NCBI GenBank assembly: GCA_025060325.1
Contig: JANXBW010000006.1
Coordinates: 62,001-126,000 of the forward strand
Length of the DNA: 64,000 bases
From: Thermoguttaceae bacterium
GTDB taxonomy: Bacteria > Planctomycetota > Planctomycetia > Pirellulales > Thermoguttaceae
Reading direction: 5' to 3'
How positions within the stretch are numbered: the first letter of the stretch is position 1; every line of letters starts with the position of its first letter. Below, piece after piece: positions 1-64,000 of this stretch. The notes under the pieces are model-generated. The model ran no database searches and was not told the origin of the DNA. It saw nothing but the letters and a program-made list of their open reading frames with translations. The position numbers were made by a program, and so were the translations under genes.

Positions 1-1
1 T

Positions 2-454
2 CGTGCCGCGGCCGCTTTGATCTTCGCCGTGCCTGCTGTACGGATTTTTATCCATTCGGGCGTCAACGCGGCGGGGCTGGGCAGTATGCCGGAAGAATTA
101 GCTCGGGCGGTGGCGGAGATCGTGGGGCCGGCTTGGCCAGGATTTGCCGCTGTCATCGGGGCTTTAGGGGCTTTTGTCGCTGGCAGTAATACTGTCAGCA
201 ACATGACTTTTGCTTTGTTCCAATTTGAGGTAGCCTTACGGATCGGGCTTGATCCTCGCTGGATTGTTGCCCTGCAAGCCGTCGGTGGAGCTGCCGGCAA
301 CATGGTTTGCGTCCACAACGTAGTGGCGGCCTCGGCGACGGTGGGCTTAACCGGCCGGGAAGGGATCATTATCCGCCGGACCTTTTTGCCCACTATCTAT
401 TACTTATCTGCCGCGGGCCTTTTAGGCCTTGTGATCACCCACTGGCTAAGGTAG
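2..454 (+). CDS. lctP: L-lactate permease, C-terminal part (5' truncated by window edge)
   Basis: The reading frame is open from base 2, so the start lies outside the window; about 150 C-terminal residues are visible. The motifs GSNTVSN, the FQFEVA stretch and GGAAGNMVCVHNVVAASATVGL-like residues match the C-terminal half of the LctP/LldP lactate permease family, membrane proteins that import lactate or glycolate with protons. The last hydrophobic segment (LSAAGLLGLVITHWL) fits the final transmembrane helix. The gene ends with TAG at 452-454. No lactate-oxidation genes follow; the next gene is an unrelated ABC ATPase about 110 bases downstream, so any lactate-utilisation partner would lie upstream, outside the window. 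Confidence 0.9.
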   Translation, partial: RAAAALIFAVPAVRIFIHSGVNAAGLGSMPEELARAVAEIVGPAWPGFAAVIGALGAFVAGSNTVSNMTFALFQFEVALRIGLDPRWIVALQAVGGAAGNMVCVHNVVAASATVGLTGREGIIIRRTFLPTIYYLSAAGLLGLVITHWLR

Positions 455-562
455 CACTCCGGGTGCCTCGGAACGCGGCACTGACCAAGCGAAAAGTCAT
501 GGGACATTTCTAGGTGACCCCCACGGCGGACCAGTTCCGTAAGCGTCTTTGGCTTCAAAGTC

Positions 563-1327
563 TTGGTTTCCCGGATGTTTATGTTTCACCCGTCAACTAG
601 CCAGGCACATCCTCCGGTCGATCGCGAGGTGCTCCTGCGACTGGAGGGCGTTAGTCGACGGTTCGCGGCCGGCCAGGTTGCCGTCGAGGCCCTTCGGGGG
701 ATAGAGCTTGAGATCTACTCAGGTGAACTGCTCGTGATCGTCGGACCTAGCGGCTCCGGAAAGAGCACGCTCCTTAATCTTTTAGGTGGGCTTGATCGGC
801 CCACGACCGGGCGAATCTTTTTCGGGGGGATGGAGCTTACGGCGCTGAATGAGCGACAGTTGACTTTTTATCGCCGGCGGGAAGTGGGAGTGATCTTTCA
901 GTTTTTCCATTTGGTGCCCACCCTGACAGCCCGCGAAAACGTCCAACTTGCGGCGGAACTCGTCCCTCGGCCACGCGATCCCGATGAGATGCTGCGACTG
1001 GTTGGCCTGGAAGACCGGGCCAACCACTTTCCTCCACAACTGTCTGGCGGTGAGCAACAACGGGTGGCGATCGCCCGGGCACTGGTTAAGGATCCTCGGC
1101 TCCTCTTGTGTGACGAGCCGACCGGTGCCTTGGACTATCAAGCTGGCAAGCGCGTCCTGGGGGTTTTGGCGAAGCTAAAGAACACCCTGGGCAAGACCGT
1201 TGTGCTGATTACGCATAATCAAGCGATCGCTGCCTTAGGGGATCGGGTCGTTCGGCTGCGAAGTGGCGAAATTGTCGATGTCATTGTCAACCCTCACCCT
1301 GCCCCAGCAGAAGAGATCGTCTGGTGA
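563..1327 (+). CDS. ABC transporter ATP-binding protein (MacB/LolD/DevA type)
   Basis: This is the ATPase of a tripartite exporter. It has a Walker A motif GPSGSGKST, a Q-loop region ([11 protein letters not shown]), the ABC signature [15 protein letters not shown], Walker [13 protein letters not shown] and an H-loop LITHN. The GVIFQ...[11 protein letters not shown] layout and short length (about 250 residues) place it in the LolD/MacB/DevA subgroup that pairs with FtsX-type permeases. The frame opens with TTG at 563; ATG at 575 or 581 is an equally plausible start because the first 20 or so residues are outside the conserved domain. The double-FtsX permease and HlyD-type adaptor follow on the same strand, so the three probably form one export machine. 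Substrate unknown. Confidence 0.92.
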
Positions 1328-1525
1328 GCTTAGGTCACCGTCCTAAGACCGGGAAGATTTACGCCACGCCGCCGGATAGATGTACAAAGCACCCTCTGTC
1401 ACCGCAGCAACCGCACGCGTTGCTGCCCCGGGCTGTCAAAATGATTGCGGTATGCCCGACTTACTCGGCCGATGACGATCGCCGTCGCGCTGGGTGGCGG
1501 AATACCTTGAGAATCTTCGAACAGG

Positions 1526-3919
1526 GTGTCTTTAGCGGTGAGTGTTCTTAATCGGAAGCTTTGGCGAGACTTGGGACAACTGGCCGGCAGTTTGGCCGCG
1601 GTGGCCGTACTCATGGCCTTGGGCAATGCTGCCTTCATCACCTTGGCAAGTGCCTACCGCAATCTGGAGGGAGCGCGACGGGAATATTACGCCCAGTGCC
1701 GGATGGCAGACTTTTGGGTTCAGTGTGAGCGGGTACCGCGGACGCTCCTCACCAGGGTGGCGTCTGTGGCAGGAGTGGGCAGCTGGGAGGCACGGATCGT
1801 GAAATACGTGTCGGTTTTTATGCCGGGGCAAAACCTCCCCGCAGGTGGGCTTGCGGTTTCCCTCCCCGACGACCGTCTCCCAAACGTAAACAGAATTGTG
1901 CTTCTTCAAGGGCGGTATTTTGACGGGTTGGGTAGGAGGCAGGTGATCGTCGGTCGGCCCTTTGCCCGCCATTACCAGCTTCGGCTAGGGGATCGCTTGC
2001 GGATGATCCTCAATGGGCGTCTGGAGACGTTCGAGGTTGTTGGCATCGCCGTCTCCAGCGAATTTGTTTACCTATCCCCGCCGGGGTCACTCCTCCCTGA
2101 TCCGAAAGCGTTCGGCGTTTTCTTCCTTCCGGAGAGTGTGGCGGAGGAAGTCTTCGACCTCGCCGGATCGGCCAATGAGGTGGTGGGCCACCTGGTCCCC
2201 ACTGCACAAACCGAGCGGCAGACCATTGTGGCCCAGCTTGAAGCGGTGCTTGCTTCGGCGGGTGTTCACTCGGCGTATTTGGTGGACCAGCAGTTGTCGC
2301 ACCAATTCCTTAGCCAGGAGCTAGCCAGTTTGCAAATTTTTGCGGTCGCCGTACCCGCGGTTTTCCTCCTGGTAGCTACCATGGTCCTAACCATGTTGAT
2401 GAGGAGGATTGTCGAGCGGCAGCGGACGGTTATCGGCCTTCTTAAGGCGCTTGGTTATACCGACTGGGAAGTCGCCTGGCATTACGCGAAGTTGGCCACG
2501 GTGGTTGGCTTGCTCGGGAGTTTGCTAGGCATTGGCGTGGGTCAGTGGGCCGCGGCGGCAATGACCGATGTCTATCGGGAATACTTCGAGTTCCCCCGTT
2601 TGCAAAGTCAGCCTTACCCGGCGCTTTGGTTCGTGACTTTAACGGCAAATGCCCTGTGCATTTGGTTAGGAAGTGCACGGGGTCTTCGGGCGGTGCTTCG
2701 TTTACAGCCAGCGGAGGCCCTTCGGCCGAAGGCCCCCAGGTCTGGCGGGGCTCTCCCTTTTGAGCAACTCATCCCTTGGTGGCATGCACTTTCCTGGAGT
2801 TGGCGGGGAGCACTTCGGGAAATTTATCGCCATCCTGCCCGATCGGCTCTAACGGCGGGCGCTATCCTCGGCGCTGTGGCGCTTGTTGGTAACACCCTAA
2901 TGATGATGGACAGTACCTGGTTTATGGTGGAGTTTCAATTTAGTAAAGTGGCCCGCAGTAATCTCGATATTAGTTTTGTCCACAAGAAGAGGGCCGCGAG
3001 TGTTCGCCTTGCTGGGAAGCGGCTTGCCGGGGTGACTTCCGCCGAACCGATGCTTTATCTGCCATGTACACTTATCCACGGCCGGCGCCAGCGGAAACTG
3101 GCAATCACCGGCGTGCCCAAGGGCGCTAAGCTCACCGTTCCTCATGACCGGGAGGGGAGAGCTGTGCCTATTCCACCGGTAGGGCTGTTACTTACGCGCA
3201 AAGTGGCGGAGATTTTGGCCGTCGCTCCAGGCCAGCAGATTGTTGTCGAATTTACCGAAGGGCATATTCGTCGGCAGGTGGTGCCTGTGGCCGCGATTGT
3301 GGACACATTCATTGGCCTGGAGGCATTTGCCGAGCTTGGTTATCTCAGCCGGCTGGTAGGGCATCGGCCGATATGCTCCGCCTTAAAAATTAGGGCCTTA
3401 CCCGGTCCCGAGGGAATGGAGTCGATCGTTCGCCAAGCGAAGCTTTGGCCTGAAGCGCAAACGGTAAGCCCGCGCTGGCAGAGTGTTCAAAGTTTACGGA
3501 GAATTGTGGCGCAAAACCTGGGCGTTTTTCTGGGGGTTATCCTGGTGTTTGCCGGCGGACTTTTTGTCGGTACGGTGGTAAGCTCGATAGTGGTGACTGC
3601 CTCCGAGCGAGCAACCGAAATGGCCACCTTGCACGCACTGGGGTTTACCCGCCGCGAGATCGCCGGCCTATTTTATCGAGAAAATGCCCAGCTTAGTCTT
3701 TTGGGTACAGTGGCTGGGCTTGGCGGGGGCTGGCTTCTGACCGTAGCCCTTTCCCGCGCTTACGAAAGCGAGCTTTTCCGCTTTCCGGTCATCTGGAATG
3801 TAAACACCGCTCTGTGGACGATTGTGTTTGTCCTGGCCGCCCACGGAGCGACATATTTTGCCTTTTTATGCTGGCTAAAGAGGGTTGACCTTCGAGAGGC
3901 CCTTTATTTGCCGGAGTAA
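1526..3919 (+). CDS. ABC transporter permease with two FtsX domains
   Basis: A 797-residue inner-membrane permease. An N-terminal membrane helix (about residues 20-45) is followed by a large extracytoplasmic MacB-like domain, then three helices around residues 265-390. A second half repeats the pattern: helix near 440-465, a periplasmic domain, and three C-terminal helices. The two FtsX-like modules are marked by the cytoplasmic motifs RQRTVIGLLKALGYT and SERATEMATLHALGFTRREI. Eight helices with two FtsX domains is the arrangement of single-polypeptide MacB/LolCE-like permeases that extrude lipids, peptides or lipoproteins. The start is GTG at 1526; no closer ATG fits the first helix. The ATPase gene ends 200 bases upstream and the adaptor gene starts about 270 bases downstream. 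Confidence 0.9.
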   Translation: MSLAVSVLNRKLWRDLGQLAGSLAAVAVLMALGNAAFITLASAYRNLEGARREYYAQCRMADFWVQCERVPRTLLTRVASVAGVGSWEARIVKYVSVFMPGQNLPAGGLAVSLPDDRLPNVNRIVLLQGRYFDGLGRRQVIVGRPFARHYQLRLGDRLRMILNGRLETFEVVGIAVSSEFVYLSPPGSLLPDPKAFGVFFLPESVAEEVFDLAGSANEVVGHLVPTAQTERQTIVAQLEAVLASAGVHSAYLVDQQLSHQFLSQELASLQIFAVAVPAVFLLVATMVLTMLMRRIVERQRTVIGLLKALGYTDWEVAWHYAKLATVVGLLGSLLGIGVGQWAAAAMTDVYREYFEFPRLQSQPYPALWFVTLTANALCIWLGSARGLRAVLRLQPAEALRPKAPRSGGALPFEQLIPWWHALSWSWRGALREIYRHPARSALTAGAILGAVALVGNTLMMMDSTWFMVEFQFSKVARSNLDISFVHKKRAASVRLAGKRLAGVTSAEPMLYLPCTLIHGRRQRKLAITGVPKGAKLTVPHDREGRAVPIPPVGLLLTRKVAEILAVAPGQQIVVEFTEGHIRRQVVPVAAIVDTFIGLEAFAELGYLSRLVGHRPICSALKIRALPGPEGMESIVRQAKLWPEAQTVSPRWQSVQSLRRIVAQNLGVFLGVILVFAGGLFVGTVVSSIVVTASERATEMATLHALGFTRREIAGLFYRENAQLSLLGTVAGLGGGWLLTVALSRAYESELFRFPVIWNVNTALWTIVFVLAAHGATYFAFLCWLKRVDLREALYLPE

Positions 3920-4186
3920 ACGCGTGTTGATTCGCCTAAGACTGTTAAACCAATGGATCGTGCGCGCCTTCGTGTTAGCGAGGGTGCTTGGAGGGTTCTT
4001 AGGGGTAGAGGAAGCAAGTTCACACCGGGCCACCGATTATAGCATGGACTGGGGGTAACACGGCTGTCATTTAAAGCGCGGGGTAACCAAGCTTTTTGGT
4101 CAGCCCTCTTGCGGAAGCTGCGGGGTGTCAGTTCCGAGTTGACAAACTGGCCTCTTTGAGTGGCTGAAAGACATGACGTTCGTAAC
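3920..4186 (+). other. Intergenic gap inside the exporter cluster
   Basis: About 270 bases separate the permease stop from the adaptor start. No open frame with family features, no clear promoter and no T-tailed hairpin was found. Confidence 0.5.
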
Positions 4187-5632
4187 ATGACTAAAGGGAT
4201 AAGTACACAACACCTTTGGCCTCATTTGAAGCGCGGTGTGTGGATTGCCGGGATTGCGGCGGCTATCGCCCTTGTGTGGTTTGCTGCCACGAGTCTCCCC
4301 AAGCTTCCCGAGGTGCAAACCGTACTCGTCACGCGGGGGACCATCCGTGTAACCATTACCGAAGAGGGGCGCACGCGGATCCCTACGGTGTTTACTCTGC
4401 GGATGCCCATCTCCGGGCATTTGGGGCCTGTTAATGCAAGGGCGGGCGACCTAGTTAAGGCCGGACAAGTTCTCGCGGAGATTGACTCACGAGACCTGGA
4501 TCTCTGTTGTCAGATAGCCTCTGCGGAGGTAGCCCGGCTCGAGGCTGCCCTTGAACAAAATCGCGACACCACTCTCGAAAAAATCGTGTGGCAATTGGCA
4601 ACCTACTTTTGTCAGTCCATGGAGCAAGCGCAGCTTGCCGCAGCCAAACAGCTTGAGGCAGCAAAGGCCAAAGCTGCTTATGCCGAAAGCTATCTGCGCC
4701 GGATGGAAACCCTTTTTGCCCAGAAGGCTGCCACCGAAGAGGAACGCGATCGGGCCCAGCTGCAATATGTCGAATTTCAGACCGAGTATGCCACCAGCCA
4801 GCTCTATCATGCGATGATCAGCGCTCTGAAAACGGCCGTGGATTTTACACCCAACCTTGTGGCCCGGTATATCGAGGAAAGGCCGCTTGAGGAAAAACGT
4901 TTACAAGCGGAGCTTGATGCGGCAAAGGGCCGACTGCGGCAAGCCGAGCTTGATCGCTCCCGGGGGAAAATTTATGCCCCAATAGATGGAGTGGTTCTTG
5001 CCCGGCATACCACAGGCGGAAGTTACTTGTCGGCAGGGAGCCCCGTTGTTGACATTGGCCGGCTGGAAGGACTGGAGGTGGAGGCCGAGATCCTGACCCA
5101 AGAGGCCCTCTTTATCCGGCCAGGGATGCCGGCGGAGGTAACCCTTGGCCAATCCGGGGGAAGCGAGACTCCGAGCCTAGCCGTCACGGCTTCGTCAGCA
5201 CCCACTCTCGTAGCAAAAGTCGAGCGAGTCGAACCGGCTGCCACCACCAAAGTAAGCTCACTTGGTGTCGAAGAAGAACGCGTCAAAGTAATTCTGCGTC
5301 CTGATCGCGACCAGCTGAAGGCAATTAGTCAACAGTATTCGCTTGGCACGGGTTATTGGGCGGAGGTAAAGATCCTGGTGGCGGAAAAGCCGGGCGCCGT
5401 ACTTGTGCCTAAGAACAGTTTGTGGCGAGACGAGCTTGGCCGGTGGGTGGTTTGGCGGATCGTCGCCGGGCGTTTGTCTGCGCAGCCTATTGTTGTCGGA
5501 TTGGTGGGGGAAGATATGGTCGAAGCGACAGCGGGAGTCGACCCTGGCGACCAGATCGTCTGGCTCCCTTCGCCGGATCTCCGCCCGGCACAAAAAGTCC
5601 GTCCCGTCCTTATAGCGGCTCCTGGCCCCTGA
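4187..5632 (+). CDS. HlyD/MacA-type periplasmic adaptor (membrane fusion protein)
   Basis: Membrane-anchored adaptor of the preceding ABC exporter. A single N-terminal membrane helix (GVWIAGIAAAIALVWFAATSL) is followed by the biotinyl-lipoyl-like half motif (GHLGPVNARAGDLVKAGQVLAEIDSRDL), a long helical hairpin rich in A, E, Q and R (about residues 100-260), the second half motif (YAPIDGVVLARHTTGGSYLSAG) and C-terminal barrel domains. This is the RND/ABC membrane fusion protein order. ATG at 4187 is preferred because it directly precedes the basic residues before the helix; an in-frame GTG at 4160 would add nine residues. It completes the ATPase-permease-adaptor set. No outer-membrane channel gene follows. 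Confidence 0.9.
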   Translation: MTKGISTQHLWPHLKRGVWIAGIAAAIALVWFAATSLPKLPEVQTVLVTRGTIRVTITEEGRTRIPTVFTLRMPISGHLGPVNARAGDLVKAGQVLAEIDSRDLDLCCQIASAEVARLEAALEQNRDTTLEKIVWQLATYFCQSMEQAQLAAAKQLEAAKAKAAYAESYLRRMETLFAQKAATEEERDRAQLQYVEFQTEYATSQLYHAMISALKTAVDFTPNLVARYIEERPLEEKRLQAELDAAKGRLRQAELDRSRGKIYAPIDGVVLARHTTGGSYLSAGSPVVDIGRLEGLEVEAEILTQEALFIRPGMPAEVTLGQSGGSETPSLAVTASSAPTLVAKVERVEPAATTKVSSLGVEEERVKVILRPDRDQLKAISQQYSLGTGYWAEVKILVAEKPGAVLVPKNSLWRDELGRWVVWRIVAGRLSAQPIVVGLVGEDMVEATAGVDPGDQIVWLPSPDLRPAQKVRPVLIAAPGP

Positions 5633-5852
5633 TTTGAGACTTGGCGCATCGGCCTGTGCGCGCGGAAGGGGTGGGAGCTCAAGGCGGACCGCGCGACTTT
5701 GTGTTGGTTTATCAACGACCCCTGAGCGAGCCAACGAACGGCCGGGTCCCCCCAAACTTCGAGCAGAATCTCCTGAGAAATTGACAAAAATCGCTTAGAA
5801 TTGCTAACTTTTCCTATTTCTGTCAAATCTCTATTTTGTGTAGCTGAGGCTC

Positions 5853-5880
5853 TTGACAACGTTTTTCTCTTTGCTATGCT
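5853..5880 (+). promoter_or_regulatory. Sigma70-like promoter for the Cys-rich repeat gene
   Basis: TTGACA at 5853-5858 and TATGCT at 5875-5880 are separated by 16 bases, a near-consensus housekeeping promoter. It points at the small secreted protein gene beginning at 6052, leaving a leader of about 165 bases. A second, weaker candidate lies just upstream (TTGACA 5781-5786, TAACTT 5805-5810, spacer 18). The AT-rich tract 5775-5880 contrasts with the GC-rich flanks, which supports a real promoter region. Confidence 0.7.
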
Positions 5881-5896
5881 AAGGTCGCGGGAGAAA

Positions 5897-5953
5897 CCCA
5901 CCGTGAAGGTGGGACCAATGCCCCTCGGGATTTTTGGGCGTTCGGCAGAGGGG
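5897..5953 (+). promoter_or_regulatory. Structured 5' leader (two hairpins) of the Cys-rich repeat gene
   Basis: A perfect 6-bp hairpin (CCCACC 5897-5902, loop GTGAA, GGTGGG 5908-5913) is followed by a second pairing of CCCCTC (5921-5926) with GAGGGG (5948-5953). Both lie between the promoter and the ribosome binding site. I checked by eye for consensus elements of the cobalamin, TPP, glycine, SAM, T-box and yybP riboswitches and did not recognise one. It may be a stability element or an undescribed cis-regulatory RNA. Confidence 0.4.
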
Positions 5954-6051
5954 ATGGCAGCTTGAGGATGCGGAGGCCCCGGGAGGTACGGTTTAGTCAG
6001 GTGGTTCGGGGTGCGGTGATGTAAATCTCTCCAGAAGGAGGAGGTGTAACC

Positions 6052-6408
6052 ATGAAACGCTGGATGGTGGTGAGCTTAGTGGCGCTGGGCTTGGTCGCCT
6101 TGTTCCTGAGCACGGCCGAGGCAGGGATCCTCCGGACTTGCCGTCCGATTACCACATGCGCCGTGGTGACTTGTCGGCCCGTGTTGACTTGTGCGCCCCT
6201 GACCTGCCGGCCTTTGTTAACCTGCCGGGTGGTCACTTGCCGGCCAGTTACGACTTGCGCTGTTGTCACCTGTCGGCCAGTAACCTGCTGTCCAGCTACT
6301 TGCTGTGTCGTCCCATGCTGCCCGGCACCTTGTGCGCCAGCGCCCGCTTGCGAGCAGGAGCAGGCAGCGCCGCCGGCGCAACAAGCCCAGAAACAAGGTG
6401 GCCAGTAA
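6052..6408 (+). CDS. Small secreted protein with Cys-rich 11-residue repeats
   Basis: A 118-residue protein with a clear signal peptide (MKRWMVVSLVALGLVALFLS then TAEA, predicted cleavage after residue 24). The mature part is four tandem copies of an 11-residue unit, TCRPxxTCxxx, giving Cys spacing alternately of 5 and 4 residues, then a degenerate CC-rich section (TCCPATCC, VVPCCPAPC) and a low-complexity Q/A/P tail. The mature protein has 17 cysteines in about 94 residues. The start is fixed by a strong ribosome binding site (AAGGAGGAGG seven bases before ATG). I do not recognise a named family; regular Cys spacing suggests a disulfide-ladder or metal-binding envelope protein. It stands alone with its own promoter, leader and terminator-like hairpins, which suggests high, separately controlled expression. 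Confidence 0.8.
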   Translation: MKRWMVVSLVALGLVALFLSTAEAGILRTCRPITTCAVVTCRPVLTCAPLTCRPLLTCRVVTCRPVTTCAVVTCRPVTCCPATCCVVPCCPAPCAPAPACEQEQAAPPAQQAQKQGGQ

Positions 6409-6833
6409 AAAGAGGGGAGCAAGCGAACTGCTTAGTTAGCGCGGGATGCCAGCGCCCCAGTCGACTCCCGCCCTAACGAAACAGTCGGTTATTGTTGACG
6501 GTTATTCGGGGTCTGCTTAAGCTCTGCCGAACATTTTCGCAGAGCCAGGCGAAGTCAGCGGGCATATGCGGGGCCTCCCACCCACTAATCGTGGCTTGAT
6601 GCGATTAGGGCACTTGATCGCGGCTGTACTCTGAAAGCCGTATTAGTTGGCACCACCTTAATTTGTGGTCGACGGGCACAAAGGAGCACGGGCACAGGCC
6701 GGCGTAACTGCCGGCCGCACTTAGCTTTTTGCCCCGCTCGCCTGAGTTTCGCTAAGGACCTTCCGGGGTAAGTGTGGTCGTCCCGTCCTTCCGGGTGTTG
6801 CGCGCTTAGAGTTTGGAGCTTTCGAGTCTAGTG
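6409..6833 (+). other. Long 3' region or possible small RNA between Cys-repeat gene and terminator
   Basis: No convincing protein frame. The stretch contains short complementary arms (for example ACCAC/GTGGT near 6650-6668 and the 7-bp hairpin at 6697-6716) and ends at a classic terminator. I found no promoter of its own and no match by eye to 6S, tmRNA, SRP or RNase P RNA landmarks. Confidence 0.35.
6697..6729 (+). terminator. Hairpin with nearby T-run, possible terminator
   Basis: A perfect 7-bp stem GGCCGGC (6697-6703) / GCCGGCC (6710-6716) with loop GTAACT. A TTTTT run lies at 6725-6729, eight bases after the stem, further than in a classic intrinsic terminator. It could end the Cys-repeat transcript or be part of a long structured 3' region. 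Confidence 0.35.
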
Positions 6834-6864
6834 GGCCAGCTTTGTGTGCTGGCCTTTTGTTTTT
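6834..6864 (+). terminator. Rho-independent terminator, plus strand
   Basis: GGCCAGC (6834-6840), loop TTTGTGT, GCTGGCC (6848-6854), followed directly by TTTTGTTTTT. The form is classic. It lies about 425 bases past the Cys-repeat gene stop, so either that transcript has a long 3' untranslated region or a separate small RNA ends here. Confidence 0.75.
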
Positions 6865-7227
6865 GCTCGACAAGCTCGGTGCCTTTCCCCGAGCTTGCCC
6901 GTACCGTTCTGAGGTTCTCCGCTGGCCGCCGAGGATAACAAGCCGGGCGGTCTCTATTACGGGCGGCCGCCAATCTCACCACTTTTTTCCCTCTCCGAAA
7001 CTCGAAGGGCTTGCTCCTAAAACGGCACGGAATGTCGCGGACGGGATCGAAGGCGATCCGCGGCGCGGAGGGCCTCCGGCATGTCGCTCAAGCCAAGTTT
7101 ATCCGCAACGAGGCCTGCACCCTGCCGTGGTCCTGCGAGCTGTTTTTGTCAACAGAAACCCTGGCGACGCTAGTGACCTTGTCTGAAGGCTTTGGGGCCA
7201 CTCAAGCCCGGTGGGACAGGAAAGAGC

Positions 7228-7998
7228 TCATTCGCGGGGGATGCGGCGATAGAACTTCAGCACCTTTTGCCGGACGATTCCCGCCTCGCATTCTCCCTCT
7301 TCGACCAATCGCTCCATGAAGCGTCGATAGGGTTCTAACCCTTGTGGGTCAGCTACCGGCTCCATTTGGACAAATGAATCCGACTGGGCATCCCAGCGGA
7401 AGATCAAGCGGTGCCCACCTTTTCCGTCTGCCTCGTAAAAGTGGGACAATCGGTGCCGAAACTTCCCGCCAATGGGACCAGCGAACATGAAAAGGACAAG
7501 GCCCACCCGCCCAACTTGTTTGCGCGTGGCATGAAGCGGCGGCCCAGTCAGGATGGAGCGAAGTTCCTCGATGGTATCTGCATGGAGACAGGTAGCGATC
7601 CGGCGCTTCCCTTGGATCAGCGAGAGAAAAGCCGGTACATCTCGGCCCCAAATGTACGCGTACCATCTGCCGGGACCAATTTCGTGCGCAAGGTAGCAGG
7701 CCGGCTGCTCGGGCGGGCGCCGCAGTCCCTCTGTGATGAGCTCGGTTTTGTCGACAGTGATGATAGGCTCACCTGGTGGGAGAAGGTGGAGTAACGCGGC
7801 CAAGAGTGCTGTCTTTCCGGCGCCAGAAGGTTTTGCGGCGGTGAGAATCGAGGCTCCTTGTTCGATTGCCCGCATCGCATAGGCGGCCATCAAGGTGTCC
7901 AAAGTATGGGCGCGGATGAGGTCCACAATGGTAAGCGTTCTCCCTCCTCGCTGATTGAGAGCCTCGATCTGCAGGAGATTGCGTCCTTCCACGTCCAT
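7228..7998 (-). CDS. Orphan secretion-type ATPase (T2SE/VirB11/CpaF-like P-loop protein)
   Basis: A 256-residue P-loop NTPase. The Walker A motif is KPSGAGKTALL (about residues 56-66), followed by an acidic strand ending in PIITVDKTEL and by the histidine-containing segment ATCLHADTIEEL, which resembles the HA(N/D)-E element of the type II/IV secretion and pilus-retraction ATPase family. The usual large N-terminal domain is missing; only about 40 residues precede the nucleotide-binding fold. No pilin, secretin or inner-membrane platform genes lie nearby, so a role in secretion is uncertain. The ATG at 7998 begins a compact protein with no obvious signal or membrane segment. It could be a stand-alone nucleotide-dependent switch or a remnant of a larger system. 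Family assignment is moderately secure, function is not. Confidence 0.7.
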   Translation of the reverse strand: MDVEGRNLLQIEALNQRGGRTLTIVDLIRAHTLDTLMAAYAMRAIEQGASILTAAKPSGAGKTALLAALLHLLPPGEPIITVDKTELITEGLRRPPEQPACYLAHEIGPGRWYAYIWGRDVPAFLSLIQGKRRIATCLHADTIEELRSILTGPPLHATRKQVGRVGLVLFMFAGPIGGKFRHRLSHFYEADGKGGHRLIFRWDAQSDSFVQMEPVADPQGLEPYRRFMERLVEEGECEAGIVRQKVLKFYRRIPRE

Positions 7999-9156
7999 GG
8001 CCTAGTGCCCTTGATGGCCGATCGGTTCGCCAAGTTCGGCCCCATAATAAATGGCCGACCGAGGCTCGAAAAGCGTTATCTATTTTCGCTATTTTTCCCC
8101 GAGATTTGCCGCCTTCGACAATAAATTATCCTCCCCATCCTTCGCCCATTTCCTGAAGACCCTTGCGAAAGCCCATGCCGCGGTAGGCCTAAATTCGCTG
8201 TAAGCCCCAGTCTATCGGAAATACTAAATCGCCTTAGGCGCGATCAATATCAGCTGGGACCTGGCAGCGGAGTTGCTAGCGCTTGCACTCAGTAACCGAG
8301 AAAGCCAAAACCGCTCCTGCGCTCCGAAAAGACCCAGCCCGGTGGACGAGTAGTTCCACGCATCCTTTTGCGGAGGTGTGGAACCCAACCCCGGACTTCT
8401 CCGGCGAAGCTTAGGTTTGGAGGTTTCCCGAAAAAGGTCCGCGGATGGCCAGGAACCTAAGCTTCGGCTGCCGGCTCGTCCCAGATAGCTGCCACATCAA
8501 GCGGGGATGGAGTTATCACGGTGGCTAAAGCACCAGATGTTCCCGCCTAAATCCAAGCGGGAAGTGGGAGCACGATCCTTCCTCACCTTGCGAAAGAATA
8601 AGTTCCATTTGGTCGCGCCGCCCAAATGCGGCAAGAGCATCGGCTTTGGCGGAAAATCACCCTCGCGGAAGTGCCGCCGATCTTCCGGGCCATCAGTAAA
8701 CCGGTGGCTTGCCTAATTCATACACAACTGTGGGGGGCCGTTGAGGTGCGGTGAAACTCCTAGAAAAGCTCGCTTATTATCCACAACGCCCGTGCTCGTT
8801 TCTTGTCGAAAGTTGTTACCCGTCGCTCCGTTCCTGGGGATCCCCCTGGCGGTGAGACTAGTTGTGGAGTTTGCTCGCGACGCCGAGCTCATTCAGCGAG
8901 CGCCACAAGGAGAAACCACCCAGTGAGCCAATGGGTGCTCCCGGTTCACGAATGGAAAGCAGCCTCCTATGGCGGCTTGTAAGGGCGGTAGCTTCGCTCA
9001 TTTAGGGTAGAAGGAGTTTCGTCACGGCTTTAGGATCTAAGCCTTCGCGACAAGCAAGGGAATTCTTTTCGCGTCACGCATCCCCTGATGCGGTCCTAGC
9101 CGACACAGCCGACCCGCCGAGGGAGGAAGTGCCCTGACCGTTTACTCCCCGCGGGT
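7999..9156. other. 1.16-kb non-coding gap with hairpin cluster
   Basis: No frame here shows family-like composition. The central part (8353-8466) contains three consecutive hairpins, listed separately. The rest shows no promoter or repeat that I can support. Confidence 0.5.
8353..8466. ncRNA. Candidate structured RNA: three consecutive hairpins
   Basis: Three helices are packed end to end. GTTCCAC (8353-8359) pairs with GTGGAAC (8378-8384). CCGGA (8391-8395) pairs with TCCGG (8400-8404) around the tetraloop CTTC. A perfect 13-bp stem joins 8405-8417 and 8454-8466 (left arm CGAAGCTTAGGTT), enclosing 36 bases. The strand is unknown because both strands fold. No transposase or open frame is associated, so a structured RNA or a processed repeat is more likely than an insertion element. 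This is inference from base pairing only. Confidence 0.4.
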
Positions 9157-9663
9157 TCAAGCCCCCACAAGATCGGGCGCCACAAGCCAACGGAGCTCAC
9201 CGGCACCTTCCGCGATTTCCTCTTCAAAGTCAACGCAAGCAATTCCGCCTTTGGCCAAATGCAAGCGTCCTTGGGGGGCACCCACTAGTCGAGCCAGGAA
9301 CATTTCCAGATCCGGGGAATGTCCCACCCAGGCGATTTGGGAGGCCCCGCCGGCTTGCGATTTCGTAAACTCGATCATCTTGGCCAAATCGCCATCGGGT
9401 GCAAGAGCATCGGCAGGGACGACAGGGCATTTTTCCGGCAACTTTTTGGAAACGACCTTGGCCCAGATCTTGGCCGTCTCTTGAGCTCGTTTATATGGAC
9501 TGGTAGCGATCCACGACGGAAGGACGCCGCACTTAACCAGCTTTCGCGCCATACGGCGGAATTCTTTACGACCCTGTTTGGTCAAGGGCCTAAGCCGGTC
9601 TTGCGGCCAACGAGCCGGATCGCTTGCTTCCGCGACAGCGTGACGCACAAGGAAAAGTCGCAC
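9157..9663 (-). CDS. sixA: SixA-like histidine phosphatase family protein
   Basis: A 168-residue member of the histidine phosphatase (phosphoglycerate mutase-like) superfamily. The N terminus VRLFLVRHAVAEA carries the catalytic RH pair (R7-H8), followed by RPLTKQGRKEFRRMA, the typical SixA continuation; the second catalytic histidine is in IAWVGHSPDLE. SixA removes phosphate from phosphohistidine residues of phosphotransfer proteins. The frame extends about 130 codons further upstream, but that part is low-complexity and unlike the family. The GTG at 9663 is preferred because GGAGGG stands seven bases before it. The RNase HII-like gene lies upstream on the same strand; the two may be cotranscribed. 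Confidence 0.85.
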   Translation of the reverse strand: MRLFLVRHAVAEASDPARWPQDRLRPLTKQGRKEFRRMARKLVKCGVLPSWIATSPYKRAQETAKIWAKVVSKKLPEKCPVVPADALAPDGDLAKMIEFTKSQAGGASQIAWVGHSPDLEMFLARLVGAPQGRLHLAKGGIACVDFEEEIAEGAGELRWLVAPDLVGA

Positions 9664-9898
9664 GGCCAGACCCTCCTTTTGTTGATGTTTATTCCCCCCT
9701 CCCGAACCGGTTGCTTGCCCGACCGCTTCGGGTGACCTCCCTGAAATGGCTTGTAACCTCACCAAGCCCTCCCAAGACGTGCTTATTGTCAAGCGCGGAA
9801 AATTAAATGGCAAGATTCCCCAGGCCGGAGGGGCTAATCTGAAAGCCCGTCGACATAAGCCGCTTGCCTCCGCTAGCTTAGCCTCCAGCAAGCTCGCG

Positions 9899-10879
9899 TC
9901 ATTTGATCCGCCACAGCCAATCGTCCGGGATCTGTAGGGCTTCTTGAGAGGCTGCAATTGCCGTTTTGAAGCGTTTTGCATCCCCGGGATAGCCGGCGGT
10001 AGGTCTAAGGCCTGGGACACGATGACACCAAAACGAATTAAAACAAATGAGGACAAGTTCCCGAATGTATTTTGCGATCATCGAGGCGGCTGCCACAGGC
10101 AGGAATTGCTCGGCCTTCTTCCAAAACCCGAAGTCCCAGTTACCAAGCGATGTGATGATGCGATACTGGCTCCGCTCTGGCGATTCGTTTACGACCTGAA
10201 GTTCCGCTGCCGGGAGCATCTGGGCAATTCGACCGACCAATTGGCCGTAATAAATCCGGCCGCCTTGACGATCGATAAGCACAACGGCTTCATCCTTTGG
10301 CGGGATAAGGACCTGGGTGAGAAGTTCGACAACAACCTCGGCCGCAAGCGCCGCTTTGTTACCCAGTAGACGAATATATTCATTAAAGATGGGTTCAAAG
10401 AGGATTTTGGCCCGGCAGGCCACAAGCTGAACTCGATGCGCGGTTAGCTGCTGACGAATCGCGATTTTGGCGCTCTCCAAACTTTGCGGCGAAATTGACC
10501 GCGGCAAAAGACAGACCCCTTCCTTTAGCCAAGGGAGCTCTTTCCATCGAGGATCGAGGCCTTGGTCAACAAACGGAAGCAGCTCCTGCAAGCATTTGCC
10601 GGCAAACCCGGCTAACTGCAGCAAGGATAGGGCCGCGATCTCAAGCTTGGGCAGATCCCTGGGGGAACGGTAGATTTTCTTGGAATCATCGATGCAAACC
10701 TTTTCCGGCGTCCCCTGAGCCTCACCATCCCGACGAACCACGGCCCGAAGGAGCGTTTCCAAAATGTGGGGATCGCGAGTTTGGCTCTCCCGGGGAAGTT
10801 GCCAAGCCGTCAAAGCCAAAACCAAAGGGCCAATCCTTGGCCCATATCCCGCTTCGTCCACACCGACAAGTAAGGCCAT
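9899..10879 (-). CDS. RNase HII-like protein
   Basis: A 326-residue protein with an RNase H fold of type 2. The N terminus MALLVGVDEAGYGPRIGPLV contains the DEAGYG(R/P)GPLxGP-type motif with catalytic D8 and E9. DDSKK follows (about residues 66-70), then VLIDRQGGR with a third acidic residue, and the C-terminal part has AAASMIAKYIREL plus TAGYPGDAKRF, which resembles the ordinary RNase HII A(A/S)I-AK and YGSGYP sections. RNase HII cuts RNA in RNA-DNA hybrids. The protein is longer than the usual 200-230 residues because of an extra region between the first and third motifs, so it may be a planctomycete-specific relative rather than the housekeeping enzyme. ATG at 10879 is chosen because the family begins within a few residues of VGVDEAG; an earlier ATG exists at 10918. 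Confidence 0.8.
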   Translation of the reverse strand: MALLVGVDEAGYGPRIGPLVLALTAWQLPRESQTRDPHILETLLRAVVRRDGEAQGTPEKVCIDDSKKIYRSPRDLPKLEIAALSLLQLAGFAGKCLQELLPFVDQGLDPRWKELPWLKEGVCLLPRSISPQSLESAKIAIRQQLTAHRVQLVACRAKILFEPIFNEYIRLLGNKAALAAEVVVELLTQVLIPPKDEAVVLIDRQGGRIYYGQLVGRIAQMLPAAELQVVNESPERSQYRIITSLGNWDFGFWKKAEQFLPVAAASMIAKYIRELVLICFNSFWCHRVPGLRPTAGYPGDAKRFKTAIAASQEALQIPDDWLWRIK

Positions 10880-11045
10880 GCCCTTAAGTCTGTAGGCAAA
10901 ATGTAAACGATTATTCAAGGTCCCGAAGTGGCGGCCGAATTTGCCGAGAAGCTCCTACGCTATATCCTACTACTGGGTTTGGCCACGCAAAAGGGTAGGT
11001 GCCTTCACCATGCTGCCTGCGGCGAGGAATGGGCCGGCACGACGA

Positions 11046-11690
11046 TTAGCTCCCCGGCGGTTGTCCCAAAAGCTCGTCGAGCTTTTCCGCAAGCTCGCTC
11101 CACTTGTGCATGAGGTTTTCCCACCGGCCGGAAGTTGGCCCGGAGATGGCTGAATGTTCACCTTTCTGCGCCGCATGTTCTGGATGTTGGCGAGCAGGCT
11201 GTGTAGACAAGTTATTGTCACTTCTTTCGCATGCCGGCCGGATGGGAAGAATAAGCGGAGGAAGTTCGGGGCTTAGCTCCTTTCGACCTGCCGGGGTATT
11301 CAGTTCGGGAAATTCACCCGAGGATCGCCCGTTGACAATTTCCGCTTCCACCGCCCGGAGCGAAGCCCCCAGATCGCTAAGACGTTGGTCTACGGCCTTT
11401 AGCCGCTCGGTTAATTCCTGCGACCACTTCCCGAAGGTGGCGGCTTGTTCACCCTCAAGAGCAAGTCGCTGCAAGATGACAGACCAACCGTCAAGCATAC
11501 GGAGGACAAATCGCTCCATTTCGCCCCACATTTCGCCCAGTTGAGCGACTGCCTCCCGCAGAGGACGAATGTCCACCGAAAGACCAACCTCGGCATCTTC
11601 AACGAGCCTATCTGGTTTCGCGCCTAAGCTCGTTGGAGATACCGGTTCTGCCTGAGGAAGGCGCGCCCGATCACGATCATCGGTTGTCAT
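11046..11690 (-). CDS. Hypothetical protein with coiled-coil centre
   Basis: A 214-residue soluble protein with no signal peptide. Residues about 45-115 have a heptad-like pattern (PLREAVAQLGEMW...LTERLKAVDQRLSDLG) typical of a coiled coil. A P/S-rich linker follows, and the C terminus is a short amphipathic helix (WENLMHKWSELAEKLDELLG). No enzymatic motif is recognised. It lies directly upstream of the RNase HII-like and SixA-like genes on the minus strand with 166 bases between, so it may be first in that transcription unit. Possibly a structural or scaffold protein. Confidence 0.6.
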   Translation of the reverse strand: MTTDDRDRARLPQAEPVSPTSLGAKPDRLVEDAEVGLSVDIRPLREAVAQLGEMWGEMERFVLRMLDGWSVILQRLALEGEQAATFGKWSQELTERLKAVDQRLSDLGASLRAVEAEIVNGRSSGEFPELNTPAGRKELSPELPPLILPIRPACERSDNNLSTQPARQHPEHAAQKGEHSAISGPTSGRWENLMHKWSELAEKLDELLGQPPGS

Positions 11691-12777
11691 TGGCAGACTC
11701 CGGATCTCTCAGAATCCCTCCGTCGGGTTATTGCCGAGCGACGTGCGTTGGGTGTTTAAATTTCCTTTTGTCTAGTAGCCAGATGCAGCGACCTGGCAAG
11801 CTGATTACCAATTCCCGCTAAAATCCCAGAAACCGATGCCAAACTGCATGGATCGGGGGCCGGCAAGTTAGGTCCGGCCCCACCGACACAGTTGTCGCAG
11901 AAAGTCGGTGCACCACGAAACTTTCCCCGGAGGGCCTTCCATTGGCTCGGTTCAATGGAATCGCGCTCGAAGACTACCGCGTTAGCAACGTTTGTCGCCG
12001 GTTAAGGTTTCCAGTGTTTCTACCCCCCACCCAAGTCGGCCGGTTGGTCCTTGGTGTCACCGGCCTACGGCCCAGAGTAAGGGGCCGCTAAACGAAAGAG
12101 CCGCTTCCGCGCTGGACTCCCCTCTAAGGCAGGAGGCACTCTCCCATCAAAATGGTGGATATTGGGCTTTCCACGCACTTCCGCCTCGGGCGCTCGAAGG
12201 AGCTCCCAACTTAAAACTAGCCCATTGGGCGGGGGTTTTTTCGACGGTCCCCTTACCTTGTTTGGGAGAGTATCCCTGCTATTGGCAGTGCTCTCAGAAT
12301 TCGCCTCGAGGAGGGACTTCGTGGCAAACAACCTTGAGGTTCCGAGAGATGCCCGCTCTTAAGATGTGGATCCGTGCCTGGAAGCGATGGCCAAGCTGGC
12401 TTGCGCATCCGCCTAACCGCGGCAAAAGGGAAGACAAGTCCCGCGCCCGCTCCGTGTGGGCGTTAAGGGAGGCCTACGTGGATCTTAAGCATCGGCCCCG
12501 GGTGGGAGCGCTCGGCAGAAGGCCGCGCTTTGGAAACTCGGTTTAGCCCGACCTTCCGGCGACCAATCCTCGCTTGGGGTTCCCTAGCAGAGACCTCCCC
12601 CACCTAAAGAGTTGGCGACTTGAAGAGAACGCTTGTTGGGAGCTAGCTGGCCATCGGGTGGTTTGGGCCGGGCTTGAAGCGGTAGATTTCCCTCAGACTG
12701 AAGAGTCCCAATAATCAATTCCGTCATTGCGGCGGATTCATCGGTCCAAAGCGCGTGCCTGGTTCGGAGAGGTGGCC
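11691..12777. other. 1.1-kb gap with hairpins
   Basis: No credible gene. A perfect 8-bp hairpin GGGGCCGG (11856-11863) / CCGGCCCC (11874-11881) is followed at once by CACCGAC...GTCGGTG pairing (11881-11887 with about 11907-11913). These sit about 170 bases before the start of the minus-strand coiled-coil gene. A weak GCCC/GGGC hairpin at 12220-12230 is followed by GGGGG and then T5-6 and could be a poor plus-strand terminator. Confidence 0.4.
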
Positions 12778-15084
12778 GTGGGTCAACAACTAACCCGGTC
12801 GGAATGCGAGCGATTGATCGCCCAAGCTTACGAGGTTGCCCGGCGGGAGCTTTTCGCCCGGCAGGTGGAGGGGCATTGGGAAGGCCGATTGGCCGACTCC
12901 CCCTTGGCAACGGCTGTGGCTGTGTCAGCGTTGGCCGTGTACTATCGAGCGAGGTCCGGGCGGATCTTTGCCAAAGGACCGACATCGGTTCGTTCGGCCG
13001 ACTCGGGGATTGGAGCCGCTGGGGAAGATTTGGTTCCTGCCTCTGCAGAGATCCCGGAGCCAGATGCGGGACTTATCGCCCGGGGACTTGATTATCTGTT
13101 TGCCACACAGCATCGGGATGGCGGTTGGGGCGACACCGACGCCGACCCCTCCAACATCGCCGCAACCGCCCTTGCCATGGCGGCCCTGCGGCTAACTTGG
13201 GGCACGGAACGGCACGAACAAGCGTGGCCGCTTGCCGAGGGATATTTCCGTCGCCAAGGGGGTGTAGACGGCATACTGGCCCGATACGGGGCGGATAAGA
13301 CGTTCGCAGCACCGATTTTGGCCACCTGCGCTGTCGCTGGGATCGTTCCCTGGGAATGTGTGCCGCAGCTACCGTTTGAATTAGCTTGGTTGCCCCAGCG
13401 GTGGCTCGGAGCAGCCGGTTTGCCGGTGGTCAGTTATGCCTTGCCGGCCCTTGTAGCAATTGGCCAATTACGTTTTTGGGCGGGGGGTGGGGGGAATTGG
13501 CCGGTTGGCCTAATTCGGCGGGCAGCATCTCGGCCCACTTTGCGAAAATTGCCCTGCCTGCAACCCCCAAGTGGCGGCTTTCTTGAGGCCGTTCCTCTCA
13601 CGGCGTTTGTCGTACTAAGTCTTGCGGGCATCGGCCTGTGTGAGCACCCAGTCGTCCTCAACGGAATCAGGTTTTTACGCCACATGGCCCGGGCGAACGG
13701 TGCCTGGCCTGTGGATGTCAACCTCGCCCATTGGCTTAGTTCGCTTGCGGCCTCAGCACTGTCTCACTTTTCACCGCAGGACTTGGAAAGGATCAACTGG
13801 GAATGGATCCTGAGTTGCCAGCATCGGAAAAGTCACCCTTTTACAGCTTCGCCTCCCGGCGGTTGGGGATGGACCGATCGTCCGGGAGCTGTTCCCGACG
13901 TCGACGACACATCGGCTGCACTGCTTGCTCTTGCTGTCAGGCGAGGCAGGGTTTCCGAACTTCGCTCGGCCACTGTGTGCGAAAAGAATCTCGGCGGGCT
14001 TTTGGACCGGGAGGCCCTTCGGAGCGACTTTTCGGCCTTGGACGCGGCTGCTTACCAGGGGCTGCAGTGGCTGCTTAATCTCCAGAACCCTGACGGCGGC
14101 TGGCCAACATTTTGCAAGGGTTGGGGGAAGCTCCCTTTTGACCGAAGCGCCGTCGACCTGACAGCCCACGCAGTCCGGGCAATAACTGCTTGGCTCCGCC
14201 TGATCCGGGGGACTCCTGCCCGTCCCGCAATCGGTTCAGAATCCGCTGGTAGAGCTTCGCCCAACGTGGTGGGCGAGACAGGGTCTTGGCGCAATTGTGC
14301 GTCTCTAACCATTCGCCCCGTATTTGAGGGGGTTTTATCCTCCCGGCAAGTTGAGGTGCTTGGTGCTCGACTTGAGGCTGCCGTCAAACGGGGGGTGGCG
14401 TTTTTGAGGAAACATCAGCGGAGCGACGGAAGCTGGATTCCGCTTTGGTTTGGTAATCCTTATTTGCCGGAGGAGGTCAACCCGATTTTCGGTACGTCGC
14501 GAGCGCTCCTTGCACTACTGGAGGTCATGCCCGCCGATTCGGGGCCGGTCCGCGCGGGGGTAGACTTCCTGGTGCGAACCCAACACAGCGCCGGTGGCTG
14601 GGGGGTTTATATGCCAGTGGCGGGTCGGGAAGGATCGACACCCGGGGCACCGGCCCACCAACCGGGGAAGTTTAGTGAAAAGGAAGTAGGGGGGCCCGAG
14701 GGGCAAGGATTCTGGCAGCACAGACAGAGTGAGGAACTTACCTGCAGGAGCGCGACAGGATCGCAGAATGATGAACCTACGCTTGGGCCGGGTCTAAAGG
14801 ACGAGGTTTTAGCCGAGGGGCGGCCGACAATCGAGGAAACGGCCTGGGCGGTCGAGGCACTTGCGGCCTTTGCAAAGAGCACTGCCCACCCCTGGCCGGA
14901 AGTTGAAGATGCCCTTCTTCGGGGGGCAACATTTTTGGCCAGCGAGTTCTTGAGTGGGGGATGGAAGGCCCCTGCTCCGGTGGGTTTATACTTCGCCCGC
15001 CTTTGGTATTACGAAGAGCTTTACCCCCTTGTATTTGGGCTAGCCGCCTTGGGCCGGGCCCTTTGCTGGTTGGCTTCTCGTTAG
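12778..15084 (+). CDS. Class II terpene cyclase, squalene-hopene cyclase-like
   Basis: A 768-residue member of the squalene/oxidosqualene cyclase and prenyltransferase alpha/alpha-barrel superfamily. The protonating DxDD motif is intact as DVDDT at residues 374-377, the same position as in the classical Alicyclobacillus enzyme. Several QW repeats (QxxxGxW) are visible: QHRDGGWG, QNPDGGW, HQRSDGSW and TQHSAGGWG. The enzyme should cyclise a linear polyprene by proton attack. It is longer than typical 630-residue cyclases, with extra segments near residues 70-90 and in a G/P-rich stretch around 625-680. GTG at 12778 is chosen because GGAGAGG precedes it; a TTG at 12727 would add 17 residues. A DUF116-polyprenyl diphosphate synthase gene starts 250 bases downstream, suggesting a shared pathway. 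Whether the substrate is squalene or another polyprene is not shown. Confidence 0.85.
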   Translation: MGQQLTRSECERLIAQAYEVARRELFARQVEGHWEGRLADSPLATAVAVSALAVYYRARSGRIFAKGPTSVRSADSGIGAAGEDLVPASAEIPEPDAGLIARGLDYLFATQHRDGGWGDTDADPSNIAATALAMAALRLTWGTERHEQAWPLAEGYFRRQGGVDGILARYGADKTFAAPILATCAVAGIVPWECVPQLPFELAWLPQRWLGAAGLPVVSYALPALVAIGQLRFWAGGGGNWPVGLIRRAASRPTLRKLPCLQPPSGGFLEAVPLTAFVVLSLAGIGLCEHPVVLNGIRFLRHMARANGAWPVDVNLAHWLSSLAASALSHFSPQDLERINWEWILSCQHRKSHPFTASPPGGWGWTDRPGAVPDVDDTSAALLALAVRRGRVSELRSATVCEKNLGGLLDREALRSDFSALDAAAYQGLQWLLNLQNPDGGWPTFCKGWGKLPFDRSAVDLTAHAVRAITAWLRLIRGTPARPAIGSESAGRASPNVVGETGSWRNCASLTIRPVFEGVLSSRQVEVLGARLEAAVKRGVAFLRKHQRSDGSWIPLWFGNPYLPEEVNPIFGTSRALLALLEVMPADSGPVRAGVDFLVRTQHSAGGWGVYMPVAGREGSTPGAPAHQPGKFSEKEVGGPEGQGFWQHRQSEELTCRSATGSQNDEPTLGPGLKDEVLAEGRPTIEETAWAVEALAAFAKSTAHPWPEVEDALLRGATFLASEFLSGGWKAPAPVGLYFARLWYYEELYPLVFGLAALGRALCWLASR

Positions 15085-15332
15085 CTCCGCGAAAGTCGCG
15101 CCCGTTGGTCGGCGGAAAAAATGCGAGTTTTCGTCACTTCTTGCGACTAAAATCCATCACACCCCAGGCCTTCCATGCCGCGACGGCCTGGTCCAGAGCG
15201 CGCCGGGGGGCGGGGAACCGTGCAGGCGACGGTCGGGGGAAATTTGCAGCTACCAAAGGCTGCCAGCTGTCCGCGAGATTTCGCGATTGGAGAATTCGAA
15301 AGAGTATCCCCACAGTTGGAGTTTCCCGGGGG

Positions 15333-17084
15333 ATGACCGCTGGGGAGGCCCCTCCCAACTTAAGCTCCGAGAGGTGTCAACATCGGGCGCCGCCAGACCG
15401 GGCCGTTCGTGAGCTTATCCGGTCCCAGGCAGAATTGGCCGTTCACCACATCCCTACCGGCCAATGGTTTTCCCGCCGACTGCTCGAGGAACTGGCCCAG
15501 CAGATCCTCTCCCAAAACGGACTGCCGCGGGACTGGATGGGCTGGACGATGGTCGCCATCGCCAGCGCTTATTGGCGGCCCCAAATCATGGGCGTGCCTT
15601 TTTCCCGTCGTCTGGTCCTTCTGCCCCATTGCATGCGCTCAAGCGGCCGATGTCCGGCCAGTTACGAGGCGGATGGCCTTCGCTGCCGACGCTGTGGCGC
15701 TTGCCCCATCGGAAGTCTTGCGTCAGAAGCCGAAGCGCTTGGTTGCCAAGTTTTGGTAGCGGAAGGTTCCCCGGCCGTAGTGAGGATGATCCTGGATGGG
15801 GCGGCCGACGCGGTGCTGGGAGTAGCATGCTTGGCTTCGCTCGAGAAAGTATTTGATCGCCTGGTTGCGGCGGGGATGCCCGGAATGGCCGTTCCGCTCG
15901 TGGTAGACGGCTGCCGAGACACGGTAAGCGACGTGGACTGGATCTGGGAGATGATTCGCACCCCGTACACTGGCCGGGGGATCTTCCACCCGTCGCTTGT
16001 GCCGCTTCTTCGGGCGGTGCATTCGATGTTCCGTGCGGAAAGGCTTGCTCGGATTTTCGAGGCGGCCGGTTGCCCCATCGTGCGAGGTCCCGAGGAGCTT
16101 CAGGGGCTAGACGGCAGGCCAGTTGCCGATTTGGCGCCGGAGGACGCTACCCGCCGCATTGCCTGGGATTTCGTCCTCAAAGGGGGCAAGCACTTTCGGC
16201 CGCTTTTGGTAGCGGGGGCTTACGACGCGGCGACAGGAGGCCAAGCAGTCGGTCAAGGGGGCGAAGCGGCCATAGCTGCCTGGCCGGGGGCTGTTTGGAC
16301 GGTGGCCGCCGCTGTGGAGGTCTTCCACAAGGCCTCTTTAGTCCACGATGACATCGAAGACGGCGATCTGGAGCGCTACGGGGCACCGACCGTCCATGCT
16401 CGCTTTGGTGTGCCGATGGCCATTAATGTCGGCGACTATCTTATCGGGATAGGGTATCGTTTACTAGGCAGTTTGGCCGGCGCCGTAGAGAAAGACGTGG
16501 CCGTGGACATTTTGCAGATGTTTACGGCAGCCCACCTAAAACTATGCCAAGGGCAAGGAGCTGAGCTTGCCTGGCGGGACCGGCTCGAAGGCTTTGCCGA
16601 CCCGCTTCTGGCTCTGCGGATATATGCCCGGAAGACAGCCCCAGCTTTGGAGGCGGCCCTCCAGGCCGGTTTTCGACTAGCTGGTCGGCTGCCAATCTCC
16701 TATGAAGTTGTGTCTCAACTTTGTCGACATTTGGGGATCGCTTATCAGATTGTCAACGACCTAGAGGATTGGGAAGAAAAAACAAACGCTCGGCGGCCGG
16801 GAGGGGATGCCTGTGGACTTCGCCCCACAGTACTTTGGGCTTTAGCTGCAAGTGTCTCGGGGCCGGCCGACACGTCGCGACGCTTGGCTCTTTGGCGAAA
16901 GGTCGCGGGCCGGCCGGAGCTGATGGCCGAGGTGGAAAGCTGGTTCCGGCAGACAGGGGCGTTCGATTCGGCTCGGGAGTTGGTCAACAAACACCGGGCC
17001 CGCATCCGCCAATTGGCCGAACAGATCCCTCAGCCGCTTGTCCGCGACTTTCTCCTCCGTGTGGAGGAAATCCTTCTGGGCTAA
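15333..17084 (+). CDS. DUF116-polyprenyl diphosphate synthase fusion
   Basis: A 583-residue two-domain protein. The first half (about residues 20-205) is DUF116-like, with the Cys cluster C-x6-C-x10-C-x2-C-x2-C (PHCMR, GRCPA, RCRRCGACPIG), likely to bind zinc or an iron-sulfur centre. The second half is a trans-isoprenyl diphosphate synthase: GGKHFRP substrate loop, first aspartate motif DDIED (339-343) and second motif NDLED (475-479), with Asn replacing the first Asp of the usual DDxxD. Such enzymes extend allylic diphosphates with isopentenyl diphosphate. ATG at 15333 is the first start that precedes the DUF116 domain without overlapping the cyclase gene. Cotranscription with the cyclase is likely. 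The N substitution may alter metal binding or chain length, but this is inference. Confidence 0.88.
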   Translation: MTAGEAPPNLSSERCQHRAPPDRAVRELIRSQAELAVHHIPTGQWFSRRLLEELAQQILSQNGLPRDWMGWTMVAIASAYWRPQIMGVPFSRRLVLLPHCMRSSGRCPASYEADGLRCRRCGACPIGSLASEAEALGCQVLVAEGSPAVVRMILDGAADAVLGVACLASLEKVFDRLVAAGMPGMAVPLVVDGCRDTVSDVDWIWEMIRTPYTGRGIFHPSLVPLLRAVHSMFRAERLARIFEAAGCPIVRGPEELQGLDGRPVADLAPEDATRRIAWDFVLKGGKHFRPLLVAGAYDAATGGQAVGQGGEAAIAAWPGAVWTVAAAVEVFHKASLVHDDIEDGDLERYGAPTVHARFGVPMAINVGDYLIGIGYRLLGSLAGAVEKDVAVDILQMFTAAHLKLCQGQGAELAWRDRLEGFADPLLALRIYARKTAPALEAALQAGFRLAGRLPISYEVVSQLCRHLGIAYQIVNDLEDWEEKTNARRPGGDACGLRPTVLWALAASVSGPADTSRRLALWRKVAGRPELMAEVESWFRQTGAFDSARELVNKHRARIRQLAEQIPQPLVRDFLLRVEEILLG

Positions 17085-17661
17085 CTTGAGCTGCTGCTCC
17101 GAGCCAAGCTGGCTATTCGGGCACCTTGTTGACATATCCAGCCTGGCTCGCAGCTTGGTGGGTATAGTTACCACCTTGACAATCTCCGAGTAGTCCCTAA
17201 GCGGATTCAACCGGCAGGCATCCTTCTTAGGCCAAAAACAAAGCCCCCGTAATCACCCCTTATCTGGCCGGGCCAATTCCAGGCCATAGAGGCCGCAAAA
17301 GGCACTATGCATGATTTGGGGCGTCAGGCCCCATGCCGGAATAGACTGCGGCCATTTACCGTGTTGGGTTAGCTTCGGAGCCAACCGGTTTTTGAACGAT
17401 CCGCCGGCGGAGGTTAAGATCAAGAAGTTGGCCGCTTTTTTGAAGCGGCTACCGGTGCGGGAGGATCGCGCGGAGGGTCCTTTGACCCCTTTATGGCGCA
17501 CAGATACCGGCCTTGCGTTGGAAGGTTGACAGACGGGCGAGTTCTCGCTGTTTCCCCTCGTTTTGAGGGGGAAGATTCAAACACAATGAGGGTGTCATCA
17601 GGCCGGTCGAAAGAAGAATTTTCGCTCGGGCAGCGATAAGAGAGGGAAGCGCACGCCGGCG
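17085..17661. other. 580-base gap
   Basis: No gene seen. A stem-loop TTCCCCTC (17552-17559), loop GTTTT-like, GAGGGGGAA (17565-17573) lies about 90 bases before the YqeG gene but has no T-run, so it is not a standard terminator. Confidence 0.45.
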
Positions 17662-18288
17662 ATGGTTCGGATTTTCGTCCCCGACTACGTGATCGAGGAT
17701 GTGCAGTGGCTTACGCCGGCTGTCTTAGCGGCGATGGGGATTAGAGGGCTCCTACTTGATATTGACTGTACGCTTAAGCCTTATCGGGCGGTGGGCGTGT
17801 CCCCGGCCGTCAGGCATTGGGCAGAGACGTTGCGGCAGGATGGAGTCGGCATGTACCTCGTCAGCAACGCCCGAGGGAAGCGGGTCGAACCGATCGCCGC
17901 GGACCTTGCCCTCCCGTGGATCGCCCCGGCTTGGAAGCCACTGCCCTTTGCCTTGTGGTGGGCGATTCGCAAGCTGAGACAGTCTCCCAAAGCGGTCGCG
18001 ATGGTCGGAGACCAAATATTTGCGGATGTACTAGCGGCCCGGCTGGCGGGCGTGCGGAGCATCCTCGTGCGCCCAATTCTTCCGGGGGAGGAACCGTGGT
18101 GGTCGCGATGGAAGCGACCGTTGGAGCGGCTTGTTTTGGGAGCAGACACGCGGCTGGTGGGCAAAGCCGGAGCCGGTTTCCCTGGTGCCCAGGGGAACTT
18201 GCAGGACATATCAAGGCGGGAAGCGGGCCAGGAAGAACGCCGCGAAGATACCGCCAATCAAAATAGTTGCCTCCGGGCGGATTTGTAA
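17662..18288 (+). CDS. YqeG-family HAD-type phosphatase
   Basis: A 208-residue haloacid-dehalogenase hydrolase of the YqeG (HAD-IIIA) group. Motif I is LLLDIDCTLKPY with D33 and D35 (DxDxT); motif II is YLVSNARG; motif III/IV is MVGDQIFADVLAARLAGV with conserved acidic residues near 117-122. YqeG proteins are small cytosolic phosphatases; some act on phosphatidylglycerophosphate or nucleotides, but the substrate here cannot be read. The start ATG at 17662 gives the usual N terminus (VPDYVIEDV). The C-terminal 45 residues after RLVLGADTRL are polar and unlike the family and may be a disordered tail. Next gene on the same strand begins 160 bases later. Confidence 0.88.
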   Translation: MVRIFVPDYVIEDVQWLTPAVLAAMGIRGLLLDIDCTLKPYRAVGVSPAVRHWAETLRQDGVGMYLVSNARGKRVEPIAADLALPWIAPAWKPLPFALWWAIRKLRQSPKAVAMVGDQIFADVLAARLAGVRSILVRPILPGEEPWWSRWKRPLERLVLGADTRLVGKAGAGFPGAQGNLQDISRREAGQEERREDTANQNSCLRADL

Positions 18289-18447
18289 GCAGAGGGGTAT
18301 CCCGAGTGCCCCAGAGAGCTATTATCCGCCGACTTTGGCCCGCGGTAGGGCTTGAGTCGCCCAGTCCCCCTGGTCGTTGGCTTAAAGGGGATCGCTAGCT
18401 TACCCTTTCCCTCCGAAAAAAACGGGCGTGTTTGGGAGGAACCGCGA

Positions 18448-19605
18448 ATGAGCTTCTTTTCGGGCAAGTCTGGTGGTGGGCCCCTATCCTGTAGGGTATG
18501 TGGCCGAGAGCTTGATCCAGTTGCCTATGAACAAACTGACGATCCGATCTGTAGCGAATGCTCATCAAAGGCTTTTGGGGCCGTAGAGGGTAGCGATGCC
18601 GCTACAGAGGGGGGATTGCAGCCCCTAGTAGCAGACGAATTCTTAGGGTTGGGGGACGTCCGCACCTCCGACAGGCCGGGTGGCGAGGACCAGGACGCGT
18701 CTGCACCAGGCGAAATCGCAGTAGCGGCGGCGTATCCTCCGAAGTTGCCAGATTCGGAAAGTGTGGAAGGCTCGGAGATTCCTCTTCAGCGCGCGCAAGC
18801 GGAGCAAACCCCGGCAATGATCGAAACCGCGCTGGCTTCCGGCCGGGATTGGCGGGAGGATCTCATCGCGGACGTGAGACCAAGTGAGTCGGCCTGTCCA
18901 GCAGCGGGCGAAGGTGAGGTTGAAATAGCAGAAGTCGGTGAGGGATCGGCTGAGTCTCAGGGCTACGCCGGGGTAGAAGACTCCAGCGAAACCACCGCCC
19001 TTGCCGGCGCAGTAATCGAAGAGGAGCCGGCTCCGGGCCCCACCGGGGAAGTGGCGGAGTTGCCCCCGGAGAAGGTCGGAGTTGAGTTCCGCTGCCCGCA
19101 CTGCGATGGCCATTTGCGAATTGCGGATTTGAGGGTGGCTGCCACTGGTGAGGGCTTGAGCCCCCACCTTGTGAGCCAGATTGAAGCGCTTCTGCTGGCT
19201 CCCCTTAAGCCGGCGGACTCTCCGGCGGTGATCTCATTTCCGCCACCTTCTGACGTACCGGGGGTAGGCTTTCGCATCGCTGTGCCGGAGGAGGAAGCTC
19301 GACGTCGGCCGTTCGCCCGCCCGGCTTACAAAAAGGTGAACATCGTCAAGGAGTTAATTGGCTGGGTTGCCGGTGGGTTATTAGGTCTCGTTATCGCCTA
19401 TTACCTGCTTGTGCTTATCCGGGGGGATCACGGAAATTTTCTTAAGGTCCCCCTTCCGGGGATTAGGAGCACGTACAAGTATTCGCCTTCTTGGTTTCCT
19501 TGGTTCTTGAAGGAAGCCGCGGCCGAGGACACTGGCGAGGCATCAGGCCAGACGCAGGAAGCTGCTCCTAAACGGTCAAATACGGGGGGAAATCGCGCGG
19601 AATAG
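18448..19605 (+). CDS. Zinc-ribbon protein with C-terminal membrane helix
   Basis: A 385-residue protein. The N terminus has paired CxxC motifs (CRVCGRELD ... CSEC) forming a probable zinc ribbon. A long acidic, G/E/A-rich region of low complexity (about residues 45-225) follows, then a second short CxxC (RCPHCDGHLRI), and near residue 310 a hydrophobic helix (GWVAGGLLGLVIAYYLLVLI) that should span the membrane. The C-terminal tail after it is short. The strong site GGGAGGA seven bases before ATG 18448 decides the start. I do not recognise the family; zinc ribbon plus one membrane helix is common in planctomycete proteins of unknown role. It follows the YqeG gene and may be cotranscribed with it. 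Confidence 0.75.
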   Translation: MSFFSGKSGGGPLSCRVCGRELDPVAYEQTDDPICSECSSKAFGAVEGSDAATEGGLQPLVADEFLGLGDVRTSDRPGGEDQDASAPGEIAVAAAYPPKLPDSESVEGSEIPLQRAQAEQTPAMIETALASGRDWREDLIADVRPSESACPAAGEGEVEIAEVGEGSAESQGYAGVEDSSETTALAGAVIEEEPAPGPTGEVAELPPEKVGVEFRCPHCDGHLRIADLRVAATGEGLSPHLVSQIEALLLAPLKPADSPAVISFPPPSDVPGVGFRIAVPEEEARRRPFARPAYKKVNIVKELIGWVAGGLLGLVIAYYLLVLIRGDHGNFLKVPLPGIRSTYKYSPSWFPWFLKEAAAEDTGEASGQTQEAAPKRSNTGGNRAE

Positions 19606-20124
19606 CTACCCCGAGGGCCCGCGGCAGTTTTCGGCGTCCCGTGGCTGGGGGGCCTTCTTTCGGGTCTAGTGAACCGAAACAGCCTAGTTCGACGCCGAGG
19701 ACTTTTGTTCCAGTCGTCCCCCGTCACTATTTCGGTGTGGTAGTAGCCTTTTTTAGGGGCTCAGCCCCCGGCTGTGTTCCCTGCCGTCTACTGCGGAGAT
19801 TCCGGCCAGCTGGCACCTCGTGAATGCCGCCCTTTAAGAAGTGGGAAGCCAATCGTTTAGCAGAGCAAATTAGCTGGGCAATCGGGCAGGTTTTCCCCAC
19901 TATCCCCGAATTCACTCGATCACTTCATCACCTCTGGCCAAAGGTGAATAATTCGTCTCGAGGGTTTCGCATCGTGCCAATGTTCATAACAAGGGACGCC
20001 AACTGATCGAAAGCTCGCCGGGACAGAGGTAAGTGGCTCAATACGACTGGCGAGGTTGAGTCCGGACGAGCACCTCCGGTTCAAAAAAGGGGCTTCGTTT
20101 TTAAGCCGACGTGGCGCAATACCT
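19606..20124. other. 520-base gap before miaB
   Basis: No coding frame, promoter or terminator that I can support. Confidence 0.45.
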
Positions 20125-21705
20125 ATGAGCCGAAAAGTTTACCTTGTGACTTTTGGTTGCCAAATGAATGACCTCGATAGCGAGCTTGTCTCGGCAAGCT
20201 TGCTTGAGGCAGGCTACGAACTTGTTAACAGCATTCGTGACGCGGATATTGTCCTCTTTAACACCTGTAGTGTCCGGCAGCATGCTGAAGACAAGGTCTA
20301 TAGCGCCCTTGGGAGGCTTAAGCGGCGGAAGCGCGAGCGGCCCGGGACGATCATCGGCGTTCTTGGCTGTATGGCGCAGAAGGACGGCCAACTCATCTTC
20401 GAGCGTGCTCCCTGGGTTGATCTGGTCGTTGGTCCAGGGCAATTGGGCCGGCTTGTGGATTTGCTTGATGACTTAATTAACGGCCGGAAGAACCGAGTGT
20501 TAGAACTAAGTCTTCCGCGGCGGGGCATGTCCCAGGCAGAGGTGGCACGGAGCTTTGTGCCGTTTGATCCGCCTCGGCGAGTAGATGTTCGGCCGTTGCG
20601 CCAGCAGGCCATGGTACGGATCATGCGCGGCTGTGACAAATTCTGCACTTATTGTGTTGTGCCGACGGTGCGTGGTCCGGAGCAATGTCGGCCTGCTCGA
20701 GAGATCCAAGCCGAGGTTCAGGCCCTTGTTGACCAAGGATGCGTGGAGATTACCCTCCTGGGGCAGACTGTCAACAGTTATGTCGACAAATCGGAGGGGC
20801 GAACGGTACGGCTTTCCGATCTGTTGGAACGCATTTCCCAAATTGGCGGGTTGCGGCGGATCAAATTCGTCACCAATCACCCTAAGCACATGACGGACGA
20901 TCTGCTCCAGGCGGTCCGCGATCTTCCCCCGGTTTGCCCGTACCTTCATGTGCCCGCCCAGAGTGGCTCGGATCGCGTGCTTGCCCGGATGCGCCGGGGC
21001 TACACGGTTGGCGAATATCGGGAAATGATCTGCCGAATCCGGGAGTTTGTCCCGGCGGCGGCCATTACGAGCGACTTTATCGTGGGCTTTTGCGGCGAAA
21101 GCGAAGAGGATTTCGAGCAGACGGTGGAGCTTGTCCGCTGGGCGCGATTCCGAAATTGCTTTGTGTTTAAATATAGTCCCCGACCAGGTACGAAAGCAGC
21201 CGAGCTGTTTGTGGATGATGTGCCCTTGCCCGTCAAGCAGCAGCGTAATCAGACGCTGCTTGCGGTTCAGAACGAGATCAGTCTATCAGAAAACCAGGCG
21301 TTTGTCGGCCAACGGGTGGAGGTGCTAGTGGAAGGTCTGAGTAAACGGGAGCGGGAAAAGTCCCCAGCGCTTTTACCGGTCATCGCCGCCAGCGCGTGTA
21401 CGAGCAAGTCTGCGGAAGGAGATGGTGGAGAAGGGCTTGGGGGATTGGCTCCGGCAAGCCTAAGTGGGTCCAGGCGGGACTGTCTAGAAGGTCTTGAGAG
21501 CCAGCCGCTGGATGTAAATCCACGGGGAAGGCAAGTGTCGATCGTCTCCGGGGGCGATTTACCTCAGCTTAGCGGACGAACGGTCTGCGATCGGATAGTT
21601 GTCTTTCCTGGCCCGGTCGAATGGATCGGCCGATTTGTGGAGGTCCATATCGAGCGGGTCTCGCCGGTGACGCTCTTTGGCCGCGTCTCCAGGGTGTGCG
21701 ACTGA
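20125..21705 (+). CDS. miaB: tRNA-2-methylthio-N6-dimethylallyladenosine synthase
   Basis: A radical-SAM methylthiotransferase that adds a methylthio group to N6-isopentenyladenosine at tRNA position 37. The N-terminal UPF0004 domain has the three cysteines that hold the auxiliary cluster (GCQMNDLDSE, NTCSVRQHAEDK, LGCMAQ). The radical-SAM cluster is CDKFCTYC in the usual context GCDKFCTYCVVPTVRGPE. The C terminus is a TRAM domain that ends at GRVSRV. Odd point: about 60 extra residues, rich in S, G and E (roughly 412-474), split the TRAM domain. ATG at 20125 is the family start (MSRKVYLVTFGCQMN). The next gene is GlnE on the same strand 190 bases away; no functional link is evident. Confidence 0.95.
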   Translation: MSRKVYLVTFGCQMNDLDSELVSASLLEAGYELVNSIRDADIVLFNTCSVRQHAEDKVYSALGRLKRRKRERPGTIIGVLGCMAQKDGQLIFERAPWVDLVVGPGQLGRLVDLLDDLINGRKNRVLELSLPRRGMSQAEVARSFVPFDPPRRVDVRPLRQQAMVRIMRGCDKFCTYCVVPTVRGPEQCRPAREIQAEVQALVDQGCVEITLLGQTVNSYVDKSEGRTVRLSDLLERISQIGGLRRIKFVTNHPKHMTDDLLQAVRDLPPVCPYLHVPAQSGSDRVLARMRRGYTVGEYREMICRIREFVPAAAITSDFIVGFCGESEEDFEQTVELVRWARFRNCFVFKYSPRPGTKAAELFVDDVPLPVKQQRNQTLLAVQNEISLSENQAFVGQRVEVLVEGLSKREREKSPALLPVIAASACTSKSAEGDGGEGLGGLAPASLSGSRRDCLEGLESQPLDVNPRGRQVSIVSGGDLPQLSGRTVCDRIVVFPGPVEWIGRFVEVHIERVSPVTLFGRVSRVCD

Positions 21706-21897
21706 CGGGATCTTCGGAGGGAGGTTTTTGCAGACGGATGGCCGGTTCGAACCGCGGCCAATTGACCTGGGGCTGTTGACGAAATTAAGTCCGGCAGCGA
21801 TCCACCAATTTGATTAGGCTGAGACGGGAGAGGCGGCATTTGTTTACAGCCAAAGGCCTGTCGCTTGCCGATCGAGGTAGGGATCAGCCACTTGTCC

Positions 21898-24800
21898 ATG
21901 GAAATTGCTACGGTTGAGGAAATTCTTTCAAGTGCTGATACAGCTCAGCCGTTTTTGCTTCGGCTGGGACTTACCGATCTTGCCCGCGGCTACGCGAATC
22001 TGCTAGCGCTGAGGCGTCATGGTCTGACGCCGGACCTTTTGGCCGTTGTGTACGAGCAGCTAGCGGCCGCTCTTCCCAGCTGTCCGGACCCGGATATGGC
22101 CCTTAACAATTTGGAACGCTTTGTGGCCCGGGCGCGCAATCCGCTTTCTCTTGGGGCACTTTTCGAGCGAGATCCTGACACTTTGCCGATCCTCATTCGG
22201 ATCTTCTCGACAAGCCAATACCTTAGCGATATTTTGGCGGCCGAGCCTGAGTCGTTCGAATTGGTCCGGGCAAGCCAGGGCATGCCTTATCCACGGCAGG
22301 TCCTTGTGGACGATATTCTGGCTGAGGTATCCGCCTTAGAGTCGGAAGCAAGCGTCCTCAGTGCCCTGCGGCGGTTTAAGCGCCGCGAAATTCTCCGAAT
22401 TGCCTACGGCGATATTGTTTGCGACCAGAGCATCCACACGGTGACGGCCCAGATTTCCTATTTGGCCGAGGCAATCTTGGAGGCAGCACTTTACGCAGCC
22501 TACCGGCGTTTAAGTCAACACTATGGGGCACCCCGGCTGGCCGACGGAAACCGCGCACGCTTTGTCATTTTAGGCATGGGCAAGCTGGGTGGGGTCGAGC
22601 TTAACTATTCCAGCGACTTAGATCTAATCTTCTTTTACGAAGATGAGGGCCACACCGATGGGCTGCGAAGACTGTCGAATGCGGAATTCTTTGAGCAACT
22701 TGCTGGGGAAGTGATTCGCCTTTTGACAACGCCGACACCGCTGGGGGTGGCATATCGTGTGGACATGCGTCTTCGGCCGGAAGGCAAAGAGGGCCCTTTG
22801 GCGATGTCCATCCCGGCGGCCCTCTGGTACTATGATAACCGTGGACGAACCTGGGAACGCCAGGCATTTATCAAAGCCCGACCGGTGGCCGGCGATCGCG
22901 ATCTGGGAGAACATTTCCTCCGCCAGTTGACGCCGTGGATTTATCGCCGCTTTCTCTCCCGGGCGGATATCTCGGGGATTAAAGCACTGAAGCGCCGCAT
23001 TGAGCAGCAGACGCGGTCCTGCGGGGCGGAAAGTACAAATGTCAAAACGGGTCGGGGCGGGATTCGCGATATCGAGTTTGTCATTCAATTTTTGCAGCTT
23101 TTAAACGGCCCGGACTTACCAACCGTTCGCACGGGGAATACCCTAGAGGCAATCGCCCAACTGGCCGCCGTGGGATGTCTCACCGAGCAAGAACGGGCGA
23201 TCCTTTCGGACAACTATTGTTTTCTCCGCAAGCTGGAACATCGTTTACAGATCATGCTTGACCTGCAGACGCATACGCTGCCATCGGACGCTGTGGCGCT
23301 TCGGCGTCTGGCACGGAGGATGGGCTATGTTGATACGCCAGAGGCTGATGCCCTGGAACAATTCCTGGCTGATTACCGCCGCCGAACCGAGGAAAATCAT
23401 CGGGTGCTGAACCACCTCCTCCATCATGCCTTTAGCGACGATACCGAAACCGAGGCCGAGGTCGATCTTGTCCTTGATCCAAATCCCTCTTGGGAGCAAA
23501 TCCATGCCGTGCTGGGGAAATACGGTTTCAAGAACATCCCGGAGGCTTATCGCAATCTGATGTCTCTTAGCGAGGAGCGGGTCCGCTTTTTGTCTACAAG
23601 GCGAACGCGCCATTTTCTGGCCTCGATCGCTCCGCAACTCCTTCGGGCCATTGCGGAAACTCCTGATCCGGATGCCACATTGGTCAACTTGGATCGGGTA
23701 ACGGGTTCGCTCGGAGGTCGTGGTGTTCTTTGGGAACTTTTTAGCTTTAATCCGCCATCGCTTCGACTATTTGTGGAGTTGTGCGCTTATAGCCCTTATC
23801 TATCGGAGATCCTCACCAGTAACCCGGGGATGATCGATAGCTTGCTGGACAGTCTAGTCTTGGACAAGTTGCCCACCCGTGACTGGCTGCGGCAGTCGCT
23901 GGGTGAACTGTGTTTTGCCGCAGAAGAGCTTGATCCGATTCTTAACGCATTTAAAAACGATCAGATTCTTCGCGTGGGGGTGCGGGACCTTCTGGGGAAA
24001 GAAGACGTCATCGCGTGCTGCCAGGCTTTAAGCGATGTTGCCGAGGTCATTCTGGAGCAAGTGGTAGCCGCCGAGTTTACCAAGCTGCGTCGTCGCTACG
24101 GTGTGCCCTTGCCGGAAGGTGCTTCAAGTGCCGACCAGCCCGCCGAGCTTGTCGTCCTGGCGATGGGAAAATTTGGCGGGGCAGAACTTACCTACCGGAG
24201 CGATCTGGATATTGTCTTCCTTTACGATCGAGATGGCTCGACTGTTCCCGGCGACTTTATCAACAGAGAAGGGTCGCTGGCTAATAGCTTGTTTTTTACT
24301 GAGCTTGCCCAGCAAGTTATCCACCGGATGAACCGCCTGACCCCCTACGGTCGGCTTTATGAGGTGGACATGCGGCTGCGGCCGATTGGGGCAAGCGGCC
24401 CCTTGGTGACATCCTTCGGTGAGTTTCGCGATTATTATGCCGGGCGCCACTGCCAATTTTGGGAGCGAATGGCGCTTTGTCGTGCTCGCCCGGTGTATGT
24501 GTCGGCCCGTCTCCGGCCGGAAGTGGAAAGGCTCCTCCGGGAGTGCATTTTGGCGCAGCCGTGGCGCGATGCCATGTTGGGGGAAATCCGGCATATGCGC
24601 CAGCGACTAGAGGAGACCGCGGGGGACGGGAATTTAAAGCGGGGAAAGGGCGGGGCGGCTGATGTGGAGTTTATCGTACAAACACTGCAGCTTCGCTATG
24701 GCGCCAACTATCCAGAGATCCTTTGCCCGCATATCCTGCAGGCCATCGAACAGCTCGTCACCCGGGGGCTTTTATCACAGGAGGCCGGGTCGGCGCTGGC

Positions 24801-25005
24801 AGAAAATTACCGATTCTTGCGGCGGCTGGAATCGCGGATTCGTCTGGTCAATCCCGTGGCCCGCAATCGTCTCCCCACCGATCTGGCCGATCTTGCCCGA
24901 ATTGCCCATCTTATGAATTTTCCCGGCCCCAATGCCCTCCTTGAACGCTATCGCGAAGTGACGGCGGATACGCGACGCCGGTTCGAGGAATTTTTTAAAG
25001 GCTAG
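21898..25005 (+). CDS. glnE: Bifunctional glutamine synthetase adenylyltransferase/deadenylase
   Basis: A 1035-residue enzyme that attaches AMP to glutamine synthetase and removes it, tuning nitrogen assimilation. The two nucleotidyltransferase domains are clear: the first carries GMGKLGGVELNYSSDLDLIFFYE (near residue 226) and the second AMGKFGGAELTYRSDLDIVFLYD (near residue 755), each with the G-G...DxD signature, and each is followed by a helical domain (FIVQ/FVIQFLQL). Length and order match GlnE. ATG at 21898 is preferred; in-frame TTG codons at 21865 and 21892 are alternatives. No glnA or glnB lies in the window. Confidence 0.95.
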   Translation: MEIATVEEILSSADTAQPFLLRLGLTDLARGYANLLALRRHGLTPDLLAVVYEQLAAALPSCPDPDMALNNLERFVARARNPLSLGALFERDPDTLPILIRIFSTSQYLSDILAAEPESFELVRASQGMPYPRQVLVDDILAEVSALESEASVLSALRRFKRREILRIAYGDIVCDQSIHTVTAQISYLAEAILEAALYAAYRRLSQHYGAPRLADGNRARFVILGMGKLGGVELNYSSDLDLIFFYEDEGHTDGLRRLSNAEFFEQLAGEVIRLLTTPTPLGVAYRVDMRLRPEGKEGPLAMSIPAALWYYDNRGRTWERQAFIKARPVAGDRDLGEHFLRQLTPWIYRRFLSRADISGIKALKRRIEQQTRSCGAESTNVKTGRGGIRDIEFVIQFLQLLNGPDLPTVRTGNTLEAIAQLAAVGCLTEQERAILSDNYCFLRKLEHRLQIMLDLQTHTLPSDAVALRRLARRMGYVDTPEADALEQFLADYRRRTEENHRVLNHLLHHAFSDDTETEAEVDLVLDPNPSWEQIHAVLGKYGFKNIPEAYRNLMSLSEERVRFLSTRRTRHFLASIAPQLLRAIAETPDPDATLVNLDRVTGSLGGRGVLWELFSFNPPSLRLFVELCAYSPYLSEILTSNPGMIDSLLDSLVLDKLPTRDWLRQSLGELCFAAEELDPILNAFKNDQILRVGVRDLLGKEDVIACCQALSDVAEVILEQVVAAEFTKLRRRYGVPLPEGASSADQPAELVVLAMGKFGGAELTYRSDLDIVFLYDRDGSTVPGDFINREGSLANSLFFTELAQQVIHRMNRLTPYGRLYEVDMRLRPIGASGPLVTSFGEFRDYYAGRHCQFWERMALCRARPVYVSARLRPEVERLLRECILAQPWRDAMLGEIRHMRQRLEETAGDGNLKRGKGGAADVEFIVQTLQLRYGANYPEILCPHILQAIEQLVTRGLLSQEAGSALAENYRFLRRLESRIRLVNPVARNRLPTDLADLARIAHLMNFPGPNALLERYREVTADTRRRFEEFFKG

Positions 25006-26051
25006 GTCTCGCCTCCGCTTAAGCGTACGGGAGTTCTGGCGAGGGGATGCTCTCGGCTGTCGTGAAGCGGAGTGACTGCGCTGGAGCGTGTTTGCCGGCC
25101 GCCTCTGGTCCTCCGATGGGATCGCAAATTCCGATGGATAGTCGGTGCTTTTCGTTTGACGCCTTAAATGGCACCTGAAGGGCCGGGGAAGCCCCTCTGC
25201 TTTCCGGGGGCTTGCGGTTAGAACGGGGTCCACCGGGCCGAAGGTCGCCTCTTCAAATTCCCGCAGCGTGGAGGTTTTCGCCGATTGTTACACCCGCGCA
25301 GGTGATAAAACGGAGCCCAATCTGCGCGATCGGGCTGGAATCGCGATTTGGCGGAAAACGTGCCTTGGCACCAGCTTTAAATCGAAAGCTTGCCTTTTGA
25401 AAAGGGTGGTGAACTCTCCCGGCGTATAGTCAAAGCTAGTGTTCTCGCGTTGCTACAGCGTGTTACCCCTTGACAAACTCTCGGGAAATGCCAAAAAAAG
25501 TGACCTTTCCGCCCCACAAGCGCTCCCGCACGGCGGATGAGTCCCTCAGCATAGGAAATTTCCGATCTCCCGAGGGTCCGGCCGTATAACGGCGAGGGGT
25601 TGAAGCCGGGCTGGCTTTCGCGGTTTGGCAGCCCCTCTTCCCCGGTGGACCTGCCGCGCGGACCGGGAAGATCGGGGAATCCCGGCTTCGGGTTGCCGCG
25701 TGGGAGAGGACCTAAAAATTGGCGGAAAGGGAGCGGGATGCGCTTCCGGCGGAGCTATCTCGGCGAGACAACCTGGGCCTCAAGCACCGGTCAGGTAATA
25801 TCGCTTTGGGCGGGGCAGGAAGTTCGTTCGGCGTAGCAAGGTCGAGGTAGTTCGCGAAAGAGCAGTTTTTTGGGAAAGGTAGGGAATTCCGCCAGAAAAG
25901 ACGGGGGGCTTTGGAAACCGAACATGTGGCCGGGTAAGTCCGGCGAGTTGCCGGTGCTTGGCTGGCGGGAGTGGCTTTTTTGAATTAGGTCGAGGACTCG
26001 GTTCTCAAAGATTGCTGCATCCTGGAAAGCCTATCTTTAGAAGTTCCGCCA
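25006..26051. other. 1.05-kb gap before the transhydrogenase operon
   Basis: No credible protein. A 78-codon frame at 25600-25836 is rich in P, G and R and lacks family features. TTGACA occurs at 25470-25475 but without a matching -10. Short inverted arms are scattered through 25540-25700; none is followed by a T-run. Confidence 0.4.
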
Positions 26052-27236
26052 ATGAAGCTTGGTGTTCTTAAGGAGCTAACCCCAGGTGAACAGCGGGTGG
26101 CTATTGTGCCGGCGTCGGCAGCTGCCCTGCGCAAATCCGGTTGGGAGGTTCTGGTCGAGCAGGGGGCGGGGGAGGCAGCCGGCTTTACCGATGCCGACTA
26201 CCAAGCCGCCGGAGCGACAGTGGTCGCCGGGCGGGGGGAGATCTTCGAGGCGGACTGGATCGCCTGTGTACGCTATGGCGCTAGCTGCTCTGGCGCCTGG
26301 GGAGAATCTTTTCTCCGACCGGGTCAGGTGCTAGTGGGGCTGTGCGATCCCCTGGTTCATCCGGAGGGTCTTCGGGCGGTGGTGGCCCGGGGGGCTTCGG
26401 CCTTTGCTTTGGAGTTAATCCCCCGGATCACCCGGGCCCAGCCGATGGACGTCCTTTCCTCGATGGCCACAGTGGCCGGCTACAGGGCGGTGCTTTTGGC
26501 GGCGGTGCAATTGCCCCGGTTTTTTCCCATGCTGATGACGGCGGCCGGGACGATTCGCGCAGCGAAGGTGTTCGTCATTGGGGCCGGGGTGGCCGGACTG
26601 CAGGCCATAGCTACCGCTAAACGGCTGGGGGCAATTGTGTCGGCTTACGATGTGCGGCCGGCGGTGAGAGAACAAGTGGAAAGCCTTGGGGCGCGGTTCG
26701 TGGCTGCTCCGGTGGTGCCCGCGGCAGAAGATAAGAGTGGCTACGCTAAGGAGTTAGAAGCGGAAGTATTGGCCGCCGAGCGGAAGCTCTTGGCCGAGAT
26801 TGTCGCCGAAAGCGACGTCGTGATCACAACCGCGGCTGTGCCCGGTAAACCCGCACCCAAGCTCATTACGGCAGACATGGTGGAGAGAATGCCCCGCGGT
26901 GCCGTCATTGTTGACGTGGTGGCGGACCGTGGCGGTAACTGCGAACTGACTCGCCCTGGGGAAACTTACGTCCACGGCGGGGTGACGATCCTGGGGCCTC
27001 TCAACCTACCCAGTCAAGTGCCTTATCACGCAAGCCAAATGTTTTCGCGAAATATGGTGGCCTTCCTCGAACATGTCCGCAAGGTAGCGGTGCGGGAAGG
27101 AAGGCTCGATGTGACAAGCGATGATCAGATCGTGCGAGAGACGCTTGTAGTGGGAGAAGGTCGGGTTTTGCATCCGGCCGTTGAAGCGGCCCTAGCTAAG
27201 ACGGCGCCGGCCCCGGCCGAGCCTCAAAAGGTATAG
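26052..27236 (+). CDS. pntAA: NAD(P) transhydrogenase subunit alpha part 1
   Basis: NAD(H)-binding subunit (domain I) of the proton-translocating transhydrogenase, which passes hydride between NADH and NADP+ while protons cross the inner membrane. The N-terminal alanine-dehydrogenase/PNT domain opens with LGVLKELTPGEQRVAIVPASA. The Rossmann motif GAGVAGLQAIATAKRLGAIVSAYDVRPAVREQ (near residue 177) binds NAD. At 394 residues it ends before the membrane part, as in organisms with a split alpha subunit. The membrane piece and beta subunit follow on the same strand, so the three form one operon. ATG at 26052 matches the family start. Confidence 0.95.
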   Translation: MKLGVLKELTPGEQRVAIVPASAAALRKSGWEVLVEQGAGEAAGFTDADYQAAGATVVAGRGEIFEADWIACVRYGASCSGAWGESFLRPGQVLVGLCDPLVHPEGLRAVVARGASAFALELIPRITRAQPMDVLSSMATVAGYRAVLLAAVQLPRFFPMLMTAAGTIRAAKVFVIGAGVAGLQAIATAKRLGAIVSAYDVRPAVREQVESLGARFVAAPVVPAAEDKSGYAKELEAEVLAAERKLLAEIVAESDVVITTAAVPGKPAPKLITADMVERMPRGAVIVDVVADRGGNCELTRPGETYVHGGVTILGPLNLPSQVPYHASQMFSRNMVAFLEHVRKVAVREGRLDVTSDDQIVRETLVVGEGRVLHPAVEAALAKTAPAPAEPQKV

Positions 27237-27348
27237 TTGACGAATGGACTTTGAAGGACGTTGGCTTAGTTTCTGACCCAATCATCTGCTGTTGTTGAAA
27301 CCATCCTCCAACCTTAATCCATAGTGAGTGCGGATTTCGGAGGCGGAC

Positions 27349-27732
27349 ATGGACGCGGGAATGATCCTGCCAGTTTTAGCGACGAAAACTGTTGACTTAG
27401 TCATCATGGCCGACATAATTGCCGAGGAAGCTACCGCCGAAAGTGCTCGGGGACTTCCTCTGATGGCCGCGATAACCATCTTCGTCTTGGCGATGTTTGT
27501 GGGTTTTGAAATCATCACAAAGATTCCGCCGACGCTCCACACGCCGCTTATGTCTGGGTCGAATGCCATTTCCGGGATTACACTGGTGGGGGCAATTATT
27601 GCTGCCGGGGCAGGTCAAGGCACCCTTGTCCAGATCCTAGGGGTTCTCGCTGTTATCTTGGCCATGATCAACGTTGTCGGCGGGTTCCTGGTGACACACC
27701 GCATGCTGGGCATGTTCCGCCGAAAGCGGTGA
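27349..27732 (+). CDS. pntAB: NAD(P) transhydrogenase subunit alpha part 2 (membrane part)
   Basis: A 127-residue membrane protein that forms the alpha-derived half of the proton channel. Three hydrophobic helices are visible: LMAAITIFVLAMFVGFEII, ISGITLVGAIIAAGAG and ILGVLAVILAMINVVGGFLVT. The loop VPPTLHTPLMSG-like segment (here IPPTLHTPLMSGSNAISG) is the family signature. ATG at 27349 follows GGAGG at a spacing of five and is preferred to the GTG at 27328. It sits between pntAA and pntB. Confidence 0.92.
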   Translation: MDAGMILPVLATKTVDLVIMADIIAEEATAESARGLPLMAAITIFVLAMFVGFEIITKIPPTLHTPLMSGSNAISGITLVGAIIAAGAGQGTLVQILGVLAVILAMINVVGGFLVTHRMLGMFRRKR

Positions 27733-27960
27733 GCCCCTCATCCAGGCTTTTGCCAGCTTTTTCCGTGACAGCAGCTCTTTGGCGAAGTTTGTGGGAAGGA
27801 TCAAGCGGGGCAGGAGAACTCATGGCCCAGAGGGGGGCTCATTGGAGCTCAAGTTTCGACCGTTGTGAAACTGGCAGTGGTTGAGAACCGAGCCAAACAA
27901 CAAACGGGCATAGCCACAGGCATTGCTTACCGCAGAAAAGAATCGACGTAGGTCACAGCC

Positions 27961-29361
27961 GTGGATCGCGAGAGCATAATCACGCTTGCTTACCTTGTAG
28001 CCTCGGTGTGCTTTATCTTTGGGCTCAAAGGCCTGACGCACCCGCGGACAGCGGTAGCCGGCAATCTCCTTGGGGCGATTGGCATGGCCGTCGCAATCCT
28101 GGCCACCTTAGCCCAACCGCAGCTTGTCGAGCATCCGCAGGGTTACGCCCTGGTTGCCGGCGGGTTTCTCGTCGGAGGCGTTGCCGGCGCTATCTCTGCG
28201 CTGCGTGTTCCCATGACGGCCATGCCCCAGATGGTCGCCCTTTTCAACGGGTTTGGCGGCGCTGCTTCAACACTTGTTGCGGGCGTGGAGCTTGTGCAAC
28301 ACCAGCCGATTGTCGGCCAAATTGACCCTCTGGTGCTCTCCGGTTATTTGGCCGGGATTATCGGTGCCGTCACGTTCTGGGGGAGCCTCCTTGCCTTCGC
28401 CAAGCTGGAGGAATACAAGGCCTTTCGCAAACCGATTGCTTATCCCTTTCAGCAGCCGATCAATGCTGTTTTAGGGGCGGCTGCCCTTCTTTTAACCATT
28501 TGGGGAGTGATGGAGCCGGCTCGATTGGGAGTATTTTGGCTGGCGGTGGTGGTCGCCAGTATCCTCGGCTTTACTCTCGTTAATCCGATCGGCGGCGCAG
28601 ATATGCCGGTGGTGATTGCCCTCCTTAATTCCTATAGCGGGCTTGCCGCCTGCGCCACGGGATTTGTGCTGGAGAATGCGGTTCTCATCATCGCGGGATC
28701 GCTCGTGGGGGCCTCGGGATTTATCCTCACGGCGATCATGTGCAAGGCGATGAACCGCTCGCTGTGGCATGTGCTCTTTGGCGTGCTTGGCCCTACCGAA
28801 GAGACGCCCACCGAAGAGCAGGTGTACGGAGGCAAAGTGAAGTCTGCCACTGCCGAAGAGCTGGCCCTCCTGTTTGACGGTGCCCGCCGCGTTGTTATTG
28901 TCCCTGGCTACGGCATGGCGGTATCGCAAGCCCAGCATGCCGTTCGCGACTTAATGAGCCTGCTTGAATCCCGCGGCATCACCGTGGAATTTGCCATCCA
29001 CCCAGTAGCTGGTCGGATGCCAGGACACATGAACGTCCTGCTGGCTGAGGCGGAGGTTCCTTACGAGAAGCTTAAGGAGCTTGAGGAAATTAACCCCACC
29101 ATGGTGGAAACCGATGTGGCAATCGTGATCGGCGCAAACGATGTGGTTAATCCGCTTGCCAAGACCGATCCGAAAAGCCCCATCGCCGGAATGCCCATTG
29201 TGGAAGTTGACAAAGCCAAAACGGTCATTGTCGTTAAGCGGAGCCTCAGTCCTGGCTTTGCCGGCATTCCCAATCCGTTGTTCGCTGCGCCAAATTGCCT
29301 AATGTTCTTTGCTGACGGCAAGAAGGCGATCCTGGACCTAATCGCTGCCCTCAAGGAATAA
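27961..29361 (+). CDS. pntB: NAD(P) transhydrogenase subunit beta
   Basis: A 466-residue subunit with an N-terminal membrane domain of eight or so helices and a C-terminal NADP(H)-binding domain III. Diagnostic sequences are MPQMVALFNGFGGAAS in the membrane part, GYGMAVSQAQHAV (NADP-binding loop), GRMPGHMNVLLAEA, GANDVVNP and KRSLSPGFAGIPNPLF. The start is GTG at 27961; no better ATG precedes the first helix. It is separated from pntAB by 228 bases, a larger gap than usual for this operon. The complete set supplies NADPH for biosynthesis and redox defence. Confidence 0.95.
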   Translation: MDRESIITLAYLVASVCFIFGLKGLTHPRTAVAGNLLGAIGMAVAILATLAQPQLVEHPQGYALVAGGFLVGGVAGAISALRVPMTAMPQMVALFNGFGGAASTLVAGVELVQHQPIVGQIDPLVLSGYLAGIIGAVTFWGSLLAFAKLEEYKAFRKPIAYPFQQPINAVLGAAALLLTIWGVMEPARLGVFWLAVVVASILGFTLVNPIGGADMPVVIALLNSYSGLAACATGFVLENAVLIIAGSLVGASGFILTAIMCKAMNRSLWHVLFGVLGPTEETPTEEQVYGGKVKSATAEELALLFDGARRVVIVPGYGMAVSQAQHAVRDLMSLLESRGITVEFAIHPVAGRMPGHMNVLLAEAEVPYEKLKELEEINPTMVETDVAIVIGANDVVNPLAKTDPKSPIAGMPIVEVDKAKTVIVVKRSLSPGFAGIPNPLFAAPNCLMFFADGKKAILDLIAALKE

Positions 29362-29534
29362 GAAGCTGCTCTATCAGCGATTTTCTACCGTAAGATCTCC
29401 GCTGGCCCGGCGGGTGGCAGCTTCATCCCCAGCACCGGTTTACCCGCTGTGGGCTATCGGCCACAATACACCTTTAGGGCCGCCTGCCCTCGCGGAAAGA
29501 GTGTGCCGTAGCCACAGAGAGGGGCCTTTGGGAA

Positions 29535-32500
29535 ATGAGCGATTTTTCGGCCCTTTTGGGTGCGTATCTTGGCCAGTTGGGGGAACTTCGCCGCCGGGGG
29601 GCTTCCGAGGCCAGCATCCGCGATGCTTTTCTCCAGTTTTTGCGATCAGCCTTCCCTCGTGTAAACGAAGCGGAGCCGTTCTGGCTGGAAAAGCATGTGC
29701 CTGCCCTCCGGGTCCGGGGTGGTTTTGTCGACGCACTTTTTGGCGACCTTATCTTCGAATTTAAGCGCAGGCTAGACGAGACTCATCGAGCCGAGGGGGT
29801 CAAACAGCTCCAGGAGTATCTTGCTGGCCAGGATACACCGGAGCGGTTTTTCGGGATCCTCACCGACGGCGAAATGCTGGAGGTATATGCCCTCCGGGAG
29901 GGCGAGATTCTTCCCCGCGATCAGCTTGTGCTGCGTCCGGAGGAGGCGGACCGCTGCAAGCTCTGGCTTGATTGCTACCTCTTTCACGAAAAGCATGTTG
30001 TGCCTACGGCCAATGATGTGGCACTTCGCTTCGGGGAACGAAGCCCGACCTTCTGGCGGTCGATGGAACTCCTAGGGCGGGCGTGGCGGGAAGCCCAAGC
30101 CGACCCCGCGGTTCGGACGAAATTCGCCGAATGGAATAGCCTCCTTTCGTTTGTTTACGGGAGCCCAGTTGGCGACGAGAACGTCTTTCTCCGGCACACA
30201 TATTTGGCTCTTTTTGCCCGGGTTCTTGCCTTCGTGGCCCTGGAGCGGCGGGCACCCCACAGGGACGAAGTGGAAGGTGTTGTTATGGGCGCTGTTTTTG
30301 AACGGCGTGCCCTGGATAACTTCATCACCGACGACTTTTTCACCTGGGTGACCCACAGCGAATCAATCTTGAGAGATCTCATAGCCTCTTTGGGCACCCG
30401 GCTCATAGCTACCTACGAGCTAGAGCGAGTGAGAGAAGATCTCCTCAAAGAGCTTTACCAGGAACTTGTGGATCCGGAGACAAGGCACGATTTGGGAGAG
30501 TTTTACACCCCCGATTGGCTAGCGGAGCTAACCCTCAAGGAAGCAGGATTCCCACGTGTGGATGAAAAGTCTGGCTGGCCGGTTGAGCAGTCGCTTTTAG
30601 ACCCGGCCTGTGGCTCGGGGACTTTTTTGTTCGTGGCCGTCCGGCTTCTTCGTCATGCGGGCTTAAAGGGGGAAAATCTCGTCAGTTTTTGTGAGCGACA
30701 ACTTGCGGGAATGGACGTTCACCCTCTGGCGGTCACTATTGCACGGACCAATTTGGTGTTGGCCGTTGGGGAGGATCTTCGGGGCTTGTCGAGACGATTC
30801 CACGTGCCGATCTACATGGCCAACACGCTCTCGGTTCCCGATCGAGGGCAACTTCAACCGGCGGTGTCCGTACCTGTTGATGTAGAAGGCCTGGCCAAGC
30901 AAACGGGAAAAAAGCCGGAGAACTGCCTTCCGCGGGAGTTCCAATTGCCCCAGTCTTTGGCCACCGACGTGAGCCGGCTAAGCCAAGCGATTGACATTTT
31001 GGCCGATTTCGCGAAGCCGGAGCGAGCCGACGCCGAGGCGCGGGCCGGCTGTGCAGCCGAGTTAGCCCAGCTGGGCGTACCGCAGAACGAAATGCATTAT
31101 TGGCATAGCGATCTGCGGCTAATGCGCTGGTTGCTTAAAGCTCCCGCCACCAATAGCGTGTGGAGGTTTATCCTGAAGAACGCTTATGCGCCGCTTCTTT
31201 TGGCGACACGTCGCTTTGACTTTGTGGTCGGAAACCCGCCGTGGCTTTCCTACCGGTTTATTCAGCGGCGAGATTACCAGGAGCAGGTGCGATATCTGGC
31301 AGTGGAGCGATTCCGCCTCTTAGACAAGGCGGATGCACATTTGGTGACACAGATTGAACTGGCGACAATATTCTTTGCCTTCTGTGCGGAAATTTATCTG
31401 GCCGATTTTGGAACTTTGGCCTTCGTTCTACCGCGGAGTATTCTAACCGGTGCGAAACAGCACCGCGGATTCCGGCAGAAATACATCAACGGGGCGAGGT
31501 CCCTGATTGACTGCGAACAAGTTCGACCACTATTCAACGTGCCAAGTTGCGTGGTGATCTGGGATCGAACCACCCAACCACCCGACCGCGGGGCTATTCC
31601 CATTCTTCGCCTTGGCGGCGAGCTTCCCGGGCGAAATGTCTCCTGGGATGAGGCCCGGTCCGTTTTGAAGGAGATACAGGAAACCTTTAGCTTGCCCCGC
31701 GAGTTGGGGCAAAGCCCCTACTACGACCACGTCTTCCAGGGCGCATCACTCGTGCCGCGAGCATTGTGGTTTGTACGGACTCTTCCGGACGCTCGCGTCG
31801 ACAGACAGATGCCCTATCTGGAAACTGATCCTAGCGTTGACGCCCAGGCGAAACCTCCCTGGAAAGGGTTGCGGGTAGAGGGGAAGGTCGAATCGGACTT
31901 TTTATTCGCAACACTCTTGTCCGATAACATGGTTCCTTTCGGAGCCCGAAGGCTATCGCTTGTTGTCTTACCCCTTTTGCCCCAGAAGGGTGGCCGAGTC
32001 CGCATCATTGAGCCCCTGGAAGCTTTGCGCCTTGGTCACATCTACTTGTGTGATTGGGTTGAAAACGCAGCCAAACTTTGGGATGCGCGTCGAAAGTCGC
32101 AGTTTTCGTTGGTAAGCCGATTGAACTGGCAAGGGAAGCTAACTTCACAGCGGGTGACGGGCGTTTTCAAAGTGTTGTATTGCACAAGTGGAACACACCT
32201 GTGCTCGTGTGTGATCGACCCGCACGCCATAGCTAAAGCCATCATCCACCGCCTGCCTGTCCGCGGGTTCGTAGCCGACACCAAAACGTACTGGTTCGAA
32301 ACCAAAAGGGCAGGCGAGGCTTACTATTTATCTGCCGTGCTTAATGCCCCTTGCGTAGATGAAGCGATAAAACCTTTCCAAACGAAGGGGGCATTTGGAG
32401 CGCATAGGGGTAAAGGCCAGCGCGATATTCACAGGCGGCCGTTCGAGGTCCTGCCGATACCTCTTTTCGATTCTTCGCGGGCAGCGCATCAAGAACTTGC

Positions 32501-32672
32501 CAGACTCGGCCGGCGGTGCCACACCAAGGTTGGCAAGATAGTAGCGTCCCTTTCGGAAGCGGATCTTGCCCAGCCTATTGGAAAGTTGCGGCAGAGGATT
32601 CGCGAGGAGATTGCCGAGGAGCTTTCGGAAATCGACCAACTCGTGCGCAAAATCCTGAAGCTCTCAAACTAG
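29535..32672 (+). CDS. Single-polypeptide restriction-modification enzyme (type IIG-like)
   Basis: A 1045-residue protein that appears to combine nuclease, N6-adenine methyltransferase and target-recognition parts. The N-terminal domain has a PD-(D/E)xK-like pattern: D66 in GGFVDALFG and E75-x-K77 in LIFEFKRRL. The methyltransferase core has SAM motif I DPACGSGTF (near residue 355) and catalytic motif IV NPPW (near 565), as in the gamma-class Eco57I-like enzymes. The C-terminal 350 residues resemble the TaqI-like specificity domain. ATG at 29535 begins the nuclease part. There is no separate restriction, specificity or helicase gene nearby, so it should act alone. The recognition sequence cannot be read. 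Confidence 0.88.
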   Translation: MSDFSALLGAYLGQLGELRRRGASEASIRDAFLQFLRSAFPRVNEAEPFWLEKHVPALRVRGGFVDALFGDLIFEFKRRLDETHRAEGVKQLQEYLAGQDTPERFFGILTDGEMLEVYALREGEILPRDQLVLRPEEADRCKLWLDCYLFHEKHVVPTANDVALRFGERSPTFWRSMELLGRAWREAQADPAVRTKFAEWNSLLSFVYGSPVGDENVFLRHTYLALFARVLAFVALERRAPHRDEVEGVVMGAVFERRALDNFITDDFFTWVTHSESILRDLIASLGTRLIATYELERVREDLLKELYQELVDPETRHDLGEFYTPDWLAELTLKEAGFPRVDEKSGWPVEQSLLDPACGSGTFLFVAVRLLRHAGLKGENLVSFCERQLAGMDVHPLAVTIARTNLVLAVGEDLRGLSRRFHVPIYMANTLSVPDRGQLQPAVSVPVDVEGLAKQTGKKPENCLPREFQLPQSLATDVSRLSQAIDILADFAKPERADAEARAGCAAELAQLGVPQNEMHYWHSDLRLMRWLLKAPATNSVWRFILKNAYAPLLLATRRFDFVVGNPPWLSYRFIQRRDYQEQVRYLAVERFRLLDKADAHLVTQIELATIFFAFCAEIYLADFGTLAFVLPRSILTGAKQHRGFRQKYINGARSLIDCEQVRPLFNVPSCVVIWDRTTQPPDRGAIPILRLGGELPGRNVSWDEARSVLKEIQETFSLPRELGQSPYYDHVFQGASLVPRALWFVRTLPDARVDRQMPYLETDPSVDAQAKPPWKGLRVEGKVESDFLFATLLSDNMVPFGARRLSLVVLPLLPQKGGRVRIIEPLEALRLGHIYLCDWVENAAKLWDARRKSQFSLVSRLNWQGKLTSQRVTGVFKVLYCTSGTHLCSCVIDPHAIAKAIIHRLPVRGFVADTKTYWFETKRAGEAYYLSAVLNAPCVDEAIKPFQTKGAFGAHRGKGQRDIHRRPFEVLPIPLFDSSRAAHQELARLGRRCHTKVGKIVASLSEADLAQPIGKLRQRIREEIAEELSEIDQLVRKILKLSN

Positions 32673-33765
32673 TGGCCGGCCGGGAATCGAACCATTCCCC
32701 CACTCCTCTTTGCCACCGGAAGGAGGAGCGGGATCAGCCCCAGCCCAAGGAACCCACCTTTGCCGCCGTCCCTAGTCCCGGCACTCCAAGAGCAGCCCGA
32801 CCGGGTCGGCGCCCAGGCTCGGTCCTTCCTGCCTGATTTTGGCTAAGGCACACTTTATTAGACCGAGGTTTTAAAGGAAATCGATGCCCAAATAGTTACA
32901 TTGTTCGTAATCATGCATTCGTAAGAGGGTGAGCCTTCAAACCCATCGGCCAAAGGGCAGGCTGGACAAGCCCGTAAGTGGCGTGGGTCCCGAAGGTAGT
33001 TCCCCAGATGTCTTTACTTTCCTGTGGCGGCTTGGTTGGGCCATGTCCCTAATGAGGGATGCTTGGCCCTTCCCATGCGTCGTTTACGGGCGATGCGTTT
33101 AGAAACGCTTACAACCTCTCCTCAGGGTCTCCAAAAACAGCCCAAAAAAAACTAAATCACAGGTCCGGGGGTTGTTGCGTCGGTGTGAAGTGCCAATTAC
33201 AATCACAGGTGTTTCCCGCCTGCATAATTTGCTCATGCCAACGGAAAGGCCTTTCGCAGCTCGGGCAAAGCTTAGCCGACCGTTATCGGGGCATCGTCAG
33301 ATAGAGATCAGGTAATGGCGAGAGCTTGCGGAGCCCTCAGGTTATCAATCTCGCAAAGCCCAGCTTGCAACTTTCGTCCCCGCATCATTGCAACTTTTTG
33401 GCCAGAAAGCACTCTCGATCATCGCAAATTTGGTCAGCTTGCTGGCTGTTACTGTGTCGAGAACATCCTGGAGGCGGCGCAAGAAGGGCGAACAATTCGC
33501 TTCAACCACTCGCGAATCTTCGCATAGGACGCGGTAGCAGTAACGGGCGAAGGTCGGCAGATCTCATGGAGGGCAAGCCTTTGGGGCCTGGGTCCGGCCG
33601 AAGGAGCGAAGCTCGCCCCATCATCACGGAGGGTTGGCCTTCACCGGGAGGGCGGGGACGGGCATGGCCAGCTGATGTTTTTGTCTCCATGTCGATCGAT
33701 TCGGTAGGGATTGATGCCTGGTATCCGCCAAGTCGTCGGTGCGCCGCAGCTTCGGAGGCTAACCC
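32673..33765. other. 1.1-kb gap after the restriction-modification gene
   Basis: No coding region that I can support. The stretch GGGAATCGAACC at 32681-32692 looks like the reverse complement of a tRNA T-arm, but the stem and acceptor do not pair, so it is not annotated as a tRNA. An A-rich tract is present near 33143-33151. Confidence 0.4.
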
Positions 33766-34938
33766 GTGCAATCGGTCGCAGAGCTTAGAGCCCTAACGGT
33801 CAAGCAACTTGCCCAAATGGCTAAATGCCGGGGCATCCCAGGATGGCATTCAATGCGAAAGGAGGAGTTAATCAAAGCCCTAAGCAAGGTCTTAAAAGCG
33901 GAAAAACGAAAAGCCGGCAGAACTTCAACAAATCTTTTAACTCAGCACACCTTCGGAATCGGATCCAACGGCGAAAAACAGGCAAGTAGGCGAAACGGTA
34001 GATCGGTCAAACTAAAAACACCTTCCTCTTCTCCCTCATCCAGCTCGTCTATTCAAGATTCTCAGTCAGCCCCTCCAGCCCCTGAGCCTCCCGTTGATCC
34101 AAAAGACCTCGCCTGTCGATTCGATCCTGCCCATGTCAGTGCAGACCGGGTGATCCTCATAGTCCGCGACCCTTATTGGCTCCAAGCGTGCTGGGAGATA
34201 ACTCGACAAACGGTAGAACGTGCTCGGGTGGCTCTGGGGCAACAGTGGCATCTGGCAAAGCCGGTGCTTCGACTTGTTGAGCTTGATCCGGAGGGGACAG
34301 AAACGGGCAACCGCCGCGTGATTGGCGATATCGAAATCCACGGAGCGGTGAACACTTGGTATTTACATGTGCCGGATCCACCGAGAAGTTTCCAGGTAGA
34401 CCTGGGCTACGTGGTTCCGGGCGGCAAATTCCATTGTTTGGGACGCAGTAACGTCGTCACCACCCGGCCGGGTACGTCGGCCCATTGGTGGCCTAATCCG
34501 TTGTCGGCCAGCAGTGTCGATTGGGAACGGATCCTTGCCCTAAGCGCCCGGGAAGAATTCGCCCCGGAGCAAGAAGATGTCCGCGACTTCCTGGAAGAAA
34601 AGCTCGACCGGCCCATCGGGGACGGTTTGGTCAGCCGGTTGGGGGCAGTTTGGTCAGGCCTTAGCGAGGATCGTGAAGACCCGGTGCCATTGGAAATCGA
34701 CGCGGAGGTGATCCTCTACGGCACGACGGTTCCTGGGGCAAAGATCACCGCTCGAGGCGAACCAGTGGAAGTCCGTCCCGATGGGACCTTTGTCCTCCGC
34801 TATCCGCTCCCTGATCGCCGGCAGGTGTTCCCCATTGTCGCCTGGAGCCGGGACGGTTCCGAACAGCGAACAGTCCTGGTCGCCGTCGAGCGAAATACAA
34901 AGGCAATGGAGCCAATCCAGCGCGACACCGAGCTTTAG
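33766..34938 (+). CDS. Rho_N and DUF4912 domain protein
   Basis: A 390-residue protein. Residues 1-45 (VAELRALTVKQLAQMAKCRGIPGWHSMRKEELIKAL) form a SAP-like Rho N-terminal helix motif that often binds nucleic acid. A basic, then Ser/Pro-rich linker (about 45-105) follows. The central part matches DUF4912: VILIVRDPYWLQACWEIT, the RLVELDPEG strand, IHGAVNTWYLHVPDPPRSFQVDLGYV and the FHCLGRSN element. C-terminally there is a region with GTTVPGAKITARGEPVEVRPDGTF, a short beta-sandwich-like motif. The start is GTG 33766 with GGAGG 8 bases upstream. The role is unknown; DUF4912 proteins are widespread in Planctomycetes and Firmicutes. Confidence 0.82.
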   Translation: MQSVAELRALTVKQLAQMAKCRGIPGWHSMRKEELIKALSKVLKAEKRKAGRTSTNLLTQHTFGIGSNGEKQASRRNGRSVKLKTPSSSPSSSSSIQDSQSAPPAPEPPVDPKDLACRFDPAHVSADRVILIVRDPYWLQACWEITRQTVERARVALGQQWHLAKPVLRLVELDPEGTETGNRRVIGDIEIHGAVNTWYLHVPDPPRSFQVDLGYVVPGGKFHCLGRSNVVTTRPGTSAHWWPNPLSASSVDWERILALSAREEFAPEQEDVRDFLEEKLDRPIGDGLVSRLGAVWSGLSEDREDPVPLEIDAEVILYGTTVPGAKITARGEPVEVRPDGTFVLRYPLPDRRQVFPIVAWSRDGSEQRTVLVAVERNTKAMEPIQRDTEL

Positions 34939-35421
34939 TAGGTGCTGCCTTTCTTTGACACTACTTCCCTCGGGGCTCCCAAACCTTTTCACGTAATGAA
35001 CCAAGTGGACTGTGTTGGTCCTCGGCGTCCTGGGTCGGCAGCGACCGGGACAAACGAGGCCTTTTTACAAAACCTCCAGTTCTTAGCCGGTAAGAACCCG
35101 CGCACAAGGGCCGAAGCTTATCCACCGCGGCATCAACGAATTGGTTAAAATTTACCGGCTCGTTACCCCCAGGGACCCAATGGGGGAATTGTGTTCCAGC
35201 GCACGCGCATGGGAATTGAGCGAGTCTTTTTCCAGGCTTGCCAAGAAGGCCGATCGGCCCCGGGAGTTGCCAGGAGTTACTCCTCGCGTTTGAGCACCCT
35301 CCTTAACCGCCAAGTGTCTCTTCCGAGTGCTAGTCGTGCTGACGCTTCCCGAGGAACCCGGAACAAACCGTAAAACGCTCCTAGGCGGCCAACTTCGCGC
35401 AAGCTGGGCAGTCTTGCCAGG
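34939..35421. other. 480-base gap between convergent genes
   Basis: Nothing recognisable: no frame, repeat or T-tailed hairpin. Confidence 0.45.
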
Positions 35422-35838
35422 TTATTCTCCGTAAACAGTTACGATGACGGACCGGTCGCGGGGACGGATATCGCACTCCAAGTGAAAAATTTGCTGCCAT
35501 GTTCCCAACCGGAGTTTTCCCTCACTGACTGGGACGCTTAGCGAGGCACCTAACCAAGTTGACTGCAAGTGGGAATGGCCGTTGCCGTCGTGCCAGGTCT
35601 GTTCGTGGGCGTACTCCCGGCTTGGGGGGATAACCCGATCGAGAAGTTGCGGCAAATCTCGCTGGAGGCCCGGCTCGAATTCAATCAGGCCGACCGCCGC
35701 CGTGCTCCCCACCGCAAAGACATGGGCCACCCCGGTACGAATCTTGGACCGACGGACAATCTCCGCCACTTTGTTTGTAAGATCCTGCATATGACCGTGA
35801 CCCCGAGTGGGGAAGTCAAGCTGTTCTTGGTGGACCAT
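35422..35838 (-). CDS. YjbQ-family protein (secondary thiamine-phosphate synthase-like)
   Basis: A 138-residue UPF0047/YjbQ protein. The family residues are all present: GHMQDLTNKVAEIVRRSKIRTG, VFAVGSTAAVGLIEFEPGLQRDLPQLLD, the metal-binding histidines in YAHEQTWHDGNGHSHLQ, VPVSEGKLRLGTWQQIFHLECDIRPR and the terminal VTVYGE. Some members have weak thiamine-phosphate synthase activity, but the physiological role is uncertain. ATG 35838 is supported by AGGAGG nine bases upstream. It stands alone on the minus strand. Confidence 0.92.
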   Translation of the reverse strand: MVHQEQLDFPTRGHGHMQDLTNKVAEIVRRSKIRTGVAHVFAVGSTAAVGLIEFEPGLQRDLPQLLDRVIPPSREYAHEQTWHDGNGHSHLQSTWLGASLSVPVSEGKLRLGTWQQIFHLECDIRPRDRSVIVTVYGE

Positions 35839-36419
35839 CGACGCATGCCTCCTTTGTCAACAAACTGAGTGTTGCCGTCCCATCAAGTTGGGGCTGAGCA
35901 AGAGCCTTGTGTTTAGCGCATCCGGGAAACGCTGCGCCGGCAAACTGCGGACACTCGGCCAGGTACCGGACGCGGAATAAAATTGTGGCGACCTATGCGT
36001 GGATCTGCCAAAGGGGGGCACCAAGCCCCGCCGAAAATGGCCCAGGGTTCAGCTCGCTGGGACCAGAAGGTTTTTCGCCATCTACCGGGATAAGTTGACA
36101 ATGGAGGTCGGCGTCATAGGTTCCATTTGGGTTCGTTTAGGCACTTTAATCCTCCCAATAGGGTTAAAGGGTGTCCCGCCAACAGGAAACTCGTCATGTC
36201 CAGGGCAGGGCCGGTGTATGTGGCCGGAGGATGCCGCAAAAAGCGTGGGGCGACATGTTCCGAGACAAACTCGGCCGCCCATGGCGCCCCCGCAAAAACC
36301 GTTTCCAGGTGGTTTTTCCCGAGCTTTACGTCAACGGCTGCACTTCCGGGCAAGCTCGGCTCTTGTTGGCCAGTGTAGCGGCGGAATAGGGTTTCTGGTA
36401 CCTTTCGGAGACGGGGCCA
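35839..36419. other. 580-base gap
   Basis: No gene or signal that I can support, apart from the YjbQ ribosome binding site at its left edge (AGGAGG on the minus strand, 35848-35853) and a TTGACA on the minus strand just before it. Confidence 0.45.
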
Positions 36420-37778
36420 GTGGCTGAAGTCTTGACGACAGGCGCTTGCCGGTTTTGGCCGCCGGAAAGACTGCGGGTGGCTCTTGTCGCAGCAGGTTCC
36501 GGTGCGGATTACTGTGGGAGTTGTTTTCACAGTGCCGAGCTGGCCCGGTCGCTCCAGGCTGTCGGGGTGGAGGCCGTCATCGTGCCGACCTACCTGCCGC
36601 TTGATCCGGCTAGCGACTGCCTCCCGCAGACCCGCGTCTTTTTTGGTGGCGTCAGTGTTTTTCTTGAGCAGGTGATCCCGCTTTTTCGCTACACACCGGC
36701 GTGGCTTGATCGGCTGTGGGAAGGACGTTGGCTTTTGCGGTTGCTTGGCCGTCTTTCTGGGGTAACTCGGCCGGAGAAATTAGGCCCTCTTACTGTCTCG
36801 ATGCTTGCCGGCCAGGAAGGGCACCAAAGGAAAGAAATTGACAAACTTGTAGACTTTCTCCGGACGGAACTAAGACCGCACGTGGTGCATTTGTCTACAG
36901 GTCTTTTGGCCGGCGTTGGAGAGGAAATCGCTCGTCAGCTAAACGTGCCCGTGGTGTGTACGATGGCCGGGGAGGACCAATTCCTTGATCGCCTTTCGGA
37001 ACCGTATCGGGCCAGGGCGTACACACTGATCCGCCAGAAGCTCGAGGCCATCTCCGCTGTGGTCGCGTTAAGCAGGTATTATGGTGCTCGGTGCATAGAT
37101 CGCTTTGGACTTAAGCGCGAAAAGGTGACAGTGATTCCCCCGGGAGTAAGTACACCAAATAAAGTACCGCGGCAAGCTTCCGCAGATAACGGGCGGGATG
37201 GGCTGCCGGTGCGCATCGGCTTTTTGGGGCGGCTTTGTCCCGAGAAAGGGATTGGCATTTTGTCGGATGCGGTCGCTCAGTTGGCCGAAAGCTTGTCCAC
37301 AAGCTTTTTCGAGATCCGGTTAGCCGGCAGGATTCGGCGGGACTACCGCTCGGCCTGGCAGCGAAAAGTGAAAGGCCTGAGCCGACAAGGCGTCAACATG
37401 ACTTATCTTGGCCCGCTTAGTCCCCAGGAAAAGGAGGAGTTTTTTGCCACGGTCGATCTTATGGTGTTGCCATCGCTTGTGCCGGAGCCCAAGGCTGTCA
37501 CTGCGATCGAGAGTGTTGCCCGGGGGATTCCGGTGATTGCGCCGGCCGAGGGTGCGCTTCTTGAAATCGTTGGCCAAACCGGTATCGGGGAACTTTACTG
37601 GCCCAATACCGCCGAAAGACTTGCCGGCGTTCTTGAGCGCTGGATCAAAGACTTTGTCCACAAGCCTGCCACGGATCGCTACACGATGGGCTTGCGTCCC
37701 AGTGGCTATTATCAAGCGGAACGGATGGCCCGACAAACCGTTGCGCTTTATGGCCGTTTACTTTGGCCGGTGGAGTAA
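36420..37778 (+). CDS. Glycosyltransferase family 4 (GT-B fold)
   Basis: A 452-residue retaining glycosyltransferase. The N-terminal Rossmann-like half has CGSCFHSAELARSLQAVGVEAVIVP, and the C-terminal half has the donor-binding features VRIGFLGRLCPEKGIGIL and EPKAVTAIESVARGIPVIA, the E-x7-E type motif of GT4. It should transfer a sugar from a nucleotide donor to a glycan or lipid in the cytoplasm. There is no signal peptide. The start is GTG 36420; a later start would cut the first strand. The neighbours are unrelated, so the acceptor is unknown. Confidence 0.88.
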   Translation: MAEVLTTGACRFWPPERLRVALVAAGSGADYCGSCFHSAELARSLQAVGVEAVIVPTYLPLDPASDCLPQTRVFFGGVSVFLEQVIPLFRYTPAWLDRLWEGRWLLRLLGRLSGVTRPEKLGPLTVSMLAGQEGHQRKEIDKLVDFLRTELRPHVVHLSTGLLAGVGEEIARQLNVPVVCTMAGEDQFLDRLSEPYRARAYTLIRQKLEAISAVVALSRYYGARCIDRFGLKREKVTVIPPGVSTPNKVPRQASADNGRDGLPVRIGFLGRLCPEKGIGILSDAVAQLAESLSTSFFEIRLAGRIRRDYRSAWQRKVKGLSRQGVNMTYLGPLSPQEKEEFFATVDLMVLPSLVPEPKAVTAIESVARGIPVIAPAEGALLEIVGQTGIGELYWPNTAERLAGVLERWIKDFVHKPATDRYTMGLRPSGYYQAERMARQTVALYGRLLWPVE

Positions 37779-38049
37779 TTTGCTTCGAGGATGGTGTTGA
37801 CTTTTTGCCCGGCCAAGGAAATGACCTATGCTTGTTGCCGTAGATCGCAGGCCTATCAACTCCGTCAGGATATAGCCCCTCTCCTAGTGGCAAAGTTTTT
37901 TCAGTGGTCGGTTGCCGTATTGTGGCCGCACATGGTTTGCGTGGCAGGCGAGCTTGTTCCTCGCTTAACAACACGGGTTGTTTTTTCGGAAGAAGTGCCA
38001 CTAAGTCCACGCCTAGGCCTAGGCTTGGTGATTTTCCCGGTGATTCGCA

Positions 38050-40185
38050 CTAGCGTTTTAGGAGAAGGTGGACTTTTCGAACCGAAAAGGAGTCATCACC
38101 CGAAAACACAAGCCACATTTCCGTGCCGTCGGGGCTTATCCACTTGGTGGGAAAACATCCACTTTCGCCAGGATCCACATCCCACTTTTCCGTTGAGAAA
38201 ACAAGTGTCCACGGACCCCAGGGCTCGGGGGCATCATAGATGGCAAAAGCCCAGTTCGAAGCTGAACCCTCAACCCCCTGGCGACCGCGGTGCGATTGCC
38301 ACCAGATGTACCGCTTCAACCCCGGGTTGTAGCTGATACTTGACCGCCCGCAGCGGCCGGGGTTTTCAAACACGGGTTGCCGCATCCGGATATCTGGCGT
38401 CCAGCGGGGCATGCTCTTTTCGTCAAAGCCGGCGAAAAATTCGTACTTTTCCCGCTGGCAGATTGCATGCTTAGGAACCCGGGCCAATACCATCCGATCG
38501 CAGGCAGTATAAGCGCTGTCGCTATCGGGCGAGACGATGTATACGAATTGATCCCGCGCGCCTTCATAATTTTTCCCAAAGTTGACGAAAGTAGGACAGC
38601 CAAAGCTTTCCGTAAACTTCCAGGACGCCCATTGCCAAGTTCGGCCACGATCAGTTGACCAGGCCAGCTGCGAATTGCCTGCATTGCGGACAAGCATGAA
38701 GAGGACACCATCGATCATGAGCATGCCACTTGCTTTCTTCCCAGCTGGGCCGTCCCCGTATTGCTCACCCGTTGGCGAAGGGATGTTGACACCACGGATG
38801 TGTGGTGGCATGCCTTCGACGCGGGCAATACCTAAGCTTAATTTTCGTGGCGCTTTCGGTTCAAAACCCCAGCCATCGCCAAATGCGGTGTAAAGATGAT
38901 CATCATCTGCCCATGTCATGGGCCAATTGTCACTTCCCGGAGCAAGGCGGATGATATCCGTTGGGTTGGCCCACTTTACGCCTGTAATAACAGGGCTTTG
39001 TGGGTGACGCTGTCCGTCGACAGCTGGCTCCGTTGACATGTGGCGGCCTTGCTTTGCCGGACTTTCGCTTACCATCAATGCGTGCGTCAAGGGTTGGAAG
39101 AGATACTTCTCCCAGTTGACGGTCGAGTCTGCCGGCGAAAGGGCCCCGCCATTTCGCACCATAATTAAGTGCAGGCTGGGGATAACAAGAAGTACCTGCT
39201 CTTGGGCACCTGCGCCCCAGAATGCATCGCGAGGCAGACAAGCGAACCGCCCCCCGGCATTCGTCCACCAACCGATGCCGCAATCCCCTGGCAGACCTAC
39301 GGAGCGGGTAACTGCCCGAACTGTCTCCGCACGAAGGATTTGCCGGCCATCCCAAAGGCCTTCGTGGAGGACCAGTCGGCCAATCCGGGCAAGTGCCCGG
39401 GCTGTAAACGATCCGCCACCCCAGCCGGCGACAACCGGAAGTTCATCAACATAAAAGGTCTGCCCGTAGCCGATCGACCACTCCTCGTCGCCAATGCCTA
39501 TGGGCCGGTAGATCCGGTCGCGCAAGAGGCGGCGGATGTCATTTTCGGGTGCCTTCTTTAAGGCCGCAGCTACCGCGTACGTAAGCATAGCAATGCCGGG
39601 ATTACTGTAATGAAAGCGGCTACCGGGCGCAAACAAAACCGGCGCTTGATCGCGGGAGATGGTAAACGGATCTTGCGGAGGCGGGAGCCGCTTCCAGAAC
39701 ATATCCTTCCACACTGCCTCTTCATTAGGCCGGGAGTCGTCCAGCCCCGATGTGTGCGAACCAAGGTGGCGAATCGTAATCCGGGCCTTTTGCGGATCGC
39801 TTTGCCAGTGGGGAATGTATTTGGCGACAGGGTCGTCAAGATGGAGATAGCCGTCCTCAATCGCAATTGCTACTGCCAGGCCGGCCACCACCGCCTTGGC
39901 AAGCGAGGCCGTGTAATGCCGTCGGTCAGGCCCATGATCCGGTGCGTACCATTCGTAAACAATTTTATCGTCTTTAACAACTAGGAAGGCTTTCGTTTGC
40001 CGCCGGGCAAGCTCGTCTTTCATGTGCTCCAGCCGGTGGCTGCAAAGACCGAGCTCTTCAGGCACCGCTTTTTCCCACTGAAAGATCGGGGTGTGTGCAA
40101 GCAATTTGGCCTTGCCCAAGCTGGCAGAAAGTACAAGCACTGTGACTAGTAGGCGGCCAGTTGCTCGGAATCGCAGGCGGGCCAT
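38050..40185 (-). CDS. Secreted serine hydrolase (beta-lactamase family) fused to a DUF4185-like domain
   Basis: A 711-residue exported protein. ATG 40185 begins a signal peptide (MARLRFRATGRLLVTVLVLSASLGKA). Residues about 30-365 are a class C beta-lactamase/penicillin-binding-like domain: SxxK is SLAK in RRHYTASLAKAVV, followed by HLGSHTSGLDD and YSN (YxN motif). The rest (about 395-711) is unlike a hydrolase and resembles DUF4185, with the repeated pattern of W, D and G residues of a beta-propeller (WPMTWADDDHLYTAFGDGWG, CPTFVNFGKN, DGTEMWLVFSGDD). The second domain may bind carbohydrate. The gene is divergent from the large secreted protein gene at 40560; the two may share a regulatory region. 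The in-frame ATG at 40233 would put 16 extra residues before the signal. Confidence 0.85.
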   Translation of the reverse strand: MARLRFRATGRLLVTVLVLSASLGKAKLLAHTPIFQWEKAVPEELGLCSHRLEHMKDELARRQTKAFLVVKDDKIVYEWYAPDHGPDRRHYTASLAKAVVAGLAVAIAIEDGYLHLDDPVAKYIPHWQSDPQKARITIRHLGSHTSGLDDSRPNEEAVWKDMFWKRLPPPQDPFTISRDQAPVLFAPGSRFHYSNPGIAMLTYAVAAALKKAPENDIRRLLRDRIYRPIGIGDEEWSIGYGQTFYVDELPVVAGWGGGSFTARALARIGRLVLHEGLWDGRQILRAETVRAVTRSVGLPGDCGIGWWTNAGGRFACLPRDAFWGAGAQEQVLLVIPSLHLIMVRNGGALSPADSTVNWEKYLFQPLTHALMVSESPAKQGRHMSTEPAVDGQRHPQSPVITGVKWANPTDIIRLAPGSDNWPMTWADDDHLYTAFGDGWGFEPKAPRKLSLGIARVEGMPPHIRGVNIPSPTGEQYGDGPAGKKASGMLMIDGVLFMLVRNAGNSQLAWSTDRGRTWQWASWKFTESFGCPTFVNFGKNYEGARDQFVYIVSPDSDSAYTACDRMVLARVPKHAICQREKYEFFAGFDEKSMPRWTPDIRMRQPVFENPGRCGRSSISYNPGLKRYIWWQSHRGRQGVEGSASNWAFAIYDAPEPWGPWTLVFSTEKWDVDPGESGCFPTKWISPDGTEMWLVFSGDDSFSVRKVHLLLKR

Positions 40186-40466
40186 GGGGGATTCTTCCCA
40201 GAAGTTGTTTGCCAAGTGCCTTGCTCCCTGCATTGGCTTGGTCTATTCTTTCGGCATGAAGATACCTAAGTCCTGAGCGGCCACTCGAGCGGGGAAAACC
40301 TAGGCTTATTTGTCTTTGGGCGCCGAGGGATGAAATCTTGCAAGGTGCCCGGGCAAGGTGCCCACGTCAAAACAAATGCGGCACTGCACCTGGACCTCGT
40401 TTTAATCGGCACCCCGGTTCACTATGAGCCCGGGACCCACTCCTGCCGCGGTTGACTTTTGGGTTG

Positions 40467-40496
40467 TTGACAGAATTTGTTTGGTGCCTATATTAT
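40467..40496 (+). promoter_or_regulatory. Sigma70-like promoter of the 40560 gene
   Basis: TTGACA at 40467-40472 is followed, after 16 bases, by TATATT (40489-40494) or, after 18 bases, by TATTAT (40491-40496). It lies 70 bases before the start codon at 40560 or 40563. It is one of the three best promoter matches in the window. Confidence 0.75.
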
Positions 40497-40559
40497 GCTC
40501 GAGGTGATCGTCCAAGTGAACAGTCCCGCGGTGTTTTCTAACGGGAAAGGTTCCAAACA

Positions 40560-43535
40560 GTGATGAGATTGATCTTGGCTGTCGCAATTAGCTTACCGCT
40601 GGCAACCAGGGTGCTAGCGGTGGCACAACCGCCGGCTTTGCCGTGGACAATAACGGATTACGATGAGGGTGACTGCTACCTCGTCAGAGGCGAAGAGAAG
40701 CTCTCCTATCACGGGATGCGCCAACCCTGGGTCTTCAATCGGGCGATGGTGTGGCTTGATAGCTCGGCCGGGCTAGAGGGGGCTGTCCTCTGTTATGCAG
40801 ATTCTTCCCCGCTTATTCTGACCGGCCAAAAGCAGGTATCGCGTTGGTACACAAGCGAGGGGAGTAGCCTTGTCGACGTTGATGATCGGTTTACGCGATT
40901 TATCAGGCGGGCTGGTAAACTGGCGTGGGATCATGCTTGCTTGCCGCCGTTTCAGTTTTCGATTGAACAACACCCGATTGCGGAGCTGGTGGTGCGGGAG
41001 GCTTCCCACCCGTGGCAACTGGTCGTGGTGATAAAAGGTCGAAGTGGTCCGCCCCTTTACGCCAGTCCGTGGCAGGAAGGTCCCGGGACCCTTCAGGTGG
41101 ATCTTCGTCGGCTTTACCGCCAAAAAGGCTATCGCCATCAGTTTGCCGAGCTTGTCTTTTTTGTCGCCTTGTGGACCAAGAACACGGAGTCCGAAGGGTT
41201 TGTAGAGTTTTCGCTTTGCCTGTTAGGAGAGGATAGTCTTGTCCCCTCACTTCCGGTGATTCGGACAGCGGAGCGTGCTGCCCGGGAAGGGATACCGGTT
41301 TATGCCCTCGTCCTTGATCAACAAGCGCGCCGGCTTGGCCCGGCTGATGTCGTCGTTGAGCTTCGCTTCGGGGATCGGAGAGTGCCCCTCAGCGCAGGGG
41401 AGGATCAAATCTGGTACGCCCGGTTGACAGATGTACCCATGGGCGATCACTGGCTACCGCTTGAAGCAAGGTGGCGGGATGGTTCGGGACGAAAAGTTAC
41501 AAACCACATCCACATCCGCGTGACGAGCGGTAACTTCGTTAGCTACGATCCGAAGCTTCGGCTGTTACGGCGGCAGGAGGGCCCGCTTGGGCCGCTCACT
41601 GGGTCCTACCGGGGACAACCCGTTTTTCGTCAACTAGGCAAGCCGGAAGAGAGGCTCCTTCAAGGGCAACAGGATTGGCAAGAGGCGATCAAGGATCCAT
41701 CGCAACCGGATTATGGATTCCACTTTTGGGAAGCATTGACGCCGGCCGAGCTGGATAACGATTACGCTTACCTTGCCCGATGTGGCTGGCACATTGTGCA
41801 TCTTTGTTCAGGTTGGCTATGGTGGCCGCGTTGGGATGCGGCAGGAAGGCTCTCCCCCTTCTACGCCGAGCAACTTTGCGAGGTCAGTTCGGCGGCAAGC
41901 CGGCATGGGCTTATGCTTCTTCTTGCCCTTAGCCACTATCCTCTCGGGCAGGCAAGTCCGCCTTACATGCAGTACCTTGAGGCAGGTTATCGCAGAGAAG
42001 ATTACGGTGATTTACAGTCGACGTTTTACCACATGTTCGGCCAGTATCTCCGGCAGTTTGCCGAGGTTTTCCGGGATGATCCCACCATAGCGTTGTTTAC
42101 TGCTTCGGGAGAAGGAGATACTGCTTGCGGCCCCGCATTTGTCAACTTTGTGTATGATGTGATGAAGGCCAACTCACCTCGGCACCTCTTTGCTGCCGAG
42201 CCGCACTGGAAGATCGTCCGCGACCCTAACTATTATCGCAAGGAAGGGTGGAAGCCACTCTTGGGTGGCATGCGAACATACTTCGTTGACAATCGCCCAC
42301 CAGAAGCGATTGGCGTTCAGTTTAAGCTTGCCGGTCTGGGCCATCTTTTTATGGCTGAAGGGTGCTTTTATGGCTTCCTTGGAGGTAACCATCAGTACAT
42401 GAATCCGGAGATGCCCGTAGAGGGTTATCGGCGGCGGATTCGCTTGACTATCTATACCGGCCTAGCCCACCGAAATCCCCTCCTTTTGACGTGGGAGGAG
42501 CGGATCGTGGAGGATGAGCGGATTGTTTTCGAAAACGTACGCCGAAACATCAATTGGTCAACGGCTTTCCGCACTCCGCCAGTTGCCATCCGGGTTTATC
42601 CGGATCAAATGCCGCCCGAGGCTCGTGAGACGCTCTTCCGACTTGAACGTAAGCTCACGCAGATCCCTGTCGAGTCATTTTATCTTTGGGAAGATGAACC
42701 GCCGCCTCCGGGCACGCAAGTGGTAATTGACAGTCGGCAGGATATTGGCACGGTTGACTTTGCATCGTCCGGCGGGTGCCTGCCGGACAAAATAGCAGCT
42801 CAGTTGCCCTTGCGTTTACCGGCAGGCTGGATGGCAAACTATTCGTGGAGTGTGGATGGGTGCACACTGCTTGCCTTTGTTCGCCCGGCCGAAACTGCCG
42901 CCGAAGATTGGTCCACGGTGGAAGGAGGACGATATGCCTATGTGGACACTAAACTTCGGCTGGATCGGGATGTGAAAGTTGTGGGTTGGCAGGTCCTTTG
43001 CCGAAAGCCGGGGATTATTTTCCTGCGCGTTTATCGTTTACAGGCCGGGCAGGTGCAGCTTGTGGCGGAAAGCCCGCCGGCGAAGATGGAGCGGCCCGGC
43101 TGGTGCCAATTTAGCATGCGTGTGCCCTTGGAGGTAAAAGAGAACGATTTCATCGGTTTTTATATCCCGGAGGAAGACACGCAGATTGCCGCTCGACCTG
43201 AGGGGCATATGCTTTTTGTGCCTAGCCCCGGCCGACGAGAATCGCGTCTTGAGGATTGGCAGAGTGAACCCAAGACAGCAGCCATTCGCTTGCTTGTGGA
43301 CGATGGCAAGACCGTTTGGCCTCAAGTGCCGAATAAGCCAGACAAGAAAGCAAATGGCGACCGGCTGGTCCTCCGGAATTTTCCGGCGGTTGCACTTAAG
43401 TTTCAGATCTTCGACCTTGAGTCGAAGGAGCTTGTGGGCGAAAGGATTTTCACCACCGGCCAGTGCGAGATCAGCCTCCCGGGGCCTCGGGACCTATTTC
43501 TCATCGTCACCCCTGTCCGGACCGGCGAGAATTGA
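40560..43535 (+). CDS. Large secreted protein with glycoside-hydrolase-like TIM barrel
   Basis: A 991-residue exported protein. The N terminus is a signal peptide (MRLILAVAISLPLATRVLAVA). The first 350 residues form beta-rich domains; residues about 385-700 contain a likely (beta/alpha)8 barrel, with the segments RCGWHIVHLCSGWLWWPRWD, HGLMLLLALSHYP, DDPTIALFTASGEGDT and LFMAEGCFYGFLGGNHQYM resembling strands 2 to 7 of GH-A clan enzymes. The Glu in ASGEGDT and MAEG are candidate catalytic acids. The C-terminal 250 residues are beta-sandwich-like. I do not recognise the family with certainty; it may act on an unknown polysaccharide. The start is ATG at 40560 or 40563. It has its own strong promoter and is divergent from the serine hydrolase gene. 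Confidence 0.72.
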   Translation: MMRLILAVAISLPLATRVLAVAQPPALPWTITDYDEGDCYLVRGEEKLSYHGMRQPWVFNRAMVWLDSSAGLEGAVLCYADSSPLILTGQKQVSRWYTSEGSSLVDVDDRFTRFIRRAGKLAWDHACLPPFQFSIEQHPIAELVVREASHPWQLVVVIKGRSGPPLYASPWQEGPGTLQVDLRRLYRQKGYRHQFAELVFFVALWTKNTESEGFVEFSLCLLGEDSLVPSLPVIRTAERAAREGIPVYALVLDQQARRLGPADVVVELRFGDRRVPLSAGEDQIWYARLTDVPMGDHWLPLEARWRDGSGRKVTNHIHIRVTSGNFVSYDPKLRLLRRQEGPLGPLTGSYRGQPVFRQLGKPEERLLQGQQDWQEAIKDPSQPDYGFHFWEALTPAELDNDYAYLARCGWHIVHLCSGWLWWPRWDAAGRLSPFYAEQLCEVSSAASRHGLMLLLALSHYPLGQASPPYMQYLEAGYRREDYGDLQSTFYHMFGQYLRQFAEVFRDDPTIALFTASGEGDTACGPAFVNFVYDVMKANSPRHLFAAEPHWKIVRDPNYYRKEGWKPLLGGMRTYFVDNRPPEAIGVQFKLAGLGHLFMAEGCFYGFLGGNHQYMNPEMPVEGYRRRIRLTIYTGLAHRNPLLLTWEERIVEDERIVFENVRRNINWSTAFRTPPVAIRVYPDQMPPEARETLFRLERKLTQIPVESFYLWEDEPPPPGTQVVIDSRQDIGTVDFASSGGCLPDKIAAQLPLRLPAGWMANYSWSVDGCTLLAFVRPAETAAEDWSTVEGGRYAYVDTKLRLDRDVKVVGWQVLCRKPGIIFLRVYRLQAGQVQLVAESPPAKMERPGWCQFSMRVPLEVKENDFIGFYIPEEDTQIAARPEGHMLFVPSPGRRESRLEDWQSEPKTAAIRLLVDDGKTVWPQVPNKPDKKANGDRLVLRNFPAVALKFQIFDLESKELVGERIFTTGQCEISLPGPRDLFLIVTPVRTGEN

Positions 43536-43855
43536 GCCCGTCGCGGCGGTTGTGCTGATGACTGAGTCAACTCGCCCCGCAGGCGCGTCCCAGGTTTCGC
43601 TTCTGCCGTAAGGCCAAGCATTGCGAGGCAGTCTGTGGCCAATCGCTTAGCTGTGCTTCTCCCTCCAATTCTTCGCTTTTCCCTCCTATTCTTTGCGGCA
43701 CTCTCGAGATCCTTGTCTAGATTGAGTAAGCCGCAGGGGGCCTACCGACACTATTTGGGGGATTTCTTTGGGTTTAGGTTTTGGCGCTCAAAGTGCGCGC
43801 GTTGGTATCACGTAGGCCAGTCCCCTTCGGGTCACGGCAAGAACGGGGTTTCAAG
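43536..43855. other. 320-base gap
   Basis: No gene seen. It may hold the degraded promoter region of the pilin remnant that follows. Confidence 0.4.
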
Positions 43856-44426
43856 ATGGGACGAAAGGCCTTCAGGCTCGTGGAACTTCCGTCGGTGATT
43901 GCCGTTATCGGCATTCTCGTTGCGTTACGGCTCCCGGCGGTTCAAGCCGTCCGAAAAGCACCCCCGCGCTTACAGTACATGAACAACCGCAAGCAGTACG
44001 GTGTCGCGCTTCACAACGCCCACGGAACGTATCTGAAACTCCCGCCTCTTATCATTAACCAGCGGTCCAGCGTGAACCCCGAAGCCAATGCGGTCCAATG
44101 CCCCCTTGGAAGGGACGGTCACCTACCAAGGGAAGCCGGTTCCTTTTGCGTTAATCATAGTTACAAACGGAAAAGAATCGGCGACCGCTAACGCGGATGC
44201 GGAAGGTAAGTTCAAGGTGGAGCATGTTCCGTTGGGCCAGGTGCAGATCGGCGTTAACACGGATGCGGCCAAAGGTATTGCCGTAAGGGCAATGATGTCC
44301 GCCAAGGCAAGCGGGACCCGGCCGCCTAGCCTTGTTGATGTGCCAAAAAAGTATTTCCAACCGTCAACATCGGGGATTAAAACGAGAATAAAACACGGCT
44401 CCAACCAGTTTGACATTAAACTTTAA
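43856..44426 (+). pseudogene. Degenerate DUF1559 pilin N terminus joined to a transthyretin-like lipoprotein C terminus
   Basis: From ATG 43856 the frame encodes MGRKAFRLVELPSVIAVIGI and continues LVALRLPAVQAVRKAPPRLQ, clearly a decayed DUF1559 type IV-pilin-like N terminus (normal form has GFTLVELLVVIAIIGIL and ARxxxCxNNLKQ), then LHNAHGTYLKLPP. It breaks down after about 70 residues; the C-terminal 200 or more residues of DUF1559 are missing. Another frame from about 44088 to 44426 encodes LEGTVTYQGKPVP, DAEGKF and VPKKYFQPSTSGIKTRIKHGSNQFDIKL-like residues, the C-terminal part of the small transthyretin-like lipoproteins that usually follow DUF1559 genes; its own signal peptide is lost. 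An internal deletion with frameshift between the two genes explains this. It ends just before a strong terminator. Confidence 0.75.
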
Positions 44427-44526
44427 TGAGCTAGTCGGCGCGAACCGCCCGGGTTGCCGCCCTGCCTTAGGTTGGGAGGCGTGGGACCGCCGGGGTTGTA
44501 ACCTTAGCTTGAGCTCGAAGTGCTCG

Positions 44527-44557
44527 GCCGGCTCCTAGGGAGGAGTCGGCTTTTTTT
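44527..44557 (+). terminator. Strong rho-independent terminator, plus strand
   Basis: GCCGGCTCCT (44527-44536), loop AGGG, AGGAGTCGGC (44541-44550) with one G-T pair, then seven T residues (44551-44557). It ends plus-strand transcription after the pilin/lipoprotein remnant. Confidence 0.9.
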
Positions 44558-44750
44558 GCGCGCCGCTGCGATCATTGATAGACGGATATCGCGAAGCGAG
44601 TCTATTTGCTCTGCTCACGACGCTTTTCCCGCCCCATCTGGTACTGGCTTAGGCAGCTACCGTGTACGACAAAAATTGGTGTTCCCCTGGGATTGCCAAA
44701 CCGTGGTCAATCGCTTGCGGCATGAGCGTTTATTAGCTGCGGGCAAGTGT

Positions 44751-47690
44751 TTATTCCAGGGTCGGATAGGCGATGTCGCCGCGGAGTTGGGCCTGGCCGC
44801 CTTCTGCTTCGTATACCCCATAAAAGATCGAGCATAGGTCCAGCCAGAGCATAAGCCGGCGAAATTCCTCCTGTTCCAATTTGAGGCCGTAGTGGTCTCC
44901 TTGGAGGATTTGGCGCAGCTTACTTGCCCGTGCCCCGAATTGTCCGGGGATCGTCCGGTAGCTATGCCGATAACTCCAGAATCCGTATTTGGAGGCCAAG
45001 TTGACATAGGAGGCAAACCACTTGCCCTGGAGAGGTTCGCGACCGAGGTTGATTGCCCCTTGATTTTCCATGTGGCACGGGACACATCTCCGGTCAAGGA
45101 TCGGCTGGACCAGTCGAGCGTAGCTAAACGGATTAGCTTCGTCGGCTTCCGGGGAAAGGCTTGAGGGAGCCCGGGTGAGGGCGGTTGGCAAACGTAAACT
45201 AAAACTTGGGGCATGGTGCCTCGGATCGTGACAACCTTTACACACGAGGAATTCCCCGGGCTTAAGATAGGTGGCCGACCGCATCGACTGCACAGCAAGT
45301 CCCCGCTCGTCCAAAGCTTGGAAGAAAATCTCCTTATTGGCCGGCACCTCGAAGTAGGCGCTGCCGTCAGGCTCAACGGGCACTGTGCCCAGGACGTAGC
45401 GGGCAAGCATCACCGAATCCTGAGCCTCCGGGAGGCGAAGGCCGATCTCATGGGGTGGCTGGCCGGAGGGAACTGTCATGGGCAGGATCTGAACGACGCG
45501 AAGCGCCGCTATCTTCGTTTGCGGCGGCCAGGGATGCAGGGAATCGTAAACATTAATCACGGCCACCCGAGCAAGGGCAGGGGACGTTCCCCGCGGGAGG
45601 GGAGCCACATACTCCTGACTGGTGATCGGCGGTGGGATAAGCTCGGGCACTTGGTGCGGCACGGGCCGAGGCTTAAGCGGAATCGGGTTTTGGCAGGATA
45701 TCGTCGGGTCACGATAGATCAACACCTTGTTGCCGAAAGCGTCGACCAAATAAATGCTGTAATCGCCTCGGAAATATGGCTCCCCCTCAAATCCGCGTGG
45801 ACGAATACCCTCGCCGTCTATTGCTCGGGGGTCATAAGCAACAAGGTAGTAGTTTTCCGATAAAGGCCAGGGAGTTCCGTAGGCCAATGCACCGCCCTGC
45901 GACTCCGGGAAGCCAATCTCGGGGGTCACTCGTCGGACGGGATTCATACGGTCGTCATCATGTCGCCGGGGATCCACGATGACAATCGAGCCAAACGCCT
46001 GGCCATGGTGCGGGGCTGCCGTGGCTACAAACTTCACCGACCCGGGAATAGGTTGACAATCCAGTTCCATATCGGGGCGGAATTGCCGCGGGGTAAAATT
46101 GCCATGGACGGCACGACTGTCTCGCCCATCGATCGTTGTTACCCAGGGCATGTGGGCGGTGACACCGTGCCGGTCTACATAATCCCATCTCGTGTACAAA
46201 ATCCGGCCATCGTGGGTCACGGTGGGATTCCACTCGTTGGTTTCGTGGATACTTAAGGCGCGCTTGGACGAACCGTCGGCGGCCATATCGAAAAGCGTGT
46301 ACGTAGGACAAACGCGTCCGCAGCGTAAGTAGCCGCCCCGCCTTTCGCTTATAAAAGCAATCCGGCCATTGGGCAACCACACCGGATCAAAATCGTTCCA
46401 TGTGCCATCCGTTAGTTGTTTTAGTTCCGTGCCATCAGTTCGCACGGTAAAAATGTGGTAACACCATCCTTCGTGCCAATGGCCCTGAGAGGGATCGGTA
46501 TGGAATCGATGGGCTCGATCACCACGGCATTCCACATAGGCAAAGGCAATTCGGGTGGCATCATAGGAAAGATCCGGCGACAGGAAAGCGCCGCCTTCAA
46601 GTTTTTGTCCAGCCAGTCGGCCTTGTTCGACCACCGAGTTGGCAAGAAGGTTTTCCTCCCGCGGGTTGTCGCTAAAAGGGTTATGAATGATATAAAGTCC
46701 CCCGCCAGGCTCGGCGTTGACACCATAGTACTGATCGCACATGTGGTCATACCGAGCCAGATGACGCTTAAGGATAAGAAGACGATCGAAATCAAGAAGC
46801 GGATTAGCAAAAGCCACTTGCCGCCGCAGGCGAGAGATCTGGCGGAAAAGCCCCAACCGGGCATCCCGATCCTCCACCGGGATGCGGGCTCCCTCCTCAG
46901 CCAGCCGACGCCACTTTTCCCAACCCCAGGAAAGCTCCAGTCCCCAGGTCTGCCGATAATCCTCAAGAAGGGCTTGCAAGCGACGCAAAGCAATGTCAAC
47001 AGGATCGCGATCCGAGGACCAAATCAACGCATGAGGGTTGAAGGTTTCCGCTTGGACGGCGGCAAAATAAGCTTTTCGACGGAGATCTCGCTCAAGCAGA
47101 GCAAACTCCAGCTCCACCTCATCCAGTGGTCTTCCGTCGGGGTGGGTGAAAGCGAGCCATGTGGGCGACTTGGCGCGGAACACAACACCTGGGACATGAA
47201 TTTCCAATTCCGCCACCGATGTCCACGGTTGGCCGTTGACTTCCGAGGTGGCCCGAAGGCGAAAGAATCTGCCGGCCACAGGCTGGGCGAAGCGCACTTC
47301 CTTCGCCGGTTCTCGCCGCCCAAATCGCCCCTTGGTGATGAGATTTCCCTGGGGGTTGTCCGGCCCACCAACAAAACATTCAAACCCGTCCACTGTGCCG
47401 TTATCGTGGTCCTGCCGCGCTCGGTAGGTAAAACCTTCTATCATCCACACCTGGCCAAGGTCGATCCTTAACTCGTGTGGATGAGGCGGATTTTTTGCCC
47501 CAAACTCCGTATGCCAGATCGTTTTGGGATTGCCGTCAAGGGCGCGGTAGGCCTCGTAAGAGTTTACTTCGGAATTGGCCCACACATCCACCATAACTAC
47601 GCGAGGCTTTGCTTCTTCTGTGGGAGCAGCCGCTGAGATACACGCGGAGGCTACTAGGTACAGAAGTACCAAGAAAAAACGCTTTTTCAT
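44751..47690 (-). CDS. Hydrazine-synthase-alpha-like secreted diheme protein with discoidin-like N domain
   Basis: A 979-residue exported protein. ATG 47690 starts a signal peptide (MKKRFFLVLLYLVASACISAAA). Residues about 30-155 form an F5/8 type C (discoidin-like) domain: EAYRALDGNPKTIWHTEFG, LRIDLGQVWMIEGFTYRARQD. The middle resembles the HzsA beta-propeller region (IFTVRTDGTELKQLTDGTWNDFDPVWLPNGRIAFISERRGG). Two haem-binding CxxCH motifs lie near the C terminus, CKGCH (about residue 817) and CVPCH (about 869), so the protein should carry two c-type haems outside the cytoplasm. Such HzsA relatives occur in many planctomycetes that do not perform anammox; no other hydrazine synthase gene is here, so hydrazine synthesis is not implied. 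It may act in electron transfer or carbohydrate binding. Confidence 0.85.
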   Translation of the reverse strand: MKKRFFLVLLYLVASACISAAAPTEEAKPRVVMVDVWANSEVNSYEAYRALDGNPKTIWHTEFGAKNPPHPHELRIDLGQVWMIEGFTYRARQDHDNGTVDGFECFVGGPDNPQGNLITKGRFGRREPAKEVRFAQPVAGRFFRLRATSEVNGQPWTSVAELEIHVPGVVFRAKSPTWLAFTHPDGRPLDEVELEFALLERDLRRKAYFAAVQAETFNPHALIWSSDRDPVDIALRRLQALLEDYRQTWGLELSWGWEKWRRLAEEGARIPVEDRDARLGLFRQISRLRRQVAFANPLLDFDRLLILKRHLARYDHMCDQYYGVNAEPGGGLYIIHNPFSDNPREENLLANSVVEQGRLAGQKLEGGAFLSPDLSYDATRIAFAYVECRGDRAHRFHTDPSQGHWHEGWCYHIFTVRTDGTELKQLTDGTWNDFDPVWLPNGRIAFISERRGGYLRCGRVCPTYTLFDMAADGSSKRALSIHETNEWNPTVTHDGRILYTRWDYVDRHGVTAHMPWVTTIDGRDSRAVHGNFTPRQFRPDMELDCQPIPGSVKFVATAAPHHGQAFGSIVIVDPRRHDDDRMNPVRRVTPEIGFPESQGGALAYGTPWPLSENYYLVAYDPRAIDGEGIRPRGFEGEPYFRGDYSIYLVDAFGNKVLIYRDPTISCQNPIPLKPRPVPHQVPELIPPPITSQEYVAPLPRGTSPALARVAVINVYDSLHPWPPQTKIAALRVVQILPMTVPSGQPPHEIGLRLPEAQDSVMLARYVLGTVPVEPDGSAYFEVPANKEIFFQALDERGLAVQSMRSATYLKPGEFLVCKGCHDPRHHAPSFSLRLPTALTRAPSSLSPEADEANPFSYARLVQPILDRRCVPCHMENQGAINLGREPLQGKWFASYVNLASKYGFWSYRHSYRTIPGQFGARASKLRQILQGDHYGLKLEQEEFRRLMLWLDLCSIFYGVYEAEGGQAQLRGDIAYPTLE

Positions 47691-47744
47691 ACCGCAACCC
47701 TTGCCGTTAAGAGTAAACGCCCGTCCATAAATCACACCGCGGTT

Positions 47745-47773
47745 ATCATATCCCTGGGGAGAAACCCGGGCAA
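47745..47773 (-). promoter_or_regulatory. Putative promoter of the diheme protein gene
   Basis: On the minus strand TTGCCC (47773-47768) and TATGAT (47750-47745) are 17 bases apart. Transcription would begin near 47738, about 48 bases before the ATG at 47690. The -35 box matches the consensus at only three or four positions. Confidence 0.5.
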
Positions 47774-48337
47774 GAAAATAGCGCCTTTCTGCCGCCTGAA
47801 CGGGGCTCTCCCCCCTTGAGAGTTGCCCGCGTTGCAGGAGGGCTTAAGGGAGTGAGGATGTCCGGTATGAATCGGGCGATTTACAAATGGGAGCTCTTGC
47901 GCAAACGAATGTGCTTGATGTGGATTTAAAGAGCCTACTAACTAGCGTGGGAGGTGTCCGCTAGCATAAACCGTTTTTGCCGGAGGGGAATGGCGGACCC
48001 GGGGAAGGGGATCCTTTGTTGACGGTGATCGAAAGGGTAGTTGCTTTTGCGATAAACCATTTCCGCGGCTTGAAAAAGTCCGCTGATACAGAGACTGACA
48101 TCATGGGCTTACGATTGAGCAAAGAAGACATCTTTTTAAGTACGACTATTGACGTCCATTGAAACTGACCGTCAATAGTGAATAACTTGCGGTCCACTAT
48201 TTCTATCTTGAGTCTACTGCCAGTTGAAGAAATTTCAGGGGCCTTGCTTCGGTTTGTGTATAACCGGCGGGGCCCGGAAACGGGAAGGTTAGTTTTCTGC
48301 GATATTTGTGAGGCAGTTTGGCGTGGTGGCACTTTCG
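47774..48337. other. 560-base gap with a 10-bp inverted repeat
   Basis: No gene. The perfect inverted repeat at 48145-48179 is listed separately. There is no T-run on either side of it. Confidence 0.45.
48145..48179. repeat. Perfect 10-bp inverted repeat
   Basis: ACTATTGACG (48145-48154) and CGTCAATAGT (48170-48179) are exact reverse complements with 15 bases between. It lies between the ends of the oppC-like and diheme regions. It could be a regulator site, a hairpin that protects the oppC transcript end, or the remnant of an element. No second copy was noticed in the window. Confidence 0.55.
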
Positions 48338-49813
48338 TCAACTTGTTTCTCTTGGACGAAGACGTGGGTCAAGCGCATCTCGGAGTCCGTCGCCCAGGAA
48401 GTTGAGCGCAAGTAGGGTTGCGGCCAAGGCAAGACTCGGGAAAAGTACAAGCCACCAGTAGATTTTGATTGGGGTAATGACCTGAAGGCCCTCGTTCGCA
48501 AGGAGCCCCCATGACACATCCGGTGGCTCCACCCCGAGACCAAGGAACGAAAGAAATGCTTCAAAGAGCATGACGCGGGGAATTGTCAGCGTCAGATAAA
48601 CGATAATTACTCCCCAGAGATTGGGAAGAATATGTCGAAAGATGATCCGCGGGTGGGAGGCTCCCACAGCCCGGGCGGCGTCGACAAACCCTTCATTCTT
48701 AAGCGAAAGTACTTGTCCACGAATCACTCGAGCCATGGTCAACCAGTAAACTGCGCCTACCACAAAGTAGAAAATAACAATCCGGTTAGTGCGCACCCAT
48801 CGCTCGTAGCGCTCAACGCCCAACCGCCAGCCCGGGTTTTTGCCCTCGGCTGTGTACTCAAGGATGTAAGCACTGCCTGTAGGCGTTTGCAATCGCCAGC
48901 TCTCCCCGGGGCGAATCGGGCTCACTTGGGCCACCTGCGGCAAACTAACACCAATCTTCTGAGCTGCTTGACGAATGATGGAAGGAAGCTCGCCTTCGTT
49001 TAGTTGTCGCAAGAGCATGTTCGGTTGAAGCGGTGCCACAGGCCGCTCCGGTTGGTCCTCAGAGCCAGGGTTGCCGGTTGGACTGTTTGCTAATGTGTGG
49101 ATTTCTTCCAAGGGAAGCACGCCCAAGGGCGACAAGCGGCGGGTCTCGGCACTTAAGATGGTTACAAGAAAGATCACGATGAAGATAAAGGGCACGGAAT
49201 AAAGAACATCAACGATCCGCATCATGATTTCATCGACAATGCCGCCGACATAACCCGCCACAGCGCCGTAGGTGACTCCAATAAGGAGGGACACCAGGGC
49301 GGCAATCACGCCCACGGCCAGCGAGACCCTTGCACCCCACAAGACTCGGGAAAGGACGTCTCGACCTAATTTGTCCGTTCCGAAAATGCTTGGGATGGAC
49401 CAGTCTCCCCACAAATAAAGCCGCACGCGGAGCAAAAGGTCACTAGCCGGGTCTAATGGCCCGAAGCCTTCCCGGATTCGTTCTTCCAAAAGTTCCGGCT
49501 GGCTTGCGTCGGACGCGTCGGGCAGCCAGCGAGGAGCGGCCGACAATGTGGGCGGTGAGAATTGTCGGGAAGTATCGATCAGCCGAGGCGGTTGGAGCGG
49601 CAAGGCCGGGGTGACAAGCGCCAATCCCCCAAGTCCGACCAGGTAATAGAGGGCGACCATAGCCGGTCGATTTGCCCGCAGTTGCCGCCAAGCGCGTCGG
49701 CCGGCAGAGTCCTTATAGCCATCTGACGGAGGACGAGTTGGCGACTCCGAGTTGGTTGGCGGTTCTACTGAATCTCGGCTCAACACGGCGTTTCTCCGAT
49801 CTTCGAAACTCAT
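48338..49813 (-). CDS. OppC/DppC-type ABC transporter permease with large insertion
   Basis: A 491-residue inner-membrane permease of the peptide/nickel family. An N-terminal helix (ALYYLVGLGGLALVTPALPL) is followed by the OppC-type segment FGTDKLGRDVLSRVLWGARVSLAVGV, several helices and the EAA loop near FVDAARAVGASHPRIIFRHILPN, with LPNLWGVIIVYLTLTIPRVMLFEAFLSFLGLG to the end. Odd: about 115 hydrophilic residues (LSPLGVLPLEEIH ... GWRLGVERYERWVRTN) are inserted between two helices and should face outside. ATG 49813 is preferred; the upstream 61 codons to 49996 lack family character. The OppB partner, ATPases and binding protein are not in the window on either side, so the gene looks orphan or its operon is split. 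Confidence 0.85.
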   Translation of the reverse strand: MSFEDRRNAVLSRDSVEPPTNSESPTRPPSDGYKDSAGRRAWRQLRANRPAMVALYYLVGLGGLALVTPALPLQPPRLIDTSRQFSPPTLSAAPRWLPDASDASQPELLEERIREGFGPLDPASDLLLRVRLYLWGDWSIPSIFGTDKLGRDVLSRVLWGARVSLAVGVIAALVSLLIGVTYGAVAGYVGGIVDEIMMRIVDVLYSVPFIFIVIFLVTILSAETRRLSPLGVLPLEEIHTLANSPTGNPGSEDQPERPVAPLQPNMLLRQLNEGELPSIIRQAAQKIGVSLPQVAQVSPIRPGESWRLQTPTGSAYILEYTAEGKNPGWRLGVERYERWVRTNRIVIFYFVVGAVYWLTMARVIRGQVLSLKNEGFVDAARAVGASHPRIIFRHILPNLWGVIIVYLTLTIPRVMLFEAFLSFLGLGVEPPDVSWGLLANEGLQVITPIKIYWWLVLFPSLALAATLLALNFLGDGLRDALDPRLRPRETS

Positions 49814-50388
49814 TAATTTCTCGTTTGACTGCGGTCGCCCTTTACGGGTGCTAATGGGCTGGAGGCGTCTAATTGCCGTAACGGCCTTGGTTCCCCCAGG
49901 GGGGCAAACAGTCCCACCGCATTCCCGACGAGGAGCTCCCAGCCTGGGCGGGCCCGCGCCCCTCTGGGAACTTCGGTGAGCTTTTGGCCGCGGCATCCTA
50001 GGTTGGCAAGCGTTGGGACTTTGTCACGGAGAGTCGGCTAGTGAACCCGAGGCTTCATCCCAGGTCTCGGCCGGGCATCTCTGCCGGCGTCGGCTGAAGA
50101 TGGCGGGTCTAAAGAGCGCCACCATTTCTCGCATTATTTGGCAAGGCTCTCCCGGGGACTGAGGCCTAGCGCATGGCCCTCCGATTTCGATAAACTTCAC
50201 CGCCTTAGTAGTATTCCACCGCTACTGGCGGAGCGTGTGTGGCCACCGGCTGGGCCGGCGAGTGGGTATTGACATATTCTGATCAATTTTGTATAAACTC
50301 TTGAGCGTATACTAACGTTATCAATTTAGGGGAGGTTAGGCCTGTCACGCTTAGCTTAGTGTGGGTGGATATTCGAGGAGTTTGCTCA
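49814..50388. other. Divergent regulatory region between oppC-like gene and cysK
   Basis: A 575-base gap that holds the near-consensus cysK promoter (50269-50297). No frame with family features. The AT-rich stretch 50268-50335 stands out from GC-rich surroundings. Confidence 0.5.
50269..50297 (+). promoter_or_regulatory. Near-consensus sigma70 promoter of cysK
   Basis: TTGACA (50269-50274), a 17-base spacer, and TATAAA (50292-50297). The start codon of cysK is about 90 bases downstream. This is the strongest promoter match in the window. Confidence 0.85.
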
Positions 50389-51348
50389 ATGTCAGTAGCC
50401 GTTAACGGGCGGATTTATTCGGACGTTACCCAGGTTATCGGCAATACCCCGCTTGTGTGGCTTCGACGGTTTGGCAAGGGGCTTCCAGCGAGCATCGCGG
50501 CGAAGCTGGAGTGCCAGAACCCGCTTTGGAGTGTCAAAGACCGAATCGCCCGGGCGATGATCGACCGGGCTGAGCAACTGGGCCTCATTAAAGAGAATAC
50601 CGTTATTGTTGAGCCAACAAGTGGCAATACAGGGATCGGTTTAGCGTTTGTCTGCGCGGCTCGGGGTTACCGGCTGATGGTCACTATGCCGGAGAGTATG
50701 AGCTTGGAACGTCGTCGACTGCTCAAGGCCCTGGGCGCGGAGATCGTGTTGACCCCTGCCTCCGAGGGGATGTCTGGGGCCGTTCGCCGCGCGGAGGAGC
50801 TCTGCGCGGAGAATCCCAACTTTTACATGCCTCAGCAATTTAAGAATCCTGCTAACCCGGAGATCCACCGCCGAACCACAGCGGAAGAGATTTGGCGCGA
50901 CACGGATGGTCAGGTTGACATTTTCGTTGCGGGGGTCGGTACGGGCGGTACTATTACCGGGGTGGGCGAGGTCCTCAAGTCCCGCAAGCCCCTTGTCCGC
51001 GTAGTGGCGGTTGAGCCGGCTAATAGTCCGGTTATCACCCAGAAACTTCAGGGCCAACCCATTCAGCCGGGTAAGCATTCCATTCAGGGGATCGGGGCGG
51101 GCTTCATCCCGGATGTGCTTAATCTCAATATTCTGGATGAGGTCATCACCGTCGAAGATGAGGCGGCGATGGAGACCTCACGGCGCCTTGCTCGCGAGGA
51201 AGGGATCCTCTGCGGGATTAGTAGCGGAGCAGCCGCCTGGGCGGCTTTGCAGGTGGCCAAGCGCGAAGAAAACCGCGGTAAGCTGGTGGTGGTGGTACTT
51301 CCTGACTTGGGCGAGCGGTATTTGTCGACCAAGCTTTTCCCGGAGTAA
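50389..51348 (+). CDS. cysK: Cysteine synthase A (O-acetylserine sulfhydrylase)
   Basis: A 319-residue PLP enzyme that makes cysteine from O-acetylserine and sulfide. [26 protein letters not shown] (the Lys forms the PLP aldimine), [19 protein letters not shown] (PLP phosphate loop) and [15 protein letters not shown] are the family motifs; [12 protein letters not shown] follows. ATG 50389 is fixed by GAGGAG nine bases upstream and by the N terminus [14 protein letters not shown]. It stands alone behind a strong promoter; no cysE or sulfate-assimilation genes are near. No T-box or S-box consensus was recognised in its leader. Confidence 0.95.
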
Positions 51349-52313
51349 TACCGATCCTACACTGTTTCCGCCCGTTGGCCGGCCCATCTGACCTCGATTG
51401 ATCCGGCGAAAACCCTCCCTAATATAGGGCCCTGTGCCGGGAGCGCATTTACCTTGCCCCTAAACAAGAAAGGGCGAATTCCCAATCCTCACCGTTATTG
51501 ACCATCGTGGTCGGGATTTCTCCTGGTCCCCAGTCGTTCAGCCTTGACTTTACGCTTCGCTCGGCCGGGCCGGGTTTAACTTTCTTTTTGCCGGGGCTAG
51601 GCCAGGAGCAAAGCCTTTGGGTGTGCCCCTCCCCTGAGGCGCAGCCGGCGTGCGCCAGGAAAGCTCGTGGGTTGGGGCAGAGCCTGGGTGCTTTTGGCTC
51701 GTGTTCTTTTCCTCATCTCCTCATCCTTCCCCGATCGTGGCCCGCCGGAATAATTTGCCCGCGTTGCGTCGCTTGCGTTCGATCTTCTGGAATCTCTTAT
51801 CGTCAAGTTGGGAGGCGCCAAGAGTTGCGGTACCGCTGAAATCACACGGGCCGTGAATTAGCTCCGCCCGGATAGTTCCCTTCGCAGGGGACAGTTGTAT
51901 TCCCGACCGGGGCGCCATCACGCGCCGGCTGGATGGCCTCCCTTAACGGTGAGGGAGGGTTTTGGGGAAAAGCCGGCCTTAAATTCAGGGCTCAACTGCC
52001 GTGTGGGAACCTCAATGTCGCAGGGCTAGACGCCGGGGAGCTTTCGGCCTACATTGGTGGGCAATGTCCCCACTTTTGGGTGATCCGGCAGATGAAAAAT
52101 TATGGCCAAAACTTGGGGGGATCTGTAGGTCGAGCGTATTATTTCAGGGTAGAGGCTCTGGGGGAGCCTTTTCTGCGGGGGCATCCGTCGTAGATTCGCC
52201 GCCTCCGGGGAGAGTTTGTCACGGGGGTGAAATGTCAGCCGGAAGGCCGGCGCCGGGCGTTTAAGGGGGCAGCTTGGGCTCGGACGTTAACGGGGAAGGG
52301 GGAAACTTGCCTT
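51349..52313. other. Almost 1-kb gap with a weak terminator
   Basis: No credible gene. CCTCCCT (51937-51943) pairs with AGGGAGG (51952-51958) around TAACGGTG and is followed by GTTTT, a possible weak plus-strand terminator about 590 bases after cysK. Confidence 0.4.
51937..51963 (+). terminator. Weak rho-independent terminator
   Basis: A perfect 7-bp stem with an 8-base loop, but only a short GTTTT tail. It may end transcripts that run past cysK. Confidence 0.35.
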
Positions 52314-55300
52314 ATGGCGTCTGTCCGCGTTCAGTGTCCGAAGTGTTTTTCCCAGTATAGTATCGACCCTGTCCACCTGGGTCGAAGGGGGCAGTGTACA
52401 AAATGCAATACTCTTTTTGTGCTCACAGCCTTGCCGGAGGCGGTAACGCGAACTTTTCAAACCGGTCGTCGTCCATCAAGCTCCTCCGAATCTGAGGCCT
52501 CCGCCGAACGATGGAAGGTAGGCGACATCATTCTGGATGTTTACGAAGTTCGACCCCTTCGGCCGGATAAACCTTTTGCCGAGGGGGGGATGGGTGTCGT
52601 CTATCGTGTTTACCACCACGGGTGGGGAATAGATCTTGCCGTTAAGTCCCCGAAAGCGGACGAATTCCGGAGCGAGGAAGGCAAGCGAAATTTCGAGCGG
52701 GAATGCGAGGCGTGGATGCGTCTCGGACTGCATCCAAACATCGTCACCTGTTATTACGTCAGGCGAATTGCGGGCATTCCTCGCGTCTTTGCCGAATTCG
52801 TTGACGGCGGAACGCTGTGGGAGTGGATTCGCGATCGCAGACTCTACGAGGGGGGTGTTCGGCAAAGTCTCCTCCGCATTTTGGATATTGCCATCCAGAT
52901 AGCTTGGGGGCTTAACCACGCTCATGAACATGGAGTCATTCATCAGGACGTTAAGCCGGAAAACGTCCTGATGAAAGGGGAAGTGCCCAAGGTGACGGAC
53001 TTTGGGCTGGCTCGGGCGCGGTGGGCAGCGTCGGCAGCTCCCGTGCAGTCCACACAAGGCAGTTTGACCGTCAGTTGGGGCGGAATGACCCCGGCATATT
53101 GCTCGCCGGAGCAGATTCAGGCGGCCGTCCAGGCTGAAAGCGGTGTCCCGGCCGATCAGCGGGTCAAGCTCACTCGCGGGACGGATATCTGGTCTTGGGC
53201 GGTGACGGTTTTAGCGATGTTTTTCGGCCGGGCACCCTGTCGCTTCGGTGGTCATACCGCGGCTGAGGTCTTTGAGAGCTACCTGAAGCAAGGCCCGCCG
53301 GAGCGTTTCCTGCCGAAGATGCCGGAGGGTGTGGTCGAGCTTCTGCGTCGCTGCTTCCGGCGCGATCCGCAGGAACGGCCGCGGGACATGGTCGAAATCT
53401 CCGACTGGCTGCGGGGTGTGTGGCGGGACTTGACCGGCCAGCGTTATCCCCGTTACCAACCCACGGCGGCGGACCTGAGGGCCGATTCATTAAACAACCG
53501 GGCCGCCTCCCTCCTGGACCTCGGCAATTACCAGGAGGCCCTGCAGAGCTGGTCCTTGGCCTGGCGAGAGCATCCCTGGCAGCCGCAGGTAACTTTTAAC
53601 CGGGCACTTCTTGAGTGGCGCGGGGGTCGCCTGACGGATCTCGAGCTTGTAAGTCAACTGGAAGAATTGTGCAAGAACCGGCCGCAGGCGCCAGAGGCGT
53701 TTTTCGCTCTGGGCCTTGCCCAGATGGAACGCTTCGAGGCGAAGCTGGCGGTGGAGGCTTTGGAAACCGCGCTGCAACTTGGTGGCGGGCCGGAGGTGGC
53801 TTCCGCTTTAGAGGAAGCCCGGAAGATGCTCGCCGATATGCCCCGTTGTTTACGATCTTTTACGGGTCAGCCACCGCATGTGACGGAGGTGTACCTGGGT
53901 GCTCGGGGCGACCGAGTCCTGTCGGGGCTGGATGGGCGGACAATGCGGCTATGGGAGGTGGAAAGCGGCCGGACGTTGACGACCCTTGAGGTCCCGGCTC
54001 TTGTCGGCAGCATCTCCACAAGCGCGGATGGGCGCTGGCAGCTGCGTCGCAGTCGCGACGGCCAGTTTGTGGTCCAACAAGCCGCCATGCCAAGCACGGC
54101 CGAGGTGTTCCGTAGGATCGAATGGGGGCGGGCTGATCGGCTGGAAACGCCCGACGGCAAACATGTTGTTGTCGCCACCGAAGAGTGTACGATCGAACTT
54201 CGTCAACTGGCCGACGACACGCTGGTTCGAGTCTTTCGGGGACATACGGCGCCGGTGCGGTCTTTGGCTGTCAGTGCCGATGGAGCGTGGCTGCTTTCCG
54301 GCAGTAGCGATAAGACATTGCGACTGTGGGAAGTGGCCACAGGACGCTGCCTCCGCACGCTGAAGGGCCATACGGATCCCGTCTCCGGTGTTTATCTCAG
54401 TGCCGATGCCCGTTGGGCGCTTTCTTGCAGCACCGGCCGAACGCTCCGTCTGTGGCGGCTTGGGCCAATAACTGATCCCCAGCGCCGTTTCATGGCCCCC
54501 ATCCTCCTGTGCCAGGTGACCAGCTCCGAGGAAGCAGGCCGGGTCCAGAATCAGTACGTCGAGCTGGTGCTCAAAGCGCGGATGGCAATGGCCAGCGAGC
54601 AGTATGCTGAGGCCCTTCAGTATACGAGGGCAGCGCGCCAGCTCCCCGGTTACCGAATGACCCGCGAGCTCCTTGAGTTGTGGAATCGCATTGGTCGCCG
54701 ATGCATCCGGCGTGCGTGTGCCGATGGCTGGTCGCTGCAGGTTCTCGAGGCTCATTCGGGCGAGGTCCGCTGCGTGACCTTTTGCCAGGGAGCTAAGCGG
54801 CTGCTGTCGGCAGGCGTGGACGGCACGGTCCGCTGGTGGACGCTTGATGATTCCGGGGAGGAGCCAGCCATTATTTCCGCCCATGCCGATTGGGTGTCCA
54901 GTGTTGTGTGCAGGCCGGGTGGGGATATTTTTGCTTCCGCAGGTCACGATCGGGTCATCCGCCTGTGGAGTTGCGAGAGCAAAAACGCCATCGGCGTCAT
55001 CGAAGCAGGTGCACCTATCAACGACTTGGTCTTTTCGCCCAGTGGACGTTATCTTTTCTCGGCCGGTTGGGATCGGGTAATCCGTGAGTGGGATGTGGCA
55101 AGTACGCGGTGCGTGCGGACATTTGCCGGGCATGAAAAATATATCAACGCGCTGGATATTAGCCTTGATGGCCGGTGGCTGCTTTCAGCAGGGGAAGATC
55201 AGACGATCCGTCTATGGGACATCCGCACTGGCGAGGCCGTCCGGGTCATTAAGGCTCACGGGGACTGGGTGTTAGATGTGGCCTTTTTGCCGGATGGTAA

Positions 55301-55850
55301 ACATGCCGTATCCGCGGGCAAGGATTGGACAATTAAACTGTGGAATTTGCAAACCGGAGAATGTATCCGGCAGTTGACAGGTCATGAAGGCCCCGTCCAT
55401 GCCCTGGCAGTGACCCCGGATGGGCAGTTTTTGGTTTCCGCCGGCAAAGATCGGGCGGTTCGAATATGGGATCTTGGGTCGGGGAGTTGTCAGCGGGTCT
55501 TGCTCGGGCATACAGGGAGCATCCTCACCGTGGCCATTAGCCCGGATTCCCGGTGGGTCCTGAGTGCCGGTGAGGACGAGACAATTCGGCTGTGGGAACT
55601 AGATTGGGAATACGAATTCCCCGGTTGGAGCGATTGGGACGAGCGGGCGGAAGGGGTCGTTCGCGCTTTCCTGGCCTGTCGTGGACGGTTGCCGCTTGCC
55701 AACGGAGCTGCCCTCCCCAACGGGCAAGGTTGTGACCGCGAGTGGCAACTCCTCCTAGAGGAGCTTGAAAACAGGGGACTTGGCTGGATTCGTCCGCAGG
55801 GTGTCGAAAAGAGAATTCGTCAACTTTTGGGGAGTCCCTCGCGAGCGTAA
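52314..55850 (+). CDS. Ser/Thr protein kinase with zinc ribbon, TPR-like and WD40 domains
   Basis: A 1178-residue signalling protein. The N terminus is an MJ0042-type zinc ribbon (C8-x2-C11, C28-x2-C31). The kinase domain (about residues 70-380) has the glycine loop [34 protein letters not shown] and VTDFGLAR. In the catalytic loop HRD is replaced by HQD, still with D and N. TPR-like helices (about 395-520) follow, then one diverged WD40 unit, two clear units near residue 640, a helical insertion and seven more from about residue 800 ([31 protein letters not shown]). The zinc ribbon and WD40 arrangement is typical of planctomycete kinases. No membrane helix is seen, so it is likely cytosolic. 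ATG 52314 follows GGAAGGGGG. The photolyase gene follows 165 bases later. Confidence 0.9.
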   Translation: [1178 protein letters not shown]

Positions 55851-56015
55851 ACGGCTAGATCGCCAGGCCCGCCGAATGCTGGCCAAGTCAGCACTCCTTG
55901 TATACGCCGCACCTACCAAAGACCAGTTTAATTGCTGCTCTCGGCGAGAATGCTCGGCGGTCATGCCTTATAATTGTTGCCTTGTGGTGTTGAGAGAATA
56001 GTTTATTTTTTGCCG

Positions 56016-57548
56016 ATGAAACTTGACGAAGGGCTCGTTGTTGGCGGTTGCCCACCGGAAAGAATCCTGTGGACCAATGGCCAGAAGCCTCGACCGGATG
56101 GTGCGTGTGTTGTTTACTGGATGACGGCTTTTCGCCGTTTGGGGTGGAACTTTGCCCTGGACCGAGCGGTTGCTTGGGCCGAAAAGACGCACAAGCCGCT
56201 CCTTATTGTTGAAACATGGTCCCCCTGTTTCCCTTGGTCAAGCGAGCGTCAATGGGCGTTTGTGGCTCAGGGGATGAAGGAAAAGATTGGCCTCACCCGG
56301 CATGGCCTGGCAAGGTACTATCCCGTTGTCGAAACGAAAAGTGGCGAGCTTATCCGCATTTTCCGCCGGGTTGGTACACAGGCGGTCTGTGTGGTGACTG
56401 ACTTTTATCCGCTTCGGGCATGGCGGAAGCAGCTTACTGAAGTGGCCGCGGCTGTCCCGGTGCTGGTGGAGGCAGTCGATTCAAACGGGCTTGTACCTCT
56501 TGCCGTATGTGATCGGATCTTTGCCCGGGCATTTGATTTCCGCCGATTTTGGCAGAAGAACTTTCGGCGGTTTTACGCCGTTCAGCCGTCGGAATCGCCT
56601 TTAAAGCGGCTTTCGGCCGGCGGGGAACTGCCCCGGGAAATGGCGGCATTGCTTTCCCCGGTGGTGGCGCGGACGAAAGAGTTCCTGGAAGATCGCCGCC
56701 TGTGGACGAAGCTGCCCTTTGCTTGTGATGTGCCACCAGTTGACATGCCGGGGGGGACAGCGCCTGCGCGCGACCGCTTGGAGCGGTTTATCCTTAAGCA
56801 TCTTGCCACATACGCCAGGGATCGTAATCACCCGGACCTTCAAGCCACAAGTGGGCTATCGCCTTATCTTCACCACGGGTTTATTTCCGCACAGGAAGTA
56901 TTTGCCGCTGTGACCGCGGTAGAGAGGTGGACAGCGGATCGACCCACGCGCCCGGCCAGCGGACAGGTAGGGTTTTTCGGCATGGGCGAGGGGGCCGAGG
57001 TGTTCCTCGATCAGCTGCTGACTTGGCGGGAAATTGGCTTTAATTTTGCCTTCCTCTCCGATACCTATGACCGTTTTGATAGCTTGCCTGGCTGGGCGCA
57101 AGAAACGCTCAAAGAGCATGCTGGGGATCCGCGGCCTTATCTGTACACGAAGGAGGCGTTAGAGGCGGCTGCCACCGTGGATCCCCTTTGGAATGCTGCC
57201 CAAAACGAGTTACGGACGACTGGGATCCTCCATAATTACATGCGGATGCTGTGGGGGAAAAAGATCCTCGAGTGGACTGCCGATCCACAAGAAGCACTGG
57301 AGAGGATGATCGATCTTAACAACACGTTTGGGCTTGATGCCGAGGATCCTAATTCGTACTCAGGAATTTTTTGGATCCTTGGACGGTATGATCGCCCTTG
57401 GGGACCGGAAAGACCCATCTTCGGAAATGTCCGCTACATGAGCACGGATGCCGCCGCTCGAAAGCTAAAAGTCAAGTCCTATGTCGCCCGATATTCGGCC
57501 CAACCTGCCCCGTTGCTTTTTGACCAAGATCCGCCCCTCTCGTCCTAA
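56016..57548 (+). CDS. phr: Class II deoxyribodipyrimidine photolyase
   Basis: A 510-residue light-driven DNA repair enzyme that splits cyclobutane pyrimidine dimers. The C-terminal half has the class II signatures GILHNYMRMLWGKKILEW, FGLDAEDPNSYSGIFWILGRYD and GPERPIFGNVRYMSTD, which form the FAD pocket and differ from class I enzymes. The N-terminal alpha/beta antenna domain is present (VVYWMTAFRRLGWNFALDRAVAWA). ATG 56016 is chosen because it directly precedes the antenna domain; a frame start at 55974 would add 14 residues. The ribosome binding site is weak. Class II photolyases occur in some bacteria, including planctomycetes. Confidence 0.93.
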   Translation: MKLDEGLVVGGCPPERILWTNGQKPRPDGACVVYWMTAFRRLGWNFALDRAVAWAEKTHKPLLIVETWSPCFPWSSERQWAFVAQGMKEKIGLTRHGLARYYPVVETKSGELIRIFRRVGTQAVCVVTDFYPLRAWRKQLTEVAAAVPVLVEAVDSNGLVPLAVCDRIFARAFDFRRFWQKNFRRFYAVQPSESPLKRLSAGGELPREMAALLSPVVARTKEFLEDRRLWTKLPFACDVPPVDMPGGTAPARDRLERFILKHLATYARDRNHPDLQATSGLSPYLHHGFISAQEVFAAVTAVERWTADRPTRPASGQVGFFGMGEGAEVFLDQLLTWREIGFNFAFLSDTYDRFDSLPGWAQETLKEHAGDPRPYLYTKEALEAAATVDPLWNAAQNELRTTGILHNYMRMLWGKKILEWTADPQEALERMIDLNNTFGLDAEDPNSYSGIFWILGRYDRPWGPERPIFGNVRYMSTDAAARKLKVKSYVARYSAQPAPLLFDQDPPLSS

Positions 57549-58491
57549 GAAGGTAGGGCCACCTCGCCCGACGAAAAAGGGCAGAGCTTTCCAGAGTTGC
57601 GGCGCGAGGTCGTTACCAAACGGGGTAATTCTTCCCCTTGCAAATGATTTGGGTGGGAGCGAATGCCATCGAAGAGATTGGGTGGCTGGAGTCGCCGGAA
57701 GTGATCTGGGTTGACAGTGCGCCGTTTGCCCCGAGGTGAGGTGCGACAATTTCTTTACGGCAAGAGATGCGAGGTAGTCAAAAAAGGGCGAATGTGGCAA
57801 TTGTAGCGGTAGTCGGTTGCGGCGTGGCTTATCTTTAATCTTTTTGTCGGCCGTAAACTCCTTGTCCCACCGTGGGTTACGACTCAAGATAAATTGTAAA
57901 TGCCACTCCGCATTTGCCTTCCGTGTTGTTGGAAGCAAGATTGATAAGAGGGCGTTATCGCCGGGGCGACGGTGTGCGCTTGGGATGCCCGGCCAACCAG
58001 AGGGCTGGGCACGGCTCGTGGATGGGCTTTTATCGGTGTAATCGCCCTAATTGATCCGTCGGGCAACCTAGAATTCGGATGATTGCCAAAGGGCCCGGGA
58101 AAAGCCCGGGACACTTAGCGCTTTTGATTTCGACTCGCCTTGCTTGATAGGCAACGGGTCTCCTCCGCCGGCGCCGGTGATTTGCTGGTGTTGACTACGG
58201 CCGGAGGAGCGAGGATTGCAAGCTTACGAAGCAGGGCGGCAGAACTTGCGAGATTTACAACTTTGCGACGAAGTAAACCGCCGTTTGCCTGGGCCGAAGC
58301 TTTCTCGCAAAGATCGGAGGACTGTCTCTCCGCAAGTTAAACGCAGTTTGGCTCCTTGTGAAAATCGCAGGCTGCTTGGGCTGGGCGAGGTTTCCGTGCG
58401 TTAGGCGGAACCTGTCACGTTCGGCCTTTTTTCCGCAGCGTTGAACTAGGGCGCAGCGGAAGCCCTCGCTTGAGGAAGGGAGGGAGAAACG
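57549..58491. other. 940-base gap before the YTV-like gene
   Basis: No gene that I can support. A symmetric hairpin CCCGGG (58094-58099), AAAAG, CCCGGG (58105-58110) lies in it without a T-run. TTGACA at 57711-57716 has no matching -10. Confidence 0.4.
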
Positions 58492-59859
58492 ATGACATGC
58501 CAGAGGATGATCCGGTTGGCTTTTGTGGGAATTACCGGGGCAATCGTTTTCGCTTTTGTCAACGCCCCGGCCGCCGGACAAGACTGTGTGATCGTGGGCA
58601 CGCCCCTGGTAAGTACCGTTGGGCCAACCTATCGGTTGGAGTATCAAACTGTTTATGAACCGCGGCAAATGACGGCCTACCGAGTGGTGCAGGAAACTGT
58701 TTACGAGGAGCATCAGGTTACCCGTTACCGTCCGGTGTGGGAAACGGAGTATCGGGAAAATCGTTACCGCGTAGCGCGCCCTGTGCTTGAGACCTCCACT
58801 CGGGAAGAACGTTATTGGGTGCAGAGACCTGTTTACGAAACGCAGTACCGCACCCGCGTGGTTAATCGGATTCGCTATGTGACGGAGACCTCCGAGCGGG
58901 AGGAGCGTTATACCGTTCGTCGACCCGTTTGGGAGACATCGGAAAGGGAAGAGGTATTTACCGTCTACCGCCCCGTGACGGAGACCTCCTATCGCCTGCA
59001 GCATCGAACGGTTTTGCAGCCGGTGGTGACCTACCGCCCGGTGGTTCGCGACGAGGGGTTTTTCACTGAGCAACTTGTGCTTCGCCCGGGGCTTTTACCC
59101 CAGGTGAGGCTTCAATGGCAACCGCCCGGCTGGGTCACTGACCCTGTCACCGGCGCAGTCACCTGGCAGCGAATGGGGCTTTATTGGGTCCAGTCGCCTC
59201 GTGGCCGGTGGGAAATGCAGCGGGTCTGGGTCCCTCGGCCAGTAACTTACCACGTGCCGCAGACGACCTTGGTCCCCCAGACCGTGACCGAACAAGTGCC
59301 CGTGCAAGTCACCCGTTATGTACCGGAGCAGGTTGTCCGAAAGGTCCCTGTTCGCGTTTGTCGGATTGTGGAGGAACAAGTCGTCCAGCGGATACCGGTG
59401 ACAGTGCAGCGGCCGGTGATGGAACAGGTGGAAGAGCAAGTGCCGGTGCAGGTTTGCCGGCTCGTCTGGCAGGAGGAAGTCCGCCAGGTGCCGGTCACTA
59501 CTTACCGAATTGCTTGGGAGGAGCGAGTGGAGCAAGTGCCGGTCCGAGTTTGCCGATGGGTGGCTAGCCAGGAGACCGTCTCTATCCCGCGAGTGGTCGA
59601 AAAGCGGGTGCCTTTTACTTACACTTATTATGTTCCCCGCACCGTGGTGTGTCGAATCCCAATAGATCCCTGCACCGGTGAGCCGATAAGTGCTCCGTCG
59701 ACAAGTTCGTCCGCTGTGTTGACACCACCCCAGGAGTCAGCCCAGAAAGTTGAAGTCCAAAAGCCGGCAGATCAGGCCCCCACCAACCAGGGGCAAGCTG
59801 GTGCCGCCGCGGGCGAGCTGCCTCCTCCGCAACCTCATCCTGTGGACAATACGCGTTAA
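58492..59859 (+). CDS. Exported YTV-like repeat protein, probable cell-wall protein
   Basis: A 455-residue exported protein. A signal peptide (about residues 1-30, MIRLAFVGITGAIVFAFVNA then PAAGQ) is followed by two blocks of 16-residue repeats. Block 1 (about 60-190) has the consensus YxVxRPVxETxxREER, for example YRVARPVLETSTREER and YTVRRPVWETSEREEV. A linker with QWQPPGWVTDPVTGAVTWQ follows. Block 2 (about 260-390) has VVxxVPVxVCRxVxEQ, for example VVRKVPVRVCRIVEEQ. The N-terminal block matches the YTV-type repeats described in Rhodopirellula wall proteins. The tail is P/Q-rich. It is preceded by a strong site (GGAAGGGAGGGAG) and ATG 58492; ATG 58507 is an alternative. The second block adds Cys residues in several repeats that could form cross-links. 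Confidence 0.82.
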   Translation: MTCQRMIRLAFVGITGAIVFAFVNAPAAGQDCVIVGTPLVSTVGPTYRLEYQTVYEPRQMTAYRVVQETVYEEHQVTRYRPVWETEYRENRYRVARPVLETSTREERYWVQRPVYETQYRTRVVNRIRYVTETSEREERYTVRRPVWETSEREEVFTVYRPVTETSYRLQHRTVLQPVVTYRPVVRDEGFFTEQLVLRPGLLPQVRLQWQPPGWVTDPVTGAVTWQRMGLYWVQSPRGRWEMQRVWVPRPVTYHVPQTTLVPQTVTEQVPVQVTRYVPEQVVRKVPVRVCRIVEEQVVQRIPVTVQRPVMEQVEEQVPVQVCRLVWQEEVRQVPVTTYRIAWEERVEQVPVRVCRWVASQETVSIPRVVEKRVPFTYTYYVPRTVVCRIPIDPCTGEPISAPSTSSSAVLTPPQESAQKVEVQKPADQAPTNQGQAGAAAGELPPPQPHPVDNTR

Positions 59860-59929
59860 AGCGGAAGACTTCCGCCGGCGAAATCCAGGATCTTCTAACT
59901 ACTTTCGATGAGCTCGAAGGGACGAAGCC

Positions 59930-61219
59930 ATGGCGGGCAGAGTTGATCGGCCTTTGGAAGGGCGAGTTGTTGTCCTCCTCGGGCGGTTTGCCGGGGCAAG
60001 TCAATCGGATGTTGGTCGCCTGATCAAGGAGCAGGGGGGTACCGTTTGGCCACGGGTTCGTCCCGGCGTCCACTATGTCGTGCTGGGTGAGGAAGACTAT
60101 CCGCTGGGGCGAGGATCTCTTCCGGAGGCTGAGCGGCGGGCAATTCTCGACCAAACCGCCAGTATCCGCTGGCAGCCGCGGTTTTTGGCCGAAAGCGAGC
60201 TTTGGGAGTGGCTAGGCCTTCTTCGCCTCCGGGAAGGGGCCGTGTCAGTTTTTGCCCTTGGCATTGCTTCGCAACTTTCCGGCGTTGACCGGCTTTTGCT
60301 GCGGCGATGGATCGGGCTGGGGCTCCTTAGGCCGCGATGTTGGGTTTTCCGATCGCCTTATCTCGATTTCGGGGAAATTTCGCTTGCGCGGCAGCTTGGC
60401 GGATGGGTCAAGGCCGGCATCCTGCCGCGCCGTCTTGAGGCCCAACTTGAGGCCTTGGCACGGTGGCTTGCTTCTCGAGCACACTGGCCGGAAAACTGGC
60501 ACGTCCGGCAAATCGGGCCGTCCCTTTTTCTGGAAGGTCCCCTGGGCTTGGTCGATCCCACCGGCCAAATGTTGCTATTTAGCACGGAAGATACTAGTTC
60601 TCGTGCTCCCGACCCCAACGGCGGGACCGAGCAGCACCGCGGCGCTACGGAGTCTTCCGAGGGGGCTGGTTCCCCTATCGTGCGTAGGCTGGTCAGTTTG
60701 GGAATAAAAGGAGGTTTGGAAAATTCGGGAGGGATAGGCGGATCTTTAGCGGGGTTTTCCGAGGGCGACGATTACGATCTGGCTGCGGCAATTGAGGCGG
60801 AGCGGCTTCGGTTGGCGATCGCCGGTCCGTCGCCGGAGGGCTGCTTTCAGCTTGCAGAACTTCTCTACCGGGCGGGGGAGCTTCAGGCGGCCAGGGAAAG
60901 GTACTGGATGGCCCTGGAGCTGGATGAAAACTTCGTGGAAGCCCGGGTGAACCTCGGTTGCGTGCTGGCCGAATTGGGCGATAAGCACTTGGCACGGGCA
61001 GCCTTCCAGGGTGCGTTAGATCTTCAGCCCGACTGCGCGGAGGCTCACTGGCATTTGGCCTCCCTGCTAGAGCAGTTGGGATGCAAAGAGGAAGCTCAAG
61101 CCCATTGGTTGGCTTATCTTCGGCTTGCGCCGGAGGGGCCTTGGGCTGAGATCGCCAGGTCGCGGTTGGAAAGGCTGGACGATCCGGAGGCTTCGGACCT
61201 GCCGGTCAGGGGCTCTTAA
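59930..61219 (+). CDS. BRCT-MerR-TPR protein
   Basis: A 429-residue protein with an unusual domain order. Residues about 8-100 form a BRCT domain (LEGRVVVLLGRFAGASQSDVGRLIKEQGGTV, ending in WEWLGLL). Residues about 105-165 resemble a MerR-type winged helix (VSVFALGIASQLSGVDRLLLRRWIGLGLLRPR). The C terminus (about 285-420) is TPR-like: LAELLYRAGELQAARERYWMALELDENFVEARVNLGCVLAELGDKHLARAAFQGALDLQPDCAEAHWHLASLLEQLG. BRCT domains often bind phosphoproteins or DNA ends and MerR helices bind DNA, so the protein may link DNA to a partner through TPRs. No signal peptide. ATG 59930 follows GAAGGGACGAAG. It sits 70 bases after the YTV-like gene on the same strand. Confidence 0.82.
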   Translation: MAGRVDRPLEGRVVVLLGRFAGASQSDVGRLIKEQGGTVWPRVRPGVHYVVLGEEDYPLGRGSLPEAERRAILDQTASIRWQPRFLAESELWEWLGLLRLREGAVSVFALGIASQLSGVDRLLLRRWIGLGLLRPRCWVFRSPYLDFGEISLARQLGGWVKAGILPRRLEAQLEALARWLASRAHWPENWHVRQIGPSLFLEGPLGLVDPTGQMLLFSTEDTSSRAPDPNGGTEQHRGATESSEGAGSPIVRRLVSLGIKGGLENSGGIGGSLAGFSEGDDYDLAAAIEAERLRLAIAGPSPEGCFQLAELLYRAGELQAARERYWMALELDENFVEARVNLGCVLAELGDKHLARAAFQGALDLQPDCAEAHWHLASLLEQLGCKEEAQAHWLAYLRLAPEGPWAEIARSRLERLDDPEASDLPVRGS

Positions 61220-61429
61220 GCGGTGAAGGAGAATCCCCCCTTTCGGATCGTGCGACCTAAATTTAGAAAACGGCAGGCATGCGCCCTGAAGGTTTCCGAC
61301 AAGCTCGCGGAGGATTAGCAAGAAATCAAAAGAAGTTCGAAAATCAGCGGTTAACTCGAGCGATTCTTTGGCGAGCAGCTCTGCGTTTGTGTCACTAAGC
61401 CAGAAGTTTTTCGACGGGAGAAAGAGGCT

Positions 61430-62752
61430 GTGAATGCGACTCGTCTTGAGCGGGCGATAGCGGAAAAGTCGGCTCGGGTTGGAATCATTGGCCTTGGCTA
61501 TGTCGGGTTGCCCTTGGTGCGGGCATTTTTGCGGGCGGGCTTCCGCACTATGGGCTTTGATATTGACCCGGCCAAGGTGGAGAAGCTCCGCTGTGGACAA
61601 AGTTATATCAAGCACATAGGATCCGATTGGATCAAAGAGAGTGTAAACGCCGGCCGATTTGAGCCGACATCCGATTTTTCCCGCCTTGGCGAGCCAGATG
61701 CTCTTCTTATTTGTGTGCCCACACCGCTTAACGAAAGCCGGGATCCGGACTTGCAGTTTGTGGAAAAAACGGCGGAAGACATTGCCCGGACCCTTCGGCC
61801 CGGTCAACTAGTGGTCTTGGAAAGCACCACTTATCCTGGCACAACGCGGGAAGTGGTATTGCCGGCATTGCAAAAAAGTGGCCTTAAGGTGGGAGAGGAT
61901 TTCTTCCTTGCCTATAGTCCGGAGCGAGAGGACCCCGGTAATCCGAAGTATTCGGCGGAGAATATCCCTAAGGTCGTCGGGGGGATTGACGAAGTAAGCG
62001 GCCGCTTGGCTCAGGCCCTTTACCGGCATGTGGTAGCGGAGGTAGTGCCCGTTTCAAGCTGTGAGGTGGCCGAGGCCTGCAAGATCTTGGAAAATACTTA
62101 TCGTTCGATCAACATCGCCCTTGTCAACGAACTAAAGGTACTCTTTGCCCGGATGGGTATTGACATTTGGGAGGTAATCGAGGCGGCTAAGACGAAGCCT
62201 TTTGGCTTCCAGGCGTTTTACCCAGGACCTGGCTTGGGGGGACATTGCATTCCCATCGATCCGTTCTATCTCAGTTGGCTTGCCCGCAAGTACGGAATGG
62301 TCACCCGATTCATCGAGCTTGCCGGCGAGATCAACACCAGTATGCCCGACTATGTCATCAAGTGCGTGGTGGAGGCGCTTAACGACCACGGCAAGCCACT
62401 GAGAGGGAGTCGCGTCTTGGTGTTGGGCGTGGCATACAAGAAGGATGTGGACGATCCTCGGGAAAGTCCATCTTTTGCCCTGATGCAGCGGCTTTTGGCA
62501 GGCGGGGCAATTGTGAGCTACAACGATCCGCATATTCCTTCGCTTCCGGCGATGCGCCATTACAAGCTGCCGCCTCTGTGGAGTGTGGAGCTTACTCCGG
62601 AGCTTTTGCGCTCGCAGGACTGTGTCTTGATCGCTACGGACCATTCCAGTTATGATTACCAATTCATTGTGGATCATAGTGTCCTTGTTGTTGACACGCG
62701 GAATGCCACTCGGCATGTTACTCGTGGCAGGGAAAAGATCCGCAAGGCTTAG
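61430..62752 (+). CDS. UDP-sugar 6-dehydrogenase (WecC/TviB/VipA-type)
   Basis: A 440-residue NAD-dependent nucleotide-sugar dehydrogenase that oxidises C6 of a UDP-sugar to a uronate. The Rossmann motif is GIIGLGYVGLPL, followed by the TPLNESRDPDL loop; the catalytic Cys is C273 in GLGGHCIPIDPF and the dimer-domain motif is VLGVAYKKDVDDPRESPS. The conserved STTYPGTT and YSPERE segments are typical of the UDP-N-acetylmannosamine/glucosamine dehydrogenase branch. The start is GTG 61430 with AGAGG upstream. A UDP-glucuronate epimerase-like gene follows, so the pair could supply uronate sugars for an envelope polysaccharide. Confidence 0.92.
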   Translation: MNATRLERAIAEKSARVGIIGLGYVGLPLVRAFLRAGFRTMGFDIDPAKVEKLRCGQSYIKHIGSDWIKESVNAGRFEPTSDFSRLGEPDALLICVPTPLNESRDPDLQFVEKTAEDIARTLRPGQLVVLESTTYPGTTREVVLPALQKSGLKVGEDFFLAYSPEREDPGNPKYSAENIPKVVGGIDEVSGRLAQALYRHVVAEVVPVSSCEVAEACKILENTYRSINIALVNELKVLFARMGIDIWEVIEAAKTKPFGFQAFYPGPGLGGHCIPIDPFYLSWLARKYGMVTRFIELAGEINTSMPDYVIKCVVEALNDHGKPLRGSRVLVLGVAYKKDVDDPRESPSFALMQRLLAGGAIVSYNDPHIPSLPAMRHYKLPPLWSVELTPELLRSQDCVLIATDHSSYDYQFIVDHSVLVVDTRNATRHVTRGREKIRKA

Positions 62753-62963
62753 CCCACTTACGTGCTTGGTTAGCCCTTGGGATTTGCGCGTCGGGCTAGT
62801 GGCCCCGAGGACGATTGACCGAGAGTGGTTTGGTCCCTGGCGTGATTAAATTAGTTCCTTGACCCGGCCGTTTATTCGACAGGCTTGCTGGCCTTTGCCG
62901 AGGTGTTTACCAGACGCTTAGGAGGGAAAAGCCCGGCACTTTTCGCCCGGGAGGTAGAACTTG

Positions 62964-64000
62964 ATGAGCCAGCCCGCGGTTGCCACGTACCTGGTTACAG
63001 GCTGCGCTGGGTTTATTGCCGCCCGTGTGTGCGAGCTTCTCTTAGAGGCAGGTCATGAAGTCCTCGGCGTTGATAATCTCAACGCGGCGTATGATCCGCG
63101 GTTAAAGGAATGGCGCTTGGCTCGGTTGAGGAGTTTTCCTCGATTTCGCTTTGAGGCGCTGGATATCTCCGACCGAAAGAGTGTGGAGAATCTTTTTGTC
63201 AACGAAAGGGAACGGCAGCGCTTGTGCCAGCCGGCCAGCCGGGATCAAGCACCATTTGCGGCCGTTATCAACTTAGCTGCTCGGGCTGGGGTCCGGGCCA
63301 GTGTTGCTGATCCTTGGGTTTATTATCGCACCAATTGCGAGGGGGCGCTCAACCTTTTGGAAGCCTGCCGGCAATTTGGTGTGCGGAAATATATTTTGGC
63401 GTCAACCTCTAGCCTCTATGGCGCTCACAACCCCGTGCCGTACGATGAGTCGGCCGACACCGATCGGCCCCTTTCCCCGTATGCCGCCTCGAAAAAGGCC
63501 GCGGAGACCATTGCCTATACTTATCATCACCTGTACGGAACCGATGTCAGCGTCTTGCGATATTTTACTGTTTACGGGCCGGCGGGCCGGCCGGACATGA
63601 GTATCTTTCGCTTTATCCGCGCTATTGCCGAGGGAGAACCAATCGTCGTTTACGGCGACGGAACCCAAAGCCGCGATTTTACCTATGTTGACGATATTGC
63701 TCGGGGGACAATTCTGGCTCTTCGGCCGGTGGGTTACGAGGTGATCAATCTGGGGGGTGATGCCCCCGCTGTCCTCAATGATGTGATCGATACAATTGCC
63801 CGACTAGTCGGCAAGCCGGTCCACCGAACCACTCGGCCGCGCCATCCCGCCGATGTGCCAGCCACTTGGGCCAACATCCGCAAAGCAAGGGAAATACTTG
63901 GCTGGCAGCCTCAGGTACCGCTTGAGGAGGGTCTCAGACGAACGGTAGCTTGGTATTGGGAAAACCGGGACTTTGTTTGCTCTCTTGAGCTTGGGCCGTG
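62964..64000 (+). CDS. UDP-glucuronate 4-epimerase-like SDR protein (3' end outside window)
   Basis: The frame is open to the end of the window, giving at least 345 residues. The N-terminal Rossmann motif is TGCAGFIA (G13-x2-G16-x2-A19, where the last position is usually Gly). The catalytic YxxxK is Y173-A-A-S-K177 in SPYAASKKAAE, and the active-site region has ASTSSLYGAHNPVPYDE. VLRYFTVYGPAGRPDMSIFRFI and VYGDGTQSRDFTYVDDIARG match UDP-glucuronate 4-epimerases closely. ATG 62964 has GGGAGG nine bases upstream. About 15 extra residues (NERERQRLCQPASRD) sit between the second and third strands. It directly follows the UDP-sugar dehydrogenase, which produces a uronate; together they may provide galacturonate donors. 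Confidence 0.9.
   Translation, partial: MSQPAVATYLVTGCAGFIAARVCELLLEAGHEVLGVDNLNAAYDPRLKEWRLARLRSFPRFRFEALDISDRKSVENLFVNERERQRLCQPASRDQAPFAAVINLAARAGVRASVADPWVYYRTNCEGALNLLEACRQFGVRKYILASTSSLYGAHNPVPYDESADTDRPLSPYAASKKAAETIAYTYHHLYGTDVSVLRYFTVYGPAGRPDMSIFRFIRAIAEGEPIVVYGDGTQSRDFTYVDDIARGTILALRPVGYEVINLGGDAPAVLNDVIDTIARLVGKPVHRTTRPRHPADVPATWANIRKAREILGWQPQVPLEEGLRRTVAWYWENRDFVCSLELGP

Follow-up and report, generated by a model that had tools for sequence, protein, structure and literature searches.

The locus studied here raises the question of what substrate a class II terpene cyclase acts upon when its neighbor encodes a polyprenyl diphosphate synthase fused to a DUF116 domain. Both genes are located in the window, that is, the whole 64,000-nucleotide stretch of a Thermoguttaceae genome (Planctomycetota) from which the analysis started; their features are collected in Table 1. 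We regard as reasonably probable a reading in which both genes serve an isoprenoid pathway of their own, conserved across genomes, that combines squalene-free cyclization with tailoring reactions.

Table 1. Positions of the cyclase and fusion genes and of their domains and motifs in the window.
Feature	Coordinates	Strand	Remarks
Class II terpene cyclase (SHC-like)	12778..15084	+	GTG start; ORF open from TTG 12727
Acid motif DVDDT of the cyclase	13897..13911	+	three Asp invariant in 36/36 family rows
DUF116-polyprenyl diphosphate synthase fusion	15333..17084	+	likely ATG start 15333; 583 aa
DUF116 domain (PF01976)	15501..15956	+	alpha/beta (Rossmann/flavodoxin-like) model with Cys-rich stretch
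DUF116 Cys cluster	15630..15704	+	Cys 224, 231, 242, 245, 248 (numbered in the ORF from 14961)
Polyprenyl synthase domain (PF00348)	16155..16871	+	Pfam
First Asp-rich motif DDIED, preceded by FHKASLVH	16347..16361	+	alignment; DDIxD in 29/29
Second Asp-rich motif NDLED	16755..16769	+	D2 and D5 conserved; N or D at position 1 among family members

In the Pfam search, the cyclase matches SQHop_cyclase_C (6e-25, 88.4 bits) and SQHop_cyclase_N (2.8e-15, 56.7 bits); with PF13243/PF13249 both above the Pfam cut-off and DxDD present, it falls within the wide definition of class II cyclases. Its open reading frame encodes 785 aa from TTG 12727 to 15084 and 768 aa from GTG 12778, the DVDD residues being 391–394 or 374–377, respectively. 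The latter numbering is that of a preliminary description of the locus, whose assignment of the motif is confirmed. As also noted there, the window cyclase is longer than typical squalene-hopene cyclases (SHCs), by some 140 residues in comparison with the 631-aa SHC of A. acidocaldarius. This extra length was rejected as a feature of the family, because 30 of 36 cyclase rows are only 590–661 aa long (with automatically picked starts) and intermediate lengths occur among related Pirellulales proteins.

The three Asp of the acid motif and the assisting histidine, aligned with His451 of SHC, are invariant in 36/36 cyclases; the equivalents of W489 and F601 are invariant in the alignment, and most catalytic aromatic positions of SHC remain aromatic there. 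Here and below, residue labels of this kind (His451, W312, W489, F601, etc.) refer to SHC. Among solved structures, SHC is the best match of the cyclase profile (151 bits), followed by lanosterol synthase (84 bits), while the bacterial class II diterpene-type cyclases 5bp8 and 6vpt, neither of which enters the trees described below, score 44 and 43 bits.

Firm clustering within the hopanoid SHCs, named in the preliminary description as refuting its proposal, is not seen: both trees yield a separate cyclase clade. In the first, unrooted tree, which included human OSC and gave a long-branch warning caused by it, 72 cyclase rows are split from SHC by a branch with 100% support. The second tree, also unrooted, with human OSC and the A. 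acidocaldarius row removed, reproduces this split between 25 of the 72 cyclases and 30 SHC rows (100/100 support). Cyclase fragments (e.g., L100 and L104), diterpene cyclases and tetraprenyl-beta-curcumene cyclase were left out of both trees. One protein initially counted as a family match, L120, is placed with SHC in the first tree. Against TIGR01507, the NCBIfam equivalog model hopene_cyclase, the window cyclase scores 68.8 bits, well below the cut-off of 431.1. Judged by its sequence, the cyclase is a member of a new class II clade, apart from the SHCs tested.

The neighboring gene had been described as a polyprenyl diphosphate synthase fused to a Cys-cluster DUF116 domain, and both Pfam and the conserved motifs bear this out: DUF116 (2.3e-33, 115.3 bits) and polyprenyl_synt (2.6e-36, 125.6 bits) are above the cut-offs. 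The reading frame is open from 14961, where it overlaps the cyclase; since homologues mostly align from about residues 133–144 onwards (a few matches begin at 53–127), the ATG at 15333 is the most likely start. The structural model of the synthase matches solved synthases with Z of 32–34 among the 50 matches listed. Upstream of the first Asp-rich motif, Ala occupies position -5 in 29/29 and Phe position -8 in 27/29 fusion sequences. In such synthases these positions serve as an indicator of chain length, and it is on this basis that a longer polyprene may be suggested as the product. For a homologous fusion, L071, the two best PDB sequence matches are named GGPP synthases; at position -5 of the L071 alignments, solanesyl synthase has Ala and two GGPP synthases have Phe and Tyr. 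Each of the nine genomes checked (9/9) contains two or more polyprenyl synthase matches besides the fusion, which hence looks like a specialist enzyme.

In the DUF116 half, Cys 290 and 318 are conserved in addition to the cluster, and all seven cysteines are kept in nearly all rows. Foldseek and VIA-align searches with the DUF116 model revealed no clear relative and returned alpha/beta matches only (best Foldseek E 0.011, best Z 5.3), a result that does not argue for a new fold. The fusion by itself has already been published: in the account of DUF116 given in PMC5898192, archaeal DUF116 proteins and Psta_0175 of Pirellula staleyi, the same DUF116 fusion as the window gene, have a CxxCxxC motif and a flavodoxin-like prediction, and electron transfer is proposed. 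The cyclase, the radical SAM gene and a pathway are absent from that DUF116 account.

The preliminary description called for a search for the pair in other Planctomycetes, and there it proved to be conserved. Among 199 sampled Planctomycetota genomes, the fusion is found in 45 of the 46 that carry the cyclase versus 5 of the 153 others (Fisher p about 1e-37, uncorrected for kinship), and in 36 of the 45 genomes having both, the two genes lie within 10 kb on one contig; the second outcome named as refuting, a pair that is not kept together, is therefore not seen either. The pair sits in a larger set, which had escaped the first reading of the sequence and comprises genes for a ferredoxin-like protein (Fdx), a radical SAM protein (rSAM), the fusion, a single-toroid protein (TOR) and the cyclase (CYC); one cluster type adds GcvH-like, G3E GTPase and IscS genes. 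The whole core is found within 12 kb, on either strand, at 35 of 104 fusion loci (many contigs are short, and some records are duplicated). The 11 loci with Bacteroidota titles, again with some duplicated records, contain Fdx in 10, rSAM in 11, TOR in 10 and CYC in 10 cases, and 10 of them have the five core genes in one row. In the window genome, all five genes are present and scattered over four contigs, with the TOR, rSAM and Fdx homologues off the window contig. By record titles, mostly of MAGs, the set occurs in Planctomycetota, Verrucomicrobiota, Lentisphaerota, Kiritimatiellota and Bacteroidota, some of the latter from rumen samples. A 123-aa protein of L071 gave no match in Pfam and NCBIfam searches; in the L132 ferredoxin-like protein, Pfam matches are confined to the ferredoxin half, which is also the part covered by PDB matches to HdrA. 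A resemblance to the N-terminus of HdrA, suspected for the 123-aa protein and for the Bacteroidota ferredoxin-like protein in its N-terminal half, finds no support in these searches.

As stated in the preliminary description, no squalene synthase genes are near: the window yielded no match to a squalene/phytoene synthase, and the single PF00494 match of the genome is located on another contig (C20). Of the 46 genomes with the cyclase, 35 contain PF00494 and 11, including one that is 99% complete, do not; among further carrier genomes, the domain is absent from 9 of 18, including the operon-bearing Draconibacterium aestuarii (Bacteroidota). Such absence was rejected as proof that squalene is absent: 8 of 69 SHC genomes likewise have no PF00494, namely G138 and, as a control, seven 99–100% complete genomes of one family (f44) with true hopene cyclases.

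These f44 genomes, together with the 35 PF00494-containing carriers, favor an explanation that we nevertheless consider unlikely, that the protein is a highly diverged squalene cyclase supplied with squalene by a known or unknown synthase elsewhere, the neighboring synthase just providing farnesyl diphosphate. As SHC is the best solved relative (151 bits) and most of the catalytic aromatics are kept, a C30 substrate is indeed conceivable. However, a true SHC/OSC match is present in 24 of the 46 carriers, suggesting a different function for the cyclase. PF00494 is found in all 24, as opposed to 11 of the 22 SHC-less carriers, where it is as frequent as in other genomes without an SHC match (49/108). 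The separate clade, the additional polyprenyl synthases in 9/9 genomes and the Ala at -5, which we take to be not of the farnesyl-synthase type, argue in the same direction.

In a diterpene-type system, the fusion would produce GGPP, the cyclase would convert it to a bicyclic diphosphate, as do ent-copalyl diphosphate synthases, and Fe-S proteins would modify the product. The GGPP synthases as best matches of the L071 fusion and the appearance of 5bp8 and 6vpt among the cyclase profile matches are consistent with it; yet both SHC and lanosterol synthase outscore these two structures (no diterpene cyclase being in the trees), the Ala at -5 is shared with the solanesyl synthase and not with the two GGPP synthases of the L071 alignments, and the aromatic positions that presumably serve the later rings in SHC are kept. 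We consider such a system unlikely.

Finally, the presence of GcvH-like, G3E and IscS genes near 29, 23 and 13 of 50 phylum-sample loci (one cluster type), and of a lipoyl-type Lys in all five aligned GcvH-like rows, could mean that the set serves in the synthesis or repair of a redox cofactor or as a sulfur carrier (GcvH-like, IscS, G3E GTPase, ferredoxin), with toroid proteins binding a prenyl group without cyclizing it; this is very improbable, as the Bacteroidota core is poor in these genes (GcvH 0/11, IscS 0/11, G3E 1/11), the sole candidate for a dedicated GcvH-like protein in the window genome (95.6% complete) looks like an ordinary glycine-cleavage gcvH, flanked by what we take to be gcvT and gcvP, and the invariant DxDD and equivalents of His451, W489 and F601 indicate proton-initiated cyclization.

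Under the dedicated, squalene-free pathway that we prefer, the synthase half of the fusion would make an all-trans polyprenyl diphosphate, and the DxDD acid of the cyclase would protonate a terminal double bond of this polyprene or a product derived from it, forming rings. Electrons and radical chemistry, provided by the DUF116 half together with the ferredoxin-like and radical SAM proteins, would serve to reduce or modify either the substrate or the cyclized product; the small single-toroid protein probably binds the hydrophobic intermediate or assists the cyclase. In favor of this reading are the conserved catalytic motifs, the linkage and co-occurrence of the genes, the separate clade, the additional polyprenyl synthases and the lack of PF00494 in some of the carriers; against it are SHC as the best solved relative, the PF00494 genes of most carriers and of the window genome, the scattering of the five genes there and the incomplete core at the majority of fusion loci. 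The substrate, its chain length, the order of steps, the product and the DUF116 chemistry may differ from this outline, and the role may perhaps be that of a membrane lipid. More tentatively, and with considerable doubt, the set could produce a third family of ring-isoprenoid lipids beside hopanoids and sterols: the Fe-S DUF116/ferredoxin pair would reduce the allylic end of the polyprenyl diphosphate in an IspH-like manner to a hydrocarbon-like substitute for squalene, the DxDD enzyme would cyclize this chain, and the radical SAM enzyme would functionalize it, with no oxygen-requiring step.

Cyclic triterpenoids regulate membranes and serve as geological biomarkers; squalene is the starting point of the routes usually considered. 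No description of the pathway was found in the openly licensed PMC literature. If true, a squalene-independent class II route in several phyla would imply an unrecognized lipid class and possible orphan biomarkers, and would give a function to DUF116, hitherto assigned loosely to electron transfer. Being small and present in an isolate-titled record, D. aestuarii, the gene set is directly testable.

Compared with known systems, the cyclase resembles SHC in having both SHC Pfam domains and the DxDD acid, and the alignment, read by eye, retains equivalents of His451, W312, W489, F601 and Y612; it differs in that F365 is replaced by W, Y420 by F and F605 by W, while Y609 is missing. In contrast to SHCs and hopanoid clusters, it forms its own clade, scores far below the hopene_cyclase cut-off and is linked to a polyprenyl synthase fusion, with PF00494 of the window genome on a different contig. 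Bacterial class II diterpene cyclases share the DxDD chemistry, and ent-copalyl diphosphate synthase (PDB 5bp8) and 6vpt are alike in their likely feedstock, a head-to-tail polyprenyl diphosphate, but match the cyclase more weakly than SHC does. The tetraprenyl-beta-curcumene cyclase of the Bacillus sesquarterpene route is an SHC relative that uses a non-squalene polyprenoid, and a substrate of this kind is what we propose for the window cyclase.

The survey covered 199 Planctomycetota genomes, that of the window among them. Profile A2, built for the cyclase, had hits in 46 of these (E ≤ 1e-60). The fusion protein P0002 matched 54 (E ≤ 1e-20), of which G029, G133, G138, and G182, matched by the synthase half only, were removed, leaving 50. 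Both genes are present in 45 genomes; the cyclase occurs without the fusion in G010 alone, and the fusion without the cyclase in five genomes (G028, G041, G065, G075, G087). This co-occurrence has a Fisher p of ~1e-37, kinship ignored. The two genes lie within 10 kb on the same contig in 36/45 genomes, on separate contigs in eight, and 441 kb apart in G107.

The positions of both genes in the preliminary description were borne out by the sequence, as was its DVDD motif at cyclase residues 374–377, numbered from GTG 12778. Alignments of most homologues start at about residues 133–144 of the longer fusion ORF, and hence the most likely start is ATG 15333. The three acidic Asp residues are kept in 36/36 family cyclases, DDIxD is found in all 29 fusions aligned, and in the second Asp-rich motif D2 is retained in 53/53 rows and D5 in 52/53. 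Judging from these alignments, the catalytic residues of both proteins are those of working enzymes.

The cyclase is distinct from the hopene cyclases compared, with a 100% branch separating the two in unrooted trees of 72 and 25 cyclases, built without diterpene cyclases; in the larger tree, the long-branched human OSC grouped with SHC. Near-full-span family cyclases score 581–915 bits against A2 (fragments score lower), vs. 98–162 bits for the 30 best TIGR01787 loci.

The neighbourhoods were surveyed with profiles built from a single locus, L071, excluding loci with fusion matches below 290 bits. In the 50 phylum-sample loci (window included), the fusion is accompanied by the cyclase (36), a ferredoxin-like protein, Fdx (35), a single-toroid protein, TOR (31), GcvH-like (29), a radical SAM protein, rSAM (26), G3E (23), a 123-aa Cys protein (22), and IscS (13). 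Among 54 named loci drawn from the best 80 of the matches listed, several on short contigs, the respective numbers are 37 for the cyclase, 27 for Fdx, and 23 each for rSAM and TOR. The five-gene core is complete within 12 kb, on any strand, in 35/104 fusion loci. Since some records sit in both sets (e.g., L073/L116 and L039/L113, with identical cyclases), neighbourhood counts are slightly too high. The order Fdx–rSAM–fusion–TOR–cyclase is found in 10 of 11 loci with Bacteroidota titles, the eleventh (L130) being on a contig of just 3.3 kb; in Draconibacterium aestuarii (L132) all five genes are adjacent on the same strand. The rSAM CxxxCxxC motif and further Cys are kept in the five rows aligned. 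In the window's genome, homologues of TOR, rSAM, and Fdx are each found on a contig different from that of the pair (see table).

Locations of the genes discussed
Feature	Location	Bits
Cyclase	window 12778–15084	
DUF116-synthase fusion	window 15333–17084	
TOR homologue, window's genome	contig C3	186
rSAM homologue, window's genome	contig C43	445
Fdx homologue, window's genome	contig C31	197
Six other PF13243 (toroid family) matches, window's genome	L001, L003–L007	
PF00494 gene with its ispH-like neighbour, window's genome	contig C20, L216:6301–8684	
Stand-alone DUF116-like gene	L222:14671–15111	
Hopene-cyclase loci, family f44	L221 (G122), L222 (G168), L180–L183, L185–L187	

The fusion is probably not the housekeeping polyprenyl synthase, because each of the nine genomes checked holds two or more polyprenyl synthase matches besides it; G031 also has an extra match that is fragmentary. 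Before the first Asp-rich motif, Ala occupies position −5 in 29/29 fusions and Phe position −8 in 27/29; under the usual chain-length rules, this suggests a product longer than C15, perhaps C25–C35. The predicted synthase part matches solved synthases at Z 32–34. The DUF116 part, which includes a Cys-rich stretch, is modeled with an alpha/beta fold (mean pLDDT 89.5), for which Foldseek and VIA-align structure searches found no clear solved relative. The model is in keeping with the flavodoxin-like fold predicted, and the electron-transfer role proposed, for DUF116 in PMC5898192, where the fusion is named Psta_0175. A second DUF116-synthase fusion in G105 (L058) has lost the Cys cluster and is perhaps a degenerated or repurposed paralogue. 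A short DUF116-like gene without a synthase half lies close to genes that we take to be def and fmt.

PF00494 (squalene/phytoene synthase) is present in 121/199 Planctomycetota genomes and in 35 of the 46 cyclase carriers, including all 24 that also have an SHC match. In the other 11 (G010, G025, G031, G036, G057, G079, G098, G114, G126, G145, G183), neither PF00494 nor an SHC match at E ≤ 1e-40 was found, and at E 10 a single sub-cut-off PF00494 match appeared (G031, E 0.4); completeness is 99% for G057 and 69–91% for the remaining ones. Among SHC-less genomes, PF00494 is equally frequent in carriers (11/22) and non-carriers (49/108; p 0.8). It was not found in 9 of 18 further carrier genomes picked from named loci (completeness not given), the negatives including D. 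aestuarii and Parabacteroides, Tannerella, and Bacteroidaceae records. From gene content, a cyclase route independent of squalene is likely but not certain, since the negative control is imperfect: PF00494 is also missing in 8/69 SHC genomes, seven of them in f44.

These seven planctomycete genomes are 99–100% complete and encode a true hopene cyclase (617–632 bits), and PF00494 was not found in them even at E 10; in the two f44 neighbourhoods inspected (L221, L222), a presumably HpnH-like radical SAM gene is found nearby. In the window's genome no SHC match was found, and its sole PF00494 gene adjoins a divergent gene that we read as ispH.

The genes, motifs, linkage, and separate clade are direct observations. 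Building on them, we propose that the fusion would produce a polyprenyl diphosphate, that its cyclisation would be proton-initiated, and that DUF116, Fdx, and rSAM may carry out reductive or radical tailoring. What the pathway makes may serve as a membrane lipid or as a cofactor.

In an alignment judged by eye, with residue names following the SHC literature, SHC residues D374/D376/D377, W312, H451, W489, F601, and Y612 have equivalents in the cyclase, whereas F365 is replaced by W, Y420 by F, and F605 by W, and Y609 is absent.
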